Origin: an uncultured bacterium
GTDB lineage: Bacteria > Calescibacteriota > Calescibacteriia > Calescibacteriales > Calescibacteriaceae
Assembly: GCA_938036315.1 (NCBI GenBank)
Contig: CALHPK010000001.1
Span: forward strand, 144,109-208,108
Length of the DNA stretch: 64,000 nt
Reading direction: 5' to 3'
Shown here: in pieces, positions 1 to 64,000 of the stretch
How the letters are laid out: each line of letters starts with the position of its first letter
How positions within the stretch are numbered: the first letter of the stretch is position 1
Translations under genes and position numbers: made by a program
The notes under the pieces: model-generated
The model's input: the letters and a program-made list of their open reading frames with translations, nothing else
Told to the model about the DNA's origin: nothing
Database searches by the model: none

Positions 1-1092
1 AAATGAAATTCTAGGATCATTTACTATCGCCTTCATCTTTTCAATCACATCAAAATAAGAGTATCCCGGCAAAAGTCTTATATCAATTACTGCTTCTGCT
101 TCCTCCGGTATAACATTTTCTTTATATCCAGATTTTATCATCGTAATACTGAGTGTGTTTGACACCATAGCTTGTAGCTTAGGTTTCGATTGCAAAAGCA
201 AATATAAAATTTCCCCCAATATTTTTCTAACAGCTTTACTCTTTTCGACTATCGAAAGTAAAGGAGAAAGGATTGTGCCCATTTTTGAATTCCTTACAAC
301 ATGTACATCAATAGCTTTTATAAAATTTTTTGTGAACTCTCTACCGAAGTTCGTTTCTGAAATTTTGGACAATGCCGATAGCAGAATAAGGTTGGGATTT
401 TCTTTGTGTGGCATTGAAGCGTGCCCAGACTTTCCTTTAGCGACAATCTTGAGCCACAATGGACCTTTCTCTCCAAAGCATGGTAGATATATCTTTTTCC
501 CATTCAGAATCGCTCCTGTTCCACCCTCGTTTATAACCCCAAATCCCTCTATATTTTCATTTTCCACCACAAACTTCGCTCCCTTTTCTCCTCCCATCTC
601 CTCATCAGCAACAGAAATATATCTTATTGTCCTTCTGATTGGAATTCTGAGTCTTTTTACCAATGACATAGCAACTGCTTCACAAACTGCAAGTCCCTTA
701 CAATCTATCGCCCCACGACCCCACACATAGCCATTTTTTACCTCGCCTGAAAACGGGGGGACAGACCACTCCTTAGGATTTGCCGGGACGACATCAAGAT
801 GACTCAAAAGTATCAACGGTTTAAGCTTTGTATCCTCACCCTTGAGGTCAGAAATTATACTTACCCTTTTAGGATCGGATTCAACCATTCTCGATTCTAT
901 ATTGAATGAGTTAAAGTATCTTTGAAGCAAAATTGCAGCTTCGTACTCGTCGCCGGGAGGGTTTGTTGTATCTACTCTTATCAAATCGCGCAGAAGCGAA
1001 ACACTTTCATCCCCAATTTCATTCCATCTTATAGAAGATATTATATCGCTAATCTTTTTTCTTAACTCTTCTTTGCCGTTTTTACCCTGCAT
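1..1092 (-). CDS. M20-family metallopeptidase/deacylase, C-terminus cut by window edge
   Basis: This is a zinc amidohydrolase of the M20 family (ArgE/DapE/CPG2-like), expected to cleave an amide or peptide bond in the cytoplasm. The reverse strand is open from an ATG at 1092 to the window edge, giving 364 codons. Visible motifs are SHLDVVPA near residue 95 (first metal ligand), WGRGAIDCKG near 125 (second ligand), ADEEMGGEKGA near 160 (catalytic Glu pair), GKSGHAS near 205 (dimerisation lid) and NVIPEEAEAVIDIRLLPGY near 335. The missing part should hold the last metal ligand. It is transcribed divergently from clpP. The exact substrate (acyl-ornithine, diaminopimelate, dipeptide) cannot be told from sequence. 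Confidence 0.88.
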   Translation of the reverse strand, partial: MQGKNGKEELRKKISDIISSIRWNEIGDESVSLLRDLIRVDTTNPPGDEYEAAILLQRYFNSFNIESRMVESDPKRVSIISDLKGEDTKLKPLILLSHLDVVPANPKEWSVPPFSGEVKNGYVWGRGAIDCKGLAVCEAVAMSLVKRLRIPIRRTIRYISVADEEMGGEKGAKFVVENENIEGFGVINEGGTGAILNGKKIYLPCFGEKGPLWLKIVAKGKSGHASMPHKENPNLILLSALSKISETNFGREFTKNFIKAIDVHVVRNSKMGTILSPLLSIVEKSKAVRKILGEILYLLLQSKPKLQAMVSNTLSITMIKSGYKENVIPEEAEAVIDIRLLPGYSYFDVIEKMKAIVNDPRISF

Positions 1093-1164
1093 ACTTTAAT
1101 TTTAGTAATTAGTAATTTATTCAAACACAAAAATAAAATAAAACAAAAGGTAAGAAACTTACAT

Positions 1165-1194
1165 TTGCAACACAGCAAAGTAAAATGATAAAAT
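1165..1194 (+). promoter_or_regulatory. candidate clpP promoter
   Basis: A TTGCAA (1165-1170) and a TAAAAT (1189-1194) are 18 bases apart. The -10-like box ends 9 bases before the clpP ATG, so transcription would begin almost at the start codon. No Shine-Dalgarno sequence is visible. Inference from spacing only. Confidence 0.4.
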
Positions 1195-1203
1195 AATTTT
1201 TTG

Positions 1204-1812
1204 ATGTATGTACCTTTTGTAATAGAGCAGACCAGTAAAGGGGAACGGGCTTACGATATATGGTCAAGACTCCTTAGCGAAAGAATAATATTCATTGGTA
1301 GCCCCATTACAGATCAGGTAGCAAACGTAGTAGTTGCTCAACTCCTTTATCTTGATGCCGAAAATCCAGAAAAAGATATATACGTTTATATAAATTCTCC
1401 GGGGGGAAGCATCACAGCAGGACTTGCCATATATGATACAATACAATATGTAAATTCAGATGTCGCTACAATATGTATAGGTCAATGTGCATCTATGGCC
1501 ACGGTGATTTTAGCATCGGGAACACCCAGTAAAAGATTCGCCCTACCACACTCAAGAATTATGCTACACCAGCCTTGGGGGGGAATAGAGGGAACAGCCC
1601 AAGACATAGAAATACACGCTAAAGAAATACTTAGACTAAAAAAAATAGTGAATGAAATATTAGCCCAACACACAGGACAAAGTCTGACAAAAATAGAACA
1701 AGATACATCAAGAGATTTTTTTATGTCGGCAGAAGAAGCACTAAAGTATGGAATTATAGATAAAATTATATACCCAAATAAAGCTTCTCAAAAAACCGCT
1801 ACAAAAAAATGA
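1204..1812 (+). CDS. clpP: ATP-dependent Clp protease proteolytic subunit ClpP
   Basis: ClpP is the serine peptidase chamber of the Clp protease and works in the cytosol with an AAA+ unfoldase such as ClpX, which is not in this window. The product is 202 residues, typical of the family. The catalytic triad is visible: Ser97 in GQCASMA, His in SRIMLHQP about 25 residues later and Asp in [10 protein letters not shown] near 171. The INSPGGS glycine loop is also present. I chose the ATG at 1204, giving MYVPFVIEQ, over a TTG one codon upstream because it matches the usual ClpP N-terminus. The stop codon overlaps an ATG of the following reading frame, so clpP and dcd are probably co-transcribed. 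Confidence 0.97.
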
Positions 1813-1829
1813 TTCAGGAGGAAAAACCA

Positions 1830-2384
1830 ATGGTTATGCCCGACAAATGGATAAAAAAAATGGCAATAGAGTATGGGTTGATAGAACCCTTTGAAGAAAA
1901 ACTTGTAGGTAAAGGAGTAGTATCATTCGGCCTATCCTCATACGGATATGATTTCAGAATTGCCAACGAATTTAAAATATTCACAAATGTAAATTCAACC
2001 ATAGTAGATCCTAAAAAGTTTGACGAGAAATCATTCATCACAGTAATAGGAGACTTCTGCATAATACCGCCAAATTCATTTGCTCTTGGACGCTCAGTGG
2101 AATACTTCAGAATCCCGCGAGATATACTAGCTATATGCATTGGGAAATCAACTTATGCAAGGTGCGGAATAATAGTAAACGTGACCCCACTTGAACCATC
2201 ATGGGAAGGCTACCTCACAGTAGAGATCTCAAATACCACCCCACTACCAGCAAAAATATACGCATTCGAAGGAATAGCTCAAATCATATTTATAAAAGCA
2301 TCTGAAGAATGCGAAATATCATATGCCGACAGAAAAGGGAAATATATGAACCAGCCCGGTATAGTTCTTCCAAAAATAGAATAG
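1830..2384 (+). CDS. dcd: dCTP deaminase
   Basis: The enzyme deaminates dCTP to dUTP and so feeds dTMP synthesis. Family features are the SSYGYDFRI segment, GKSTYARCG, and [11 protein letters not shown], which contains the catalytic Glu, followed by the QIIF strand. The frame opens at 1809, but AGGAGG at 1816-1821 lies 8 bases before the ATG at 1830. The resulting MVMPDKWIK start aligns with the usual short N-terminus, so that start is preferred. The gene sits directly behind clpP in one transcript. Whether it also hydrolyses dUTP, as bifunctional Dcd-Dut enzymes do, cannot be decided. Confidence 0.95.
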
Positions 2385-2502
2385 TTGTATGATCTTAAAA
2401 GTAACCCGAGCGGTAAATCTCCGTAAATTTTGTCTTGATGGTAAAAAGGCTAAATCTAATTACCTATAACTAATCTATTGCTAAATATCAATCTAACATA
2501 AG

Positions 2503-3549
2503 ATGAAAGCATGGATCCTTAACAAGTTTGGTTACGACGGGATAAACTTGCGTGAAGTAGATAAGCCAGTAGCGGGATTCGGAGAGGTTGTAATCCGTGT
2601 TCTGGCATGTGGGATATGCTACAGAGATATAATCGATATACAAGGGGGATTCAAATATACCGTGCTCCCAACAGTTCCTGGACATGAAATATGTGGGGTA
2701 GTTGAACAAATCGGCGAAAAAGTTGAGAACCTTTCAAAAGGAGATATAGTAATATCGCGACACGGAGCTTTCTGCGGGAAATGTGAACTCTGCCTTTCTG
2801 GAAATGATAATCTATGCATTACTGCACCGCAAAAGTTTGTCCACTCAATCCCAGGGGGATATGCCGAATATGTAAAAGCTCCTGAATCTGCTTTTGAAAA
2901 AATTCCGCCAACCTTACACAAAAAATTTTCCCCAGCTGAACTGTCTACAATCTTCTGTGCAGTTGGAACAGCTTTCAGAGCATTAGTATCTCAAGCTCAG
3001 GTAAAGCCAGGCGATACAGTACTTATCACTGGTGCAGGTGGTGGAGTGGGAGTTCATGCGGTCCAGATTGCAAAATTTCTCGGGGCATATACAATAGCCA
3101 TAACTACATCTACAGAAAAAGCTGAAAGGCTAAAATTACTTGGAGCAGATGAAGTCATACTAGCAACTAAGCAAAATTTAAGATTTAACGAACAGGTTAT
3201 GTCAATAACAGGAGGAAGGGGGGTTGATGCGGTTATAGAAAATACTGGCTCAATAGGTCTTGAGGCAGCGATAAGGAGTTTGAAAATCGGGGGAACATTA
3301 GTACTTGTAGGGAATATAAAAGTGGATAGATATCCTCTGAATCCCGGAATGGTGATAACCCGTGAATTAAAACTTAAGGGCACAGTCGGGATAACCCATA
3401 ATGAACTACAAAATCTATTCAAAGTTTTAGAGTATAGCAATATAAAACCTATAGTCCACGCAGAGTTCCCCCTTGAAAACATGATGGATGCGCACAAATA
3501 TCTGACAGAAGGTAAAACCTTCGGAAGAATTGCCCTGAAACCAACTTAA
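2503..3549 (+). CDS. zinc-dependent medium-chain alcohol dehydrogenase family protein
   Basis: A 348-residue NAD(P)-dependent oxidoreductase of the medium-chain dehydrogenase superfamily. The N-terminal GroES-like fold has ACGICYRDI with the catalytic zinc Cys, PGHEICG with the zinc His, and a structural zinc site in GAFCGKCELCLSGNDNLC with four cysteines. The Rossmann nucleotide loop is GAGGGVGVHAV near residue 180. The sequence is closer to the quinone-oxidoreductase/acryloyl-CoA-reductase-like branch than to classical ethanol dehydrogenases, so substrate is open. It stands alone between dcd and rpmC. No clear ribosome binding site precedes the ATG. Confidence 0.88.
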   Translation: MKAWILNKFGYDGINLREVDKPVAGFGEVVIRVLACGICYRDIIDIQGGFKYTVLPTVPGHEICGVVEQIGEKVENLSKGDIVISRHGAFCGKCELCLSGNDNLCITAPQKFVHSIPGGYAEYVKAPESAFEKIPPTLHKKFSPAELSTIFCAVGTAFRALVSQAQVKPGDTVLITGAGGGVGVHAVQIAKFLGAYTIAITTSTEKAERLKLLGADEVILATKQNLRFNEQVMSITGGRGVDAVIENTGSIGLEAAIRSLKIGGTLVLVGNIKVDRYPLNPGMVITRELKLKGTVGITHNELQNLFKVLEYSNIKPIVHAEFPLENMMDAHKYLTEGKTFGRIALKPT

Positions 3550-3601
3550 AAATAAAGGAAAATTGAAAAATCAAGGTTCAGGAAAACTATTCTATTGAAT
3601 T

Positions 3602-3877
3602 ATGGGAAAAGTAGAAGATTCCCTAAATTTACTGAGAGAGCTTGGAGACGAAGATCTGAAATCAAGATTATTAGAATCAAGAAAGGAACTTTTCGCGCTC
3701 AGAACACTCACCTGGAGAGAGGGGAAAACAAATCCTGCAAGAATAAGAGCTCTGAAGAAAGAAATAGCAAGAATACTTACAATTTTAAAAGAAAAAGAAT
3801 TGAGTAAGAAAGCACAAAATGCAGTAGATGGTCAGCAGGGCAGTGATAGAGAAATGGGAAGAAGAAAAAACAGATAA
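3602..3877 (+). CDS. rpmC: 50S ribosomal protein L29
   Basis: L29 is a small helical-hairpin protein at the exit tunnel of the large ribosomal subunit. Residues about 8-65 match the family, with LRELGDEDL, SRKELFALR and the basic TNPARIRALKKEIARI segment. At 91 residues it is longer than the usual 60-75. The extra C-terminal tail (KKAQNAVDG onward) is encoded where the next gene begins, a 50-base overlap in a different frame. In most bacteria rpmC lies between rplP and rpsQ; here its neighbours are an alcohol dehydrogenase and a DUF72 protein. A TATTCT box ends 8 bases before the ATG, with TTGAAA 19 bases further up. Confidence 0.9.
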   Translation: MGKVEDSLNLLRELGDEDLKSRLLESRKELFALRTLTWREGKTNPARIRALKKEIARILTILKEKELSKKAQNAVDGQQGSDREMGRRKNR

Positions 3878-4664
3878 ATATTTCGTTGGGACATCTGGAT
3901 TTAGTTACCAGGATTGGCGTAAAGTTTTCTACCCCAAAGACATAAAATCACAAGATTTCCTGCGCTTCTATTCAAAACATTTTAGAACAACCGAAATAAA
4001 TTCAACTTACTACAAAATCCCATCACCAAAAGTTATTGAAAGCTTGCGCAAAAAAGTCGATAAAAACTTTGTATTCTCCGTGAAAGCCAACCAAATTTTC
4101 ACACACTCAAGAGAATATTCAACCACAGACACTGCTAAAATGAAAGAAATCTTAGGATCATTTGGAGAGAACCTAGGAGTGGTCCTCTTTCAGTTCCCCT
4201 ACTCATTCCATAGATCTACTAAAAATGAAGAATATATAAAGAAGTTGAGAGATGATTTTCAAGAATTTGAAATAGCTTTTGAGTTCAGATCCTCTGAGTG
4301 GGTCTGTTCAGAAATCTTTGAGCTTCTCCAGAAAATAGATGTTATATTTGTGTGCGTTGATGAACCAAAAATCAAAGGGTTACTACCTCCTATATTTACC
4401 TTGACATCCAATAAAAAAGTGTCATATATCAGGTTCCACGGGAGAAATGCTGAGAAGTGGTATAACCACCAAAAACCCGAAGAAAGATATGACTACCTGT
4501 ACTCTGAGGAAGAATTAACTGAATGGGTGAGCAAAATCAGAAGTTCCAAAGCCAAAGTGCGAAAATTATTCGCATACTTTAATAACCATCCAAAAGCCCA
4601 AGCTGTCGAAAACGCAAAAACCTTCGAAAGGCTTCTTAATCAAAGTGAAAGTGCTCAATTCTAA
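3828..4664 (+). CDS. DUF72 domain-containing protein
   Basis: A member of the DUF72/YecE family, TIM-barrel proteins of unknown biochemical role. Diagnostic segments are YFVGTSGFSYQDW near the N-terminus, TTEINSTYY, FVFSVKA, LFQFPYSF, AFEFRSSEW, YIRFHGRN and the C-terminal FAYFNNHPKAQAVENA. The 278-residue length is normal once the first 15 or so residues are set aside. The ATG at 3828 overlaps the end of rpmC by 50 bases; a GTG at 3843 would also include the whole domain, so the start is uncertain. It is probably translated from the rpmC transcript. No function should be inferred beyond family membership. Confidence 0.85.
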   Translation: MVSRAVIEKWEEEKTDKYFVGTSGFSYQDWRKVFYPKDIKSQDFLRFYSKHFRTTEINSTYYKIPSPKVIESLRKKVDKNFVFSVKANQIFTHSREYSTTDTAKMKEILGSFGENLGVVLFQFPYSFHRSTKNEEYIKKLRDDFQEFEIAFEFRSSEWVCSEIFELLQKIDVIFVCVDEPKIKGLLPPIFTLTSNKKVSYIRFHGRNAEKWYNHQKPEERYDYLYSEEELTEWVSKIRSSKAKVRKLFAYFNNHPKAQAVENAKTFERLLNQSESAQF

Positions 4665-4669
4665 GCACT
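4650..4669 (+). terminator. weak hairpin at the end of the DUF72 gene
   Basis: AGTGCT and AGCACT form a 6-base-pair inverted repeat with an 8-base loop that spans the stop codon of the DUF72 gene. The following bases are AT-rich but not a run of T, so it is at best a weak terminator. Confidence 0.25.
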
Positions 4670-4829
4670 ATTCTATTGAACATTCTTCAGAAGATTTACA
4701 TCTCAGTGCTGAATCAAAGTTGAAAAAAGTTGAAATTAGATATTCCAGTAAAGCATAAATCCACACAAAATACGATATAAATTAAATATATAGCATAGAC
4801 AGAATATATAAGCAAAAAATACAAAACAG

Positions 4830-6515
4830 ATGGAAAAGATAGGACAAATTCTTGAGAGGTTAGGAGTCTCTCCCGAGAAGATCAAAGAGGCTCTATCCAT
4901 ACAGATGGAGAAAGGGGGAAGACTGGGAGAGATACTTATTAGAATGGGAGTTATAAACGACAGCATACTTGCAGAAGCTCTATCAATACAGCTTAACCTA
5001 TCTCTAAAAAAAACAATATCGAAGGAAGAAGTCGCTGAGGATATGTCATCTCGTTTCCCATCACATGTAGTAAAAGAAAAGAAATTTGTAGTCCTAAAAA
5101 ACCCAAATTCCGATGTGGCAGCAGTAGCAGTTGCAGATCCAACGAAAATTGACATAATACTTGATCTTCAGAAAATTTACAAAAAAGCACTGAAAGTTTT
5201 CTGCGCTCCACAGAGCGAAATAGAAAGAATCATAAATGAGATATACGGATTTGGTGCAGGAATAGAGGTATCAAAAGAGGTCGAAAAGGCAGAAGAAATA
5301 TTTGCAGCAGAAATAGAGGAGACAACTAAAGATATTCTCGAAGAAAAAGGCGATGCTCCAATAATAAGGTTCGTTAACGCTTTATTCTTTCAGGCTGTCA
5401 GACAAACTGCTTCTGATATCCATATAGAACCTGCAGAAAAAGAAACATCTATACGTATGAGGATTGACGGTGTTTTACACGAAGTAATAAAGATCAGCAA
5501 GAACCTACACGAACCGATAGTCTCAAGAATAAAAGTAATGTCCAGACTCGACATAGCGGAAAGGAGAATTCCCCAGGATGGTAAAATAAAGCTCAAAGTG
5601 GCAGGGAAAGATATAGATGTTAGAGTATCTACTCTGCCAACGGTCTTCGGTGAAAGAGTTTCTCTGAGAATTCTTGATAGAACCGCAACTATTCTCAAAA
5701 TTGAAGAACTCGGAATGGAAGAAGATATTCAGGAGAAAATAAAGAAGTTAATCAGAAAAACCTATGGTATGATACTTATTACTGGGCCAACTGGTTCCGG
5801 TAAGACAACGACTCTGTACGCATGCCTTTCTGAAATAAACTCCCAAGAAATAAATATAATAACTATAGAAGATCCGATAGAATACCAGCTGAAGGGAATA
5901 AACCAAATTCAGGTGAATCCCAAGGTAGGTCTTACCTTCGCAACTGGTCTGAGATCTATCTTGAGACAGGATCCAGATGTTATAATGGTTGGAGAAATAA
6001 GAGATAGCGAAACAGCATCTATAGCAATCCACGCTGCACTAACTGGACACCTTGTCCTATCGACTTTACACACAAATGATGCCCCATCTGCAATAACAAG
6101 ACTTATTGACATGGGAATAGAACCATATCTTATATCCTCTGCAGTGTTCGCAACACTTTCCCAGAGATTGGTCAGAAAAATTTGCACAAACTGTATCTTC
6201 CCCTATGAACCAGACCCAAGAGAATTAGAGATACTGGGACTTGCCAGGGAACAACTCCCAGATGGAGTTCTATTCAGAGGTCGCGGTTGCAGAGATTGTC
6301 TAGGAACAGGTTTCAAAGGAAGAATAGGAATCTTCGAGCTCTTCCTTATAGATGATGAAATAAGGGAATTGATAAATGAAAAAGCTGATTCTATGAAGCT
6401 AAAAACAATCGGGATATCAAAGGGTATGAGAACACTTCGAGAGGATGGAATTCTCAAAGTAATAAAAGGTATAACAACCCCCCAAGAAGTAGCCAGAGTA
6501 ATTCAAGAAGATTAA
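4830..6515 (+). CDS. GspE/PilB-type secretion or pilus assembly ATPase
   Basis: A cytoplasmic hexameric ATPase that powers type IV pilus extension or type II secretion. It has 561 residues. The N-terminal MshEN-type domain (residues about 1-150) binds the inner-membrane partner. Walker A is GPTGSGKTTT at about 319-328, followed by the Asp box TIEDPIEYQ, Walker B with GEIRDSETA, and the His box LSTLHTNDAP. A zinc tetracysteine site is formed by CTNC near 452 and CRDC near 487, characteristic of the PilB/GspE branch and absent from the PilT retraction branch. No pilin, PilC or PilQ gene is adjacent, so pilus and secretion roles cannot be separated here. Confidence 0.92.
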   Translation: MEKIGQILERLGVSPEKIKEALSIQMEKGGRLGEILIRMGVINDSILAEALSIQLNLSLKKTISKEEVAEDMSSRFPSHVVKEKKFVVLKNPNSDVAAVAVADPTKIDIILDLQKIYKKALKVFCAPQSEIERIINEIYGFGAGIEVSKEVEKAEEIFAAEIEETTKDILEEKGDAPIIRFVNALFFQAVRQTASDIHIEPAEKETSIRMRIDGVLHEVIKISKNLHEPIVSRIKVMSRLDIAERRIPQDGKIKLKVAGKDIDVRVSTLPTVFGERVSLRILDRTATILKIEELGMEEDIQEKIKKLIRKTYGMILITGPTGSGKTTTLYACLSEINSQEINIITIEDPIEYQLKGINQIQVNPKVGLTFATGLRSILRQDPDVIMVGEIRDSETASIAIHAALTGHLVLSTLHTNDAPSAITRLIDMGIEPYLISSAVFATLSQRLVRKICTNCIFPYEPDPRELEILGLAREQLPDGVLFRGRGCRDCLGTGFKGRIGIFELFLIDDEIRELINEKADSMKLKTIGISKGMRTLREDGILKVIKGITTPQEVARVIQED

Positions 6516-6839
6516 CCCACAAGATGAAATTTAAAAGCAACTTGGCAAACACTCTCATTATGACAATATGACTATAAAATCCTAATCCTAAAAAGACTGC
6601 AAAAACAATTGAGCTCTCAAATAGATAGAAATTGATATATCGAGTATGAGCCCAATATCGAGTATGAGCCCAAAAAGCTTATCAGTGTAAGCCAAAAAGT
6701 CCCAGCAAGTAGTACCGAGATGAGAATCTACCTTAAATTATAAGAGTGAACAAAAAAACTTGTTTTTACATTCGTCTATAAAAAATAACCTATAGAAAAT
6801 AGAAATTGAGGAAAAAATAAGAACTGGGGAGTAAACGCT
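6516..6839. other. 324-base spacer between the secretion ATPase gene and atpA
   Basis: I see no gene in this spacer. It contains the two-copy 18-base tandem repeat listed separately and an AT-rich tract before atpA. A GGGGAG about 8 bases before the atpA ATG is a plausible ribosome binding site. Confidence 0.6.
6637..6672. repeat. 18-base tandem duplication
   Basis: The unit ATATCGAGTATGAGCCCA occurs twice in exact tandem, at 6637-6654 and 6655-6672. It lies in the spacer upstream of atpA. No protein-coding role is visible. Confidence 0.9.
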
Positions 6840-8366
6840 ATGATAGGAGCAGATGAAATATCTCAGATAATAAAGCAGAGAATAAAGGAGGTTGAATTTG
6901 AGGCTAAATTTGATGAGATAGGAATCATCACATATGTCGGAGACTACATCATAAGAGCTTACGGGTTGACCCAAGTTATGGCGGGTGAAGTTGTTGAAAC
7001 TCAATCAGGGCAGAAAGGGATAGTTCTGAATCTCGAGGAGGAATCGGTTGGTATAGCAATTATGGGGAACATTGAAAATGTAAAGGAGGGGGATGTAGTC
7101 AGAAGGACGGGGAAATTGTTTGAAATTCCTGTGGGCAAGGCGGTACTTGGGCGTGTCATAAACGCAATAGGAGAGCCAGTTGACGGTCTTGGCGACATAA
7201 AGTATGAGGAGACCAGACCCGTAGAGGTGAAAGCTCCGGGTGTCGTTATGAGACAGCCCGTCCGCGAGCCCCTCCAGACCGGCATAAAGGCAATAGACGC
7301 AATGATCCCAATAGGTAGAGGTCAGAGAGAACTTATAATAGGGGATAGACAAACAGGAAAAACAACAATTGCAATAGATACTATAATCAATCAGAAATAT
7401 GCATCCCCTCCTGTTTACTGCATCTACGTAGCAATAGGACAAAAACTACAATCAATCGCACAGATTGTAAGTACATTGAGAGAGAACGGGGCGATGGAAT
7501 ACACAACGGTTGTTGCCGCATCAGCTTCTGAACCTCCTACTCTTCAGTATGTAGCTCCATATGTAGGTTGCACAATCGGAGAGTATTTCAGAGATAATGG
7601 TATGCACGCTCTGATCATCTACGATGATCTAACAAAGCATGCACAGGCTTACAGAGCTCTGGCACTACTCCTCAGAAGACCCCCTGGAAGAGAAGCATAC
7701 CCGGGGGATGTTTTTTATCTGCACTCACGCCTTCTTGAAAGAGCTGCAAAGCTCTCAGATAAATACGGCGGAGGATCTCTAACAGCTCTCCCAATAATAG
7801 AAACCCAAGCTGGAGACGTCTCCGCTTACATTCCAACGAATGTAATATCCATAACAGATGGTCAAATATACCTTGAGCCGGAACTTTTCTACGCAGGAGT
7901 TAGACCAGCTATAAATGTAGGAATTTCCGTCTCACGCGTTGGAGGAAATGCCCAAATAAAAGCTATGAAAAAAGTCGCTGGAATGCTTAGATTGGAACTC
8001 GCTCAATACAGAGAGCTTGAGACTTTCGCTCAGTTCGGCTCCGATCTTGATCCCGCAACTCTCAGACAAATCGAAAGAGGTAGAAGGCTCACAGAAATCC
8101 TAAAACAAGAACCCCGAAAAGTCCTTCCCGTTGAAAAGCAAATAGTAATAATTTACGCTGGAACTCGTGGATATCTTGATAAATACCCTGTTCGCCTGTG
8201 CAGAAAATACGAAGAAGAACTATACAAATTCCTTGATTCAAAATATAGCAACTTACTTCAAAAAATAAGAGAAGAAAAAGAATTAACTCCTGAGATAGAA
8301 GAGGAAATTAAAAAAGCTCTCTCAGAATTTGATGAGTTCTTCTCCTCCTATGCTAAATCAGCATAA
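6840..8366 (+). CDS. atpA: F-type ATP synthase subunit alpha
   Basis: The alpha subunit is the regulatory nucleotide-binding partner of beta in the F1 head of ATP synthase. The 508-residue length is standard. Walker A is GDRQTGKT at 168-175. The N-terminal beta-barrel has [11 protein letters not shown], and [15 protein letters not shown] contains the arginine that reaches into the catalytic site. The usual atpH before it and atpG-atpD-atpC after it are absent; the neighbours are a secretion ATPase and an EamA transporter. A GGGGAG lies before the ATG. Function is secure; the isolated position is unusual. Confidence 0.97.
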
Positions 8367-8374
8367 GCATTTTT

Positions 8375-9247
8375 ATGCTCATCTGGATTTCGCTTTCTAT
8401 CCTCTCTGGACTCTTCACAGCTCTTTCTGATGTTGTCACAAAGGTTTACATTGAAAAATACAAGGTCTCAAGCCTTTTTGCTCTATTTGTACGTTGGCTT
8501 TTCTCATCGATTATGCTCATACCACTACTTTATTACTCAAAAAATGTAGAGGTAAAATATATTGTCGTATTCATAGCATCAATACCTATTGAAATTTTAG
8601 CTTCGTATCTTTACACAAAATCAATAGAGATTGGAGAAGCTTCCGAAGTCCTACCTTTTCAATCCATAACGCCAGTTTTCATACCTCCGATTGGATATTT
8701 CTTTCTTGGAGAAAACTACTCTTTGATTGGGCTGGCAGGAATTTTGCTCGTAGTAGCCGGCGGATACATAACTGTTGGAGGATGGAAAAAAGTTAACCTA
8801 CCAAGCCTCCTCAAATCCATCAAAAACAAAGGCGTACTATATATGATCTTGTGTTCCTTGATATACTCTGTAACGTCGGTACTTGGACGATATATGGTGA
8901 TAGGATTTGGACCAGAATTTTTTGCAAGCTCATACATGATATCTCTTACTCTCTGCCTTTCCCCATTTTTCATCAAAAATTATGGCACATACGGGATAAT
9001 AAAAGCTTTGAAGGAATGGAAAATGGGAACCCTTCTTGGATTCACCCTGGTTTTAGCGATTATTCCTCATTTTTTATCCATAAAATATCTTGAGACCGCA
9101 TACATGATTTCACTGAAAAGGACAAGCGTTATTTTTTCTGTAATCTTGGCTTATATAATTTTACACGAGTCAAACTTCGGAACAAGATTGATAGGGTCAA
9201 TTCTTATGTTTTTAGGAATAGTAGTTATTTCCTTGAGTGCGATGTAA
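8375..9247 (+). CDS. EamA/DMT-family transporter
   Basis: A 290-residue hydrophobic protein with about ten predicted membrane segments in two similar halves, the pattern of the drug/metabolite transporter superfamily (EamA domains). The first half has KVYIEKYKVSSLF and SIEIGEASEVLPFQSITPVF, where the small-residue and proline-rich helix is typical; the second half repeats this with SIKYLETAYMISLKRTSVIF. It starts 9 bases after the atpA stop and probably shares its transcript. The substrate, perhaps a metabolite or amino acid, cannot be predicted. Confidence 0.82.
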   Translation: MLIWISLSILSGLFTALSDVVTKVYIEKYKVSSLFALFVRWLFSSIMLIPLLYYSKNVEVKYIVVFIASIPIEILASYLYTKSIEIGEASEVLPFQSITPVFIPPIGYFFLGENYSLIGLAGILLVVAGGYITVGGWKKVNLPSLLKSIKNKGVLYMILCSLIYSVTSVLGRYMVIGFGPEFFASSYMISLTLCLSPFFIKNYGTYGIIKALKEWKMGTLLGFTLVLAIIPHFLSIKYLETAYMISLKRTSVIFSVILAYIILHESNFGTRLIGSILMFLGIVVISLSAM

Positions 9248-9265
9248 AAATGCAATACCAAAGCT

Positions 9266-9298
9266 AAAAAAATTCGGAAGCAAAAAAAATTCGGACGC
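9266..9298. repeat. 16/17-base imperfect tandem duplication
   Basis: AAAAAAATTCGGAAGC at 9266-9281 is followed by AAAAAAAATTCGGACGC at 9282-9298, differing by one inserted A and one substitution. It lies between the convergent EamA and TatT genes. Confidence 0.8.
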
Positions 9299-9366
9299 AA
9301 AGCCCTTTGCTCCGGCAATTACTCTATTCAGCTACATTAATTGATCGCTCAGCTTTGTAATCATAC

Positions 9367-10461
9367 TTAGAATAGCTCAGCTTTCATCTTGAGAAGCCTT
9401 CTTGCTTTCTCCTTTGCTATCTCGTTTGGGAGCTTGGCCTCAGGTATAGACCCTGAGTCGGTTTCAAGTATATACTGAATCATTTCATCAAATATTTGTT
9501 CGCCTGTCTTTTCTGTGAAGAGAGCTGAAACTTCAGGTGAAGAAATCTGTTTATATTCTTCTTCAAGCTTTTTGACCTGTTCTTGAAGCTTCTGCCTTAC
9601 CCCCTCATCCTCTACCTCTTCTATGGTTGATTTATAACCTTCTATTTTCTCTCTTAATCTTTCTACCTCCTCCTGGTATACCTCTTTCTCGGTTCTATCT
9701 TTCAGAAGTGTCGCGTAAAATTGAGCGTATGGAACATATGCAAGCAAGAATTTTCCATCAGATTTTCTAAAGGCTCTACTGAAAAATATCTTTGATTTTG
9801 TTGGACTCCCCCCAAGGATACTCGGAGCAGTCGCATAAAAAGAAGCTCTCAAGATCAGCGGAGTCCCATAATAGTAGCCTTCATCCAATTCAATAAGTCT
9901 ATCCATAAAAGCTAGGAGTTTTGAGATTTCTGCAACAGTCTCCGGAGTCCCTCCAGATGCTGAGATCCAGTACGCAAGGCAGGATGTATACCAGAAGGCT
10001 AATTTTATATCATCTTTACTTATGGTCTTAGCAAGATCTTCGAATTGAGCTTTATTTTCTTTCAACAACTTCAGAACCTCCGCAAATTTTTTATTCCTCA
10101 AGGATAACCCTTTTTCTGCATGCATATATCCTTTGCGGTATAGAATAGAAGCCTTCTCCCTGTCTTCATCTTCTACAAAAGCAAACCCCCATGAACAGTA
10201 AGCTTCAGCAAGAGCCTCAAGAATTACGGTATTGTTAGGATCGAGCATAAGAGCGGTTTCCATAATCAGTATATTTGAAGCTATGCCAGAACCTAAGACA
10301 AAAGGAATATCATACCTCTGAATCAGAGGTGAGAACTCAGCAGTAGTTTCAGCAGTAGTCACAACAGCTATCTTCTTTATATTGCAAGAAGCAAAAAGCA
10401 ACCCGCCTATCAACGATGCCAATATAACTTTTTTACTTTTACTTCCACCAACCATCACCAT
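9367..10461 (-). CDS. TatT/Tp0956-like lipoprotein (TRAP transporter T component family)
   Basis: A helical-repeat lipoprotein resembling TatT (Tp0956), which in Treponema is tied to a TRAP transporter. Family landmarks are ALMLDPNNTVILEALAEAY, YRKGYMHAEKG, ELDEGYYYGTP, ATAPSILGGSPTKSKIFF and LAYVPYAQFYATLLKDR. A signal peptide with lipobox-like LFASC puts the lipidated Cys at residue 26. The frame opens at 10497, but GGAGG at 10466-10470 precedes tandem ATGs at 10464, 10461 and 10455; I chose 10461 for spacing and signal-peptide length. The stretch before the C-terminus has a coiled coil rich in Glu and Lys. No DctM or DctQ gene is nearby, so the partner is unknown. Confidence 0.8.
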   Translation of the reverse strand: MVMVGGSKSKKVILASLIGGLLFASCNIKKIAVVTTAETTAEFSPLIQRYDIPFVLGSGIASNILIMETALMLDPNNTVILEALAEAYCSWGFAFVEDEDREKASILYRKGYMHAEKGLSLRNKKFAEVLKLLKENKAQFEDLAKTISKDDIKLAFWYTSCLAYWISASGGTPETVAEISKLLAFMDRLIELDEGYYYGTPLILRASFYATAPSILGGSPTKSKIFFSRAFRKSDGKFLLAYVPYAQFYATLLKDRTEKEVYQEEVERLREKIEGYKSTIEEVEDEGVRQKLQEQVKKLEEEYKQISSPEVSALFTEKTGEQIFDEMIQYILETDSGSIPEAKLPNEIAKEKARRLLKMKAELF

Positions 10462-10504
10462 CATTCCTCCTTCAGCTTTCTCAAATATAATTTCCATTTT
10501 AAAA

Positions 10505-10510
10505 AATATA
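10505..10510 (-). promoter_or_regulatory. candidate -10 box for the TatT-like gene
   Basis: TATATT on the reverse strand ends 7 bases before the first ATG of the frame (10497). Transcription would start at about that ATG, which would also place the internal GGAGG and the preferred start inside a short leader. Confidence 0.4.
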
Positions 10511-10639
10511 CTTTAATTAATTAATTATGTAATTTATTTTTTCAACTTTTCACAGACCTTTTCCTGCACCCTGTAGTAAACATCAAATCCTGTCATTAAC
10601 AATTTTTGGATTCTTCAGCTATTTTACTTACGTAATCTC

Positions 10640-11521
10640 CTATTTGAGTTCTGCAAAAATCTCTATATTTGCTCCCCTACCCAAAATGTAAGCAAGCAGT
10701 GCAACCGGGAGTTTAACAACCCTAAAAATAAATCCATCAAAATCTCCTGGTTTCCTTATCCAGAAATCTTTTCTATCATATACCTTTACCTTTAGTATCT
10801 CAAATCCATTGTCTGACAGAAATTTTTTTATGCTCTTTTCAGACCAGAAAAAAGGGTGCTGTAGAGAAAAAAATTTACTTTGTACAGGGACTTTAATAAT
10901 ATACCTTAAGATGTCATATATGTTCTTGAATTGATTTGGGATTTCCATAACTAAAAGTCCCCCTTGGTTCAGTAGGCTCTTGATTTTGCTTAAAGCTCTC
11001 ACAGGATCAGTAAAGTGCTCGAACACATGGTTCATATGTATAACATCAAATTTGGTCTCCGTATGGAAATCGAAAAATGAACAGGCTACAACGTTCAGGT
11101 CATCATACTTTGCTCTCACTTTTGATATCACATACTCTGATATATCTATGCCTACTGGATTGAGACCAAGGTCCTTGGCACATCTTATAAATAGTCCGTA
11201 GCCACAGCCGACATCAAGTATAGATGCTTTTCTCCTTTGTTTAATTTTTATAATATTTCTAATTCTCCTTTTGAAATAAAATTCATCAGAAATAGCTGAT
11301 AATCTTTTATCAAACGTTTCTCCAGAATAAAGCTCATCAAAATATCCTTGCGAGTAGAAATTTTTGTATTCATCATCACTCATAAATGGATAGAGCCATC
11401 TAAGATCGCAAGCTTTGCAGACAAGGATTTTTTCCTTCTCAAGATTTAAAATATATTTCGCAAAGTTATCCTCACTACTTGTCTCATTACCACATATTAC
11501 ACATTTTCTAAGATAAATCAT
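10640..11521 (-). CDS. class I SAM-dependent methyltransferase with N-terminal zinc-binding Cys pairs
   Basis: A SAM-dependent methyltransferase of the methyltransf_11/12 type. Cys7, Cys10, Cys35 and Cys38 (CVICGNE and CKACDL) form a putative zinc ribbon. Motif I is SILDVGCGYGLF near residue 105, followed by VGIDISE and the HMNHVFEHF motif typical of methyltransferases near sugar-modifying genes. The C-terminal region, about residues 250-290, is hydrophobic. The ATG at 11521 is preferred over 11557 because the protein then begins right before the zinc motif. The divergent glycosyltransferase suggests methylation of a surface polysaccharide sugar, but that is inference. Confidence 0.82.
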   Translation of the reverse strand: MIYLRKCVICGNETSSEDNFAKYILNLEKEKILVCKACDLRWLYPFMSDDEYKNFYSQGYFDELYSGETFDKRLSAISDEFYFKRRIRNIIKIKQRRKASILDVGCGYGLFIRCAKDLGLNPVGIDISEYVISKVRAKYDDLNVVACSFFDFHTETKFDVIHMNHVFEHFTDPVRALSKIKSLLNQGGLLVMEIPNQFKNIYDILRYIIKVPVQSKFFSLQHPFFWSEKSIKKFLSDNGFEILKVKVYDRKDFWIRKPGDFDGFIFRVVKLPVALLAYILGRGANIEIFAELK

Positions 11522-11640
11522 ATTAATAATAGCTATATCAATAACCAGACAATGCAATCAGATACTAAAACAAAATAATTGTAATAATAATAACAACATC
11601 TTAGTAATTAATTGTAAGCAGTAATTAATCATAAATGAGA

Positions 11641-11646
11641 TATAAT
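11641..11646 (+). promoter_or_regulatory. consensus -10 box before the family 2 glycosyltransferase
   Basis: A perfect TATAAT ends 11 bases before the ATG at 11658. The predicted transcript would have a leader of only a few bases, and no Shine-Dalgarno sequence is present. Confidence 0.5.
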
Positions 11647-11657
11647 ATAACAATAAA

Positions 11658-12578
11658 ATGCAAATTGGCTGTGTGATCCTAAATTGGAATAATTACATAG
11701 ATACAAAAGAATGTATAAACTCTATATTAGCAAGTAAAGGTGAGGTAAAAAAGAAGATAGTTTTAGTTGATAACTGTTCAACTGACGATTCCTTTGAAAG
11801 ACTCTTAAGAGACTTTGGCAGGCCGGAAAATATATTTTTCATAAAGAATGAACAAAATAGAGGATACGCCGGTGGAATCAACTCAGGCATAAGATACATC
11901 TTAAAAAATTTCAATTGCCCATACATAATTGCTATGAACAATGATATAATCATTCCTGACTTTTTCTTTGATAATATGCTCGAGATAGTATCAAAAAATA
12001 ATATCGATATAGCTTCTCCTGTATTCCTCGATTACAGAACAGGAAAGGTTAAGTTTGAAGGTGTCAAAAAGTTATTCATACCACTGCTTCATCACATAGA
12101 GATTAAAGGTAATTACGGTAAACTTGACTGGTGGCCCGCCGAGGTGGTTATGGGAGCTTCAATGATGTTCTCAAGTCAATTTCTGAAAAATGAACTCTGG
12201 CTCTACGAACCTTTTTTTCTATACTGCGAAGAAGATGAAATATGCATAAGAGCAAAAATGAAAGGATACAAAGTCGGTATATGCGGAAAAGCAATCCTTT
12301 ACGATAAGGGGAAGATGAGCCTAAAAAGAGGAAAACAGAAAAAAGAAGATGCAATTTACTTTACCATAAGAAATAGATTTATCTTAGCAAAGCTCTTGAA
12401 ACAATATGGATATCTCTCAAAAAGTGAGTTTTTCGGATTCAATATAACATTCACCATCGCTTGCATCGTACTCTCCACATCACTAATCTATAACTTCAAA
12501 GTATCAACAGCAATCATAAAAGGTGTGAGAGACGGATTCAAAGCAAAGATAGAACCACATTACATCTACGGAAGCTGA
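11658..12578 (+). CDS. family 2 glycosyltransferase (rhamnosyltransferase-like)
   Basis: A 306-residue GT-A fold glycosyltransferase that uses a nucleotide sugar to extend a surface glycan. The N-terminal strand is CVILNWNN, then LVDNCSTDDSF binds the nucleotide, NRGYAGGINSGI is the family 2 hallmark, and AMNNDIIIP holds the metal-binding acidic motif. WPAEVVMGASMMF and FLYCEEDEICIRA mark the acceptor-side catalytic region. A hydrophobic stretch near residue 260 may attach it to the membrane. It runs divergently from the methyltransferase and overlaps the end of the convergent CgeB-like gene by 13 bases. Donor sugar unknown. Confidence 0.88.
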   Translation: MQIGCVILNWNNYIDTKECINSILASKGEVKKKIVLVDNCSTDDSFERLLRDFGRPENIFFIKNEQNRGYAGGINSGIRYILKNFNCPYIIAMNNDIIIPDFFFDNMLEIVSKNNIDIASPVFLDYRTGKVKFEGVKKLFIPLLHHIEIKGNYGKLDWWPAEVVMGASMMFSSQFLKNELWLYEPFFLYCEEDEICIRAKMKGYKVGICGKAILYDKGKMSLKRGKQKKEDAIYFTIRNRFILAKLLKQYGYLSKSEFFGFNITFTIACIVLSTSLIYNFKVSTAIIKGVRDGFKAKIEPHYIYGS

Positions 12579-13549
12579 ACGGGACCAAACTTCCTCACAA
12601 CTATACCCCTCAAACCAGATTTTATCCAAATCCTTCTGACAATCTCCAGGATTATAAAAAGCATCATCTGACTAGTTGATGGTTCCACCTTACCCGCACT
12701 ATATAGATGCAGAGCATCTAGACTTTTAAACATCTTCTCCACCCTGTTTTTATATGTATGCTTCTCCAGAACTTCTATCATCCCTGAACGTGCTATCCTT
12801 TCACGCTCCTCATCATTCCTAAGATAATAACTTATCTTCTCGAACATATCATCTTCTGATGAGAATACAACTAACTGCTCTCTACTAAAAAGGTCTTCCC
12901 TGCCGTCAAAATCCTTAGATAAAACCATAGAACCAGAACACATCCCTTCAAAAACCCTCATATTTAGGCCAAACCTTTTATTAAGATTCAGAACGATCTT
13001 TGCCGATGAATAAATCTTACCAATGTCTTGACAATTTGCCACGCCGAAAAAGAATTTCAATCCCATCCTCTCAAGTAGATCCCTCATCCTCAAACGCTCC
13101 TTGTCCAGAGAACCTACAAATGCTAAATCATAGATCTTCAGCTGTGCCTGTTGCTTATGAAATGGGGGATAACATGCGAGAGGCAACCACTCTACTTTTC
13201 TACCAGTATCAATAGATAACTTCTCCGCAAATATCTTTTGGGAACAGAAAACTATATCAAAGTATCTCGACATAATTTTATCCAACTTAAATGAAAAGGG
13301 GGTGTCTATAAACCAAAATATCGAAGGAGAAAGATCCGATGGGAAAGAATAATGTGAAGAATCATCAACACAGATATAGGCTGTATACCTACCTTTTATT
13401 TTATTTTTTATCCGATATGCCGAAAATGGATCGAAAAGATCGACGGTAAAGCCGAGCTCTTCAAGAGTTCGGTGGACATAATAACCTGTAGAGCACATCT
13501 GCCCAGAATAAAAAATCGCAACTTTACCTTTGTTCCTTGACATCGGCAT
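12566..13549 (-). CDS. CgeB-like glycosyltransferase
   Basis: A GT-B type glycosyltransferase of the CgeB/YkvP family. Visible segments are VAIFYSGQM at the N-terminus, ALHLYS and related strands, DLAFVGSLDKERLRMRDLL in the middle and the C-terminal nucleotide-sugar region LNMRVFEGMCSGSMVLSKDF, where an RxFEGxxxG pattern is family-typical. Length 327 is normal. It faces a family 2 glycosyltransferase and shares 13 bases with it at their 3' ends, so the pair may belong to one polysaccharide pathway. The start is at 13549, with a second ATG two codons later. No donor or acceptor can be assigned. Confidence 0.78.
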   Translation of the reverse strand: MPMSRNKGKVAIFYSGQMCSTGYYVHRTLEELGFTVDLFDPFSAYRIKNKIKGRYTAYICVDDSSHYSFPSDLSPSIFWFIDTPFSFKLDKIMSRYFDIVFCSQKIFAEKLSIDTGRKVEWLPLACYPPFHKQQAQLKIYDLAFVGSLDKERLRMRDLLERMGLKFFFGVANCQDIGKIYSSAKIVLNLNKRFGLNMRVFEGMCSGSMVLSKDFDGREDLFSREQLVVFSSEDDMFEKISYYLRNDEERERIARSGMIEVLEKHTYKNRVEKMFKSLDALHLYSAGKVEPSTSQMMLFIILEIVRRIWIKSGLRGIVVRKFGPVQLP

Positions 13550-13609
13550 TATATCTTTATTTACTACATCTGCCTACGATTACCCTTGATAGATTTCTAA
13601 TCTATTTAC

Positions 13610-14038
13610 CTATTTCTGCTCCTCGGTTTCCTGTTCCTTCTTTTCTTCCAGTGCCTTTTTGAACCTTTCCTTCAACTCTGGTATAATCTTCTCAGCAACT
13701 TCAGGAATAAGGTTTATCACTTTTTCCACTATCATAGATTGTGGTCTTCCCATGGAGTAGAAAAAAGCTTTGCCCTCATCACCTACGACAAGAATCCCTA
13801 CGGGCTCAACAGACAAAGCTCCCCCTGAAGCTCCAATTTCATTTTTATTCCTTGATCCAGCCATAAAACCTATTTTTATCTTTGAAAGGGTTATTATACT
13901 TGACCTCCCAAGTTGCACAGGTCTGCTTATTATTGTCTCAGATTTCACTATCTCCTTTATCTTATCAAATAGTGAATAGAGAATCTGCTCAAGCCCACTA
14001 CCTTCCTGCTGTAACAACTCCTTCTTTTCCTTCTCCAT
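13610..14038 (-). CDS. GerW/YtfJ-family protein
   Basis: A 142-residue protein of the spore YtfJ/GerW family, which also occurs widely in non-sporulating bacteria. Characteristic parts are PVQLGRSSIITLSKIKIGF, the glycine-rich GASGGALSVEPVGILVVGD and the C-terminal helix with LIPEVAEKIIPE. The final residues are highly charged (Glu, Lys, Gln). No other sporulation gene is in the window, so a spore role is not implied. The family has no settled biochemical activity. The ATG at 14038 gives a full-length protein. Confidence 0.85.
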   Translation of the reverse strand: MEKEKKELLQQEGSGLEQILYSLFDKIKEIVKSETIISRPVQLGRSSIITLSKIKIGFMAGSRNKNEIGASGGALSVEPVGILVVGDEGKAFFYSMGRPQSMIVEKVINLIPEVAEKIIPELKERFKKALEEKKEQETEEQK

Positions 14039-14270
14039 ACCTTTAATTTAGTCGGAATAACCTCCTTTTTTTTATAATTTTATACTTACTTATGAGTATA
14101 CATACAGGAACTTTATCTTAAGAATTCACCTCAAGAAAATGAAAACTGAATAACTTGATAAACCATCAGATAGGAACTTCTCACACTGCAACTGAGAAAA
14201 CACAAAATTGAACAAAAATGATTAAATTTTACTTGATTAGAACGGATAGTAATAAAGATAAAAATTTACG
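14039..14270. other. 232-base divergent spacer with a candidate promoter for the copper-efflux block
   Basis: No gene is seen. On the plus strand TTGATT (14233-14238) and GATAAA (14257-14262) are 18 bases apart, and the latter ends 8 bases before the ATG at 14271. I found no clear inverted-repeat operator. Confidence 0.35.
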
Positions 14271-14627
14271 ATGATCGATTTTAGTGTGATAAAGAAGTTC
14301 ATACTTGCTTTACTTCTTTTAAATTTCTTTTTGCCCAATAAGGTTTGCCTTAGTGAAGCGATCTCTCTAATTCCCAGCAAGTTGATCACTGAGCAAAACC
14401 ATAAATGCTGCAAGGGTGAAAAGGCAAAAAAAGAAAGTCCAGAAACTTTTAAGAAAGTTGCTCCTGATTGCTGCACCGGAAACTGCGCATGCACATCTCA
14501 ATTTTTAACTAAACTTGAAACCCCAAAAGTAAATCCCATAAGAATCTACTACATAGATTTTTCTGGACAAATATACACAAAAATTTTCTCAAGAGATATA
14601 TTTTACCCGCCTAAAATGTCAGCGTAA
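14271..14627 (+). CDS. small exported Cys-rich protein upstream of copper efflux genes
   Basis: A 118-residue protein I do not recognise. Residues 7-24 form a signal-peptide-like hydrophobic segment. The mature part has paired cysteines: Cys46-Cys47 after His44, then Cys67-Cys68, Cys72 and Cys74 in DCCTGNCAC. Many Lys residues lie between the clusters. It is the first gene before cusB and cusA, so a periplasmic copper-binding or metal-delivery role is a fair inference, but no known chaperone such as CusF (which uses Met, His and Trp) is matched. Thiol-rich motifs of this kind suit Cu(I), Ag(I) or Hg(II). Confidence 0.7.
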   Translation: MIDFSVIKKFILALLLLNFFLPNKVCLSEAISLIPSKLITEQNHKCCKGEKAKKESPETFKKVAPDCCTGNCACTSQFLTKLETPKVNPIRIYYIDFSGQIYTKIFSRDIFYPPKMSA

Positions 14628-14665
14628 GGCAAACTATACCTGACAGCCGAACTTTCAGCCTTACT

Positions 14666-14683
14666 TTAAAAACCTTAAAAACC
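14666..14683. repeat. 9-base tandem duplication
   Basis: TTAAAAACC occurs twice in tandem (14666-14674 and 14675-14683), just upstream of the cusB ribosome binding site AAGGAGG at 14696-14702. Confidence 0.75.
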
Positions 14684-14710
14684 TTACACCCAAAAAAGGA
14701 GGTTTTTAAA

Positions 14711-16183
14711 ATGGAAAGCACAAAAAACAGGAAAATTAAAAGTAAACAAGGCATACTTGTTATCTCGGCAGTTGCAATCTTGATCACACTCTTTATAGGT
14801 TATAGAATTCAGATCATTCACCAGATTACACATCTGATCCAACTATCGCATGGGCAAAAGGATAAAAAAGCACACGAACAAAAAAGCAAAGAAAAAAAAG
14901 AGTATTACTGCCCCATGCACCCGGAGGTCAGACAAAATAAACCAGGAAGATGTCCAAAATGTGGGATGTATCTCGTTCCAGCTACTCAGGAGCCTAGCAA
15001 GGAACAAGAATTAAAAGAACACGAACACAAGCAAAAACATCAATCTCTTTACCACTGCCCTATGCACCCCCAATATATCTCCGATAAGCCCGGAGAATGT
15101 CCAATATGCGGTATGAGATTGGTCAAGATTGATCAAACAGTAGAACCAGAACCTACCAGAACAAAATATCACACCGTCGAAGGTAGAGTTCCTATAAAGA
15201 TATCCCCTGAAAGACAGCAACTTATAGGTGTAAAATTTGCCTATGCCGAAAAAAGAAGACTCATAAAAACCCTAATTGTACCTGGATATGTTGATTTTGA
15301 TGAAAGAAGATTTGTTAGAGTTAATGCAAGGTTCGACGGATGGGTAGAAAAGCTTTATGTAAATTATACTGGAGCATTTGTGAAAAAGGGACAACCCCTT
15401 GCTGAATTATACAGTCCAGAAGTTGTTCTGGCGCAAGAAGAATATATAGTTGCCAAGAGAAATTCGGAAAGACTCACAGACTACGCTTTGCGCAAATTTA
15501 ATCTCCTGAACATCCCAGAATTTGAAATTAGAAAACTTGATGAAACTGAAATTGTAAGAAGAACCCTGCCAATTCGCTCCCCAGCCTCGGGTTTTGTCAT
15601 CGAAAAGAATGTAGTTGAAGGACAAAAAGTTTCAGCAGGCGATGACCTGTACAAATTGGCTGATCTATCCTACGTCTGGATTCACGGGAATGTATACGGA
15701 TACGAAGGTAAAGCAATAAAAATCGGACAAGATGTTAAAATAACCTCCCCATACAATCCAGAAAAATCCCTACCCGGTAAGATTAACTATATCTATCCAT
15801 ACCTTGATAAAGATACAAGGACAACCAGAATAAGAGTTGATGCTAAAAACAACGGAGAACTGAAACCTGGCATGTATGTAAACCTTGAAATAGATGTAGA
15901 TTATGGGATAAGACTTTCTATTCCTTCGTCTGCAGTACTGGAACTTGGAAGGACAAATTATGTTTTTGTTGATGCTGGAGATGGATACTTTGAACCTCGA
16001 GAGGTAAAACTCGGTATAAGAACTGATGACTACTATGAAGTTGTTGAAGGATTAAGCGATGGAGAAAAAGTCATCTCATCCGCAACATTTCTTATCGACT
16101 CAGAATCTGCTATGAGATATGCTATCGAACTTATGAAGAATGAGAAGGGAGGAGAAAAACAAATAAATGGACATAAACATTAA
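14711..16183 (+). CDS. cusB: CusB-like RND efflux periplasmic adaptor with two heavy-metal-binding domains
   Basis: The adaptor links the inner-membrane RND pump to an outer-membrane channel and passes on metal ions. Residues 14-30 are a membrane anchor. Two heavy-metal-binding domains follow, each CPMH plus CPxCGM: 67-70 with 81-86, and 116-119 with 130-135. The adaptor core then has GWVEKLYVNYTGAFVKKGQ, a hairpin, a lipoyl-like return strand (SGFVIEKNVVEGQKV) and the C-terminal barrel. The 490-residue length reflects the doubled metal domain. AAGGAGG lies 8 bases before the ATG. cusA starts 6 bases after the stop. No CusC/TolC gene is adjacent. Confidence 0.93.
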   Translation: MESTKNRKIKSKQGILVISAVAILITLFIGYRIQIIHQITHLIQLSHGQKDKKAHEQKSKEKKEYYCPMHPEVRQNKPGRCPKCGMYLVPATQEPSKEQELKEHEHKQKHQSLYHCPMHPQYISDKPGECPICGMRLVKIDQTVEPEPTRTKYHTVEGRVPIKISPERQQLIGVKFAYAEKRRLIKTLIVPGYVDFDERRFVRVNARFDGWVEKLYVNYTGAFVKKGQPLAELYSPEVVLAQEEYIVAKRNSERLTDYALRKFNLLNIPEFEIRKLDETEIVRRTLPIRSPASGFVIEKNVVEGQKVSAGDDLYKLADLSYVWIHGNVYGYEGKAIKIGQDVKITSPYNPEKSLPGKINYIYPYLDKDTRTTRIRVDAKNNGELKPGMYVNLEIDVDYGIRLSIPSSAVLELGRTNYVFVDAGDGYFEPREVKLGIRTDDYYEVVEGLSDGEKVISSATFLIDSESAMRYAIELMKNEKGGEKQINGHKH

Positions 16184-16189
16184 GCTGTC

Positions 16190-19100
16190 ATGATAGAAAA
16201 GATAATAGAATTCTGTGCAAAAAATAGGTTTCTTGTTCTTTTACTTATTTTGTTCTTAGTTTTATGGGCATACCGATCTTTGAAAAATATTCCATTAGAT
16301 GCCATTCCAGATTTATCTGAAACGCAGGTTATTATACTTGTGAGGTGGGATAGACCACCACAAATTATAGAAGCGCAAGTTACATATCCCATCATAACAG
16401 CTCTTCTGGGAGCGCCACGAGTCAAAGATATAAGAGGAATAACAGATTATGGATTCTCTTTCATCTATGTGATATTTGAAGAAGGAGTAGATATTTACTG
16501 GGCACGCTCCCGAATCATAGAATACCTATCAAATATAATTCCAAAACTACCAGAAGGTATACAGGTTGAACTGGGTCCAGATGCTACAGGACTTGGATGG
16601 GTCTTTATGTATGCCTTAAAAGACAGGAGTGGGAAGCATTCACTTGAAGAACTCCAAGCATTTCAGAAATGGCATCTAAAGTACATCTTGCAATCTGTTA
16701 AGGGAGTTGCAGAAGTTTCCTCAATAGGTGGATTCACCAAACAGTATCAAGTTATTCTAAATCCTCAGTTACTGCTATCATATGGAGTCTCAGCAGCAGA
16801 AGTTGTGAATGCAATTCAGAAATCAAACCAGGAACAGGGAGCAAGGATTATTGAAATGCAAGGAAGAGAATATATGGTCACTGCAAAAGGATATATAAGT
16901 TCTATAGAAGATATCAAAGAAATTGTTGTAAAGGTCAATTCTGATGGAATCCCCATAAAGATAAAGGATTTAGCAAATGTAAGGATCGGTCCAGACATAA
17001 GGCGCGGGATCGCAGACCTTGATGGCGAGGGAGAAGTCGTCGGCGGGATAGTTATTATGAGAACCGGTGAAAATGCCCTTGAAGTGATAAAGCGCGTAAA
17101 GGAAAAACTAAAAGAGGTAAGACTCCCAGATGGTGTCGAACTTGTCATAACCTATGACCGATCGGATCTTATCCTAAAAGCTATCGATACCCTAAAAAGA
17201 AAGCTCACAGAAGAGATGATCATTGTTTCTGCCGTGATCTTACTCTTCCTCCTACATATTCCCTCAGCAGTTGTTCCGATCGTAATCTTGCCAACAGCTG
17301 TTCTGCTCTCATTCATCCCTATGTACTACCTCCGCATAACTTCAAACATCATGTCCCTCGGTGGGATAGCTCTATCAATAGGCGCTATGGTCGACTCAGC
17401 TTTGGCGATAATTGAAAACTCTCACAAAAGATTAGCTCCCCTATGGCGAGATGGTAGAAACACCCTTAAAGATTATGAAAGCATCCTTATAGGGGCAATA
17501 AAAGAGGTTGGAAGACCCGCATTCTTCACTCTTCTTGTTATTACAGTATCATTTCTTCCAATCTTCGCTTTAGAATCAACCGAGGGCAAACTCTTCAAAC
17601 CCTTAGCTTTCACAAAGACATTCTCGATGCTCTTTGCATCCTTACTATCTATAACCTTAGTTCCCGCAGTAATTACTACACTCGTAAGACCATATCCACT
17701 CCCTGGCTTCAGAAAAATTTGGGATGAAGAGGAACATCCTATATCAAAATTTCTTCATAGAGTGTATACTAAAATTGTAAGGGTTGTACTGAAATACCCA
17801 AAAGCTGTTGTAACCTCCGCCGGAATCATATTCCTGGGGACCTTACCTTTACTACTCAAACTTGGAAGCGAATTTATGCCACCACTCAATGAAGGGAGCA
17901 TTCTTTACATGCCGACAACTCCTCCCGGCATCTCAGCAACCGAAGCGGGAAGGCTTCTACAGATTCAAGATAAGATCCTAAAAAGCTTTCCTGAAGTCCT
18001 GACAGTATTCGGCAAAGCAGGAAGAGCGGAAACATCTACTGACCCAGCCCCCTTATCTATGATGGAAACCGTAGTCACTCTAAAACCCCCACATGAGTGG
18101 AGAGAAAAAGATGTATGGTACCGGTTTTTACCAGAACCCCTGAAAAAGCCCCTGAGATTAATCTGGCCTGACAGAATCTCTTGGGAAGAACTCATAGAAC
18201 AGATGGATAAAGCTCTGCAAATACCCGGACAAGTAAACGCATGGACAATGCCAATTAAAACCAGAATTGATATGCTCACAACAGGAATAAGAACCCCTAT
18301 TGGAATCAAAATCTACGGATATGATCTTGATGAAATCGACAAGATAGGGCAGAAGATAGAATCCATCCTCAAGGATATCAGTCGGACCCGAAGTGTGTTT
18401 GCTGAAAAAATAGGTCAGGGATACTTCATAGACATAATCCCTAAAAGAGAAGAGATAGCAAGGTATGGACTTACCATTGAAGATATCCACAGAGAAATTC
18501 TTGCATCGATCGGAGGTGAAAATATAGCTTTCACAATTGAGGGTATGGAACGATTCCCGATAAATGTCAGATATCCTTATGACTACAGAAATTCTCCAGA
18601 AAAACTTAAGAATGTTTACATAAGAACATCACACGGATTTTTTGTTCCCCTCTCTCAGCTTGTGGATATTTCCATATCTACCGGACCATCAATGATAAGA
18701 AATGAGAACGGCAGATTAGTCAACTATGTTTATGTTGACATAGAAGGGAAAGACATAGGAGGATATGTTAGGGAGGCAAAAAGATTAATCAATGAAAGGC
18801 TCGAACTTCCACCGGGATACACTTTGGTATTTTCTGGACAATACGAATATATGGAGAGAGTAAAAGAAAAACTCAAATTTGTAGTTCCGTTGACGCTTTT
18901 CTCTGTTTTTCTTCTCCTTTACATCAATACAAGATCTTTCATAAAGACATCTATTGTTATGCTTGCGGTTCCGTTCTCACTTGTAGGTGCAGCTCTAATA
19001 CTTTACATTCTCGATTACAACGTTAGTATAGCTGTGTGGGTTGGAATCATAGCACTGCTTGGAGTTGATGCGGAGACCGGAGTATTTATGCTACTGTACC

Positions 19101-19396
19101 TTGATTTAGCATACGAAGAAATGAAAAAGAAAGGTAAATTGATAACAGAAGAAGATCTGAAACTTGCTGTGATTGAGGGCTCAGTAAAAAGGCTTCGCCC
19201 AAAACTTATGACAGTCGGAACAACATTCTTAGGGCTCTTACCTATTATGTGGGCACAAACACATGAATTAGGAGCAGATACAATGAAAAGAATTGTCGCA
19301 CCAATGATAGGAGGCATCTTTTCCTCGTTTGTAATGGAACTCGTTGTTTACCCAGCTATATATTTCCTATGGAAGAAAAGAAAACTCTCTGCTTGA
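16190..19396 (+). CDS. cusA: CusA-type copper/silver RND efflux pump
   Basis: An inner-membrane proton-driven trimeric pump of 1068 residues with two six-helix repeats. The intramembrane relay motif GAMVDSALAIIENSHKRL is the form seen in the Cu(I)/Ag(I) group and differs from that of the Co/Zn/Cd pumps. The three metal-relay methionines of E. coli CusA have counterparts in LYMPTTPPG (Met574), PLSMMET (Met624/625) and RIDMLTTG (Met695). This makes monovalent copper or silver the likely substrate. No Shine-Dalgarno site is obvious, but the gene is 6 bases behind cusB and is probably translationally linked to it. Confidence 0.95.
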   Translation: MIEKIIEFCAKNRFLVLLLILFLVLWAYRSLKNIPLDAIPDLSETQVIILVRWDRPPQIIEAQVTYPIITALLGAPRVKDIRGITDYGFSFIYVIFEEGVDIYWARSRIIEYLSNIIPKLPEGIQVELGPDATGLGWVFMYALKDRSGKHSLEELQAFQKWHLKYILQSVKGVAEVSSIGGFTKQYQVILNPQLLLSYGVSAAEVVNAIQKSNQEQGARIIEMQGREYMVTAKGYISSIEDIKEIVVKVNSDGIPIKIKDLANVRIGPDIRRGIADLDGEGEVVGGIVIMRTGENALEVIKRVKEKLKEVRLPDGVELVITYDRSDLILKAIDTLKRKLTEEMIIVSAVILLFLLHIPSAVVPIVILPTAVLLSFIPMYYLRITSNIMSLGGIALSIGAMVDSALAIIENSHKRLAPLWRDGRNTLKDYESILIGAIKEVGRPAFFTLLVITVSFLPIFALESTEGKLFKPLAFTKTFSMLFASLLSITLVPAVITTLVRPYPLPGFRKIWDEEEHPISKFLHRVYTKIVRVVLKYPKAVVTSAGIIFLGTLPLLLKLGSEFMPPLNEGSILYMPTTPPGISATEAGRLLQIQDKILKSFPEVLTVFGKAGRAETSTDPAPLSMMETVVTLKPPHEWREKDVWYRFLPEPLKKPLRLIWPDRISWEELIEQMDKALQIPGQVNAWTMPIKTRIDMLTTGIRTPIGIKIYGYDLDEIDKIGQKIESILKDISRTRSVFAEKIGQGYFIDIIPKREEIARYGLTIEDIHREILASIGGENIAFTIEGMERFPINVRYPYDYRNSPEKLKNVYIRTSHGFFVPLSQLVDISISTGPSMIRNENGRLVNYVYVDIEGKDIGGYVREAKRLINERLELPPGYTLVFSGQYEYMERVKEKLKFVVPLTLFSVFLLLYINTRSFIKTSIVMLAVPFSLVGAALILYILDYNVSIAVWVGIIALLGVDAETGVFMLLYLDLAYEEMKKKGKLITEEDLKLAVIEGSVKRLRPKLMTVGTTFLGLLPIMWAQTHELGADTMKRIVAPMIGGIFSSFVMELVVYPAIYFLWKKRKLSA

Positions 19397-19412
19397 TACT
19401 TCTTTCTTTTTT

Positions 19413-19462
19413 AGGAACGTAAAGTAAAAAATATTCTCAGGAACGTAAAGTAAAAAATATTC
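19413..19462. repeat. 26-base-period direct repeat between cusA and the Crp-family gene
   Basis: AGGAACGTAAAGTAAAAAAT followed by ATTC is repeated exactly at 19413-19436 and 19439-19462, separated by TC. It lies about 110 bases before the Crp/Fnr gene. It could be a regulator site or a slippage duplication; sequence alone does not decide. Confidence 0.9.
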
Positions 19463-19572
19463 AAAGAGAGATTTTAAATTTACTTACATAATAGATAGAA
19501 TAAAGAAATTAGAACTTCTTTATATTTTAATTGATAATAAAACTACATTATAAGTTGAGCAAAGAAAGTGCG

Positions 19573-20175
19573 ATGCAATTTCCCCTAAATCAGTTATTCA
19601 AAAAGGGAAAAATTCACTTTTTCAGAAAAAATGAACTGATTTACTCAGCATGGAGCAATATAGATTCTATTTTCATAATAAAGAGAGGGAAAGTAAAACT
19701 ATTTCATCTTACTGAAGATGGTAGAGAGATTGCTTTCGACCTACTTTCCGAAGGTGAAATTTTTGGAACACTGAATGGGGTGGCACCTGAATTTGCTTCC
19801 GCTTATGAAGAATCAGAAATTACTGTTATACCCACAACAAAAATCAAAGATCTTGATCGAACAGAACTTTTATATATTATTAACTCTTTTTCGAGAAATC
19901 TCAATAGAACAAAGGAAAGACTCTGGTGGTTTTTATCGCTACCTCTTGAAAAAAGGATTTTATTAGTTGCAGATTTTCTTTCGCTAAAGGTTGGAAGAAG
20001 ATTAAACGGTGTTATACGCCTTAACATATCTCATCAGGAACTGGCATCCTTCTGCGGCGCAAGTCGTGAGTGTGTATCTAGACTCCTTCAAGATTTCAAA
20101 AACAAAGGTATCGCAGAAGTAAAAAGGAAACAAATTGTGATATACATCACTGAAAATCTCAAACAAGAAGACTAA
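19573..20175 (+). CDS. Crp/Fnr-family transcriptional regulator
   Basis: A 200-residue regulator with an N-terminal cyclic-nucleotide-binding-like beta roll (GKVKLFHLTEDGREIAFDLL, then SEGEIFGTLNG), a long dimerisation helix and a winged helix-turn-helix, NISHQELASFCGASRECVSR. The four-Cys iron-sulfur site of FNR is absent and the RxS cAMP signature is not clear, so the ligand is unknown. The frame opens at a TTG at 19531; the ATG at 19573 is preferred because family similarity starts there. It follows the copper pump on the same strand and precedes doxX, so it may control either, by inference from position. Confidence 0.88.
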   Translation: MQFPLNQLFKKGKIHFFRKNELIYSAWSNIDSIFIIKRGKVKLFHLTEDGREIAFDLLSEGEIFGTLNGVAPEFASAYEESEITVIPTTKIKDLDRTELLYIINSFSRNLNRTKERLWWFLSLPLEKRILLVADFLSLKVGRRLNGVIRLNISHQELASFCGASRECVSRLLQDFKNKGIAEVKRKQIVIYITENLKQED

Positions 20176-20238
20176 ATTCATAAATTAATAAGACCGAATT
20201 TCGGAGTTATACAAAACTACATACAAGGAGGAAAGGAT

Positions 20239-20652
20239 ATGGATGGAATAAGAAATGTTGGGTTCATAATAGGTAGGATCATAGTGGGTATATACTACGC
20301 CTATTCTGGAATAGAGCATTTCATACTTCTTCATCCGATGTCTCAGTACGCTGCCGCAAAAGGAGTTCCAATTCCAGAACTCGCAGTCGCATTCACTGGA
20401 ATTCTTCTTCTCATCGGAGGAATATCTATTCTTCTTGGAGTGTACCCTTGGGTTGGCGTACTATCTTTGATAATATTCTTCGTCCCCGTAACATTCATAA
20501 TGCACGCTTTCTGGAAAGTTCAGGACCCTACGGTCCGGATGGGAGAGATGATTAACTTTATGAAAAACATGGGACTTATGGGCTCAGCTCTTATATTTCT
20601 GGCAATACCCGAACCTTGGAAAATGTCAATCAAAAAAAATTCCGGTACATAA
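20239..20652 (+). CDS. DoxX-family membrane protein
   Basis: A 137-residue protein with four membrane helices of the DoxX family. Typical features are IIVGIYYAYSGIEHF in helix 1, GVPIPELAVAFTGILLLIGGISILLG bridging helices 2 and the loop, and FMKNMGLMGSALIF in the last helix. The family is linked to respiratory or redox functions but has no single activity. AAGGAGG ends 7 bases before the ATG. It lies 63 bases after the Crp/Fnr gene and may be co-transcribed. Confidence 0.85.
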   Translation: MDGIRNVGFIIGRIIVGIYYAYSGIEHFILLHPMSQYAAAKGVPIPELAVAFTGILLLIGGISILLGVYPWVGVLSLIIFFVPVTFIMHAFWKVQDPTVRMGEMINFMKNMGLMGSALIFLAIPEPWKMSIKKNSGT

Positions 20653-20893
20653 AATTATACTCATCTTTACCTTAATTTGTCCTCTAATTAATAGTTGCCT
20701 CCTCAATCTTGGAAACAGGCTCGAACCAAATAATCTTGATCAACATAGAATCTCAGCTAGGGCTTCAAAAAAGACCTTGAAAAAGCACGGAAGAATGAAT
20801 TAAAATAGCAAAACACAGATCTTGGGAAAAAATAAAAAGTGGAAATTTACTAAATAAGGCATTAATTGTAAAACTATTTTTAAAATATATGTT
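20653..20893. other. 241-base spacer before the chemoreceptor gene
   Basis: I see no gene or RNA here. The only signal is TAAAAT at 20881-20886, which ends 7 bases before the chemoreceptor ATG. Confidence 0.5.
20881..20886 (+). promoter_or_regulatory. candidate -10 box for the chemoreceptor gene
   Basis: TAAAAT with a 7-base gap to the ATG at 20894 predicts a leaderless transcript. No good -35 element stands 17 bases upstream. Confidence 0.4.
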
Positions 20894-21985
20894 ATGATAG
20901 GATTAGGTAGTGGACTTTCAGTCGCAATTGTCTTTTTCGTAGTAGGTTTAATAGTGCAGGGATTTTCTGTAGGGGTAGTATTAGCAGGCTTTGGAGGAGT
21001 AGCAGGAGTAGTAGCTACCTACATTATTATGCAAATACTCAAAAGCAAAGAATTTAGAACTGCACTCGAAAAAGCCGATAGCCCAACACCAGACAATGAA
21101 TTTGCCATCGAAATAAGAAAAAAAATTGAAAAGGCTCTTGAGTTAGAGCTTGGGAAAATGAAAGAGAAGATATCAGTTATGTTCCAGAAATATCAAGATT
21201 TCAAAGATAAATTTGACAAATTAAAAAAAGAGATTGAAATGCAGACAAACAAAGTAAATATAGTAGTAACCGCATCTGAGGAACTCTCAGCATCTGCGGC
21301 AGAGGTAGCGTCTAGAATTGTCTCAGTTGCCCAAAAAATAGAAGAAACCGCAAAAACTGCACAAGGTGGACTCCTAAAAATGGATGAAATTGTCAAAATC
21401 ATGAACACGATTGTATCAGCTATGGAATCAATCAGAGACATGGCTCGGGGGTTGGAGTCGGAAACAAAGGAAATATCAGAAATAATCTCGATAATTGAGG
21501 ATATAACAGATCAGACTAATCTATTAGCTCTGAATGCAGCCATAGAAGCGGCACGGGCTGGCGAGCAAGGTAAAGGTTTTGCGGTTGTCGCTAGTGAAGT
21601 CAGAAAACTCGCCGAAAGAACATATGGGGCAGCAAGAGAAATATCTGAAAAAATAAATGCAATGGTTCAAAGAGTTTCTCAAACCTACTCTTCGATAGAA
21701 GATGGATTTCAAATAATCAAAAAAGGAACGGAAATAGTGCAGGAAGGAAAAAGTAGCTTTGAGCAGGTATCAAAAAGAACCTCAGAGATAAATACAGAAA
21801 CAGCAGCAATATCTTCTACAACAGAAGAGCAAAGCAAAGTTACAGATGAGATATCAAGAAACCTCCTCTCTCTCCTTGATAGCGCAAAAAAAGTAGAAGC
21901 TATTCAATCCGAAGCTTCGGCAACATACGAAGAAATAAGCCAAGATATGGCAAAATTCATCGGCACAGACTATAAAAAGAAGTAA
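20894..21985 (+). CDS. methyl-accepting chemotaxis protein lacking a periplasmic sensor
   Basis: A 363-residue chemoreceptor. Two short membrane helices lie within residues 5-50 with almost no loop between them, so there is no periplasmic ligand domain. The rest is a long coiled-coil signalling hairpin whose tip carries [20 protein letters not shown] and [18 protein letters not shown], the site that binds CheA and CheW. Gln/Glu-rich helices supply possible methylation sites. Sensing may be of membrane state or of a cytoplasmic partner. No che genes adjoin it; a CheD-like gene lies 30 kb away. Confidence 0.92.
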
Positions 21986-22025
21986 TCTATCCTTACATGC
22001 ATGTGCAAAACAACACATAAAAAAG

Positions 22026-22781
22026 TTACGCAACAATAGAATATCCACCATCCACAACTATAGTCTGTCCCTGAATCATATCTGCCATAGAGCTCGATAG
22101 AAACAGTACAACCTTTGCAACATCCTCTGGTTCAACCAATCTCATAAGAGGTGTTCTTCTCCTTGATTCCTCCACAAGTTGATCTTTATTTGGGAAAAAT
22201 TTCAAAGCATCGGTCTCAACAACACCTGCAGAAACTATATTGACATTTATTTTTTTCGGAGAAAGTTCCAACGCTAAGTGCCTCAAAGCTGACTCAATCG
22301 CTCCTTTTGACGCCCCAACAAGAGTGTAAAACGGAATAGCCCTTTGAGCTCCAAGACTTGATATCCCTATCACTTTTCCGCCTTCCCTTATAAGATCAAC
22401 CAAGGACTTCACAAGATATATCTGACCAAAAACATTTATTTCTAAAGTCCACCGAAAATGCTTCAGATCCATCTCCCAGAATCTCCTTAGAATTCCACTT
22501 GCTGCATTGAGCACTATTATGTCAACACCATTAAATTTTTCTTCAATAACTTTTCTTATCTTACCCGAAGTTTCTGGCTCTGCTATATTCCCCTTGACTA
22601 GTTCGCAAAAACCACCGAGTTTCTCAACTTCCTCCTTTAGAATTTTGGCTGACTCCACATTTCTCAAGAAATTAACAATGAGCTTTGCCCCCTCCTTTGC
22701 AAAAGATATAGAAATAGCCCTCCCTATTCCACGAGTTCCCCCGGTTATAACTACTACTTTATCTTTAAAGCTCAGCTCCAT
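22026..22781 (-). CDS. fabL: FabL-like enoyl-[ACP] reductase (short-chain dehydrogenase)
   Basis: A 251-residue SDR-fold enzyme. The cofactor loop is ITGGTRGIGRAI; NAASGILR replaces the usual NNAG; and YTLVGASKG supplies the active-site Tyr and Lys. The C-terminal part has DALKFFPNKDQLVEE and SMADMIQGQTIVVDGGYS, closely resembling Bacillus FabL (NAASGVLRP, ALKHFPNRED, ADMIRGQTIIVDGG as recalled). This points to NADPH-dependent enoyl-ACP reduction in fatty acid synthesis. It follows the SAM hydrolase gene by 17 bases on the same strand. A different SDR substrate remains possible. Confidence 0.8.
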   Translation of the reverse strand: MELSFKDKVVVITGGTRGIGRAISISFAKEGAKLIVNFLRNVESAKILKEEVEKLGGFCELVKGNIAEPETSGKIRKVIEEKFNGVDIIVLNAASGILRRFWEMDLKHFRWTLEINVFGQIYLVKSLVDLIREGGKVIGISSLGAQRAIPFYTLVGASKGAIESALRHLALELSPKKINVNIVSAGVVETDALKFFPNKDQLVEESRRRTPLMRLVEPEDVAKVVLFLSSSMADMIQGQTIVVDGGYSIVA

Positions 22782-22798
22782 ATCTACCTTACATTAAG

Positions 22799-23635
22799 CT
22801 ACCTCAGTTTTATTTCAACTTTATCAAATCTTTTCACACCCAACTTGCTAGCTGCATTTCCTTCTCTCATAGAAATCTCGAGCGTATCATACGAACCTAT
22901 GATAAGCAAAAATTCACCGGGATTGACAGAATCATAAGAACTAACCAAAGGAGCTTGAATCTTGTAGCCCCCCACCAGCACCCAATCAATCTCACAAGCC
23001 GGCCAATTCCCAAGAAGTTCTATTTGAACATCAGTTATAATATTACCGAATCTATCTATGTGGATCACATTTCCGCAGATCAAATTGTTGGACTTATCAA
23101 CTTTCGGTTCGGGGAAATCTATTCTTCTTGGGTTTTGAATTCTGCCCTTGGAGATATTCTTTATTTTTTCTCCCTTTGATATCAGCGCTGCCGCCGGAGC
23201 AAAAAGGTCTCTTCCGTGAAAAGTTAAAGACAATTTCTCAATGCTGACGTATTTTCTTGCTTTCCTGAGAACCGAATCTGTATCTATTTCATAGACTTCG
23301 GAATTTTCAAGAAGAGGAGTAAATATTCCGTTGTCTGGTCCCACGAAAAATATTTTCTTTCCAATGTCAGTAACGCCCACTATGGCTTTTCTTTCGCCAC
23401 CGACACCGGGATCAACAATTGCAAGAAGAATAGAATCAGGAGGGAAATATTTCATACTTTTTGATATTATAAACATTCCTGTGTAGATATCATACGGGGG
23501 GATCTGATGAGTTATATCTACAAGCTGTACCCTTCTGTTTATTGACAATATAACACATTTTAGCACCCCTACATACTCATCGGATACTCCGTAATCTGTG
23601 AGCATCAATATTGGTCTTGTTGTCAGCGCCGGCAT
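22799..23635 (-). CDS. SAM hydroxide adenosyltransferase (DUF62/SAM hydrolase family)
   Basis: A 278-residue member of the family that hydrolyses S-adenosylmethionine to adenosine and methionine, related to fluorinase and chlorinase. Key parts are LTDYGVSDEYVG (SAM-binding Asp), VDITHQIPPYD, AIVDPGVGGERK, FVGPDNGIFTPLL, FHGRDLFAPAAA and the C-terminal HIDRFGNIITDV. The RNAIT tail of fluorinases is not evident. AAGGAGGTGA at 23657-23666 on the coding strand is a perfect anti-Shine-Dalgarno match but stands 21 bases before the ATG; a weaker AAGGA is closer. An in-frame stop lies just upstream, so the ATG at 23635 is the only good start. fabL follows in the same transcript. Confidence 0.87.
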   Translation of the reverse strand: MPALTTRPILMLTDYGVSDEYVGVLKCVILSINRRVQLVDITHQIPPYDIYTGMFIISKSMKYFPPDSILLAIVDPGVGGERKAIVGVTDIGKKIFFVGPDNGIFTPLLENSEVYEIDTDSVLRKARKYVSIEKLSLTFHGRDLFAPAAALISKGEKIKNISKGRIQNPRRIDFPEPKVDKSNNLICGNVIHIDRFGNIITDVQIELLGNWPACEIDWVLVGGYKIQAPLVSSYDSVNPGEFLLIIGSYDTLEISMREGNAASKLGVKRFDKVEIKLR

Positions 23636-23813
23636 AAAAACTATATCCTTGAAGAATCACCTCCTTCCTTGTAAACTTCCCAAAATCCAAACTTTATCTG
23701 ATCCAGGCTCTGCTATCACATCTCCACATCGCAACAAAATATGTAAACTACTTCTACCTGAAAAATTTTTCAATTTTTTACAAAATGCTCACAAAATAAA
23801 TTATTTTTGAGCT

Positions 23814-24911
23814 ATGAATATGAAAATGAAAGTTATTTTTTTCTTTATCGCTTTTGTCGGGCTATTTTTAAATTTATCTGCCCAACAGAAGCAAAAACGG
23901 CCAGCAAAAGCCTCAAAAGAAGATATTGAGCTCCTTGAGAGAGCAAGAACGTTCTTTAAACCTCTTCCGAAAATAGCTGATAATCCTGAAAACCCTATAA
24001 CACCACAAAAAGTGAAACTCGGAAAGATGCTATACTTTGACCCAAGACTTTCAAAAAGCGGTTTGATATCTTGTAACTCCTGTCATAACCTTGCATCTTA
24101 TGGTGTCGATAACCTGCCAACATCAGTAGGACACAAATGGCAATCTGGTCCGAGAAATGCCCCGACTACTTTGAATTCAGCTTTGCATATTGCACAATTT
24201 TGGGATGGCAGAGCTAAAGACGTAGAGGAACAGGCCAAGGGTCCCATTTTAAATCCTATAGAAATGGCTGCAACTGAACAACTTGTAATAGAGAGAATAA
24301 AAAGCATACCCGAGTACATAAAACTGTTTAAGCAGGCATTCCCAAATGATCAAGAACCAATAACTTATGATAACGTAGCCAAAGCTATAGCTTCATTTGA
24401 GAGAACTCTACTTACACCTTCAAGGTTTGACAAATTCCTTGAAGGAGATGTGAATGCTCTCACCCCAGAGGAAAAGGAAGGACTCAAAATTTTCATAGAA
24501 GTCGGTTGCGTAACTTGTCACAACGGAGTTGGGATTGGAGCAAATATGTATCAAAAGTTTGGACTCACCAAACCTTACTACGAAGTAATAAAATATGACG
24601 ATCCTTCCAAAATCGATGAGGGCAGATATGCTGTGACAAAAAACGAAGGAGATAAATTTGTATTTAAAGTTCCTTCTCTAAGAAATGTAACAAGGACCTA
24701 TCCGTACTTTCATGATGGTTCTGTATGGGAATTAGAAAGAGCTGTAAATATAATGGCGGAGATACAACTTGGCAGGAAATTAGAGCCTGAGCAAATCAGT
24801 AAAATCGTCTCGTTCTTGGGAGCTTTAGAAGGACAGATTTCTCAGGATGCCCTTCAACTACCAATTCTTCCTGCTTCAACTGAAAAAACTCCAAAACCAG
24901 AAATTAAATGA
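23814..24911 (+). CDS. di-haem cytochrome c peroxidase (MauG/CcpA family)
   Basis: A periplasmic enzyme that reduces hydrogen peroxide with electrons from small cytochromes. A signal peptide covers residues 1-23, likely cut after LSA. Two c-type haem sites are present: CNSCH at about 87-91 (the peroxidatic haem) and CVTCH at about 232-236 (the electron-transfer haem). SGPRNAPTTLNSA and FWDGRA, followed by GPILNPIEMA, are typical, and FKVPSLRNVTRTYPYFHDG is the conserved C-terminal signature. Length 365 matches the family. It stands alone; a TTATTT ends 7 bases before the ATG. Confidence 0.93.
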   Translation: MNMKMKVIFFFIAFVGLFLNLSAQQKQKRPAKASKEDIELLERARTFFKPLPKIADNPENPITPQKVKLGKMLYFDPRLSKSGLISCNSCHNLASYGVDNLPTSVGHKWQSGPRNAPTTLNSALHIAQFWDGRAKDVEEQAKGPILNPIEMAATEQLVIERIKSIPEYIKLFKQAFPNDQEPITYDNVAKAIASFERTLLTPSRFDKFLEGDVNALTPEEKEGLKIFIEVGCVTCHNGVGIGANMYQKFGLTKPYYEVIKYDDPSKIDEGRYAVTKNEGDKFVFKVPSLRNVTRTYPYFHDGSVWELERAVNIMAEIQLGRKLEPEQISKIVSFLGALEGQISQDALQLPILPASTEKTPKPEIK

Positions 24912-24986
24912 ATAAAGCGCTCTTTACTTCAGCTATTTATTCCAAACTCAATATCTAAACGTGAATTTATATCTTTACAGTTCTTT

Positions 24987-25508
24987 TTAAAAGAGTATCT
25001 CTTCCTCCTTTTTGATCACTTCTTCTTTTGGTTCTTCAACCTCGGCTTCTGGTGCAGACGGAACAGGGACTCGAGGCTTTGGCAATATCTCAGGGATAAA
25101 CTTTGTGAGAAATGAATCTATCATATATAAATCCGCAAACCCTATAGGGCCAACTGTTACTGTTTCATCTCTGACTGACATACTGAAGAAAACGCCATCG
25201 TCTCTCCTTTCAATTTTGAAGGTTTTAGGTAATCCCCTTTTTCCAAACTTCTCCGGTGTGTGTGAAATAGATGGATTCTTTTTTGGAGATTGTCCAGCAA
25301 GTGTGAGTCTAGAAAATGCGCCTATGATTGATGCTTCTTGCGGAGTCAAAGCTATTGTCACCTTCTCTTCCCATCTATATTTCCTTCCACCTGACTCCCT
25401 GCCAGCACCACCTACGGGCTTAGCAAAAGATATAAACACAACTCCCCTCAGAGGATCAGCTGAAAATCTTATAGCTCCGTTGTTCCTGTATATAGTTAGG
25501 ACAGACAC
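24987..25508 (-). CDS. putative Whirly-like nucleic-acid-binding protein
   Basis: A 173-residue protein with no family I can name firmly. The pattern resembles the single-stranded-DNA-binding Whirly fold: FAKPVGG, then YRWEEKVTIALTPQEASII (compare Whirly YDW and FALSPTEVGSLI), then HTPEKFGKRG, then KTFKIERRDDGVFFSMSV (compare KSLSVEPLPDG), and a closing helix IDSFLTKFIPEILP. The C-terminus is acidic and Pro-rich, as in many single-strand binding proteins. It begins with GTG just 10 bases after the 3' end of tRNA-Ala on the same strand, leaving no room for a Shine-Dalgarno sequence. The Whirly assignment is by eye and tentative. Confidence 0.6.
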   Translation of the reverse strand: MSVLTIYRNNGAIRFSADPLRGVVFISFAKPVGGAGRESGGRKYRWEEKVTIALTPQEASIIGAFSRLTLAGQSPKKNPSISHTPEKFGKRGLPKTFKIERRDDGVFFSMSVRDETVTVGPIGFADLYMIDSFLTKFIPEILPKPRVPVPSAPEAEVEEPKEEVIKKEEEILF

Positions 25509-25518
25509 TTTATTTTTG

Positions 25519-25590
25519 TGGAGTCGAGGGGATTTGAACCCCCGACCTTCGGCGTGCCATACCGACGCTCTCCCGCTGAGCTACGACCCC
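25519..25590 (-). tRNA. tRNA-Ala (anticodon GGC)
   Basis: A full cloverleaf folds on the reverse strand. The acceptor GGGGTCG pairs with CGACTCC, the D stem is GCTC/GAGC, and the anticodon stem TCGGT/GCCGA closes the loop ATGGCAC with anticodon GGC. The T arm is GGGGG-TTCAAAT-CCCCT and the discriminator is A. CCA is not encoded (CAA follows). TATATT at 25602-25607 ends 11 bases before the 5' end and may be its -10 box. A GTG-started gene follows 10 bases downstream. Confidence 0.97.
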
Positions 25591-25718
25591 ACCCTAAACA
25601 AAATATAAAAACACTAAAAAGTCTTTTCCTAATTTCTTAGTTTTTTTGTAGAATTTCTCACAGACCCCTCAATCCCTCTGAATTTACAAAGTATAAGGAA
25701 AAAATCCCGATAAATATT

Positions 25719-25724
25719 TAAAAT
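25719..25724 (+). promoter_or_regulatory. candidate -10 box for the lytic transglycosylase gene
   Basis: TAAAAT ends 7 bases before the GTG at 25732, predicting a leaderless mRNA. No ribosome binding site is seen. Confidence 0.4.
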
Positions 25725-25731
25725 TTCTACT

Positions 25732-27711
25732 GTGAAACCCCTAATAAAATCATTAACCTTGGGACTTGTAGCAATAACTATAACTATAACATATTATAAT
25801 CAAAAAGTACACGGTTCAGTAGAGCAACATTCTATCTTCCGCTCAAAAAATCCCACTGATACTGAAATAAAAATAGCTTACCTTGCATACGGTTTAAAAC
25901 TACTGGCTGACTACAAATTCTATGATTCGGCATTACAGCTGTGCGAAAGAGGTCTCGATACATCTTTACAAGATTGGGTAAGATACTACATTGGAAGAAT
26001 ACTCATCTTCTCAAAGAGATTCCCAGAAGCTATAGAATACTTTGCAAGTATAACAACCGATTTCCCTTGGTACGAGCTAGTTCTCCAGAACATTATATTC
26101 GCAAGACACAGAATGGGAGACCAATCCGCCTGTAAGATGGCAGAGTCGAAAAATCTTCCAGAGAAAGGAATTCCGGAATTCTATGAGTTTCTGCTGGAGT
26201 GCTCAGAAAATCTCTTAAACTACTACTCGCAAACAAATCAAAAAAGCCATGAAGAAAGAGTAAGAAAAAATGTTATCCAAATCCTATATCTCCTTGTTAT
26301 GAATTCGATAAACCCACCCGACTTTCTCGATTACTCGGATAGAGTAAAAAGAGCTCACGATCTCTCTATGCGGATTTTAGGAGTTGACCTCAGAACCTCT
26401 CTTTCCGAGAAAAAAGAAGATATCGCAGAAACATTACTCAAATTACAAAGAGGCAAAGAAGCTCTCTATTGGACAGATGATGAATTTAAAAAAGCCAGAG
26501 CCTACTTCCAACTTGGTGATTACAACAGATCAATCAAAATAGCCAGTGAGCTAATTCGTGGAGAAAAGGATAGAAAAAAAAGAGAAATTCTCAATTATAT
26601 TCTGGTTATATCACACGCAAGGCGAAGTGAAAGTGAAGAAGATAAAATCGAATTTCTAAGATATTCAGAAGAATATATCAAGAATTTCTCGAATGAAAGA
26701 TTCGCAGGAGACCTGGCAATAAAACTCGGCGTAGAAAATTACCTACAGCAGAAAATTCAAGAAGCTGAGAAATTTCTATCCCGAGCAGCCAGAAGTCCCT
26801 TCCAAGATATATCAGAAAGAGCAAGATTCCTCCTGAAATACACCCTTGGATACAACATAAAAGCAGAACCCAAAGGATTTCTTTTGCTCATAGAAAAGTA
26901 CAAGAAAGGGATAAGGAGACTAAAAACTGAGGAGAAAAAATCCGAAATCAGCCCAATAAGTAAAGCATCAGCAGTGGAACATAAAAAACCAGATGAAAAG
27001 GCTCTGAAAAAAGCTCTGGAAATATATTATCTGAAAATCTATCTTGGTGACTCCAGACTTTCCCCTTCCCTACCCTACGAAATTTTCAGAACTTCAAAAA
27101 TGAACCTAAAAGATATACTTGAGCAAAAAGGTTTCATTTCAATAACCGGAGATTTCAGATCCACATTAGCCGTAGTCTCCCCTCCTCCTATAGCATTCTA
27201 TGAGGAAATAAAATCCGCATCGGAAAGATTTGGTGTACCACTATCGCTTTTGATGGCTTTAGCTTTTGTTGAATCTAACTTCAATCCAGTAGCCGTATCA
27301 CCAGCTGGTGCAATCGGCCTTACCCAGATAATAATACCAACAGCAAAAGATATTTTTTCAAGCTGGGGAATTCCATTCACTAAAGATTTTCTGTTCGAAC
27401 CTGAAATAAATGTAAAAGCAGGGTCGTATTACCTAAGAAAACTGAAGGATGACCTCGGTTCCTGGACACTCGCGATAGCCGGATATAACGCAGGTCCTAA
27501 CGCAGTAAAAAGATGGATAGAAAAATCAGGAAACATATACTGCGAAAAAATCGAAGTATTCCTTGAAAATATACCATATCGCCAAACTCGATTCTACACT
27601 ATGAGAGTACTTTCATATTATCTTGAGTACGCAAAATTATTCGAAGAGGATATAGACCTTGAAGAGATCTTCAAATGCAACACTAACAAAGTCGTAGAGT
27701 CATCTTCTTAA
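25732..27711 (+). CDS. Slt-type lytic murein transglycosylase with helical repeat region
   Basis: A periplasmic enzyme that cleaves the glycan strand of peptidoglycan to 1,6-anhydromuramyl products. The 659 residues start with a signal-like hydrophobic segment (about 4-22), continue as an alpha-helical TPR-like superhelix to about residue 460, and end in a lysozyme-like SLT domain. Catalytic Glu514 lies in AFVESNFNP, followed by GAIGLTQI and the GYNAGPNAVKRW substrate motif. The layout resembles Slt70. The start is a GTG at 25732, chosen because it gives the signal peptide. A four-copy 11-base repeat follows the stop codon. Confidence 0.92.
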   Translation: MKPLIKSLTLGLVAITITITYYNQKVHGSVEQHSIFRSKNPTDTEIKIAYLAYGLKLLADYKFYDSALQLCERGLDTSLQDWVRYYIGRILIFSKRFPEAIEYFASITTDFPWYELVLQNIIFARHRMGDQSACKMAESKNLPEKGIPEFYEFLLECSENLLNYYSQTNQKSHEERVRKNVIQILYLLVMNSINPPDFLDYSDRVKRAHDLSMRILGVDLRTSLSEKKEDIAETLLKLQRGKEALYWTDDEFKKARAYFQLGDYNRSIKIASELIRGEKDRKKREILNYILVISHARRSESEEDKIEFLRYSEEYIKNFSNERFAGDLAIKLGVENYLQQKIQEAEKFLSRAARSPFQDISERARFLLKYTLGYNIKAEPKGFLLLIEKYKKGIRRLKTEEKKSEISPISKASAVEHKKPDEKALKKALEIYYLKIYLGDSRLSPSLPYEIFRTSKMNLKDILEQKGFISITGDFRSTLAVVSPPPIAFYEEIKSASERFGVPLSLLMALAFVESNFNPVAVSPAGAIGLTQIIIPTAKDIFSSWGIPFTKDFLFEPEINVKAGSYYLRKLKDDLGSWTLAIAGYNAGPNAVKRWIEKSGNIYCEKIEVFLENIPYRQTRFYTMRVLSYYLEYAKLFEEDIDLEEIFKCNTNKVVESSS

Positions 27712-27722
27712 ATGCATAATCT

Positions 27723-27766
27723 TTGTGGCAGACTGGTGGCGGACTGGTGGCGGACTTGTGGCAGAC
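27723..27766. repeat. four-copy 11-base GC-rich tandem repeat
   Basis: Units at 27723-27733, 27734-27744, 27745-27755 and 27756-27766 read TTGTGGCAGAC, TGGTGGCGGAC, TGGTGGCGGAC and TTGTGGCAGAC. Outer and inner pairs are identical. The block is unusually G-rich for this AT-rich region and lies between the convergent transglycosylase and EF-P genes. Confidence 0.95.
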
Positions 27767-27794
27767 CAAATCTCATTGCTACAGATTTCTTACC

Positions 27795-28349
27795 CTAAGT
27801 CCTACCTATATACTCTTTTGTCTCTGGGTTCACCTTAACTCTGTCTCCTTTTTTAATATGAAGTGGTACTTGAATAGTCACTCCGTTAGACAAAATAGCA
27901 GGTTTTGACCCTCCTGACTCAGTATCTCCTCGAACTCCAGGAGGGGTATCCGTCACTTCAAACTCCATGACTTTGGGAAGCCTTACAGTAATCGGTATTC
28001 CATTACTTAATATTATATCAAAATCCACATCCTCCACAAACCAAATTCCAAATTCACCCACCGATTCCTCACTGAACCTGTACTCCTCATAACTTTCTGA
28101 ATCAAGGAAAACATACTGATCGGCATCTTTATATACATACTTTGCTTTACGTATTGAAACATCGGGAGACTTTAACTCTTCAGATGAAACAAACGTTCTA
28201 TCTAATGTTTTCCCTGAAACAGTATCTTTAAGCTTGACTTTCACATGCGGTTGTCTCTGGGCAATCTTCTGCCTCTCAATAGATACAACTTCATAAACCT
28301 TGTTGTCTATCTCAACGAACGATCCTACTTTCAAATCACCAGCTCTCAC
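27795..28349 (-). CDS. efp: elongation factor P with a divergent modification loop
   Basis: EF-P relieves ribosome stalling at consecutive prolines. All three beta-barrel domains are present in 184 residues: an N-terminal KOW-like domain (MRAGDLKVGSFVEI), a central domain with KAKYVYKDADQYVFLD, and the C-terminal PPGVRGDTESGGSKPA plus VTIQVPLHIKKGDRV signatures. The loop that normally reads PGKGG and carries the modified Lys or Arg is here IERQKIAQRQPHVKVKLKD, with Arg at position 32. The start is GTG at 28349; TATAAA ends 8 bases before it and no ribosome binding site is seen. A PqqD-like gene lies 50 bases upstream on the same strand. Confidence 0.93.
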   Translation of the reverse strand: MRAGDLKVGSFVEIDNKVYEVVSIERQKIAQRQPHVKVKLKDTVSGKTLDRTFVSSEELKSPDVSIRKAKYVYKDADQYVFLDSESYEEYRFSEESVGEFGIWFVEDVDFDIILSNGIPITVRLPKVMEFEVTDTPPGVRGDTESGGSKPAILSNGVTIQVPLHIKKGDRVKVNPETKEYIGRT

Positions 28350-28357
28350 AGAATTGA

Positions 28358-28363
28358 TTTATA
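28358..28363 (-). promoter_or_regulatory. candidate -10 box for efp
   Basis: TATAAA on the reverse strand, part of TATTATAAAT, ends 8 bases before the GTG start of efp and suggests a leaderless transcript. Confidence 0.4.
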
Positions 28364-28399
28364 ATATGAAATAAGAAGAATCAGAAAGAAGCAGAAAAC

Positions 28400-28696
28400 T
28401 CAGCCTAACTCAATAAGATCATTTTTCCTGAGTTCATCCACAAACCCATAAATCATATCCTGTGCTTTATCTATTGGAATTTTCTTTTCCTTTGAAATGA
28501 GTTGGACTATCTTATGTATTGGGATTTTATCTATAAATTTCCAAATAAGAGCACCGGTTTGGTTTAGCTTGAAAATATTCCCTCTTCTGAGAACAAAAGC
28601 TGAATCCTTAAAAATTTTTTCAAATTCACTCTTTTTCTTTATACTTAACCTTGTTTTTATTCTTCTTCTCTTTTCGGTCTTACTTACACTCATCAT
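28400..28696 (-). CDS. PqqD-family RiPP-recognition-element protein
   Basis: A 98-residue protein whose C-terminal two thirds match PqqD-like domains: FVLRRGNIFKLNQTGALIW, a short helix, then a winged-helix end with KAQDMIYGFVDELRKNDLIEL. Such domains bind leader peptides of ribosomally made, modified peptides and present them to radical-SAM enzymes. The first 28 residues are strongly basic and possibly disordered. No precursor peptide or radical-SAM gene is nearby, so the partner is unknown. Its neighbour efp lies 50 bases downstream. Function in this context is not predicted. Confidence 0.8.
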   Translation of the reverse strand: MMSVSKTEKRRRIKTRLSIKKKSEFEKIFKDSAFVLRRGNIFKLNQTGALIWKFIDKIPIHKIVQLISKEKKIPIDKAQDMIYGFVDELRKNDLIELG

Positions 28697-28836
28697 TTTC
28701 TGTTACTGATGGTATGCTTATCTTTATTCGTACCTATCTTAACTTATTAACATTCTATTCTTTTTTCTTTGTATTTTCCAGATCAACAAAATCTGCAAAT
28801 TCCCAAAATAAGAGGGGGTTAACTAAAAAATTAGTT

Positions 28837-29022
28837 ATGGCCAGATGTTTTTTCTGTGGGAAAACAACCGCCTTTGGGAACAATGTATCACATGCTGGGA
28901 ACAGAACTTCAAGAAAATTCAAGGCAAATTTAAAGAGGGTAAGAGCAATAATTGAAGGAGAAAAAAGAAGAGTCAATGCATGCACGACTTGTATAAGGAT
29001 GGGAAGACATCTCGGTCTATAA
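28837..29022 (+). CDS. rpmB: 50S ribosomal protein L28 (zinc-ribbon form)
   Basis: A 61-residue large-subunit protein. The start MARCFFCGKTT and later NACTTCIRMG supply two CxxC pairs, the zinc-binding form of L28; NVSHAGNRTSRKFKANL is the family core. The reading frame is open for 62 codons upstream, but the ATG at 28837 gives the normal N-terminus. TAAAAA ends 7 bases before it. rpmG, the usual neighbour, is absent. The 3' end and downstream spacer share a duplicated sequence (see repeats). Confidence 0.93.
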   Translation: MARCFFCGKTTAFGNNVSHAGNRTSRKFKANLKRVRAIIEGEKRRVNACTTCIRMGRHLGL

Positions 29023-29066
29023 CTTGGTCTATAAAATAGGATCTATAAAATGGGGAGACATCCTGG

Positions 29067-29112
29067 TCTATAAACTAGGGTCTATAAACTAGGGAGATAC
29101 TAGGGAGATATT
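29067..29112. repeat. nested 14-base and 11-base tandem duplications
   Basis: TCTATAAACTAGGG is repeated at 29067-29080 and 29081-29094. AGGGAGATACT at 29091-29101 is followed by AGGGAGATATT at 29102-29112. An older copy of the same pattern (GGTCTATAA) appears at 29014-29040 near the rpmB stop. The block codes for the last residues of the opposite-strand glycosyltransferase. Confidence 0.85.
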
Positions 29113-29884
29113 TACTGTTTTTCCCGAGGATTCCAAAGAAACCATGAACAATTCCTTCAAGTCCGGCGATAAATTGCTCCTTTGTGAGATACGGAATCCT
29201 TTTCAGAAAAAAGCCAATAGGCCTTATCACTTTCTTTTTATCATATTTTAAATGAATATATACTTCATTTCTCAGAGCATAGTATAACCTAAAAGGTTCT
29301 GAATATACCTGCTTAACCCCCTTTAGCCCCTTGCTCCTTCTTAGATACCTTGCATCAGGAATGATGAAAATCTTAAACCCTAATTTCCTCATCCTTAAGA
29401 AAAATTCAACATCGTCCCCGTAAAGAAAAAACCTGTCATCTGGAAGACCTGTTTTCTCAACAGCCTCTCTCTTCATAAGAACTCCTGTCCACACAGATGA
29501 TTGGACCTCTTCTGTATCTCCTGAATAGTCCTCCCACGCACAGCGAACAGCTCCTGCTTCCTGAATTTTTATAATACTATCCAACAGTACCTTTAAGGCA
29601 TTATAGGAATATTCTGTGTCATCGTCTGATGTAAAAATAAAGTTGAAGCCATCCCTTACAGCTTTTCCGATACCAAGCTTGTATCCTCCTGCACTTCCTA
29701 AATTATCCCCACTACCGATTATTTCAAGATTCCTCACCTTACCCAAACTCTCCAGAGTTATTTTATCAAGCCCATTGTTCACCACGATTATTCTACCTGG
29801 TCTGAGCTCCTGAAGATTCAGATTCTCCACCGTATCTATTACGCTTTGTTTGACTGCCGGAATTACAACGCAAATCTCAAGCAT
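29075..29884 (-). CDS. family 2 glycosyltransferase
   Basis: A 269-residue GT-A glycosyltransferase similar to the galactofuranosyltransferase-like branch of family 2. It shows CVVIPAVKQ at the N-terminus, [31 protein letters not shown] with the metal-binding acidic triplet, SSVWTGVLM, and [15 protein letters not shown] with the catalytic acidic residues. The last dozen residues are encoded by the tandem-repeat block, so the natural C-terminus may have been altered by repeat expansion. It diverges from rpsN. Donor and acceptor are unknown. Confidence 0.87.
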
Positions 29885-29955
29885 AGTAATACACTACACA
29901 AAACAAAATTAAAGCTAAATTGGTTGAAAATTTATAATCCTGTTTTTGAAATATC

Positions 29956-29961
29956 TATATT
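29956..29961 (+). promoter_or_regulatory. candidate -10 box for rpsN
   Basis: TATATT ends exactly 7 bases before the rpsN ATG, with no Shine-Dalgarno site between. It predicts a leaderless rpsN-rpsH mRNA. Confidence 0.45.
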
Positions 29962-29968
29962 GTGCTTT

Positions 29969-30154
29969 ATGCCAACCGCGGCAGATAGACAGCAGATATA
30001 TAAAAAACCCAAATTTAAAGTCAGAAAAGTAAACAGATGCCTAAGATGCGGTAGGCCCCGAGGCTTTATAAGATTCTTCTCCTTATGTAGAATGTGCTTC
30101 AGAGAGTTGGCTCTCAGAGGAGAAATCCCGGGAGTCAGAAAAGCATCCTGGTAA
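29969..30154 (+). CDS. rpsN: 30S ribosomal protein S14 type Z
   Basis: The zinc form of S14, 61 residues. CLRCGR and CRMCFRE supply the four zinc cysteines and the C-terminus [11 protein letters not shown] is diagnostic. The frame is open further upstream, but the ATG at 29969 gives the normal start ([19 protein letters not shown], slightly extended). It is followed by rpsH as in the spc operon, yet the flanking genes rplE and rplF are missing. This is a two-gene ribosomal island. Confidence 0.95.
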
Positions 30155-30171
30155 AAGGAGGTGTAAACAAC

Positions 30172-30582
30172 ATGGGGATAACAGATCAGATAGCAGATAT
30201 GCTAACACAGATAAGAAACGCAATAGCAGTCAAAAAAGATAAGATCGAAATACCCGCCTCAAGAATGAAAATCCAAATAGCTTCAGTCCTAAAAGAAGAA
30301 GGCTTCATAAAAGACTACGAAATAGTACCAGATAAAAAAAGCGGCAGACTCATTATCTATCTTAAGTATTTCTACCCCGAACCGGGAGTTAAAATTTCCG
30401 TTGTAAGAGGATTGCAAAGAATCTCAAAACCAGGAAGACGCGTCTACATCAAAGCGAAGGAATTAAAACCTGTATTTGGAGGTACTGGCATTCTTATTCT
30501 CTCAACTCCCAACGGTATAATAAGCAATACAACAGCCAAAAAGCTAAATACAGGGGGGGAGGTAATCGCTAAGATTTGGTAA
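30172..30582 (+). CDS. rpsH: 30S ribosomal protein S8
   Basis: S8 binds the central domain of 16S rRNA. The protein has 136 residues with ITDQIADMLTQIRNA at the N-terminus and GGTGILILSTPNGIISNTTA near the C-terminus, both family signatures. AAGGAGGTG at 30155-30163 lies 8 bases before the ATG at 30172, a textbook ribosome binding site that contrasts with the bare start of rpsN. The stop overlaps the end of convergent coaE by 14 bases. In most genomes rplF would follow. Confidence 0.97.
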   Translation: MGITDQIADMLTQIRNAIAVKKDKIEIPASRMKIQIASVLKEEGFIKDYEIVPDKKSGRLIIYLKYFYPEPGVKISVVRGLQRISKPGRRVYIKAKELKPVFGGTGILILSTPNGIISNTTAKKLNTGGEVIAKIW

Positions 30583-31189
30583 AACCCCGCAAAATCTTCA
30601 TTATTTCCTCAACTTGCTCCCGAGTCCTTCGAAGGTCTCCGGAGTTATCAATGACAAAGTCCGCTAACTTCCTTTTCACTTCTATATCAATCTGAGAACT
30701 TAGACGAGCCTCAATCTCTTCATCGGAAAGATTATCTCTTTTCCTCATCCTTTCCCTCTGCACATCCTTGCTCGCGTAAACTACAATAACCGGATGTACA
30801 TATATCTTTTTTTCATATATAAGTGGAATTTCCACAACTACAAAATCATTGGGACATTCTGAAATCTCCTCAGCCATCTTATTCACAACTTCCGGATGTA
30901 CTATGCTTTCAAGAAGAGCAAGTTTATCTTTATCTTCAAAAACAATTTTGCCAAGCTTTTTCCTATCAATTTCTCCTGTACTATCAAGTATACCACTCCC
31001 GAATTGTTCTACGATTTTATGATACGCCTTTTCTCCTTTTTTTATAATATCGTGCGCAATCTTATCTGCATCTACAACTTTGGCTCCAAGACTCTCAAAT
31101 ATTTTTGCGACCGTTGTCTTACCTGTGGCAATTCCACCTGTAAGATAAATCACCAACTTTTCTCCAGACACATCTACTTCCTCCTTCAT
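30569..31189 (-). CDS. coaE: dephospho-CoA kinase
   Basis: CoaE adds the 3' phosphate in the last step of coenzyme A synthesis. The P-loop is GGIATGKTT near residue 18, followed by LGAKVVDADKIAHDI (catalytic and substrate-binding Asp), then HPEV and VEIPLIYEK. The total is 206 residues. The ATG at 31189 contains AAGGAGG immediately after it, so the real start may be the GTG six codons later, 8 bases behind that site. It converges on rpsH with a 14-base overlap. Confidence 0.94.
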   Translation of the reverse strand: MKEEVDVSGEKLVIYLTGGIATGKTTVAKIFESLGAKVVDADKIAHDIIKKGEKAYHKIVEQFGSGILDSTGEIDRKKLGKIVFEDKDKLALLESIVHPEVVNKMAEEISECPNDFVVVEIPLIYEKKIYVHPVIVVYASKDVQRERMRKRDNLSDEEIEARLSSQIDIEVKRKLADFVIDNSGDLRRTREQVEEIMKILRGFTKS

Positions 31190-31396
31190 ATTCTATTTTA
31201 AACATATTTCAATATTGGTGAACAGATCACGCCAATCACTTCTTAACTTTATCGCTATTCAGACAAATGAGCACAAAACCACCTATTTGATTAGAACTAA
31301 CCATCTCTCAGATCGAGAGAAATGAGTAGCTAAGTAAGTAGCTCTAAATTTGCATATCAAAGCATATCAAAACCGATCATAAACACAGTGTATCCT
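31190..31396. other. 207-base spacer with a 10-base tandem repeat
   Basis: No gene is visible. GCATATCAAA is repeated at 31352-31361 and 31362-31371. Confidence 0.6.
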
Positions 31397-32056
31397 TCAC
31401 ATCAGGGAAAATATAAAATCCAAAATTTTATTATAAGCTTCAGAGCTATACGTTCTTTTATACTCTTTCATAATCTTTATAGCTTCCTCTTCTTTGATCA
31501 ATGACATAAAAAAGTTCCTCTTCAGGAAAGAAACAATGAAAGAAAAAACTTGAGTCACATTTTTCGGTCTCTGGGAAAACGTGGCAGATTCAAAATCAAT
31601 AAGTACAATTCCCTTTTTACTAAGTATAACATTCTTATAAGGTCTATGCATCTCATTTTTTGATATTTTAAGAATATCAAGCTTCCTCGCCTGCTTCAGA
31701 ATATCTAAAAATAGAAAAATTTTCTGCGGAGCAGAAAATTCGTCCGAATCTATAACTTTGTCAAATGTTACACCTTCTATAAATTCCTCAACAACAAAAT
31801 CGTACCCATATAATAAAAGGTGTGGACCTATTCCCTCTTGATTTACTATCTTGAGTATCTCAGCTTCTTTCAAAATATTTCTTGAAAGCTCGGGAGATCT
31901 TGCAACTTTTATAATTACCTTTTTACCATCTAATTCTGAAGTATAGATATTTCCTCTCCACCCTTTAGTGAGAAAACCTACATTCTTGCAAGCTCCCAAA
32001 AATTTTTCTGCATCTGTCTCCAGAAACTTCGGCACTTTACGTAAACTCGTATGCAA
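31397..32056 (-). CDS. archaeal-type predicted serine/threonine protein kinase
   Basis: A small 219-residue protein with a reduced kinase fold like the archaeal COG2112 group. The glycine loop is KGWRGNIY (31-38), Lys50 in KKVIIK and Glu64 form the ATP salt bridge, EEFIEG is the hinge, HRPYKNVIL (137-145) stands for the catalytic loop, and DFE (154-156) replaces DFG. There is no room for a full C-lobe. The start is TTG at 32056, with TATAAA ending 6 bases before it; a later GTG is possible. Substrate unknown. It could equally phosphorylate a small molecule. Confidence 0.7.
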   Translation of the reverse strand: MHTSLRKVPKFLETDAEKFLGACKNVGFLTKGWRGNIYTSELDGKKVIIKVARSPELSRNILKEAEILKIVNQEGIGPHLLLYGYDFVVEEFIEGVTFDKVIDSDEFSAPQKIFLFLDILKQARKLDILKISKNEMHRPYKNVILSKKGIVLIDFESATFSQRPKNVTQVFSFIVSFLKRNFFMSLIKEEEAIKIMKEYKRTYSSEAYNKILDFIFSLM

Positions 32057-32266
32057 ACTACATTTATACTATGTAATTTAAATCACTCTAAGAATAAGAA
32101 AAAATCTAAAATTTGCAAAAACTTTATTCAATCGTCCTCAAAAGGAGAAATCATATAGGTAATAGAAATATTCCTGATTACCCACCCTTTACCCAAATCT
32201 AAAATTCCTGTTTATATCATAATTGAAAATTATCTCAATAGTTTTGTAGATAAATTACATAAACAG
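32057..32266. other. 210-base divergent spacer with candidate nuo promoter
   Basis: No gene is visible. On the plus strand TTGAAA (32223-32228) and TAGATA (32247-32252) are 18 bases apart, which would start transcription about 8 bases before nuoJ. Confidence 0.4.
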
Positions 32267-32779
32267 ATGGCGGAGGTTGAAAAATTACTTTTCTTTGGGG
32301 CATCACTGATAGCTATATTTTCATCAATTCTTGCAATAACAAGGAGACAACCAATATTTGGAGTAATTTACCTTCTTGTTCTGGGACTTACCGTATCATT
32401 CCTCTTTGCTCTAAAATCTGCTTTCTTTCTCTCATTGATACAGATAATCATCTACATAGGAGCTGTTCTTGTTCTTTTTGTTTTTGTAATATCTATGATG
32501 AACCTCCAGCCTGATGAGAAAATAAATCTAAAAGACCTGATATCATCGGTTCCAATACTTATCTTCATAATAGTGTTTATCTCGGTTTTGTTCTCTGAAG
32601 CAAGTTTCTATGAGACAAAATTTTCATTTTTCCCGGCAAGCTTAGTAGCAAAAAGTTTTTACAAGGATTTATTCTTCCAGTTTGAGCTTGTATCGGTTTT
32701 CCTTCTTGCAGGAATCGTGATAACGATTTTTGTTGGAATGAAAATTAAAGAGGTAAAAAAGGAAGATAAAACCACATGA
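32267..32779 (+). CDS. nuoJ: NADH-quinone oxidoreductase subunit J
   Basis: A membrane subunit of respiratory complex I. It has 170 residues and five hydrophobic helices. The segment RQPIFGVIYLLVLGLTVSFLF and the IIYIGAVLVLFVFVISMMN helix, which contains the conserved pi-bulge region, are family-typical. It is the first gene of nuoJKLMN here; nuoA-I are absent. The stop codon overlaps the nuoK start as ATGA. Confidence 0.92.
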   Translation: MAEVEKLLFFGASLIAIFSSILAITRRQPIFGVIYLLVLGLTVSFLFALKSAFFLSLIQIIIYIGAVLVLFVFVISMMNLQPDEKINLKDLISSVPILIFIIVFISVLFSEASFYETKFSFFPASLVAKSFYKDLFFQFELVSVFLLAGIVITIFVGMKIKEVKKEDKTT

Positions 32780-33075
32780 TAGGTCCTTATCATTACGCAG
32801 TTTTAGGGACAATTCTATTTTTTACTGGGCTAGGAGGAATTGTCATAAGACGAAACATAATATCTATACTTATCTCAATTGAAGTTGCAATAAATGGAAT
32901 ATTTTTACTTTTCTTTGCTGGAAGCCTGAAAATTGGATACATTTCTCAGGCCATAGTGTTAATCCTTATGGCGGTTGCCGCAGTTGAAGCAGCGGTTGGA
33001 ATAGCACTAGCAATAGCCATATTTAGAACAACAAAATCAGCAAGGATAGAAGGGCTATCAGAATTAAAAAATTAG
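32776..33075 (+). CDS. nuoK: NADH-quinone oxidoreductase subunit K
   Basis: A 99-residue, three-helix antiporter-like subunit of complex I. The conserved intramembrane acidic residues are seen in LISIEVAINGIFLLF and in MAVAAVEAAVGIALAIAIFR. It overlaps nuoJ by 4 bases and precedes nuoL by 2, so translation is coupled. Confidence 0.95.
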   Translation: MIGPYHYAVLGTILFFTGLGGIVIRRNIISILISIEVAINGIFLLFFAGSLKIGYISQAIVLILMAVAAVEAAVGIALAIAIFRTTKSARIEGLSELKN

Positions 33076-33077
33076 CT

Positions 33078-34970
33078 ATGGATACCTGGGGGAAAATAAT
33101 AGTCCTATCTCCACTCATAGGAGCAACTATAAACCTACTTATTCTTGCGTATGAGCATTTGAAAAATCAAGAAAAAGAGAAACAGAAGAGAAACCATAGT
33201 AGTCATGCTAATCACAGCAGTCATGCTGAACAAGGCCACGGGCTAACTCCAATCAAATGGATCTCTGGTTTTATATCATCTCTTGCAGTACTGACTTCAT
33301 TTGTAGGCTCTCTTCTGATATTCAAAAGAGAAAATTTCTCGCTCGAACTTATTGCATGGCTTCCCTTGGAGTCGGTAAAAATCTCTATTTCAGCTCTGTA
33401 TGATGAACTTTCTAAAACCGCACTTTTATATATAACTGGAGTTTCTACTCTTATACATATCTACTCCATAGGGTATATGTCACACGATAGAGGATTCATA
33501 AGGTATTTTATGCTCCTTAATTTGTTTGTTTTCTTTATGATCCAGATCGTCGTAGCAGATAACTTACTACAAATCTTTTTGGGCTGGGAAGGTGTCGGTT
33601 TATGCTCATACCTACTTATTGGGTTCTGGTATTCTGTTTTTGAGAATGCAAGAGCTGGTTTTAAGGCATTCATAACAAATAGAATTGGTGATTTTGGATT
33701 TATAGTCGGAATAGCTCTGGTACTTCTTTACACAGGGGACGTAAACTACTCAGCATTGAAAAATATCCCGACCGATAAAGTGTTTCTTGTTGCATTCTTT
33801 CTGTTCATGGGAGCAATGGGTAAAAGCGCACAGGGACCTTTATGGCTTTGGCTACCAGATGCAATGCGTGGACCTACCCCAGTTTCAGCCCTAATCCACG
33901 CAGCAACAATGGTAACCGCTGGGGTATATATGACCGTAAGATTGAAAGAAATCTTTCTCACTCCATCTGCTTCAGAGCTTGTATTCTGGATAGGCATAAT
34001 AACCTGCCTTCTTATGGGAGTTTTCGGGTTGTTCGAGCGTGATATAAAGAGAGTTCTTGCATTCTCGACTTTATCCCAGCTTGGACTTATGTTCTGCGGA
34101 GCTGCTTCACATCAGCCTTACTCTGGAATCTTCCATGTGTTTGAACACAGCTTCTTCAAAGCAGCTTTATTCCTAATATCTGGAATGCTCATGCATGCAT
34201 TTGCGGATACAACAGATATATACAAGCTCAGGGAAAATAAACCTGCAGAGCGCGGTATGATGCTAAGCACTCTTGGGTTCTTAATAGCTTCGCTCGCAAT
34301 GAGCGGAGTGTTCCCACTTTCGGGATTCTGGTCAAAAGAGTCTATAATCATGGCAGTATCAGAAAAATTTGGAGAAACAGGAGCGGTCCTTATGCTTATG
34401 GCTTCCTTTATAACCCCGCTTTATATGTTCCGCGCATTCTTCATAGTTTTCGGTGGTCAAAAATTTAAATTCTCCCTCTCCCCATCCCTTGAGGGAGGCT
34501 CCCTTATGTTCTTCCCAGTGATAACCTTAGTTGTACTGTCGGTTATCGGCGGAATTTTCAATGTAGGAGCATGGCTCGGGGAAGAGTACGGATACTCCGC
34601 ACAGGCTCATCACTCAGAAATATTAGCAAACCCTGTACTTATCCATATCATAGTGCTTTTAGCAATCGCAATAGCCTACTTTCTGTTCTCAAAAGGTGAA
34701 GAACCTAAAGAGGAAGGGATGAAGAAAATTTTGTGGAAAAAATTATATCTTAATGAAGCTGAAGAGTGGACATTAATCGGGTCAGCTATAGTGATGACAA
34801 AGATTATATACTCATTTCTGGAAAGATTAATTATTGAGGGATTCTACTCCTCCGTTGCTTTTATTTCTAAGGCTGCGGGAAGCCTTATTGCAATTGTACA
34901 CGGAGGAAGCCCTAACCGACTTGTAATTCTGCTAATTTTGGCAATATTGCTTGCAATCATTTTCCTATAA
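33078..34970 (+). CDS. nuoL: NADH-quinone oxidoreductase subunit L with a His-rich loop
   Basis: The largest proton-pumping antiporter-like subunit, 630 residues and about 16 helices. NLLQIFLGWEGVGLCSYLLIGFW holds the conserved Glu and LWLPDAMRGPTPVSALIHAATMV the pump Lys/His channel. The C-terminal lateral helix and anchor follow. After the first membrane helix a cytoplasmic or periplasmic loop contains NHSSHANHSSHAEQGHG, a twice-repeated His motif that ordinary NuoL lacks. It sits 2 bases after nuoK. Confidence 0.95.
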   Translation: MDTWGKIIVLSPLIGATINLLILAYEHLKNQEKEKQKRNHSSHANHSSHAEQGHGLTPIKWISGFISSLAVLTSFVGSLLIFKRENFSLELIAWLPLESVKISISALYDELSKTALLYITGVSTLIHIYSIGYMSHDRGFIRYFMLLNLFVFFMIQIVVADNLLQIFLGWEGVGLCSYLLIGFWYSVFENARAGFKAFITNRIGDFGFIVGIALVLLYTGDVNYSALKNIPTDKVFLVAFFLFMGAMGKSAQGPLWLWLPDAMRGPTPVSALIHAATMVTAGVYMTVRLKEIFLTPSASELVFWIGIITCLLMGVFGLFERDIKRVLAFSTLSQLGLMFCGAASHQPYSGIFHVFEHSFFKAALFLISGMLMHAFADTTDIYKLRENKPAERGMMLSTLGFLIASLAMSGVFPLSGFWSKESIIMAVSEKFGETGAVLMLMASFITPLYMFRAFFIVFGGQKFKFSLSPSLEGGSLMFFPVITLVVLSVIGGIFNVGAWLGEEYGYSAQAHHSEILANPVLIHIIVLLAIAIAYFLFSKGEEPKEEGMKKILWKKLYLNEAEEWTLIGSAIVMTKIIYSFLERLIIEGFYSSVAFISKAAGSLIAIVHGGSPNRLVILLILAILLAIIFL

Positions 34971-34985
34971 AGGAGAGTGAAGATT

Positions 34986-36443
34986 ATGGATGCAGTCAAA
35001 CTTACCTTACTCCTTCCCTTTGTAGGGGCAATAACTTCTCTATTTCTGAGAAATATATTTGTTGGACTTAGCTTCTCATTAGCAACCTTGATATCCTCTC
35101 TCTTCATACCCATCGGATACACAGATAAAATAATATTAAGCGAGCAGGTGGGACTTTCAATATCTTTACATATTGATGGACTAAATCTACCACTGATTAT
35201 TCTCACAACTGGATTGTTTTTTCTTGTCTTTTTATACGCAACAGTAGAGAAGCGAGAAAGAAAAGATGAATATATATTCTTATTCTTACTCCTTGAGGCT
35301 TTTGTCATACCGACTTTTCTGACACAAAACCTACTTATCTTCTACTTCTTCTTTGACGCAATCTTGATTCCTATGTTCTTCATAATTGGAATATGGGGAA
35401 CTGGTAAGAAAGTGTACTCAGCTTACAAATTTGTTCTTTTCACATTCTTTGGAGGAGTATTTCTTCTTATCTGTATAATTTACATTGGCAAGGAAGTTTT
35501 TGCAGAATCAGGGAAACTTTCATTTGAACTTGAAGACTTTGTTGAAGTTTGTCGCAAGTTTGACTACAATACGAAAATCTTACTCTTCCTTGGATTTTTC
35601 TTAGCTTTCGCCGTTAAAATCCCGCTCATTCCCCTGCATGTCTGGCTTCCTGACGCTCATACAGAAGCCCCAACCGGTGGAAGTGTTATACTTGCCGGAA
35701 TACTCCTTAAAATTGGCTCATATGCGTTCCTGAGGTTCGCCATACCTCTCTTCCCCGATATCGTAAAAGATTACTACCTTTACATATCTTACCTATCTGT
35801 TATAGGAATAATCTTCGGAGCAATACTAGCCCTTTCTCAGAACGATATAAAAAGACTTATAGCATATTCCTCGGTATCTCACATGGGCTATGTTATGCTT
35901 GGCTCGGTAGCTTTCTCAAGCTTAGATAACAGACTAGTTTATGAAGGACTACAGGGTGCAATATTGCAGATGATAAATCATGGAATTGCAACAGGAGCTT
36001 TATTTTTCCTCGTCGGGATGCTCTACGAAAGAACTCACACCCGTATGATCTCAGACTACTCAGGCATCGCGTCACGAGTTCCTATCCTAACATTCTTCTT
36101 TATGATATTCACCTTATCTTCAATCGGCTTCCCATCAACCGGTGGATTCATAGGAGAGATCCTTGTCATTTTAGGTGCCATAAAATCAAATGTCGTAGTC
36201 GGAATCATCACTGCTGCTGGTGCAATCTTATCCGCAGGATATATGTTATATCTCATACTTCGCGTATTTTTCGGAGAGTACAGAGAAAATAAAGCCACAG
36301 AACATCTTGATGACATAAAAATAATCGAGATCATAACTCTTATCCCATTGGCAATTTTCGTCTTTCTGATTGGAATTTATCCAAAACCACTTATGGGAAT
36401 TATAAGCAATGGAATCGAATTCATCTGGAGGAGCTTGCAATGA
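34986..36443 (+). CDS. nuoM: NADH-quinone oxidoreductase subunit M
   Basis: A proton-pumping subunit of complex I, 485 residues with about 14 helices. PLIPLHVWLPDAHTEAPTGG and LIAYSSVSHMGYV are characteristic; the channel Lys lies in LAGILLKIGSYAFLR. A GTG at 34977 is also in frame, but AGGAG at 34971-34975 is better placed for the ATG at 34986. Its stop overlaps the nuoN ATG. Confidence 0.95.
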   Translation: MDAVKLTLLLPFVGAITSLFLRNIFVGLSFSLATLISSLFIPIGYTDKIILSEQVGLSISLHIDGLNLPLIILTTGLFFLVFLYATVEKRERKDEYIFLFLLLEAFVIPTFLTQNLLIFYFFFDAILIPMFFIIGIWGTGKKVYSAYKFVLFTFFGGVFLLICIIYIGKEVFAESGKLSFELEDFVEVCRKFDYNTKILLFLGFFLAFAVKIPLIPLHVWLPDAHTEAPTGGSVILAGILLKIGSYAFLRFAIPLFPDIVKDYYLYISYLSVIGIIFGAILALSQNDIKRLIAYSSVSHMGYVMLGSVAFSSLDNRLVYEGLQGAILQMINHGIATGALFFLVGMLYERTHTRMISDYSGIASRVPILTFFFMIFTLSSIGFPSTGGFIGEILVILGAIKSNVVVGIITAAGAILSAGYMLYLILRVFFGEYRENKATEHLDDIKIIEIITLIPLAIFVFLIGIYPKPLMGIISNGIEFIWRSLQ

Positions 36444-37834
36444 ATTATAACGGAATAATTATAGAAGACGTAATAAAGGTATGGGGGATTTTTGGAGCCT
36501 CTATTTTTATCTCGGTTCTGGGAGTCATAGTATCACGAGCCCGTAAAAACTTCATCATAAGCTGGATTGCAACTTTTATCTCAATTGTCCTTATTTTTAT
36601 CTTCTCACTATTCGGAGATGAGAGGATATCCGATCCATTCGGTGCAGTCTCATTTGATAAAATATTCTACACAAGCACCTTCTTTCTCTCTACATTTTCC
36701 ATCGCTTCACTTTTCATATCACTTGGAGAAATCTACTCAAAAGAAAAGCTTTTCCCGGAATATTTTCTATTTATTACTTTAGGATTGCTCGGTGGAATCA
36801 TCCTTACAAGCTCAAAAGACCTCCTCACTCTATTCATAGCCATAGAACTTATGTCCTTTCCCATTTATGCTATGGTATATGCATTGAGAGAGAGAATAGG
36901 AGTTGAAGCATCCTTCAAATACTTTATATCAGGAGCAATATTTTCCCTCTTTTACCTATTTGGATTCTCACTTTACCTGATGTCGGAAGAAACTATATCT
37001 ATTCAGAATCCTCAGACCCTTCTGGGGATCATTGGAATAGTTTTTGTTCTCTTTTCTCTTTTATTCAAAGCTGGAGCTGCTCCATTTCACTTTTGGGTTC
37101 CAGATGTTTATCAAGGAGCACCATCATCAACAGTATCCTTTGCTGGATCCGTTGTCAAATTCTCGTCATTCGTTGCTATTCTGAGAATATCAGAAATAAC
37201 CGAAGGGACACTCTCCTTTCTTATTTCCGCAATCGTAATCCTATCCGTCGCTATCGGTGCTCTCTCAGCACTTGTACAAAAAGAAATAAAAAGGCTCATA
37301 GCTTACTCATCAATTTCACACTCAGGATTTATAGCCTTATTTATTCTCGCCTTAGGTAACCACAATTTCAGAGAATATTTTATGTTTTATTTAACAACAT
37401 ATGGCATAGCAACAGTGGGAATATTCGGAATTTTATCAATGTTCAAGAATACCTTAGTTGAGCTACAAGATATCTGTGGCTTTGCTAGAGTTCACAGATT
37501 CTTTGGAATGCTTATATCCATTTTTCTGATATATTTTTCTGGAATCCCAGCAACAGCAGGTTTTATAGCAAAATACCTTGCATTCTACTCAGCCTTGTCT
37601 GCTGGAGAAATTATTCCGGTTATCGTAGCTGGAATCGGTAGCTTAATTTCTCTATACTTTTACTTTCTGCCACCGGTCAGAATGTTTATGGATGAGATAA
37701 AAAGAGAAGTCGGGTTCTCTGTGAATCCAGTTATTGGTATCATCTCCTTGCTGATTGCCATATTCTTAATTCTCTCTGGCTTCTTCCCAAACTTATTTTT
37801 CACAGCTTTTCGAGCAATTCCTTTATCTTCCTGA
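36440..37834 (+). CDS. nuoN: NADH-quinone oxidoreductase subunit N
   Basis: The last antiporter-like subunit of complex I, 464 residues. PFHFWVPDVYQGAPSSTVSF and RLIAYSSISHSGFI are the conserved channel motifs, and LLTLFIAIELMSFPIYAMVY carries the conserved Glu. It overlaps nuoM by 4 bases at the start and shares 35 bases at the end with the convergent uracil-DNA glycosylase gene. Confidence 0.95.
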   Translation: MNYNGIIIEDVIKVWGIFGASIFISVLGVIVSRARKNFIISWIATFISIVLIFIFSLFGDERISDPFGAVSFDKIFYTSTFFLSTFSIASLFISLGEIYSKEKLFPEYFLFITLGLLGGIILTSSKDLLTLFIAIELMSFPIYAMVYALRERIGVEASFKYFISGAIFSLFYLFGFSLYLMSEETISIQNPQTLLGIIGIVFVLFSLLFKAGAAPFHFWVPDVYQGAPSSTVSFAGSVVKFSSFVAILRISEITEGTLSFLISAIVILSVAIGALSALVQKEIKRLIAYSSISHSGFIALFILALGNHNFREYFMFYLTTYGIATVGIFGILSMFKNTLVELQDICGFARVHRFFGMLISIFLIYFSGIPATAGFIAKYLAFYSALSAGEIIPVIVAGIGSLISLYFYFLPPVRMFMDEIKREVGFSVNPVIGIISLLIAIFLILSGFFPNLFFTAFRAIPLSS

Positions 37835-38606
37835 AATCCTCAGTCATAATTTCCATCTGATTTGGATTTCTTACCACAAAAGCTGGGTGGAACGTCACGA
37901 ACACGGTATAGCCTGGTCTTGTAAAGTATTGTCCTCTCAGTTCAGATATTTTTTCTTCTTTCCCGAGCAATACCTTAGCAGCGGGTGCCCCCAAAGCTAC
38001 AACGAGCTTGGGTTTTATAATCCTCAGCTCTTCGAAAAGATACGGTGAACATGCATCGATCTCTGGCTTGGTAGGAGTTCTGTTATTTGGCGGACGGCAT
38101 CTAACAACATTGGTTATGAACACCTGTTCTCTTGAAAGCTTGAGTTCTTCCTTTATAATTTTTTCAAGTAGTTTGCCTGACTTTCCCACAAAAGGTTTTC
38201 CAGATTTATCTTCTTCATATCCTGGAGCTTCACCAACAAAAACCACCTGCGCAGATGGTGCTCCATCCCCCGGAACAGCTTTTTTCCTGTCTCTCCAGAG
38301 CTCGCAATTTTTGCAGGATCTTATCCTATCTGCAATATCATTGATAAGCCTTTTCTTCTCTTCAAGAACTATATTGTATGGATCTGGTAATGATAAACAG
38401 CGTAATAAAGCTTTGTCGAAAACAGAAATTTTTTCTCTGCTACCCAATCCCCCTCCTCCCTGATTCCGACCACTTTCTGCTATATTCCCTTCCCCTTCCT
38501 TCTTTTCCTCTCTATCATCTATATAGATTTCTCCGAAAATCTCTTCGATGAAAGATATGTACTCCTCTATTGCTTCCATTACATCCTTTTCTGATAACTC
38601 TACCAC
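37800..38606 (-). CDS. type 4 uracil-DNA glycosylase (4Fe-4S)
   Basis: A base-excision-repair enzyme that removes uracil from DNA; family 4 is typical of thermophiles and many bacteria. Cys98, Cys101, Cys170 and Cys186 are placed to bind the 4Fe-4S cluster. GEAPGYEED (125-133) is the water-activating motif, TNVVRCRPPNNR the second, and FHPAFVVRNP the C-terminal His motif. The N-terminal 60 residues are an acidic, Gly-rich extension of unclear role. It starts with GTG at 38606 and shares 35 bases with the nuoN end. Confidence 0.93.
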   Translation of the reverse strand: MVELSEKDVMEAIEEYISFIEEIFGEIYIDDREEKKEGEGNIAESGRNQGGGGLGSREKISVFDKALLRCLSLPDPYNIVLEEKKRLINDIADRIRSCKNCELWRDRKKAVPGDGAPSAQVVFVGEAPGYEEDKSGKPFVGKSGKLLEKIIKEELKLSREQVFITNVVRCRPPNNRTPTKPEIDACSPYLFEELRIIKPKLVVALGAPAAKVLLGKEEKISELRGQYFTRPGYTVFVTFHPAFVVRNPNQMEIMTEDFRKIKELLEKL

Positions 38607-38629
38607 AGGTGCTTAAAAATTTTGCCGAT

Positions 38630-39190
38630 CTACCTCAAGATAAACTGCTCCCACTCAGGATAGAATTTCAGATCTATATCTCTCGCATTGAGTATGCTTA
38701 TGAATGGGATATGAGGCTCCTTTATTAGAGTCATATTTGCTTCCTCAGGAGTTCTATCTCCTTTTTTTATGTTACAATCCATACAACTTGTTACAACATT
38801 CATCCAATCTGTTTTTCCTCCTCGAGATTTTGGAACAACATGATCTACGGTTAAGTTTTTGTATGATACCCTCATTCCACAGTACTGACACCTGAAACCA
38901 TCTCTTATGAATACCCCTAACCGTGATACTTTTGGTTTACTCATATGAAAACTTACGCTCGATCGCGTTATTACGATTTTTGGTATCCTTATTTTTCTTG
39001 AAACTGTGGATATGTATTCCTCGTCCTCGGATGGTTCAAATTCAAACCACTCATATATGGTATATGTTGAAAAATCGGAATCGAGCACATATGCAGATTC
39101 CCTAAAGAGTAACAAAAAGGCATGTTTCAGATTGCTAACATAGCAGGGGATATAGTTTTTATTGAGAACCAGAACCGCTCTTTTGACCAA
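38630..39190 (-). CDS. HNH endonuclease
   Basis: A 186-residue protein with an N-terminal domain that begins VLVLNKNYIPCYVSNLKHAF, found in a widespread bacterial HNH family, and a C-terminal HNH nuclease fold: CQYCGMRV, VDHVVPKSRGG (catalytic His), WMNVVTSCMDCN, KKGDRTPEE. The two CxxC pairs bind zinc. The only start is TTG at 39190; the frame is open about 50 codons upstream but without another start codon. It lies 23 bases from the uracil-DNA glycosylase on the same strand, so a repair link is possible but not shown. Confidence 0.88.
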   Translation of the reverse strand: MVKRAVLVLNKNYIPCYVSNLKHAFLLLFRESAYVLDSDFSTYTIYEWFEFEPSEDEEYISTVSRKIRIPKIVITRSSVSFHMSKPKVSRLGVFIRDGFRCQYCGMRVSYKNLTVDHVVPKSRGGKTDWMNVVTSCMDCNIKKGDRTPEEANMTLIKEPHIPFISILNARDIDLKFYPEWEQFILR

Positions 39191-39420
39191 CTTCGAGCTA
39201 TTACGCTTTGGGCTTGGGCTTGGGTATAAATTACTTATGTATAGTGTTTCCCCTGCTTCTGTCTGCGGAAAATAGCTTGATTCAGTCCCATTATTGCTAT
39301 TTCTCTTAACAAAGAAGGCTTCTCACCCCCTTTCTAATATTATTATAATAAGCAACAAAAGTAAAAAATTAATCAAAATTGCGATATTTTACCAAAAGTA
39401 AAAATATCTTCTATTCAAAT
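39191..39420. other. 230-base spacer with short G-rich repeat
   Basis: No gene is visible. GGGCTT is repeated in tandem near 39210-39223. The remainder is AT-rich and probably carries signals for the divergent genes. Confidence 0.4.
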
Positions 39421-40206
39421 TCATCTACCTTTCCATTCTGGTTTTCTTTTCTGGAAGAATGCAGATACTCCTTCAATAAGATCTTCAGTCATAAAGTTTA
39501 CAGAGAGCAATGTTGATAGGAACTCTAAGGATCTTGAGAATTCTAATTCTCTTGCGACATAATAAGCCCGCCTTCCTAACCGCAGAATCGCAGGGCTTTT
39601 CTCGAGAAGCTTACTAGCTATTTCCTGAACTTTAATATCTAACTGTTCTGGTTTGACAACATAGTTTATGAAACCAAGTTGCATAGCTTCAGTTGCGGAG
39701 ATTTTCTCACCGGTTAGCATAAGCTCGAGAAGTTTTTTGGGATTAGCTGTCACCCTGATCAAAGTTGCCAGAATTATGTATGGGAAGAGTCCGATATTTA
39801 TTTCAGGAGTCCCGAATCTTGCGGTCTCAACCGAGACTGCTATATCAGATGCGCAAACTATTCCGAATCCGCCACCGAGAGCATCACCGTTTACCCTTGC
39901 AATCACAGGCTTTGAGTAATTTTCCAGAACTCTGAATATTTCCGCAAATTTTCTTGCGCCTTCATATCTTGCAAGAAAGTGAGTTTCCTCACTCCCGGAA
40001 GGTCTGAGATCTCCCCCTGCAGAAAAAGCTTTGTCTCCAGCTCCAGTTACTATAACAATTTTCACATCTTTATCTTCATCTAGCTTCTTCAGCGCATCAA
40101 GAAATTCGGTTACGACCTTTTGTGATATAGCGTTTCTTGCTTCGGGGCGATTAAATGTTATCGTACCTTTAGCATCACTTACTTCAAGAATTAAAGTTTC
40201 ATACAT
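39421..40206 (-). CDS. enoyl-CoA hydratase/isomerase family protein
   Basis: A crotonase-fold enzyme, 261 residues from the preferred ATG at 40206; an upstream TTG at 40329 would add 41 residues unlike the family. The hallmark segments are TFNRPEARNAIS, AFSAGGDLR and GGGFGIVCASDIAVS (oxyanion hole), then FGTPEINIGLFP, where the catalytic Glu is retained at GTPEI. It probably hydrates or isomerises an acyl-CoA in beta-oxidation or a related pathway. No partner gene is nearby, so the substrate is open. Confidence 0.88.
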   Translation of the reverse strand: MYETLILEVSDAKGTITFNRPEARNAISQKVVTEFLDALKKLDEDKDVKIVIVTGAGDKAFSAGGDLRPSGSEETHFLARYEGARKFAEIFRVLENYSKPVIARVNGDALGGGFGIVCASDIAVSVETARFGTPEINIGLFPYIILATLIRVTANPKKLLELMLTGEKISATEAMQLGFINYVVKPEQLDIKVQEIASKLLEKSPAILRLGRRAYYVARELEFSRSLEFLSTLLSVNFMTEDLIEGVSAFFQKRKPEWKGR

Positions 40207-40381
40207 AACTTCAAATTTGAACAAATATTCAAAAGATTTTTCAATTTCAGAAAATTTCAAATCCTGGAGAATTCCAAAAATACCAAACACAAAACCATAA
40301 TGAATCACAGAATTTACTTTTCCGAGCAAATTTCTGAAATTTACTTTTGAAAAGTGAAATATAACTAAATAGTAGTTGGTC
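40207..40381. other. 175-base spacer with a possible tRNA-Lys promoter
   Basis: No gene is visible. TTGAAA (40347-40352) and TAGTAG (40370-40375) are 17 bases apart and end 6 bases before tRNA-Lys; the -10 match is weak. Confidence 0.3.
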
Positions 40382-40453
40382 AGGCTGTTAGCTCAGGGGA
40401 AGAGCACCGGCCTTTTAAGCCGGGGGTCGCGGGTTCAAATCCCGCACAGCCTA
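40382..40453 (+). tRNA. tRNA-Lys (anticodon TTT)
   Basis: A full cloverleaf: acceptor AGGCTGT/ACAGCCT, D arm GCTC-AGGGGAA-GAGC, anticodon arm CCGGC-CTTTTAA-GCCGG with anticodon TTT, T arm GCGGG-TTCAAAT-CCCGC and discriminator A. CCA is not encoded (CAA follows). A GTG-started slipin gene begins 10 bases after the tRNA. Confidence 0.98.
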
Positions 40454-40463
40454 CAAATTTCAA

Positions 40464-41282
40464 GTGGAATTTACAACCTGGCTCCCAATTGTCATACTAG
40501 CAATATTCATACTTTCATCAGCAATAAAAATCTTACAGGAATACGAAAGAGGTGTCATCTTCAGACTCGGAAGACTAGCAGGGGTAAGAGGCCCCGGTCT
40601 TGTACTAATAATCCCACTTATAGATAAAATGGTGAAAGTATCTCTGAGAATAATAACCATGGATATAACTCCACAAGATGTCATAACAAAAGATAACGTC
40701 TCAATAAAGGTGAATGCAGTAGTTTATTTCAGAGTCGTAGATCCTGCAAAAGCAATAGTATCGGTCGAAAATTACATATATGCAACAAGCCAGCTAGCTC
40801 AAACCACACTAAGATCCGTCTGCGGTGAAGCGGAACTAGATGAACTTTTAGCACATCGAGAAAAGGTAAACACAAAAATCCAGTCTATACTTGATAGAAT
40901 GACTGAACCATGGGGAATAAAAATATCAGCGGTTGAAGTGAAACATATAGACCTACCAGAAGAAATGAGAAGAGCTATGGCAAGACAAGCAGAAGCAGAA
41001 AGAGAAAGAAGAGCCAAGATAACTCTAGCAGAAGCAGAACTCCAGGCTTCGCAAAAACTAAAAGAAGCAGCAGATACATTGGCTAAAAATCCAATAACCG
41101 TCCAACTGAGATTCCTGCAAACAGTAAGCGAACTTGCAACAGAAAAAACAGCAACGCTAATCCTCCCAATTCCTATAGAACTTCTGGGCTTCCTCAAACT
41201 CCCAATACAAGACCTGTTAAAACAAGAAAAACAACCAGAAGCCCTTCAAAAACCACAAGAACAAACAACACAACAAGGATGA
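40464..41282 (+). CDS. slipin/stomatin-like SPFH-domain protein
   Basis: A membrane-anchored scaffold protein of the prokaryotic stomatin (slipin) group, 272 residues. One N-terminal membrane segment ([15 protein letters not shown]) precedes the SPFH domain with [26 protein letters not shown] and [21 protein letters not shown] charged coiled coil rich in Ala and Glu follows, with the slipin end [12 protein letters not shown]. Slipins often pair with an NfeD protease, which is not here. The GTG start lies 10 bases after tRNA-Lys and has no ribosome binding site, but it gives the expected N-terminus. Confidence 0.9.
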
Positions 41283-41359
41283 TAAAACTCAACTTAAATC
41301 AGCACCCCTATCATAACTCAAAATAAAACTTAGGCTTCTGATATTGCTAATTTATAAGT

Positions 41360-42487
41360 ATGCCTGGTCAAAACCCCAACAATAACTTCAGAAATAATTA
41401 CAAAGGACTTCCCGAACTGATCAGGCTCAGAGCAGAAATAGATAAAATTGACAACAAAATAGTATCACTAATCAACAAAAGGGCAAAAATAGCAAAAAAA
41501 ATTTATGAAATAAAAGCTAAAAACAACTTTGAAATTTTCGATGTTGAAAGAGAACACGAAAAAATTATACAGCTCTCATCACAAGCAGAACTTTTCCCCA
41601 AAAGCTCAATGGAGCAGGTTTTCCTTGAGATACTGTCCGGAACCAGAAAATTAGGAGGAGAAATCAAAGTGGGGTATCTCGGTCCAGAAGGAAGTTTCTC
41701 CCATGAGTCGGCATTGAGGATATTTGGAAGTGCCTCATCTTTCACGCCACTAAAAGGTATCGATGAAGTATTCAAGTCCGTTGCTGAAAATAAAGTTGAT
41801 TACGGTGTTATTCCCCTGGAGAATTCAAGAGATGGACTTGTAGGGGAGACACTCGACTCACTCATCGAATACACCACAAAGATAATTTATGAAGTATCTT
41901 TAGAAGTTTCTTTTGCTTTTCTATCTAAGCAAAAAAGCTTTGACAATATCAAAAGAATTTATTCGCATCCCAAGGCTGTCGCTCAATGTTCAAGATGGAT
42001 AAAGGAAAAATTCGGCAACACCGTCGAAATAGTTTACACTAACTCCACCTCAGAAGGGGCTAATAAAGCTGCAGAAGATGAATTTGCAGGCGCTATCGCT
42101 TCTGAAAAAATGGCAAAAATACTAGGACTTAATGTACTTGAAAGGCAAATTCAAGACTTCTGGGGAGGAAGAACAGATTTTATTGTCATCACCTCAAAAA
42201 ATAATATCCATTGTAAATTCAGCGGACACGATGTAAGGGTAGCTTTATGCTTCTCTGTAAATGATGAACCGGGAGCACTTCACAGAGCACTAACTCCATT
42301 TGCCAAATATAAAATAAATATGAAAAAAATCCACTCAAGACCAGATAAACACACGTCAAGATATAACTTTTTCGTTGAAGCCCAACTAAGTAACATCAAA
42401 AATTTTGAATTAGCTATACAAAAAGTGAAAAAGATATCGACTTTCTTCAAAGAATTCGGGAGATTCTATCACAGAGATATTTCCTGA
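41360..42487 (+). CDS. pheA: bifunctional chorismate mutase/prephenate dehydratase
   Basis: Converts chorismate to prephenate and then to phenylpyruvate for phenylalanine synthesis. Three domains are visible in 375 residues: an AroQ helical mutase at about 18-95 (RLRAEIDKIDNKIVSLINKR), a dehydratase at about 100-280 (VGYLGPEGSFS, GVIPLENSRDGLVG), and an ACT domain (PGALHRAL and HSRPDK) that senses phenylalanine. The dehydratase motif normally reading TRF is here RTDF, with Asp in place of Arg. The stop codon almost touches convergent murE (2-base gap). Confidence 0.93.
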   Translation: MPGQNPNNNFRNNYKGLPELIRLRAEIDKIDNKIVSLINKRAKIAKKIYEIKAKNNFEIFDVEREHEKIIQLSSQAELFPKSSMEQVFLEILSGTRKLGGEIKVGYLGPEGSFSHESALRIFGSASSFTPLKGIDEVFKSVAENKVDYGVIPLENSRDGLVGETLDSLIEYTTKIIYEVSLEVSFAFLSKQKSFDNIKRIYSHPKAVAQCSRWIKEKFGNTVEIVYTNSTSEGANKAAEDEFAGAIASEKMAKILGLNVLERQIQDFWGGRTDFIVITSKNNIHCKFSGHDVRVALCFSVNDEPGALHRALTPFAKYKINMKKIHSRPDKHTSRYNFFVEAQLSNIKNFELAIQKVKKISTFFKEFGRFYHRDIS

Positions 42488-42489
42488 AT

Positions 42490-43986
42490 TCAGCTATTAC
42501 CTCCACAAGATGAATTAAAAAACTCTTGAACTACGCGGCGGTCAGAAAAATCCAGAACTTTATCGCCTACAATTTGATACTCTTCATGACCTTTACCAGC
42601 TATAAGAATTATGTCACCTCTTTCAGCTTCTTTCAGAGCTTTAAATATAGCCCTGCGCCTATCGAGTTCCACACAAACCTTCCCGTCATCATAACTATCT
42701 CCATTCCTTATCGTATTAATAACCTCCGGTATCTTGGTTCTTTCCATTATACCTACTAGTATATCTGCAACTATACTTGCAGGCTCTTCATCTCTGGGAT
42801 TATCTGATGTAATAAAAATCCTATCCGCCAGAGAAAAAGCTATTTTTCCCATCCTTGGTCTTTTTTCTTTATCACGAGACCCCCCACATCCAAAAACAAC
42901 AAAAACCTTTCCACCGAACCTATTTCCTTGATCCTTCAATCTTATACACTCACTTATCGAATTCTCAAGCGACTCCGGATTATGTGCGTAATCAACAAAA
43001 ACCCTTGGCGAATCCCACACAAGCTCCATTCTCCCAGGTGGAGGTTTTATCTCTTCAAAAAGATCTTTTATAAACCAAGGAGTAAATCCCAACTCTCTCA
43101 AAAGTATATAAGATGCTACAAAATTCACTCCGTTAAAATATCCGAAAAACTTAGGGATAAACTTAATACTTTCTGACTTCCATGTCAATTCAAATTTACC
43201 ATCGTGAAACTTTATATTGCTATGATCAAATGTGTAAACTTTAGCACCATATTTCTCATTGCTCAAAAGTTCAAAGGCTCTCTTACCCCACTCATCCTGA
43301 AAAATTATAATGATCTCCTTTGCTCTTTTTATAAAAGAGTATTTTGCCAAAAAATAATTTTCTACAGTCTTGTGAAAATCAAGGTGATCATGTCCCAATC
43401 CTAAGAAAATTGAAGCCAAAAATTCCAATTCATCAATCCTTCTCTGAACCACTGAGATCGAGGTAACTTCCATAGCAAAATATTCAAAATTGGATTGATT
43501 AACTATTCTCAGTGTATCCAAAACTTCAGGGGTTGTAAGCTTCCACCAAACTGAACCAATCGCGCCACACCTTATGCCAGCAAGAGCTAACGAATTGGAA
43601 ATTATCTTTACCGTTGATGTTTTACCTTTAGTGCCTGTGACACCTATAAGTTTTGCTTTTTGCTCACCCCAAAAATTCTTCGCAATCTTCGGCATTACCT
43701 CTCTACAATTTCTTACCTTCACGAAGGTAGCTTGAGGTAGATTTTTTCTTTCTCTTGCGACAAAGGCCGGATCATCAAGCACAAAGACATTGCATCCTGA
43801 AAAATATAGTCTTCTGACAAAAGAAGTGGCATCAAACTTTCCTCCTTTTATAGTGATAAAAGCTTTACCTTTATTCACCCTTTTTGAATCAATCTCGATC
43901 CCTGAAATAACCTCATCTGGGTTTCCGATAACCTCCGCATCTATGCCATATATAACGTCCCTGACCCTCTTCTCTACGCTTACCAT
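42490..43986 (-). CDS. murE: UDP-N-acetylmuramoyl-tripeptide synthetase
   Basis: Adds the third amino acid to the peptidoglycan stem peptide. Of its 498 residues the N-terminal UDP-MurNAc domain is followed by the ATP loop GVTGTKGKTST near 115, the central Glu/His region (FLGLGHDHLDFH) and the ligand-binding VDYAHNPESLEN. TSDNPRDEEP near 394 contains DNPR, which marks enzymes that add meso-diaminopimelate rather than lysine. TATAGT ends 6 bases before the ATG. murF and the rest of the cluster are elsewhere. Confidence 0.95.
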   Translation of the reverse strand: MVSVEKRVRDVIYGIDAEVIGNPDEVISGIEIDSKRVNKGKAFITIKGGKFDATSFVRRLYFSGCNVFVLDDPAFVARERKNLPQATFVKVRNCREVMPKIAKNFWGEQKAKLIGVTGTKGKTSTVKIISNSLALAGIRCGAIGSVWWKLTTPEVLDTLRIVNQSNFEYFAMEVTSISVVQRRIDELEFLASIFLGLGHDHLDFHKTVENYFLAKYSFIKRAKEIIIIFQDEWGKRAFELLSNEKYGAKVYTFDHSNIKFHDGKFELTWKSESIKFIPKFFGYFNGVNFVASYILLRELGFTPWFIKDLFEEIKPPPGRMELVWDSPRVFVDYAHNPESLENSISECIRLKDQGNRFGGKVFVVFGCGGSRDKEKRPRMGKIAFSLADRIFITSDNPRDEEPASIVADILVGIMERTKIPEVINTIRNGDSYDDGKVCVELDRRRAIFKALKEAERGDIILIAGKGHEEYQIVGDKVLDFSDRRVVQEFFNSSCGGNS

Positions 43987-44316
43987 ACTCCCACTATATT
44001 ACATATGCCCTGTCAACCCCTTGTACCTATCGCTCTTTCCAATTATATTTCAATTATAAAACACTATAAATCTTTTCAATCTTTACCAAACTGCCAAGTA
44101 ATTATCTGAGTTTCGAATTTATCGATTCAATTACTCGAATATCAAATTTATCAATCCTCTCTTAAACTTTTTCTGCTTACAGCCCCACGGATTAAACTTT
44201 TATCGTGGAATCAAATCAGCTCTGCTGATAAACTACGAGCTTGAGCGAATCTTATTTATTCCTCGCTTTTACAAATATTACACCAATGCTTTTACTATAC
44301 TTAAACTGTACTTGAT
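43987..44316. other. 330-base divergent spacer
   Basis: No gene is seen. The segment contains promoter-like TATAGT for murE (43993-43998, reverse strand) and TAAACT (44302-44307) before the lipoprotein gene. A loose duplication of GAATTTATCGATTCAATTAC-like sequence lies near 44115-44160. Confidence 0.45.
43993..43998 (-). promoter_or_regulatory. candidate -10 box for murE
   Basis: TATAGT on the reverse strand ends 6 bases before the murE ATG. A TTGACA occurs only 12 bases further upstream, too close for a normal -35. Confidence 0.4.
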
Positions 44317-45090
44317 ATGTCTGTAATAACTTGCAAGACACAGTTTTTCATTTTTATAGGTAGCTTCTCTTTATTAGCTCTGGCTACCTCGTGCGCCAAG
44401 GAAATAAAAGGAGCCGGGAGCGCATCCCTCTCCTTAGCTGCATATGAAGTATCAGCTCCTCCCACTACTGAATTTCTTTTCCAGAAAAAAGGTCTCAGGT
44501 TCGGGCTTGGAGCATCTAACCTTCGCCCTTTTTTGGTCTTAGGATATGTAGGTGAAAAATTCGGAGTGGGAATGGGACTAGGAGGTCTCACCCACAGTGG
44601 GTTAAAATCTTCTTACTCTGTGGGCGTAGGAGATATATCCTTCATTCATAGAACTTTAAGTGCCGAAAGGTCACTCCTTGGACTTGGAGGGGGATTGGGC
44701 GGGGCGCTTGCGAAAGATTACAATTTTTCCGAACAAGGCAAAACTCATCATCTCAGAGAACTCCATGGATACGGACTCTTCCATCTGGCATACTCTCCAA
44801 TGAATTCAAAGATGACTTTATTCTTCGCCTTCAAAATCGGCGCTTACCTTATTAGCTCTACTTATCTAAGGGACCAGGCTGAGAAGCTAAAAAATGAAGA
44901 TCCATACATTAGAGTAAAAGAAACTTTCAGTGGATTTCTTTTTGGCCCCACATTTGGAATGCAGTTCAGCATAATAGAAAATAAAGCACTCTTATCATTT
45001 AATTTGAGTATACCTTTAAGCTCCGCCCTATTTGTTGAACCAGATCTACATCCTTACGTCCCATCTTTAAACTTTGTTTTAGTCTACTGA
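44317..45090 (+). CDS. putative outer-membrane lipoprotein of unknown function
   Basis: I do not recognise a family. The first 25 residues form a signal peptide ending in ALATSC, so Cys26 may be lipidated. The mature 230 residues are rich in Gly, Ser, Leu and Phe with alternating hydrophobic patterns (GLGASNLRPFLVLGYVGEKF, GVGMGLGGL, LGLGGGLGGAL) and a terminal LNFVLVY that ends in an aromatic residue, as in outer-membrane beta barrels. A lipidated barrel-like or beta-rich surface protein is my inference. No conserved neighbour helps. Confidence 0.6.
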   Translation: MSVITCKTQFFIFIGSFSLLALATSCAKEIKGAGSASLSLAAYEVSAPPTTEFLFQKKGLRFGLGASNLRPFLVLGYVGEKFGVGMGLGGLTHSGLKSSYSVGVGDISFIHRTLSAERSLLGLGGGLGGALAKDYNFSEQGKTHHLRELHGYGLFHLAYSPMNSKMTLFFAFKIGAYLISSTYLRDQAEKLKNEDPYIRVKETFSGFLFGPTFGMQFSIIENKALLSFNLSIPLSSALFVEPDLHPYVPSLNFVLVY

Positions 45091-45117
45091 TCGAATTCCA
45101 ACTATGTTCATACTCTA

Positions 45118-46209
45118 TCAATGATATTTTTTCCTTTCAAGCCTTGCCTTAACTTCTCTGAGCATCTCTTTCTCTTCTCTTGACAGATTTTTCGGCGAGA
45201 CAACTTTTACAGTAAGGTAAAGATTTCCACGAGTCCCATCTTTTCTTGGTAACCCTGCGTCTTTGAGCCTGAGCACCAAACCGGAATCCGTTCCTTCTGG
45301 GATCTTAACTCTAAGCCCCGAACCATCGGGCAAAACAAATTCAACCTCATCCCCTAAAATGGCAGATAAAGAATCAACCTGAATTTCAGATATAAGATCA
45401 TCACCCTGAATAGTAAATCGCGGATCAGGAATTACCTTCACAACAAAATCTATATCGCCATAAGTGATTACATCTCCCTCCCTTGTACCTCGTGGAATCC
45501 TAAGCTTTATTTTTTCATATTCTGACTCAAACCCCCTACCTGAGCACTTCGAACAAGGCTTCATTTCCTTTCCATATCCTCTACACTGTGGACAAGTCTG
45601 ACTGAAAGTGAAAAATCCTTTGGAAAATCCTACCATACCTTTACCACCGCATCGTTTACACACAGCTACCTCTACTTGCCCCATTCCTCCGCACTTTTTA
45701 CATTCCTTCCTCAACTCTACGTCAATTTCTCTCTCAACATCTCTACCAGAGTATACCTCCCTCAGGGGTAGCTCAATCAGAATTGCTCTCCTCTCTTCAA
45801 AAATCTTCTTTTTTCCTCTGGCTCTTTTAGAACTTCTGGTACCAAATATATCTTCAAAAAATTCTGAAAAGCCCCCCATAAAATCCTTGCCGAAAACCTG
45901 ATTTATGAAATCCTCAAAACTTGTTGTTGTAAAGTCATATTGCTGAGCCCCAAAATCTGCCCCAACACCCCCAGCTCTTAATCCCTCCCTTCCATACATA
46001 TCATATATCTTTCTTTTTTCTGGATCAGAAAGTACCTGGTAAGCTTCATTGATCTCCTTAAATTTTTCTTCCGCTTCCTTTTTTTTCTCTGGGGGGACAC
46101 GATCAGGGTGCCATTTTTTAGCAAGCTCCCAGAACGCCTTCTTTATCTCCTCTTGAGACGCATTACGAGAAACCCCGAGAATCTCATAATAGTCCCTTCC
46201 ATCCCGCAT
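45118..46209 (-). CDS. dnaJ: chaperone DnaJ
   Basis: The Hsp40 co-chaperone that delivers clients to DnaK. In 363 residues it has a J domain with the WHPDR motif, a short Phe-rich linker in place of a long Gly/Phe region, and four CxxCxGxG zinc motifs ([32 protein letters not shown]). The C-terminal substrate domains include [12 protein letters not shown] and [12 protein letters not shown]. dnaK and grpE are not adjacent. TAACAT ends 8 bases before the ATG. Confidence 0.95.
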
Positions 46210-46268
46210 ATCAGTCGATGTTAATAAATTTAATAAATATTACCGCCCCATATAATTGTTTCAACTTT

Positions 46269-46955
46269 TTACTCAATCTGAGGGAAAATAATCACAGTTA
46301 TTTCACCTTTAATACTACCCCTTTTCTGAAGCTCCTGAGTGATATCTCCTATTTTCCCAAGGATATATTCTTCATAAAGTTTTGTCATCTCCCTGCCGAA
46401 AAACAAGGGTATATCACCGAACACTTTCTTAACAATAATCAAGGTATCAATCACTCTATGAGGGGATTCAAAAAAGACCACAGCTGGGATGAAATCGAAT
46501 TTTTCTATCCCTTCCTTTATTTTTCTGAAAAAATTTTCTCTTCCATTCTTTGGGGGGAATCCCACGAATAAATATCTATTAGTAGGCATACCGCACACAG
46601 ATAAAGCGCAAGTGAGAGCAGATACGCCGGGAATAGGGATAACCTTTATCCCTTTGCTGATGCAGGTTCTCACGAGGTACCCACCTGGATCAGAGATCGC
46701 CGGAGTTCCTGCTGAAACGATCAGTACAGCATCCTTATCTTTTATTTCTTCTGCCACTTTCTCACTTTTCTGCTTTTCAACAGGGGCTGGGAGATAGATT
46801 ATCTTTTTACTTCGCACACCAAGATGTCTCAGAAGTCTTAGGGCTCTTTCCTTATTTTCACATATCACAACTTCAGCTGAAGAAAGGACCTTTTTTGCCC
46901 TTTCTGTAATATCTTCAAGATTACCTATTGGTGTTGCAACTACAAAAAGAGGCAC
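46269..46955 (-). CDS. rsmI: 16S rRNA (cytidine(1402)-2'-O)-methyltransferase
   Basis: Methylates the ribose of C1402 in the decoding centre. The 228-residue tetrapyrrole-methylase fold shows VVATPIGNLEDIT at the N-terminus, VSAGTPAISDPGGYLV and PIPGVSALTCALSVCGMPT, then FVGFPPK and FFESPHRV, all family marks. The usual C-terminal extension is short. It starts 2 bases after the rplA stop and so lies in an L1-RsmI operon, which makes sense for ribosome assembly. Confidence 0.95.
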   Translation of the reverse strand: MPLFVVATPIGNLEDITERAKKVLSSAEVVICENKERALRLLRHLGVRSKKIIYLPAPVEKQKSEKVAEEIKDKDAVLIVSAGTPAISDPGGYLVRTCISKGIKVIPIPGVSALTCALSVCGMPTNRYLFVGFPPKNGRENFFRKIKEGIEKFDFIPAVVFFESPHRVIDTLIIVKKVFGDIPLFFGREMTKLYEEYILGKIGDITQELQKRGSIKGEITVIIFPQIE

Positions 46956-46957
46956 AT

Positions 46958-47668
46958 CTATTTCCTCTTTCTCCTGAAAATCGAATTTACATCTACCTTG
47001 ACCCCTGGACTATGCGTTGTTGACAAAGTAATACTCTTTATAAATTGCCCCTTAGCTGTAGGAGGTTTCATCTTCATAATTGTCTTTATGAAGCTTTCAA
47101 CATTTTCAACTAACTTTTCAATCTCCCATGATATTTTCCCACAAGGTATATGGACACATCCTGTCTTATCTGTTTTGAACTCAACCAGACCCATCTTTGC
47201 ATCCTGGACAGCTTTCTTGACATCATTTGTTAATGTTCCGGCCTTGGGATTTGGCATAAGTCCACGGGGTCCGAGAATTTTTCCAGCTTTAGCCAGCTCT
47301 CCCATCATATCAGGTGTAGCTATAATAACGTCAAACGGTGGGACTTCTTTTTTCTCTATTATCTCTTTGATATATGACTCATCTTTCACTTCATCTGCTC
47401 CAGCTTCGATAGCTTCTTTCGCCCTCTCCCCTTTTGCAAACACAAGTATTTTTACCTTTTTCCCTGTCCCATAAGGCAAAACAACACTCCCCCTTACAGC
47501 TTGATCTGTTCTCTTCGGATCTATCCCAAGTTTTACAGCTACTTCACAGGTTTCATCAAAATTCCTCTTCATACTCTTGAGAACCTGTAGGGCTTCCTCT
47601 ACAGTATATCTTTTTGATCTGTCCAAAACTTTGATATTCTCTAGATATCTTTTACCCCTGCTTCCCAT
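46958..47668 (-). CDS. rplA: 50S ribosomal protein L1
   Basis: The L1 stalk protein and, in many bacteria, a translational repressor of its own operon. The 236 residues from ATG 47668 begin MGSRGKRYLENIKVLDRSK. GKILGPRGLMPNPKAGTLT is the diagnostic motif. A longer frame opens at 47746, but TATAAT at 47676-47681 ends 7 bases before the preferred ATG. rplK, the almost universal partner upstream, is absent; instead a glycosyltransferase precedes it and rsmI follows. Confidence 0.95.
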   Translation of the reverse strand: MGSRGKRYLENIKVLDRSKRYTVEEALQVLKSMKRNFDETCEVAVKLGIDPKRTDQAVRGSVVLPYGTGKKVKILVFAKGERAKEAIEAGADEVKDESYIKEIIEKKEVPPFDVIIATPDMMGELAKAGKILGPRGLMPNPKAGTLTNDVKKAVQDAKMGLVEFKTDKTGCVHIPCGKISWEIEKLVENVESFIKTIMKMKPPTAKGQFIKSITLSTTHSPGVKVDVNSIFRRKRK

Positions 47669-47675
47669 AGGCAGA

Positions 47676-47681
47676 ATTATA
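47676..47681 (-). promoter_or_regulatory. consensus -10 box for rplA
   Basis: A perfect TATAAT on the reverse strand with a 7-base gap to the rplA ATG, the clearest leaderless-type start in the window. Confidence 0.5.
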
Positions 47682-47742
47682 ATTTTCAGCCAAACATCTT
47701 TTGCATTTAGCTGAAAAATCCTTTCCACACCCTTTGGTACCA

Positions 47743-48951
47743 TCACTCCCCACTTTCTGAATAATTCCTACTTTCTGACCTTATCTTAATGGCCGTTTTA
47801 TATACCTTCATAAGATTTTCATAGGCAACCCGCTCCGAATACTTTGTATCAAATTCTTTCCTACAATTTACTCCCCATTTTTTAAGTAGATCCTTATTAC
47901 CTACGGCGAATTTTACTTTGCTAACAATATCATCAGGATTCGGCTTGAAAATAAGCCCAGTTTCCCCATCTTTTATGATCTCCGGAATCGCCCCTAAATT
48001 GCTACCCAAAGCAGGAGTCCCAACAGCATATGATTCTATAATGACTCTTCCAAAAGTTTCATTCACCACTGAAGGTAGTATCACAAACAAAGCTTTTTTC
48101 ATATGTGCGATAACATCTGGGAAAGAAGTAAATCCAACATACTCAACGCTTTTTAAATATTTTGCCTTCTGGATTACATACTCTCTCATTGGACCATCTC
48201 CCACTATCTTCAATGGAACAAATTCTCCTGATTTTTCGAGTCTCTCCCAAGCTGAAAGAAGAATCCTCAATCCCTTCTCTTGGCTCAACCTACCAACAAA
48301 CAAAGCAAATTCTCTATTATCCCCACCAACCTCAATTTCCCCAGAAACAAAATTAGGTCTTACAAATATTCTCTCTTTCGGGATTCCAATCCCCGCAATT
48401 TTACCCCTCAAGAACTCAGACGGAGTAGTGAATAATTCTACCTTACTCAGCCATGTTTTTAACTTTCTATGCACAAAGATCATAAGAGAAACAGGAAGAG
48501 TCATCATTCTTGAGTTGCGGTAACATCCATAAAAAATGCTCCAGAGCAAATTTTTTGTGCATAACTCACACATTTTATTATCCCTGAAAAACAACCCGTT
48601 AGAACAAATCATTCTATATGTGTGTATGGTCAAAACAACTGGGACCCCAGACTTCCTCGCAGCATAGAAAACAGATGGCGACACCAAAGGGAAAAAATTG
48701 TGAACATGAATCACATCTGGCCTAAAGTTCCTGATCAGATACGAAATCTCTTTAAAAGTAGATGGTGACCATGTTGGAATCATCAAAAGACTAAATTTTT
48801 TCAAAATATTATACTGTTTGATCTCATCGTTATGTCTGAAATAAGGTAAAACCTCAAACCCATATTTTTTCAGTAGCTCATAGTCTTGCTCTGCACACTG
48901 ATCCTCTCCCCCTCTTCTCTGATAAAAATTATGAACAAAAATGACTCTCAT
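47743..48951 (-). CDS. family 4 glycosyltransferase
   Basis: A 402-residue GT-B retaining glycosyltransferase. The N-terminal domain starts VIFVHNFYQRRGGEDQ and contains DVIHVHNFFPL. The C-terminal domain has FVGRLSQEKGLRILL, LKIVGDGPM and NETFGRVIIESYAVGTPALG, the EX7E-type nucleotide-sugar site. This is the group that builds capsule, O-antigen or exopolysaccharide. It precedes rplA on the same strand, but rplA has its own promoter-like box. Donor sugar unknown. Confidence 0.9.
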   Translation of the reverse strand: MRVIFVHNFYQRRGGEDQCAEQDYELLKKYGFEVLPYFRHNDEIKQYNILKKFSLLMIPTWSPSTFKEISYLIRNFRPDVIHVHNFFPLVSPSVFYAARKSGVPVVLTIHTYRMICSNGLFFRDNKMCELCTKNLLWSIFYGCYRNSRMMTLPVSLMIFVHRKLKTWLSKVELFTTPSEFLRGKIAGIGIPKERIFVRPNFVSGEIEVGGDNREFALFVGRLSQEKGLRILLSAWERLEKSGEFVPLKIVGDGPMREYVIQKAKYLKSVEYVGFTSFPDVIAHMKKALFVILPSVVNETFGRVIIESYAVGTPALGSNLGAIPEIIKDGETGLIFKPNPDDIVSKVKFAVGNKDLLKKWGVNCRKEFDTKYSERVAYENLMKVYKTAIKIRSESRNYSESGE

Positions 48952-49290
48952 AACTCAAAATTAATTCGCCAAGATATATCAAAACTAAACTTACGGACTC
49001 AAATCCCACAGAAGTTAGTATCATAATCCAAAATAAATACGCTCTCGTGAAAAATTCAGGATACGGGATTTAGTAAATGAGAATATCAGGTGTATCTCTT
49101 ACATCTCAAATCTCACCTCCGAGCGAGAGAGAAATCCGATTGTGAGATGAAATGCCGGTACTGATAGGAAGTGGTAGGAGATTTTGTGAAGGGAAATTTC
49201 TTTGAATCTATGCGTAAATATAAATAGCAGAAAATTATGGATTTCCAAAATTTTCTTCGTAATCTGACAAACCACTAATCTTTTTCAAGT
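48952..49290. other. 339-base spacer upstream of tyrS
   Basis: No gene is seen. An inverted repeat ATCTCAC...GTGAGAT lies around 49110-49160 with a loop of about 29 bases. It has none of the conserved T-box elements, so I do not call a riboswitch. TAATCT (49276-49281) ends 9 bases before tyrS. Confidence 0.4.
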
Positions 49291-50481
49291 ATGAGCGGTG
49301 TATCACGTGAAAGTAGTGCATTGATGAAGTTAAAGAGTAAAGCTGTAGATATTATAGAAGAGAAGCAGTTAGAAGATCTTTTAAATAGCGGGAAAAAACT
49401 TAGAATAAAAATAGGTATAGATCCTACAGCCCCACTTGTGCACATAGGACATCTGGTTCTCATCCTCAAAATAAGAGAATTCCAAGAGCTTGGACATCAG
49501 GCGTATGTTATAGTCGGAGATTTTACAGCAAAAGTTGGTGATCCCTCCGGGAGAAGCTCTTTACGCCCCAGACTATCCGATGAAGAGATAGAGGAAAACA
49601 CCAAAATAATAATGGAGAAATTTCTCAGATTTCTCGATAAAAACAGAACCCAGATCTACTTTAACTCAGATTGGCTATCAAACATAAACCTGTCACAAAT
49701 TATTGATCTATCTTCAAAAGTGACCGTTTCACAAATTCTCGGGAGAGATGACTTCAGGAAGAGGCAGGAAGAAGGTAAACCCTTATATGTACACGAGTTT
49801 TTGTATCCTCTACTTCAAGCGTACGATTCAGTTGTTATAAAAGCTGACATAGAACTTGGAGGGACAGACCAGCTTTTCAATCTTTTGCTTGGCAGAGAAA
49901 TGATGAAAAGCTTCGGGCTACCCCCGCAGGTGTGTATAACCTTACCACTACTTGAAGGTTTAGATGGGAAGCTCAAAATGTCAAAATCTTATGGAAATTA
50001 CATATCGGTAGACGACAAAGCGGAAGATATATATGGCAAAATTATGGGAATACCAGATGAGCTTATAACAAAATATGCCAAACTTCTTTGTAATTTTGAA
50101 GAGAAAGAGATAGAAGAATTAAAGAAAATCCATCCCTTTGAAGCGAAATCAGAAGTTGCACTCAGAATAACAGAACTTCTGAAAGGTAAAGAGGAAGCAG
50201 AAAAAGCCCACCAGTGGTTCAATAAAGTTATAAGAATGAGAGGTACCCCAGATGAAATTCCAGAGTTTGAAGTAAGTTATGGGACAATACTCCAAAAAGT
50301 TTTGAAAGAACTCGGAGTAGTCAAGAGTGTGTCAGAAGCAACAAGACTTACAGAATCTGGGGGGATCTATATAAATGGAGAACAAGTAAAAGAGAAATTA
50401 TATCAACTCAAAAAGGGTGAGTATGTGGTTAGAGTTGGGAAGACAAAATTTATAAAGCTAAGGGTAAAAGAAGATTCATAA
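49291..50481 (+). CDS. tyrS: tyrosyl-tRNA synthetase
   Basis: Charges tRNA-Tyr. The 396-residue class I enzyme has HIGH at 51-54 and KMSKS at 229-233. The tyrosine site is visible in FLYPLLQAYDSVV with GGTDQLFNLL. The C-terminus holds an S4 RNA-binding domain (ESGGIYINGEQVKEK). It converges on the HDOD gene, which it overlaps by 6 bases. No T-box leader is evident upstream. Confidence 0.96.
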   Translation: MSGVSRESSALMKLKSKAVDIIEEKQLEDLLNSGKKLRIKIGIDPTAPLVHIGHLVLILKIREFQELGHQAYVIVGDFTAKVGDPSGRSSLRPRLSDEEIEENTKIIMEKFLRFLDKNRTQIYFNSDWLSNINLSQIIDLSSKVTVSQILGRDDFRKRQEEGKPLYVHEFLYPLLQAYDSVVIKADIELGGTDQLFNLLLGREMMKSFGLPPQVCITLPLLEGLDGKLKMSKSYGNYISVDDKAEDIYGKIMGIPDELITKYAKLLCNFEEKEIEELKKIHPFEAKSEVALRITELLKGKEEAEKAHQWFNKVIRMRGTPDEIPEFEVSYGTILQKVLKELGVVKSVSEATRLTESGGIYINGEQVKEKLYQLKKGEYVVRVGKTKFIKLRVKEDS

Positions 50482-51366
50482 GATAACGAGATGGAAAGTA
50501 TCTTTTATATTGTCTATAACACATATAATGTCCTCACAAACTTTGCCTACATAATCTTTATCATCTTTTAGTTCGAGAAATTCAAAAGCTTTAGGGTCGA
50601 TAGCGTAAAGCATACTGTCAAGTGGTGCAGCCTCTCCTATTTGCATAGCAACTACATCACCCAAATGCACACAGCTTATAACCTTAGACAATATTCCACC
50701 TTTGTCATACTCGGAGGGAACAGGATAATACTCAACAGCAACAATCAGGTCTTGAGGGACACCCATTTTTTTGAGAACAAATGAAGCCATCTGGCTATGA
50801 GATAGTCCTAAAACCTTTCTTGTAGCGTGATGGAAAGAAATCTTATTCTCTCTGACCTCCTTCAAAATTCTATTTATTACACCCCCCTCCATATAATCTA
50901 AAATTAATCTTCCCATAGTTCTCAGTACTGAAGCTGTAAACACTATGTCGCTTACAAATTTAATATCTGCAATCTCTGCAAACTTAACTGATGCATAAGC
51001 TCCAATAAGCGAAAACAGGGCAAGCTCGCCCGCCTTTAATCTAAAATTCTTGAGCTCTTTTTGAGAAATCCTTTTTGACCACGCCGCAACCACTAACCTC
51101 AACAGAGATTTTGTCCCCAAAACCACAACTGCCTGCTCCAAAGATTTTATCTCTCTAGAAAATCCATAATATGCAGAATTAACCATCCGTAATGTGTCCG
51201 CTGCAAGAATCGGATCCTTTGCAAGCTCACGCGCAATATCTGGAACAGAAACTGTATCACTATTGAGCATATTTATAAGCTTCCTAACATGCTCTGGATA
51301 AGGAATAACTTTATCAGCTATCTGATCCAAATAGGAGAAAATATCTCTTTTCACCTCGGCTTCCAT
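50476..51366 (-). CDS. HDOD-domain signalling protein
   Basis: A 296-residue HDOD protein. The core IARELAKDPILAADTLRMVNSAYYG and EIKSLEQAVVVLGTKSLLRLVV are the family signature; the catalytic His-Asp of HD phosphohydrolases is lost as usual in HDOD. Such proteins act in c-di-GMP, motility or cell-cycle signalling by scaffolding. The frame opens at 51432 inside the preceding gene, but GGAGGTG 7 bases before the ATG at 51366 fixes that start. It lies 23 bases after a CheD-like gene, so the two are one transcript. Confidence 0.88.
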   Translation of the reverse strand: MEAEVKRDIFSYLDQIADKVIPYPEHVRKLINMLNSDTVSVPDIARELAKDPILAADTLRMVNSAYYGFSREIKSLEQAVVVLGTKSLLRLVVAAWSKRISQKELKNFRLKAGELALFSLIGAYASVKFAEIADIKFVSDIVFTASVLRTMGRLILDYMEGGVINRILKEVRENKISFHHATRKVLGLSHSQMASFVLKKMGVPQDLIVAVEYYPVPSEYDKGGILSKVISCVHLGDVVAMQIGEAAPLDSMLYAIDPKAFEFLELKDDKDYVGKVCEDIICVIDNIKDTFHLVIL

Positions 51367-51389
51367 CAGGAGCACCTCCGAACTTCTTC

Positions 51390-51818
51390 TCAGATTTCCC
51401 TCGTCCCACCTACCAAAAAATGAACCGTGCACTTACCAGTAACAGGATCAAAAACAACTGTCCGTGTCACATTTCCTCCAAGATCATATCCACCAACAGG
51501 GATTTTCAACTTTTTTATAACATTTATCAAGATATTTACAAATTTTTTGCCTATCTGCAATCCGGCAACATCTGCACCCCCTGCAATTTTAACTCTTACT
51601 CTTTGCAAAGAACTGTCGTCACCAATATTCAGCTGAGAGAGTAACTCCTTCAATTTCTCTTCTAACTTAGCTTCATCTGTTATGAACAGATGAGTTGACG
51701 CTGCTTTTCTCTGTAAAGGATCCCAAATAATTACCGCCGCACCAGTTGCCACTTTTTCTATTATTATCCGCTCCCTGCCAACCCAACTCTGTAAAAGCTT
51801 AACATTTACCTCTGCCAT
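51390..51818 (-). CDS. CheD-like protein lacking the catalytic cysteine
   Basis: A 142-residue protein resembling the chemoreceptor glutamine deamidase CheD: VRVKIAGGADVAGLQIGKKF aligns with the family GGA motif, GGYDLGGNVTRTVVFDPVTG with the C-terminal signature, and STHLFI with the strand holding the catalytic His (His43). Where CheD has LGSC with the nucleophilic Cys, this protein has ATGA with Gly26. It is therefore probably inactive as a deamidase and may act as a binding partner. The CheD assignment is by eye. It precedes the HDOD gene in the same operon. Confidence 0.65.
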   Translation of the reverse strand: MAEVNVKLLQSWVGRERIIIEKVATGAAVIIWDPLQRKAASTHLFITDEAKLEEKLKELLSQLNIGDDSSLQRVRVKIAGGADVAGLQIGKKFVNILINVIKKLKIPVGGYDLGGNVTRTVVFDPVTGKCTVHFLVGGTREI

Positions 51819-52162
51819 AACTTAAAACCCCGCTCTTTCTTACTACATAACAACTTAATTTCAATAAATTTTATCAGTAGCTTAATTTAATTACATATCA
51901 ATATAATTACTTTTCAACAAGCTTTCCCACTTTCAATAAATTCATTATTTATTTGCATTCAAATTATTTTAAAGTATAATCTAAAAGTATAATCATTATT
52001 TAATGAATGTTCTTAGTTTAGCACATTCTCTGATGTATCTTTTGCAGAGGACTTAGGAACCGAACTTACACTAAAAATACGTAAATCTGATACCCTAAGA
52101 AACCTGATATTGAATTTTTGAAATATAGCAATGGACTTAGAGGCTAATTAACTTAGCTGTTA
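51819..52162. other. 344-base divergent spacer with tandem TATAAT boxes
   Basis: No gene is seen. TAAAGTATAATC and TAAAAGTATAATC run in tandem at about 51970-51994, giving two consecutive TATAAT sequences. It is very AT-rich overall and lies between the divergent CheD-like and hslU genes. Confidence 0.6.
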
Positions 52163-53527
52163 ATGGAGTATTTGGATTTATACAGAACACATAAAGAAGG
52201 AGAAATTCAGCAGGTGGATGTTGAGGAATTAACTCCAAGAGAAATTGTGGATTTTCTATCAAAATATATTGTTGGGCAAGATGAGGCTAAAAAGGCAGTT
52301 GCCATAGCCCTAAGAAACAGAGTAAGAAGGATGAAACTCCCAGAGAGCCTAAGGGAAGAAATAACTCCTAAAAACCTTCTGATGATAGGACCGACAGGCG
52401 TTGGGAAAACAGAAATCTCCCGAAGAATCGCAAAACTCATAGATGCTCCTTTCATAAAGGTAGAAGCAACAAAATATACAGAAGTTGGATACGTAGGCAG
52501 AGATGTTGAGTCAATAATAAGAGATCTGACAAATATAGCGGTAGCAGAGGAGAAGAAAAAAGCGAAAAAACAGATTGCAGAAAAAGCCAGAAAGTCCGCA
52601 ATAGAAAGGCTCGTATCAGAAATTATGAAGCAGAAGAATTATCCGAGCGAGAGGAAATTTGAGGTGTACCAAAACCTACTGGATGGCAAATTTGATGATG
52701 AAACAATAGTAATTGAACTTGAGGAAAGCTCCAGCGTTGATGTTATAACTGCGTCCTTTATACCTGGTATGGAGCAGATAGAAGACCAAATCAAAAGCGC
52801 ATTATCTTCGATACTACCGAAGATGAAAAGAAAGAAAGAGCTAAAAGTAAAAGAAGCCCTGAGATTTATTGAAGATAGTATAGCAGAGCGGATGATAAAC
52901 ATGGATGAAATAGTCAGAAGAGCAATTTTCAAAGTTGAAAACAAAGGAATAGTTTTTATAGATGAGATAGACAAACTGATAAATCCCCGAGGTGGGCATG
53001 GACCGGATGTATCCGGTGAAGGAGTCCAAAGAGATCTTCTCCCCATAGTTGAAGGGACAACTGTCAATACAAGATATGGAACAGTGAGAACAGATTTCAT
53101 TCTTTTTATAGCAGCTGGAGCATTTCACACAGCTTCTCCTTCGGATCTCATTCCAGAGTTGCAAGGGAGATTACCAATAAGAGTCGAACTCAAACCACTA
53201 ACAAAAGAAGATTTCGTCAGAATTCTAAAGTTTACCGATAACTCTATCATAAAACATTATCAGATTCTACTCAAAACTGAAGATGTCGAAGTGGAGTTTA
53301 CAGAAGATGCTATAGAAAAAATAGCAGATTACGCATATAGATTGAATGAAACGCAAGAAAACATCGGTGCCAGAAGGCTATACACTGTTACCGAAAAAGT
53401 TATGGAAGATATTTCATTTGACGCACCATACCTTAAAAACCGAAAAATCATAATCGACTCAAAATATGTCGATGAAAAACTATCCTCGGTAGTTCAGGAT
53501 GTGAATCTATCAAAATATATTCTATAA
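52163..53527 (+). CDS. hslU: ATP-dependent protease ATPase subunit HslU
   Basis: The AAA+ unfoldase of the HslUV protease, 454 residues. PREIVDFLSKYIVGQDEAKKAV opens the protein, Walker A is GPTGVGKTE at 76-84, TKYTEVGYVGRDVESI carries the central pore motif, an I domain follows, and Walker B is VFIDEIDKL near 266. The C-terminus LSKYIL is the peptide that activates HslV. hslV is not adjacent, which is unusual since the two are nearly always together. murD follows after 7 bases. Confidence 0.95.
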   Translation: MEYLDLYRTHKEGEIQQVDVEELTPREIVDFLSKYIVGQDEAKKAVAIALRNRVRRMKLPESLREEITPKNLLMIGPTGVGKTEISRRIAKLIDAPFIKVEATKYTEVGYVGRDVESIIRDLTNIAVAEEKKKAKKQIAEKARKSAIERLVSEIMKQKNYPSERKFEVYQNLLDGKFDDETIVIELEESSSVDVITASFIPGMEQIEDQIKSALSSILPKMKRKKELKVKEALRFIEDSIAERMINMDEIVRRAIFKVENKGIVFIDEIDKLINPRGGHGPDVSGEGVQRDLLPIVEGTTVNTRYGTVRTDFILFIAAGAFHTASPSDLIPELQGRLPIRVELKPLTKEDFVRILKFTDNSIIKHYQILLKTEDVEVEFTEDAIEKIADYAYRLNETQENIGARRLYTVTEKVMEDISFDAPYLKNRKIIIDSKYVDEKLSSVVQDVNLSKYIL

Positions 53528-53534
53528 GTTACCT

Positions 53535-54920
53535 ATGAAAATAGGAGTCATAGGTCTTGGAATCTCAGGTAAAAAACTCGTATCAGCTATAGAGAGAATG
53601 GGACATATCCCAGTTGGCTTTGAGCAAAAGAGCGAAGAGGAATTCCTATCAGTAGAAGAAAACAGAAAATTTCTCCTCGAACACAGAAATTTGGAAGTTA
53701 TCTTCAATTACTCGGAGGATAAAATTAAAAAAAGCAACATTGACTTTGTAGTTCTTTCGTCTGGAGTAAAACATGATACCTTCTTTGAAAAATCAATCCC
53801 ATTCAAGTCAGAACTCGATTTTGTATACGAGAATATCCCAAAAAGCAAAAAAATCATTTTGATAACAGGTACCAAAGGTAAGGGGACAACTTTGCTTTTG
53901 CTTTCTGAAATCCTTGCAAAATCTGGAATCAGCCATTTTGCCGGTGGAAATATCCAAAAAATTGGGGATAAAATATTAACCGCTGCAGATGCTATATTCT
54001 CAGACGCAGAATTTTTGATAATTGAAGCATCAAGCTTTCAGCTACGCTCATCATACACTATCAGACCTCATACCTTAGCAATAACTTCACTGGATATTGA
54101 TCACCTCGATTTTCATCCATCGTTTTTCGATTATCTGAATTCAAAACTGAAAATTTCAAAGAGCTCAAAGTTTGTAGTATCTCCCTTCAGGGTTGTCGAA
54201 ATTCTCCCACGAAGATATGAAGTAGTAGAAAATATAGGATACGATATATACAGAAAAATTTTCGAGATCTACTCAGATGATGGTTCTGTTATCATATCAG
54301 ATTGTACAAAATCTGAAATAGTAATATCACATATTTTGCAGAATGATTCTCATTATTGGAATATCCAACCTGCGATCAAAAGTAATACTCTTTGTGCTGT
54401 TGGTATAGCTTCAACCATTTTGCCAGTAAAAGATATCAAGTGTGATACAATAGATATACCAAAAAGGAAATACTGCCTTGAACCCCTTGGTGAAATAGAT
54501 ATAGGTCATAAAAAAATAAAAGTGATAAATGATTCAAAATCAACAAATTATGTGTCACTTGCAAATGCTTTATTATCCTTTGACTCAAAAGTTATACTTA
54601 TTGCTGGGGGTCGTACAAAGGGGTTTAACTTTTCAAAAATACGCGATATAATAGATCGAAAGGTAGAAAAAGCTTTTCTGATTGGAGAAGCAAAAGAAAA
54701 ACTGATTAAAGATTTCCAAAATGCTGAAATCTGCAAAAACCTTGAAGACGCATTTCAAAAGGCACTGAAATTCGCAGAAACTTCCAAATCTGAAGTTATA
54801 TTGTTTTCGCCTGGAGGAGCTTCACAACCTGATTTCCAAAATGCAGAAGAAAGGGGGAGAAAATTTGAAGAATTATTCAAAAGCAAAGTAGCAAATTATC
54901 AAAATCATAAAGGTGAATAA
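53535..54920 (+). CDS. murD: UDP-N-acetylmuramoylalanine-D-glutamate ligase
   Basis: Adds D-glutamate to UDP-MurNAc-Ala in peptidoglycan synthesis. Of 461 residues, the N-terminal Rossmann domain begins IGVIGLGISGKKL, the ATP loop is GTKGKGTT near 113, EASSFQL is the MurD-specific motif, and DIDHLDFH supplies the metal-site residues. KVINDSKSTN and GGRTKGFNF are typical of the C-terminal domain. murJ begins 8 bases before its stop. It forms a hslU-murD-murJ unit. Confidence 0.93.
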   Translation: MKIGVIGLGISGKKLVSAIERMGHIPVGFEQKSEEEFLSVEENRKFLLEHRNLEVIFNYSEDKIKKSNIDFVVLSSGVKHDTFFEKSIPFKSELDFVYENIPKSKKIILITGTKGKGTTLLLLSEILAKSGISHFAGGNIQKIGDKILTAADAIFSDAEFLIIEASSFQLRSSYTIRPHTLAITSLDIDHLDFHPSFFDYLNSKLKISKSSKFVVSPFRVVEILPRRYEVVENIGYDIYRKIFEIYSDDGSVIISDCTKSEIVISHILQNDSHYWNIQPAIKSNTLCAVGIASTILPVKDIKCDTIDIPKRKYCLEPLGEIDIGHKKIKVINDSKSTNYVSLANALLSFDSKVILIAGGRTKGFNFSKIRDIIDRKVEKAFLIGEAKEKLIKDFQNAEICKNLEDAFQKALKFAETSKSEVILFSPGGASQPDFQNAEERGRKFEELFKSKVANYQNHKGE

Positions 54921-56412
54921 GGATACAAAAGCCGAAACAGATTCCCAGAAATTCACAAAGGGTATAAAATCAGTATCTTTTTTTATATTTTTAAGCAGAA
55001 TCACAGGGCTTTTACGAGAAATCTCCCTGGCTTACTTTATGGGAGCAAGTAAAATCACAGATGCCCTGTTTTTAGGTTGGACCATCCCCAATACCTTAAG
55101 AAGATTTTTTGCAGAGGGATTAGTAGCACCAGCCTTTGTTCCTGCTTTTGTTGAAGCACACAAAAACTCCCAAACGTATCAAGCGGTAAGCTCAATCTCC
55201 GGACAGATTCTACTACTGACAAGTATCATATCGATAGCAATCATTTCTTCATCTTACTTTCTACCGTATATATTAGCTCCCGGATTCGATCAAGAGGGCA
55301 AGAGATTATCCTCATACTTTATTGCGGTTCTATCTCCGTATATAATCTTCATATCACTGGCGACAACCCTGTCCGCTCTCCTCAATTCGTTCAAGATCTT
55401 TGGAATTCCAGAGATGACAATGAGCATCTTTAATCTATCAACAGTCCTTTGCATCTCGGCTTTCGCAATACTTGGGGGAAGACCTGAGATCGGTTTTATA
55501 TCCGGAGTATTCATCGGAGTAATCTTACAGATATTGATACAATTTAACTCGTCAAGAAAATTGACCAAGCTGGGCATTTCCTTTCGTAAAAATAACTACT
55601 CTCAGAAAATCTGGTCAGCCATTCCAGCTGTAGTAACAGGAGGAGCAGTATATCAAATAAACCTATTGGTATCACGAGCCATAGCCAGCATAGGAGGGGA
55701 AAAAGTAGTATCTTATCTCAATTATGCATCTAGGTTTTTCGAACTACCTCTTGGAATTTTTGTGTATTCTATGTCTTATGTATCTTTGCCATTTTTGGCA
55801 GAGGGCGGGAAAAAAAGAGAATTCGGATTTTCTCAAGCAATATTCCTTTCAACTGCCATAACCCTACCAGCAACATTTGGACTCTTCTTTCTTTCCAAAC
55901 CTATAATTTTCGTAATATTCGGATACGGGAAATTTTCCATCTATGATGTAATAGAAACTGCATCGGCGCTTGCGATGTATTCGATTGGTCTTTTGCCCGT
56001 GGCTCTATCACGAGTCCTCACAGTCGATTTTCAAGCTACCGGTAAACTAAAAGTCCCCGTAATATCAAGCATCGTTACATTTGTAATTAATACTCTACTA
56101 TGCCTTATCTTGGTTGGTAAATTTAAACACTCAGGAATTGCTCTGGCATCCTCGATCTCCTCGTTCATCGGTTTTATCCCTCTGGTCGCCTATTCGGACA
56201 AAAAGAGAATTCTTCTGATAAGATTTTTGAAGGGAGCTATATTGTCTCTGCCAGCTTCTCTATTTGCAGTAATATCTGGGATAATCTTCTCAAGATATTA
56301 TTTAGAACTTTATAAAATTTTGAGCTTCGCAATCCTAATTCTTATTGTTTTACTAACTTTTCTTCTACTTTTAATATTCGTAAAGCCCTGGAAAAATCAC
56401 AACAATAGTTAG
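54913..56412 (+). CDS. murJ: lipid II flippase MurJ
   Basis: A 499-residue MOP-superfamily membrane protein with about 14 helices that flips lipid II to the periplasm. The N-terminal FLSRITGLLREISLAYFMGAS, the SDALFLG-like TDALFLGWTIPN, and RRFFAEGLVAPAFVPAF are the classic MurJ features, with the Arg pairs lining the cavity. The start is GTG at 54913, overlapping murD by 8 bases. The convergent cinA gene begins 2 bases after its stop. Confidence 0.95.
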   Translation: MNKDTKAETDSQKFTKGIKSVSFFIFLSRITGLLREISLAYFMGASKITDALFLGWTIPNTLRRFFAEGLVAPAFVPAFVEAHKNSQTYQAVSSISGQILLLTSIISIAIISSSYFLPYILAPGFDQEGKRLSSYFIAVLSPYIIFISLATTLSALLNSFKIFGIPEMTMSIFNLSTVLCISAFAILGGRPEIGFISGVFIGVILQILIQFNSSRKLTKLGISFRKNNYSQKIWSAIPAVVTGGAVYQINLLVSRAIASIGGEKVVSYLNYASRFFELPLGIFVYSMSYVSLPFLAEGGKKREFGFSQAIFLSTAITLPATFGLFFLSKPIIFVIFGYGKFSIYDVIETASALAMYSIGLLPVALSRVLTVDFQATGKLKVPVISSIVTFVINTLLCLILVGKFKHSGIALASSISSFIGFIPLVAYSDKKRILLIRFLKGAILSLPASLFAVISGIIFSRYYLELYKILSFAILILIVLLTFLLLLIFVKPWKNHNNS

Positions 56413-56414
56413 AA

Positions 56415-57686
56415 TCATAACTTCCCAGAATCTGTAGTGTTTTTAAGTTTATCTTTAAGTATCTTCATAGCCAAAAAAGAAGCCAAGATCTTGACATTTT
56501 TTCTTCCTATATTGAATCTGAATTCGTACGACTCTGTTTCATCTTCAAATGATACACCTATGTAGAAAAGTCCTGGAGATTTACCCTCAAGGGGCTCTGG
56601 GCCAGCAACTCCGGTTGTCGAAATCCCTATGTCAGTTCCAAATCTTTCTCTCACACTTTCAGAAAGTTCCTTTGCACACTCATGGGAAACAACTCCAAAA
56701 TTCTCTATGGTCTCCTTTTTCACTCCAAGCTTTATCTTTGCTTCATTTGAATAAACAATCTCACCACCTTTGAAATACTCAGAAGCCCCGGGGACATCTG
56801 TGATAAAATTCATCAACTCCCCACCCGTCAATGATTCCGCAACCGCAAGAGTCATTTTCTTACTCTTCAGGATCTCTCCTAAAACTTCAGAAAGGGTCTT
56901 CCTCTCATCTTCGGCGTATATGTAGTCTTTAAGCCTTTCTTTCACTTTCAGGGCAAAACTATATAGACTCTCCTCTTCCCCAAATAGCTTTATGATAACT
57001 TCTGGGAATCGTGGTAAATATGACACCCTAACCGAAGGCGGAATCCCCATATTTTCTATCTCCCTTTCGACATATGTTTCTGTCACTCCAAATATTTTGA
57101 AAATCCTTTCTCCCTTCTTCTTAACTTCATACAGATCCAGAATTTCTTTATGTACGAATCCATCAAACATAAAAGAGAATTCCGCTGGGACCCCAGGGAG
57201 AAAATAGAAAAGTTTTTTATGTTTTCGCATCTTAAACCCGAATGCAGATCCCACGTGGTTCGGGATAGGCTCTGCACCAACCGGAAATGTCCCCTGCAAC
57301 CTCAGAACATCAGGAAAAACCTCCTTGCCAGTTCTTCTCTTATACCTTTGGAAAATTTCTTCTATTGCTTTTTGATCTTCTTTTAGTGGTACGCCAAAAT
57401 ATTCGCTAGCTACAAATCTGGTCTTATCATCCTTTGTTGAGCCAAGTCCTCCAGAGCAAATTATCACATCTGCAAATCTCTCCGCATTTTCAAGCGCACT
57501 CTTTATCTCAGTTTCATCATCCCCAACAAACTGACAGTAAACCCTATACCCCAGAGGATATAATTTCTGAGCAACATAAATAAAATTTTTATCCTGTGAA
57601 AAACCAGAAACTATTTCCTCTCCCATTACAACCACCGCAACTCTCTTCTCGCCCATATCACTATCGCCCATACTCACTATTTCCAT
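56415..57686 (-). CDS. cinA: CinA-family nicotinamide-nucleotide amidohydrolase
   Basis: A two-domain protein of 423 residues. The N-terminal MoCF-like domain (VVVMGEEIVSG, VGDD, ICSGGLGSTKDD, FYFLPGVPAE) resembles molybdopterin-binding proteins and ADP-ribose pyrophosphatase-type CinA. The C-terminal amidohydrolase domain has TLAVAESLTGGELMNFITDVPGAS and TTGVAGP, the NMN deamidase signature. The enzyme recycles pyridine nucleotides. TATAAT (57692-57697, reverse strand) ends 5 bases before the first ATG; later in-frame ATGs at 57671 and 57656 are possible. Confidence 0.92.
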   Translation of the reverse strand: MEIVSMGDSDMGEKRVAVVVMGEEIVSGFSQDKNFIYVAQKLYPLGYRVYCQFVGDDETEIKSALENAERFADVIICSGGLGSTKDDKTRFVASEYFGVPLKEDQKAIEEIFQRYKRRTGKEVFPDVLRLQGTFPVGAEPIPNHVGSAFGFKMRKHKKLFYFLPGVPAEFSFMFDGFVHKEILDLYEVKKKGERIFKIFGVTETYVEREIENMGIPPSVRVSYLPRFPEVIIKLFGEEESLYSFALKVKERLKDYIYAEDERKTLSEVLGEILKSKKMTLAVAESLTGGELMNFITDVPGASEYFKGGEIVYSNEAKIKLGVKKETIENFGVVSHECAKELSESVRERFGTDIGISTTGVAGPEPLEGKSPGLFYIGVSFEDETESYEFRFNIGRKNVKILASFLAMKILKDKLKNTTDSGKL

Positions 57687-57692
57687 CTCCTA

Positions 57693-57818
57693 TTATAACT
57701 TCTCCCACTCAAAATTTGTGATATTCCTCCTTTTCTTCGAAAATTCCACCTCCACAAGATATATATATTTTTCTTTGTATTTCTTCCAATACTTTTTCTG
57801 CTTTATCTTCTCCAGTGC
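57693..57818 (-). pseudogene. remnant of the C-terminus of a PD-(D/E)XK-type nuclease
   Basis: On the reverse strand 41 codons plus a stop read ALEKIKQKKYWKKY, then KEKYIYLVEVEFSKKRRN, then ITNFEWEKL. This matches, nearly residue for residue, the C-terminus of the protein cut by the right window edge (ALEQIKQKRYWEKY and NITNFEWEKL). It also fits the end of the AAA-ATPase-like/PDDEXK_9 family as I know it. An in-frame stop lies 4 codons upstream and no start or nuclease core follows, so the copy is decayed. It sits directly before cinA and overlaps its promoter-like box. Confidence 0.75.
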
Positions 57819-58023
57819 TATTACTCTCGCTCATTACACAACTTTTCTTCAGTTGTTACCTCCTCCACATTGAAGGTATTAAACCAGAGCTTCTGGATGC
57901 AATTGCTTTTGGTCTTGAAGTCAATTCAGTAAAAAAGCTTCAAGCCTTATGTCAGAGATTTCAAACATTCAAAATGGCGTGTCAAAAAATTCAAGTGAAA
58001 GACTTGTTCAACTTAAGAAATTT
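57819..58023. other. 205-base segment between the nuclease remnant and the giant gene
   Basis: No recognisable gene. A plus-strand frame of 70 codons runs 57815-58027 but overlaps the remnant and matches nothing I know; it is not called. Confidence 0.4.
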
Positions 58024-61000
58024 TTAAAACACTTTTTTCTTTCTCTTTCGCAAAAGCAAGATCAAAGGCAAAGCAGAGATAAAGATAAGGTAGCCAAAAC
58101 CAGAAACTGAACAACCAAATTTTGAAGTAAGTTCTTGATCTTGATCTGAAGTGAATTCAGTTTGATCAGTTTGAGATGTGCCAAAGTACTGCGGAGCTCC
58201 ACCGCCACCGCCTCCACCACTTCCCGACAAAACTCTAACTGGAGTGCTTCTGTGTGTCCAGGTCCCATCTCCTAACTGCCCCCACGCATTCCACCCCCAG
58301 CACCAAAGTGAATTATCTGTCTTTACAGCACAGGTGTGTTCCCCTCCCAAAGAAACTTGTGAAACCCCTTGTGTTATCTGCACCGGGGTGTTTCTGTCTT
58401 GAGTTGTCCCATTCCCTAACTGTCCGAAGTAATTCTCCCCCCAGCACCACAGTGAACCATCTGTCTTTATCGCACAGGTGTGCCACCCTCCCAAAGAAAC
58501 TTGTGAAACCCCCGTTGCCATTATCTGCACTGGAGTGTTCTTGTTTTCATTTGTACCATCTCCTAACTGTCCGCGGTTATTACTCCCCCAGCACCAAAGA
58601 GAACCATCTGTCTTTACAGCACAGGTGTGAAAAGCCCCCAAAGAGACTTGTGAAACCCCCGTTGCCATTATCTGCACAGGAGTGTCCCTATAATATACAC
58701 CTGTCCCGTCTCCTAACTGTCCAGACCGATTATCCCCCCAGCACCAAAGTGAACCATCTGTCTTTACAGCACAGGTGTGCCACCACCCCAATGAAACTTG
58801 TGAAACACCCGTTGCCATTATCTGCACTGGAGTGTACCTGTTTGTCCAAGTCCCATCTCCTAACTGACCGAATTCATTCCACCCCCAGCACCAGAGAGAG
58901 TTATCTGTCTTTATCGCACAGGTGTGCCACCACCCCAATGAAACTTGTGAAACACCCGTTGCCATTATCTGCACTGGGGCGCTACTGGGTGCAGTTGTAC
59001 CATTCCCTAACTGCCCGTATTCATTCCTCCCCCAGCACCAGAGGGAGTTATCTGTCTTTACAGCACAGGTGTGATAACCCCCCGAAGAAATTTGTATAGC
59101 TCCCTCAAAGTATATTGATGAGGTGGTTGCTGATATTATATTTGAGTATGCTGTGTTTCCTGTTGAGTTGAAGGCATATACCCTGAAATAGTAGGTAGTT
59201 TTTTCTTGAAGTGATGTTATATATCCTTCTGTTGTGTTTGCTGAGAAAGTTTGTATTTGTGGATTTGAAAATAAAGAATCAGTTGAGACTTCGACAACAA
59301 ACCCTTGTTCGTTTGGAGAGTTATCCTGCCATCTTAATCCTACTGTATCAGCTGATACGAAGAAATAAGTGAGATTAGAAGGAGCAGAACAGGGCTCAAA
59401 CCCTTCGTCTATCCCTCCTGCGCAGTTATTATCAATTCCATCACATACTTCAGTCTGCCCCGGATTTATCGAAGAGTTTGAATCATCACAATCCCCAGGA
59501 GATAAAACAGCATATGTAGAGTTATCAGGATATGGATCAGTACAGGATACTTGAGAGCCCCCCACAGGATAATATCCATCAAAATCTGCATCCTTGTACC
59601 AAATAGTCCCAGGATTCAGATTAGCATTATTGTCATCACAATCTTCAGGAGATAAAACAGCATATGTAGAGTTCTCAGGATATGGATCAGTGCAGGATAC
59701 TTGAGAGCCCCCCTCAGGATAATATCCATCAAAATCTGCATCCTTGTACCAGATAGTCTCAGGATTCAGATTAGCATTATTGTCATCACAATCCCCAGGA
59801 GATAAAACAGCATATGTAGAGTTCTCAGGATATGGATCAGTGCAGGATACTTGAGAGCCCCCCACAGGATAATATCCATCAAAATCTGCATCCTTGTACC
59901 AGATAGTTCCCGGGTTTACATCCGGATTAAGGTCATCGCAATCTTCTGGCTTTGAAACAGATGTAAATCCTGCTGGCATAGTATTGGCACAGGTAGAAAC
60001 TGATGTCGTCCAAGTATCGGAATCTCGATCTTCCCAAAACCAAGTCTCTATATGCCCTGAGCAATCATTATCTTTCCCATTGTTGCAGTTCAGAGGAGCT
60101 CCAGGGTATATACTTGCTACACTATCGTCGCAATCCAAAAGTGTTATTGTTGTAAGGTTATATGGTGATGTTGGTCCACAAGCCACTTGCACCGCACCAT
60201 CTGTGTAACCATCAGAATCCGCATCTTTGTAGAATACCAATAATACCCCTTCATCTATTTCTCCATCGCAGTCGTTATCTATTCCATCACAAATTTCTGT
60301 TGCTCCCGGTTTTATGTTTGGATTGTTATCGTTACAATCACCAACCATTGCATACAAGACATATCCTTGTGGTTGCAAGCAGGATATCCGCGTTGTCCCA
60401 TCTGTGTAGCCATCAGAATCGCTGTCTTTGAACCATACTGTATTTGGATTTATCTCCGCTCTCTCATCATCACAATCTTGTGAATTTGAAACATAACCCT
60501 GTGGTTGCGTGCAAGCTTCTGTCACTGAACCAGGATTACCATAACCATCTGAATCTTTATCTTGATAAAACGTTAACTTCACACCTTCATCTATTTCTCC
60601 ATCGCAGTCATTATCTATTCCATCACAAACTTCTTCCTTTGGCACACACACTATCTCACCTTCCTTGTTTTCCTTCTTTATCTCTACCTTCTTCTCAAAA
60701 ACTGTCTCGGCTCCTTCGCTGTCTCTTACCACTACTCTTAATACATATTCCCCACCATCTGCAGTCTGAGGAACCTTTACAACCGCTGTCGCTCCATAAG
60801 GTGTTATCCAATCAAATTTCACTCCATCTTTCGTTATCTCCCAAGCAAACGTAACATCGTCTCCGTCCGGTTCATTCACTACCGCAGATGCTACAAATTC
60901 TCTCCCTATCCATATACCCCCTGTTGTACCTATCTTTATAACCCGTGGTGCTCTGTTCTCTTTCTTTACTTCAATCGTGGTTGAGACTGTGTCTTTGTTC

Positions 61001-63690
61001 CCTCCCGAATCCTGAGCTTGGAGCACCAAAAGCGCCGTCTTCGCACCTTGCGGAACTTGTATCTCAAACTCTTTCTCCGCTTTCCCTCTTTCCAAAATTA
61101 TAGAACCTGAATCAGAATATCCCCAATCCGTTACTGAAAGACTGTAATTTAAAAAACTTGAATCATCTGAAAACTCAACCTTTAATTTTGCTCTCCCCCC
61201 CGCTTTTGCTTGTCCTTTCTGGATTATCTTTATCAAGGGTGAGGCATCTTCTATTTCCAAAGTTATGTCAACCGAAGCAGTTGAACCTTTCTCCTTTGTC
61301 TGTATCTCTCTTTCTACTCTAACACCCTTGTAACTTGCATAAATTTTTACTTTTGTGTTAGGTGGTGCCTCGAGTTTGAACTGCCCCCCTGAATTTGTGT
61401 AGTCAACCTCTCCAAACTCCGTTTCTACCCTCACCCCTGGTATGTGATTCCCTCTTTTTGATTGAATAGTCCCTTGAACCCATGCAGGGCGAGTATCTAT
61501 CTCCTGCTCTGACCATACACACTCCGTCCCCTTTGCCTCGTATTCCTTCTCGTAAATCTCTTGCGTTGTAGATGTTTGGTATATAAACTTTACTTTGTAT
61601 CTGTATCTCCCTTCTTCTGATTTCTTCGCCCTTCCTCCTCGAACCTTAAAAAATCCATCTTCATCCGTAAAAACTGGAGACCTATCTCCAACTATGACTG
61701 ATACTCCCCTCAATCCTTTCCCTTCTTTATCTCTCACTTGCCCTTCTGCACATACCTCAACATATTCAAAGTTTGCACCCTGACAGGAAACTTGACTGTC
61801 CTCTGGCTTTACCCTGACAACTTCTGTTCTCCCCTCTGTTGAGCCATCCGGAAACTTTGCTATGTATGTGATTTTCACGTCCTCTGTTTGTGTAGGTCTT
61901 GGTATAAAAACTTCAAAATCCCCTGAAGATTTTGTTTTTGTGTTGTTCCCTCCAACGAAAACTTCTACCCCCTCTGCAGGTTGTGAATTTACAAACACCT
62001 TACATCCAACTTTCAAAGGAGAGAGATTTATTGAAAATTGACAGGTTTCAGCTGTTATATCTTTGTCAACATTTAAAGTTTTTTGTGCTTTGTAAGTTCT
62101 CCCGTCTTTTTCGGTAGAAATCGTAATAGTAATGTTTCCACCCCTTGAGATTAAACTGAAATTTCCAGATGAGTCAGTTTTTGTTGCCTTCCCTTCTGAT
62201 GATACAACATTTGCGTTCTGTATAGGATTACCTTCCTCATCCTTCACAAAGCATGAAACTGAAAACATTGAAGGCGGTGACAGAGTTGGACCTTCATAAC
62301 AACCTTCTTTCTTATCTCCAACTGAAAATTCCTTTACCCCTGAAATCTCTCCGTAGGTGCCATATATCCTTCCATTCCAAGCATAAATCCTGTCTGTCGC
62401 AAAAATCCTTATATTAGAATTAGAAGGAACATATAAGATATACTCGCCATTTTCGTCAGAAATTGTGTATGTTGACCTATATCCTGAGCATATCCATTGA
62501 CCTACAATCTCACCGTATCTTCTCAACTCCGAAGCCGTTACATAAACTCCACTCACTGGTTTCCCATCCGCTCCTATTACCTTACCTTTTACACATACAT
62601 TCCTTGGCAATGTTGGACACCCAAAACTCCACCAAGATGTGTGAGTTAGACTCATCTCCCCGTATGCGACCTCATCTAAAATTCCGTCCCCGTCCGTGTC
62701 TTCTTTGAATATCACAACCTTTGCTTCTTTATGCCTTTTCCATATTCCATCCTCAGCATCATATGAATACAAAGGGATAGAATTTGCTCCCCTTTTGTAT
62801 GCCTCTAAAGCGTCTTTTTGTAAACTTTCTGGCAATCTCCGCATCACCATTACTGGATTTTCTGGAGATGCCACCTGCACATCTTTGCCACCCTGCTTAA
62901 AACTTAAAGAAGTCCATCCAAGTGCTTTAAGTTCAACTTCTTCAATTCCTGAAATCCCTAAGATCCCCTTTGCCTCTTCATCTTGTGCTTTAAAATCCCC
63001 TGGAAAGCTATTTAAATTTCTGTCAGGGTCTCCAACTGTTATTTCTACTGTGATTTCTCCTTCCTGCTGTTTTGTAAAGAAAGATTTTATCTCGTCCAAC
63101 ACAGAAGAAGGTGATGCTCTTCCTGTTACTATTCTTCCTGTTACTAATCTTCCTGTTACAAAGGCTTCTCCCGAATCTGTTCTCATTGTTTCTGTTCCAT
63201 CAGGGTTTTGAGTATATCTACCTGTTACTAATCTTCCTGTTACGAATCTTCCCGTTACAAAGTCTGCTTGAATATCCACATTTATTGCCCTGCCTGTTAT
63301 AATTCTACCTGTTATAATTCTACCTGTTATAATTCTACCTGTTATAAGTCTGCCTGTTACAAAATCAGAGCGTATTACTTTATGAGAAGGAGCAAAACCT
63401 TCTTGTTCGACAGTGATTTTTATATCTTTTCCTTCTTGGATTGGGACTTCTGCTGAAAATACCCCGAACTCATCTGTTTTGGTTTCTTGAACTTTGCCAG
63501 CAGATTCAATTTTTACATTTGCCGAGATCAGGGGCTTTCCTTCTATGGAGTCCTTTACTGTTCCTGAAACAATTATGGATGTAAGTTCCTTTTCCTCTGC
63601 TTCATTTTTTACTTTACATAAAGAAGCACAAGACGAAAGGAAGACAAAGACGAAAAAATAAAGAATCAATAAACGTAGAATATTATTCAT
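58024..63690 (-). CDS. giant multidomain surface lipoprotein with VTGR, MopE-type, Fn3 and RCC1 repeats
   Basis: An 1888-residue exported protein, function unknown. A lipoprotein signal ends in FLSSC (Cys21). A carboxypeptidase-regulatory-like fold (about 30-105) leads to eleven [FLI][VI]TGR pentapeptides (about 107-196). Further regulatory-like and Ig-like domains with two Cys each run to about 1015. Acidic MopE-type units (CDGIDNDCDGEIDEG, DKDSDGYG) cover about 1017-1433, including three near-identical 50-residue copies. A fibronectin type III domain (about 1434-1530), six RCC1 blades (HTCAVKTD, LWCWG, GQLG; about 1530-1828) and a Gly run follow. The end is FGCSVSGFG, a hydrophobic stretch and RKRKKK, like Cys-containing C-terminal sorting signals. 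TATAAT ends 11 bases before the ATG. Confidence 0.88.
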   Translation of the reverse strand: MNNILRLLILYFFVFVFLSSCASLCKVKNEAEEKELTSIIVSGTVKDSIEGKPLISANVKIESAGKVQETKTDEFGVFSAEVPIQEGKDIKITVEQEGFAPSHKVIRSDFVTGRLITGRIITGRIITGRIITGRAINVDIQADFVTGRFVTGRLVTGRYTQNPDGTETMRTDSGEAFVTGRLVTGRIVTGRASPSSVLDEIKSFFTKQQEGEITVEITVGDPDRNLNSFPGDFKAQDEEAKGILGISGIEEVELKALGWTSLSFKQGGKDVQVASPENPVMVMRRLPESLQKDALEAYKRGANSIPLYSYDAEDGIWKRHKEAKVVIFKEDTDGDGILDEVAYGEMSLTHTSWWSFGCPTLPRNVCVKGKVIGADGKPVSGVYVTASELRRYGEIVGQWICSGYRSTYTISDENGEYILYVPSNSNIRIFATDRIYAWNGRIYGTYGEISGVKEFSVGDKKEGCYEGPTLSPPSMFSVSCFVKDEEGNPIQNANVVSSEGKATKTDSSGNFSLISRGGNITITISTEKDGRTYKAQKTLNVDKDITAETCQFSINLSPLKVGCKVFVNSQPAEGVEVFVGGNNTKTKSSGDFEVFIPRPTQTEDVKITYIAKFPDGSTEGRTEVVRVKPEDSQVSCQGANFEYVEVCAEGQVRDKEGKGLRGVSVIVGDRSPVFTDEDGFFKVRGGRAKKSEEGRYRYKVKFIYQTSTTQEIYEKEYEAKGTECVWSEQEIDTRPAWVQGTIQSKRGNHIPGVRVETEFGEVDYTNSGGQFKLEAPPNTKVKIYASYKGVRVEREIQTKEKGSTASVDITLEIEDASPLIKIIQKGQAKAGGRAKLKVEFSDDSSFLNYSLSVTDWGYSDSGSIILERGKAEKEFEIQVPQGAKTALLVLQAQDSGGNKDTVSTTIEVKKENRAPRVIKIGTTGGIWIGREFVASAVVNEPDGDDVTFAWEITKDGVKFDWITPYGATAVVKVPQTADGGEYVLRVVVRDSEGAETVFEKKVEIKKENKEGEIVCVPKEEVCDGIDNDCDGEIDEGVKLTFYQDKDSDGYGNPGSVTEACTQPQGYVSNSQDCDDERAEINPNTVWFKDSDSDGYTDGTTRISCLQPQGYVLYAMVGDCNDNNPNIKPGATEICDGIDNDCDGEIDEGVLLVFYKDADSDGYTDGAVQVACGPTSPYNLTTITLLDCDDSVASIYPGAPLNCNNGKDNDCSGHIETWFWEDRDSDTWTTSVSTCANTMPAGFTSVSKPEDCDDLNPDVNPGTIWYKDADFDGYYPVGGSQVSCTDPYPENSTYAVLSPGDCDDNNANLNPETIWYKDADFDGYYPEGGSQVSCTDPYPENSTYAVLSPEDCDDNNANLNPGTIWYKDADFDGYYPVGGSQVSCTDPYPDNSTYAVLSPGDCDDSNSSINPGQTEVCDGIDNNCAGGIDEGFEPCSAPSNLTYFFVSADTVGLRWQDNSPNEQGFVVEVSTDSLFSNPQIQTFSANTTEGYITSLQEKTTYYFRVYAFNSTGNTAYSNIISATTSSIYFEGAIQISSGGYHTCAVKTDNSLWCWGRNEYGQLGNGTTAPSSAPVQIMATGVSQVSLGWWHTCAIKTDNSLWCWGWNEFGQLGDGTWTNRYTPVQIMATGVSQVSLGWWHTCAVKTDGSLWCWGDNRSGQLGDGTGVYYRDTPVQIMATGVSQVSLGAFHTCAVKTDGSLWCWGSNNRGQLGDGTNENKNTPVQIMATGVSQVSLGGWHTCAIKTDGSLWCWGENYFGQLGNGTTQDRNTPVQITQGVSQVSLGGEHTCAVKTDNSLWCWGWNAWGQLGDGTWTHRSTPVRVLSGSGGGGGGGAPQYFGTSQTDQTEFTSDQDQELTSKFGCSVSGFGYLIFISALPLILLLRKRKKKVF
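58210..59100 (-). repeat. six RCC1 blade repeats, period about 147-150 bases
   Basis: Six DNA copies of a segment coding for the RCC1 blade (HTCAVKTD-LWCWG-GQLG) lie in direct tandem within the giant gene. Recurring landmarks such as ATCTGTCTTTACAGCACAGG return about every 147-150 bases with few changes, which suggests recent expansion or gene conversion. Confidence 0.85.
59477..59926 (-). repeat. three 150-base near-identical repeats in the MopE-type region
   Basis: The block containing GATAAAACAGCATATGTAGA recurs at 59501, 59651 and 59801, a strict 150-base (50-residue) period with only scattered substitutions. Each copy encodes one WYKDADFDGYYP acidic unit plus a DCDD motif. Confidence 0.9.
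63120..63370 (-). repeat. 15-base repeat array coding for [FLI][VI]TGR pentapeptides
   Basis: CCTGTTATAATTCTA occurs in tandem at 63293-63307, 63308-63322 and 63323-63337, followed by CCTGTTATAAGTCTG and further variants. Two shorter clusters lie at about 63120-63165 and 63220-63265. On the coding strand they give eleven pentapeptides in three groups of five, three and three. Confidence 0.92.
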
Positions 63691-63858
63691 AAGTATTTAT
63701 TATTATAATACTATTTTTTGAAAAGTAGCAAGGAGATTTAAAATTTTTGTGTTGAGGAATTTTTACTGATCAGCATCAGAGTGTGACAGATTTTACGTTT
63801 TCTATTGCTTATTGCTGATATATGTTTATTGTTTGTTATAACTTTTCCTATTCTGTTG
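63691..63858. other. 168-base spacer with a near-duplicate of the nuclease 3' end
   Basis: No gene is visible. TATAACTTTTCCTATTC near 63837-63853 nearly repeats TATAACTTTTCCCATTC at 63860-63876, so the last codons of the flanking nuclease gene have been duplicated beyond its stop. TATAAT (63702-63707, reverse strand) precedes the giant gene. Confidence 0.55.
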
Positions 63859-64000
63859 CTATAACTTTTCCCATTCAAAATTTGTAATGTTTCTTTTTTC
63901 CTTTGAAAACTCAATCCCTATCAGGTAAATATTTTCGTATCTCCCTTTATATTTCTCCCAGTATCTCTTCTGCTTTATCTGTTCCAAAGCTCTTCCTTCC
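63859..64000 (-). CDS. C-terminus of an AAA-ATPase-like/PD-(D/E)XK nuclease family protein, cut by window edge
   Basis: The reverse strand is open from the window edge to a TAG at 63859-63861, giving 46 visible codons: GRALEQIKQKRYWEKYKG, then NIYLIGIEFSKEKRN, then ITNFEWEKL. This is the typical end of the PDDEXK_9 domain of multi-copy AAA-ATPase-like proteins, as I recall the family. These proteins are common in anaerobic bacteria and have no firm role. The same ending recurs as a remnant at 57693-57818, beyond the giant lipoprotein gene. Confidence 0.7.
   Translation of the reverse strand, partial: EGRALEQIKQKRYWEKYKGRYENIYLIGIEFSKEKRNITNFEWEKL

Follow-up and report, generated by a model that had tools for sequence, protein, structure and literature searches.

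In a genome of the Calescibacterota, little-known bacteria of hot springs, over half of all tRNA genes stand directly before a protein gene on the same strand. At least 26 of 44 tRNAs are followed by a same-strand start codon 6–16 nt past the discriminator base, most often at 9 nt, and tRNA genes systematically abut same-strand protein genes in three genera. We are moderately confident that these pairs are tRNA-mRNA transcription units, in which read-through from the tRNA promoter and cutting of the tRNA at its 3' side would yield an mRNA whose leader is very short. Two pairs lie in the window, the 64,000-nucleotide stretch of DNA analysed here:

25519..25590, minus strand: tRNA-Ala(GGC), discriminator A at 25519 (ARAGORN and Rfam RF00005; C1:169627-169698)
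25509..25518, minus strand: 10-nt spacer CAAAAATAAA from tRNA-Ala to the start codon, first base C74 (sequence)
24987..25508, minus strand: Whirly-domain gene, GTG start at 25508, 173 aa (Pfam PF08536)
40382..40453, plus strand: tRNA-Lys(TTT), discriminator A at 40453 (ARAGORN and Rfam RF00005; C1:184490-184561)
40454..40463, plus strand: 10-nt spacer CAAATTTCAA from tRNA-Lys to the start codon, first base C74 (sequence)
40464..41282, plus strand: SPFH/band-7 gene, GTG start at 40464, 272 aa (Pfam PF01145, E 3.5e-43)

A sequence-only reading of the window had described a tRNA-Ala ending at 25519, a 10-base gap and the GTG at 25508 of a Whirly-like frame, and ARAGORN, Rfam and the sequence all agree with this description; the ARAGORN end of the tRNA, 25518, takes in C74, and the Rfam end is the discriminator. 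Its further statements that the tRNA-Lys locus repeats the layout at an equal 10-base distance, and that neither spacer holds a Shine-Dalgarno site, are likewise accurate. The CAAA onset to which it drew attention is present in both spacers, but the C is the encoded C74, found in all 44 tRNAs of the genome, and the remainder is A-rich spacer. The Pfam match of the Whirly-like frame is weak yet above the cut-off (E 5.6e-6, 26.7 bits versus 23). Whirly N-termini align across genera (SVLTIYRNNGAIRFSADPLRG versus MSALTIYKKTGAVRFSADPLRG; three other Calescibacterota records), and in a protein similarity search the close relatives all came from three records, HRbin19, BF2.bins.44 and Candidatus Calescibacterium nevadense, each of which carries tRNA-Ala just 5' of the Whirly gene, with 12 or 13 bases to an ATG. 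These relatives put the window in the candidate phylum Calescamantes/Calescibacterota. The SPFH start aligns with orthologues placed 9 nt after tRNA-Lys in three further genomes (G001, G002 and G003). Because homologue N-termini align across genera, the GTG starts at both loci are supported.

The genome containing the window (G000; 1.87 Mb in 32 contigs, 85% complete) was analysed over 1.22 Mb, 65% of its length, with all 44 tRNAs included. G001, G002 and G003, which represent two other genera (G001 and G003 form genus g2), contributed their tRNA loci; all four genomes are metagenome-assembled and incomplete (82–86%). Each distance runs from the discriminator, where the Rfam match ends, to the first start codon in the same-strand gene that follows, with genes and start codons called from codon usage rather than full annotation. 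Same-strand neighbouring coding sequences of G000 with no tRNA between them, measured by the same first start codon, served as the control. A same-strand downstream gene is present for 37 tRNAs of G000, and for 25 of these the first start codon falls at 6–16 nt (8 at 9 nt, 5 at 10 nt and 3 at 8 nt), versus 47 of 424 control pairs (Fisher p 6e-14). The difference is equally marked at 8–10 nt (16/37 versus 10/424, p 3e-13). The 26th case is tRNA-Trp followed by secE at 12 nt, a frame of 59 codons overlooked by the gene caller. Corresponding counts at 6–16 nt are 23/33 in G001, 24/37 in G002 and 15/20 in G003. The suspicion that the two loci reflect a rule and not chance is thus borne out by a clear excess at short distance, genome-wide and family-wide. 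Ten bases, the distance originally singled out, has no special standing: the mode in G000 is 9 nt, with a lower limit of about 7–8 and an upper limit of about 15. Spacers of genus g2 are looser, mainly 9–15 nt with a few up to 23. Several tRNAs (among them G000:C6:98514-98586 and G000:C4:21013-21085) face a convergent gene whose 3' end is 2–12 nt from their own, which leaves no room for a terminator.

Pairing of particular tRNAs with particular genes is conserved. Downstream proteins were grouped and then named from N-terminus similarity or family search, and 25 of the 26 pairs of G000 recur, with the same anticodon, the same gene and aligned N-termini, in at least one other genus. Kept pairs include Asp-hslV, Thr-mreB, Val-ribokinase-like, Cys-release factor, Ser-dnaX, Pro-thioredoxin, Lys-SPFH, Ala-Whirly and Trp-secE. 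Since N-termini align at the proposed starts, most of the start codons are sound. The most telling check is hslV: after tRNA-Asp, its TTG directly precedes a conserved TTV in all four genomes; TTV marks the N-terminal threonine of the HslV protease family. Spacer sequences diverge between genomes and their lengths remain short.

The junctions are poor in the signals by which a gene would be expressed independently. A Shine-Dalgarno-like 4-mer at −17 to −4 was found before none of 87 tRNA-adjacent genes from the four genomes and before 46 of 257 unambiguous starts of G000. The 16S rRNA of G001, G002 and G003 retains a normal CCTCC tail, and strong Shine-Dalgarno sites precede about 11% of G000 genes. 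Genome-wide in G000, a −10-like box, TANNNT, peaks at −15 to −12 before start codons, a position suggesting leaderless promoters and, with them, a probable widespread use of leaderless transcription in Calescibacterota. This box occurs at that position before only 2 of the 87 tRNA-adjacent genes, versus 82 of the 257 unambiguous G000 starts, and consensus scans found no promoter within the tRNA-to-start junction of either window locus. TANNNT is instead enriched 19–14 nt upstream of the tRNAs themselves (44/87 versus 28 expected from shuffles), and stands upstream of 36 of 67 other tRNAs. Start codon choice also differs: unambiguous starts after tRNAs comprise 30 ATG, 14 TTG and 12 GTG, those of G000 as a whole 230 ATG, 21 GTG and 6 TTG, so that non-ATG starts are commoner after tRNAs (26/56 versus 27/257, p 5e-9). 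Spacers contain 6% G and 48% A. In all four genomes the 5' flanks of tRNAs are T-rich and C-poor and the 3' flanks A/C-rich and G-poor. An extended acceptor stem, in which the T/G-rich 5' flank would pair with the A/C-rich spacer, was considered and rejected, as pairing energies of each tRNA's own flanks were no different from those of re-paired flanks.

C74 is encoded in 160 of 165 tRNAs (44/44 in G000, and 45/45, 30/30 and 41/46 in the three other genomes), C75 in about 60% and the full CCA in 73, about 45%. If cleavage followed CCA and the leader were fixed, spacers should be longer where CCA is encoded, but measured from the discriminator they do not differ (means of 10.6 with and 10.2 without CCA, p 0.48). 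The cleavage site cannot, therefore, be inferred from spacer length. RNase Z, the tRNA 3' endonuclease that the sequence-only reading had proposed as the cutting enzyme, is not supported in this role: no canonical RNase Z was found in the four genomes (82–86% complete), where the best match reached about 50 bits versus a cut-off of 293, and the best match in G000 scores above the PDEase_II cut-off instead. G000 has PNPase and the motif of a CCA-adding enzyme; a simple motif search of the 65% covered found no RNase E/G, a result that is not evidence of absence. All four genomes encode a metallo-beta-lactamase-fold, PDEase_II-like protein with weak RNase Z similarity (L311, G000:C2:31936-32331), and this protein could be a divergent tRNA 3' nuclease. 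A precedent for 3' maturation of this kind comes from Propionibacterium acnes, which has no obvious tRNase Z, encodes CCA in about half of its tRNAs and cuts some tRNA CCA ends between C74 and C75 (PMC3848588).

We favour co-transcription because tRNA-adjacent genes lack a promoter-like box of their own; with no Shine-Dalgarno site either, these genes are probably transcribed together with the tRNA. The scarcity of TANNNT before them and its enrichment before the tRNAs form the chief, though indirect, argument for read-through from the tRNA promoter. RNA polymerase would start just upstream of the tRNA gene and continue into the protein gene, and the A-rich, C-containing and nearly G-free spacer would stay single-stranded. 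Removal of the tRNA at its 3' side would then leave the mRNA only a very short leader, and it is plausible that this cleavage creates the mRNA 5' end. Given that the search for canonical RNase Z was negative and that almost every tRNA encodes C74, we propose that the cut is made after C74 or in the trailer by another nuclease, with the CCA-adding enzyme completing the tRNA. A cut between C74 and C75 would give leaders of about 8 nt and would explain the need for an encoded C74. Translation of such messages would draw on a capacity for leaderless mRNAs that seems common in the organism, and weak start codons may offset a strong tRNA promoter. Non-AUG starts are unusual in leaderless translation of E. 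coli, which counts against this proposal, but P. acnes uses GUG there (PMC3848588).

The short spacer could also serve an uncut transcript. The tRNA-mRNA would be translated whole, the folded tRNA resembling a 5' cap and ~9 nt of spacer giving the 30S subunit its clearance, and the tRNA would be freed later by 3'-5' exonucleases degrading the mRNA up to the acceptor stem. A lower spacer limit near 8–9 nt, sharp in G001 and G003, speaks for this arrangement, as do the equal spacing from the tRNA body with and without encoded CCA and the presence of PNPase and a CCA-adding enzyme motif where canonical RNase Z was not found. It would, however, tie tRNA supply to mRNA decay, and a processed short leader fits the spacing too; we regard it as unlikely. 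Ordinary genome compaction, by which spacers have shrunk as far as possible and tRNAs lie near other genes for no further reason, accords with the few bases that separate some tRNAs from an upstream or convergent gene. We consider it highly improbable: same-strand gaps between coding sequences are broad with no peak at 8–10 nt, gaps on the upstream side of tRNAs are mostly 40–200 nt, and trimming leaves both the start codon bias and the lost promoter-like box unexplained. Least credible is that the tRNA gene houses a separate promoter for each protein gene, from which a leaderless or short-leader mRNA would arise independently, since, for all the apparent wide use of leaderless promoters in the organism, the −10-like box is depleted at precisely the leaderless position, the scans of both window junctions were negative, and at a distance of 9 nt the box would coincide with the acceptor stem and CCA end, which are fixed by tRNA function.

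The layout is rare. In a survey of 386 genomes, based on a single T-loop pattern followed by RTG at 7–14 nt (near) versus 37–44 nt (far) and on tables read by eye, only seven (G000, G002, G025, G048, G093, G095 and G361) reached both 16 near matches and a near/far ratio of 2.5. Two of these with a high ratio, G025 and G095, were rejected when their loci were read one by one and the rule proved absent. G093, a genome of 1.6 Mb and 29% GC from another family, whose genus is shared with G361, shows the layout at 7–12 nt for at least 12 of its 30 tRNAs (loci L220-L249), and C74 is not universal there. Universal C74 is thus not required, and occurrence in another family suggests that the layout probably arose more than once. 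A broader proposition can be advanced only tentatively, and we hold it to be more doubtful than not: that throughout the phylum tRNA excision is the standard means of making 5' ends for a fixed group of essential mRNAs (hslV, mreB, dnaX, thioredoxin and others), by a nuclease other than canonical RNase Z acting at an encoded C74, with protein output tied to tRNA maturation and the arrangement having arisen independently at least twice. Searches of the open-access literature led to work on mitochondria, plants and archaea, with no bacterial precedent for a genome-wide layout; a paper on Calescamantes contains no discussion of this layout.

Judged from sequence, the layout appears to be a bacterial counterpart of the tRNA punctuation of animal mitochondria, with putative membership as regards excision. 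In both, a tRNA directly precedes a protein gene that lacks a ribosome-binding site, and the mRNA 5' end would arise when the tRNA is excised. Unlike mitochondria, the present case concerns a bacterial chromosome whose tRNAs have promoters of their own and a spacer of ~9 nt where mitochondria have none; excision is predicted, and the share taking part is only about 60% for tRNAs and small for genes. We have not filed it as a proven member of that class, because the expected RNase Z was not found and excision is putative. Bacterial operons that place a tRNA and a protein gene on one transcript, such as the tufB operon of E. coli and tRNA-Trp-secE, are known in small numbers from any one genome, and their leaders are usually normal ones that include a Shine-Dalgarno site. 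The pair tRNA-Trp-secE is also among those described here, but the Calescibacterota layout differs in taking in the majority of tRNAs (at least 26/44) with a common short spacer and no Shine-Dalgarno site. Leaderless mRNAs of Actinobacteria and others resemble the predicted messages in having leaders shorter than 10 nt, no Shine-Dalgarno site and tolerance of GTG (P. acnes, PMC3848588); their 5' ends are transcription starts, whereas here the 5' end would stem from tRNA maturation. P. acnes shares the absence of an obvious tRNase Z and the partial encoding of CCA, but no systematic downstream gene has been reported for it (PMC3848588).

Punctuation by tRNAs is a feature known from organelles; in free-living bacteria it is not known as a general rule. 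If the proposed transcription units exist, expression of more than two dozen conserved proteins would hang on tRNA promoters and tRNA maturation, and a processing enzyme would decide with which base the messenger begins. The production of tRNA 3' ends and of mRNAs with short leaders could then be studied in a natural experiment, a lineage that lacks canonical RNase Z. The spacing also supplies a simple annotation rule for picking GTG and TTG starts after tRNAs. Elsewhere in the window, the minus strand at 58024-63690 encodes a protein of 1888 aa with repeated VTGR motifs, MopE-like CDGIDNDCDGEIDEG repeats and RCC1-like WCWG repeats.

Follow-up and report, generated by a model that had tools for sequence, protein, structure and literature searches.

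A gene on the reverse strand of the window (the whole stretch of 64 000 nucleotides that was analysed) encodes an 1888-residue protein that we read, with a probability of roughly 0.6, as a giant modular surface lipoprotein carrying a new cysteine-containing C-terminal sorting tag that is recognized by a divergent myxosortase. The tag recurs on 18 proteins (the 1888-residue protein and seventeen others) in five genomes of one GTDB family, each of which encodes one myxosortase-type (Mrt-type) protease, and most of the tagged proteins with a readable N-terminus also begin with a lipoprotein-like signal. Relatives closer than this family were not present among the genomes searched. The features of the gene and its product are given in Table 1.

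Table 1. Features of the 1888-residue protein and its gene, with loci of a tagged orphan family
Feature	Position	Strand	Basis
Whole gene, 1888 residues, stop codon included	58024..63690	-	Open reading frame list and translation
Possible sigma-70 promoter, TTGCTA-18-TATAAT, 11 nt before the ATG	63702..63731	-	Consensus match
N-terminal signal peptide, residues 1-20 (MNNILRLLILYFFVFVFLSS)	63631..63690	-	Hydrophobic core (KD 3.17), strict lipobox pattern
Cys21, predicted to become the lipidated N-terminus once signal peptidase II has cut	63628..63630	-	Lipobox LSSC
First CarboxypepD_reg beta-sandwich, residues 41-104	63379..63570	-	Pfam, 38.5 bits, over cut-off
Three arrays of [FLI][VI]TGR repeats, residues 110-134, 144-158 and 177-191	63118..63363	-	Repeat listing
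Stalk of CarboxypepD_reg, Ig-like and PKD-like modules, residues 367-1010	60661..62592	-	Pfam, whole matches and fragments
Acidic Cys-rich MopE-type metal-binding region, residues 1016-1434	59389..60645	-	PF11617, 137.7 bits
Fibronectin type III module, residues 1435-1521	59128..59388	-	Pfam fn3, 33.2 bits
RCC1-type beta-propeller, six repeats, residues 1529-1820	58231..59106	-	Pfam, 217-258 bits
G1859-C1860-S1861, C-terminal tag signature	58108..58116	-	G-C invariant in 16 aligned tags from five genomes
Hydrophobic segment of the tag, residues 1862-1880	58051..58107	-	Sequence
Basic cytoplasmic end RKRKKKVF, residues 1881-1888	58027..58050	-	Sequence
Orphan family loci	L078:1955-3865, L127:1132-2955, L125, L129, L130, L132

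Gene, start and upstream region

The gene is intact in its own genome (genome G000, contig C1). Translation gave a single unbroken open reading frame with an ATG start, and the coordinates 58024–63690 on the reverse strand are exact. The N-terminal start on which the initial annotation depended is sound, because the ATG is preceded by just two codons of open frame (1890 codons in total) and because the start region is shared with a paralogue on another contig (C6_644), together with approximately 110 bp of almost unchanged sequence upstream. The shared upstream stretch lies at window positions 63700–63830 and, for the paralogue, upstream of position 9667 in locus L029. The promoter-like element ends 11 nt before the ATG and the transcript may therefore be almost leaderless; one match to the promoter consensus was found where 1.9 are expected by chance, and stronger evidence comes from the upstream DNA in common with the paralogue.

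The neighbouring genes, which by recognition we take to encode CinA, MurJ, MurD and HslU, gave no pointer to a specific role. Similar short protein-coding remnants were observed on either flank of the gene (positions 57690–57860 and 63860–64000, both on the reverse strand), with the pattern ..IKQKxYWxKYK..IYLxxxEFSKxxRNITNFEWEKL. They presumably resemble the C-terminus of PD-(D/E)XK-type proteins, and a duplication or an insertion may have left them behind.

N-terminal signal and modules

The lipoprotein signal (FLSSC) first proposed for the N-terminus was borne out, as YFFVFVFLSS-C21 fits the strict lipoprotein pattern. Regulatory-like, MopE-type, Fn3 and RCC1 modules had also been named, and all were recovered with Pfam (CarboxypepD_reg, MopE, fn3 and six RCC1 repeats). 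Five stretches of the protein match CarboxypepD_reg, and some of the stalk fragments score below the Pfam cut-off. The MopE region consists of seven units, counted by eye, and has a net charge of about −70; its acidic DxDxDG repeats suggest that it may be stiffened by calcium, and the protein may be the adhesin or scaffold that was suggested initially. Solved relatives of the RCC1 propeller are UVR8, HERC2 and RCC1.

The module described initially as 'pentapeptide' is a genuine repeat of eleven [FLI][VI]TGR units in three arrays, encoded by 15 bp tandem repeats, but it is a lineage-specific xxTGR repeat and not the Pfam pentapeptide-repeat family. TGR-like stretches also occur in the paralogue C6_973 (L028:9120–12041, without the tag described below) and in G004:C77, and the orthologue in G004:C85 has lost the region at a frame break. 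The arrays are possibly variable in length. A predicted structure of residues 22–868, calculated without an alignment, was discarded (mean pLDDT of 38).

A second giant paralogue was observed on contig C32 of the same genome (L026:14042–20000, forward strand). It has at least 1986 residues and shares the lipoprotein N-terminus and stalk of the 1888-residue protein, but its propeller-like head is of another kind, and the contig ends before the C-terminus is reached.

C-terminal tag and its recurrence

The protein ends in KFG-C1860-SVSGFG-YLIFISALPLILLL-RKRKKKVF. This end had been likened to the Cys-containing sorting signals of MYXO-CTERM or Synerg-CTERM type, and the likeness holds: the signature Cys, the hydrophobic helix and the basic end recur on unrelated proteins. 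A search of the genome for other proteins with the same tail had been proposed, and such proteins are present. There are six tag proteins in this genome, namely the 1888-residue protein, C6_644, C25_407 (the N-terminus of which lies off the contig), C11_1907, C26_636 and C3_607. Twelve more are distributed over the other four family genomes (one in G001, four in G002, two in G003 and five in G004). In an alignment of 16 representative tags G-C is invariant and S almost invariant. The bodies that precede the tags are unrelated and comprise RCC1, FG-GAP with TIG or PKD, and DUF5122 propellers, peptidase M19 and an orphan family. As in Cys-type CTERM systems generally, the invariant Cys, helix and basic end thus lie at the extreme C-terminus of several unrelated proteins, and a partner intramembrane peptidase is present in all five tag genomes. 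A 2061-residue protein of G001:C35 was rejected as a tag protein; it ends in EEKEPNE without a tag.

The orphan family consists of lipoproteins of approximately 630 residues with a GGGC[SR] tag. It is kept in all five genomes and carries both end tags; the one member tested had no Pfam match.

When the family was searched with a ten-row tag profile, member tags scored at least 54 bits and tags outside the profile approximately 12 to 28 bits. The high scores are not independent, because the tags found had themselves gone into the profile, and the argument from recurrence therefore rests on the control with unrelated genomes and on the extreme C-terminal position. In this control a 16-row profile was run against 16 unrelated genomes and gave no credible match, the single hit being partial and stop-containing. 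Set against the 18 tag proteins, this result makes it scarcely credible that the Cys–helix–basic end arose by coincidence and has no sorting role, a reading favoured by the low scores against curated CTERM models and by nothing further.

Those scores were as follows. MYXO-CTERM (TIGR03901; cut-off 20 bits) gave no match at E ≤ 10 to the whole protein or to four tails. Synerg-CTERM (TIGR04564) scored 13.1–18.0 bits against the tails (below the cut-off of 22.5) and Heimdall-CTERM (NF045529) 12.7–20.1 bits (below the cut-off of 24). As the tag reached none of the curated cut-offs against which it was tested, it stands formally outside the named families. On sequence grounds the tail is a new Cys tag, termed GCS-CTERM here, which is a relative of MYXO-CTERM and Synerg-CTERM and a member of neither. 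Heimdall-CTERM is the top-scoring curated tag model for the tail of the 1888-residue protein (20.1 bits), but within this genome it leaves the divergent C11 tag unmatched. The Synerg-CTERM/MrtS system has a GC..GFG-like signature and helix in common with tags of the type found in the window (13–18 bits), whereas most family tags are without the GFG part and the protease described below scores 64.2 bits against an MrtS cut-off of 130.

Myxosortase-type protease

The only CPBP (PF02517) protein of the genome has 209 residues, and in NCBIfam its top matches are without exception myxosortases (Mrt_core 86.9, MrtP 86.7, MrtC 80.1, MrtX 68.3 and MrtS 64.2 bits). Against Mrt_core (NF040914) it scores about 87–88 bits and does not reach the cut-off of 100. 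Exactly one such protein is present in each of the five family genomes, the relatives scoring 94.8–98.6 bits. As no family member attains the 100-bit cut-off, the family protease is classed from its sequence as a divergent myxosortase branch. Among 26 unrelated genomes three had Mrt-like proteins (82–113 bits), and the remaining CPBPs scored below 45. The catalytic EE/H/H residues of CPBP proteins are present, and the motifs EELFFRG, H, R..FFP.G and H..N of the aligned family proteins also occur in Mrt proteins from other genomes, of which two score above the Mrt_core cut-off. The block R..FFP.G...RE...SI.P...H..N occurs in Mrt-like proteins and is missing from generic CPBPs. A sequence search of the PDB returned no relative of the protease.

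The initial annotation had anticipated a dedicated sorting peptidase of rhombosortase or archaeosortase type. An intramembrane peptidase is present, but it is a myxosortase-type CPBP protein. Exosortase (PF09721) had no match in this genome, which is 85% complete, and rhombosortase (TIGR03902) was absent from it, the sole rhomboid being GlpG-like (18.1 bits against a cut-off of 84); all five family genomes are incomplete (82–86%), which limits these negatives, and a second peptidase may therefore be missing. The GlyGly-CTERM/rhombosortase and PEP-CTERM/exosortase systems follow the same three-part logic, but neither peptidase was found in this genome.

The mrt gene adjoins no tag genes and lacks a conserved neighbourhood among the five family genomes. 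On contig C6 (L034:7692–9253, forward strand) it overlaps the end of a diacylglycerol/lipid-kinase-like gene. An operon link between these two genes was considered and rejected, since the neighbourhood of mrt differs in the other four genomes.

The tail could also be an ordinary, uncut single-pass anchor, with the N-terminal lipid in the outer membrane, the helix in the inner membrane and the stalk bridging the periplasm. Helix and basic end would be sufficient for this, and from the module count a chain of approximately ten beta-sandwich modules would probably be long enough to bridge. We nevertheless consider such an anchor unlikely, as it leaves unexplained both the invariant G-C before the helix on non-homologous proteins and the Mrt-type protease in all five genomes. 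A tag that is read and cut by this protease is the preferred explanation.

Lipobox and tag on the same protein

The N-terminus is readable in 13 of the tag proteins, and 12 of these have a lipobox-like signal. The exception is an M19 peptidase (G002:C60), which has a type I signal peptide only. In a test of 12 tag proteins, judged by patterns and not by a trained predictor, the strict lipobox pattern was matched by seven and the relaxed pattern by 11. Two of the lipobox-like N-termini are weak (LTTC and FSDC; in the latter the relaxed match is a later SGGC). The thirteenth protein is the G004 orthologue of the 1888-residue protein, from another genus (55% identical, lipobox FSFSC and tag GCSSANF), and the frame break in the TGR region of its reading frame may be an assembly fault. 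The weak N-termini, which fall short of the strict pattern, would suit a signal that is not of lipoprotein type (cleaved at a type I site or uncut), which would leave the C-terminal tag as the sole anchor, as in MYXO-CTERM proteins. This is highly improbable given that the 1888-residue protein and six of the eleven others tested have a strict lipobox, and that the lipobox is retained in orthologues across genera.

For comparison, 14 MYXO-CTERM proteins with readable N-termini were taken from two Myxococcales MAGs. Three of these have a strict and five a relaxed lipobox, and in several a type I site coincides with the lipobox position or lies close to it; the tagged proteins there mostly have type I-looking signals, in contrast to the lipoboxes found here. 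The higher lipobox rate in the family is suggestive (Fisher test, p = 0.005 for the relaxed and p = 0.11 for the strict pattern). The presence of both signals, initially described as odd, is indeed so against the MYXO-CTERM model, but in this lineage it is the norm. A comparable lipobox rate across MYXO-, Synerg- and Heimdall-CTERM proteins, if true, would render the double layout ordinary. A search of largely open-access papers joining lipobox with CTERM tags returned no description of a double-tagged protein. The Cys tag and the Mrt branch appear to be new, as does the double-ended layout that recurs in this isolated lineage.

Proposed route to the cell surface

MYXO-CTERM proteins of Myxococcus are trimmed by MrtX, a CPBP protease, and this step depends on the Cys. 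Lipidation, with Lgt as the suspected enzyme, is thought to precede this trimming, and the type II secretion system (T2SS) delivers the trimmed product to the surface (PMC11980579). The MYXO-CTERM/MrtX system (Myxococcus xanthus TraA and others) resembles the present one in its invariant Cys, hydrophobic helix, basic end and CPBP-family peptidase, in a T2SS secretin in the same genome and in its large modular surface proteins. Myxococcales MAGs also contain MopE/Ig-rich relatives, which are distant. The protease here differs in being a divergent Mrt under every subfamily cut-off. A Myxococcus-like route is the best explanation, because the genome has the tag, the Mrt-type protease and the T2SS secretin GspD (479 bits against a cut-off of 351).

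By this route the protein would be exported by Sec, and Cys21 would be lipidated and freed by Lgt and LspA. The C-terminal helix would halt transfer, with the basic end staying in the cytoplasm. Cys1860 would be lipidated next, perhaps by Lgt too, after which the Mrt-type protease would cleave beside it and release the helix, and the T2SS would display the protein on the surface.

It is alternatively conceivable, at a low probability, that the protease cuts but Cys1860 remains free or in a disulfide, with the N-terminal lipid as the sole anchor and the tag acting as a timing or T2SS-targeting signal. The N-terminal lipid already provides an anchor, and one study argues that GlyGly-CTERM is an independent targeting motif and that attachment to the inner membrane may aid secretion (PMC13393428). 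However, sorting tags believed to be lipidated are characterized by just such an invariant Cys at the site of cleavage, and the M19 peptidase with its type I signal would be left anchorless. Pullulanase and InvL are lipoproteins displayed by the T2SS, and their N-terminal lipid and T2SS surface delivery would be shared by the 1888-residue protein; the passages that describe them mention no C-terminal tag (PMC13393428).

The lipobox, the tag and its recurrence, the Mrt-type protease and the GspD secretin are established at the level of sequence. The lipid on Cys1860 is inferred, as are cleavage at the tag, the surface location, anchoring at two points in an arch shape and the binding of a ligand.

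Significance

These results extend the logic of myxosortase sorting, which was described only recently, to a lineage outside the named systems, where current curated models miss both the tag and the protease. New family models could be built starting from the tag profile and the five Mrt sequences. Somewhat short of an even chance, and offered tentatively, is the broader proposal that this isolated family displays giant proteins as arches, lipidated at an N-terminal and a C-terminal Cys through the new tag and myxosortase branch, as a general mode of display. The family provides a natural set of proteins that seemingly carry both lipoprotein and Cys-CTERM signals, and with this set it can be tested which enzyme attaches the lipid to the C-terminal Cys and how the cell benefits from anchoring a protein at two ends.
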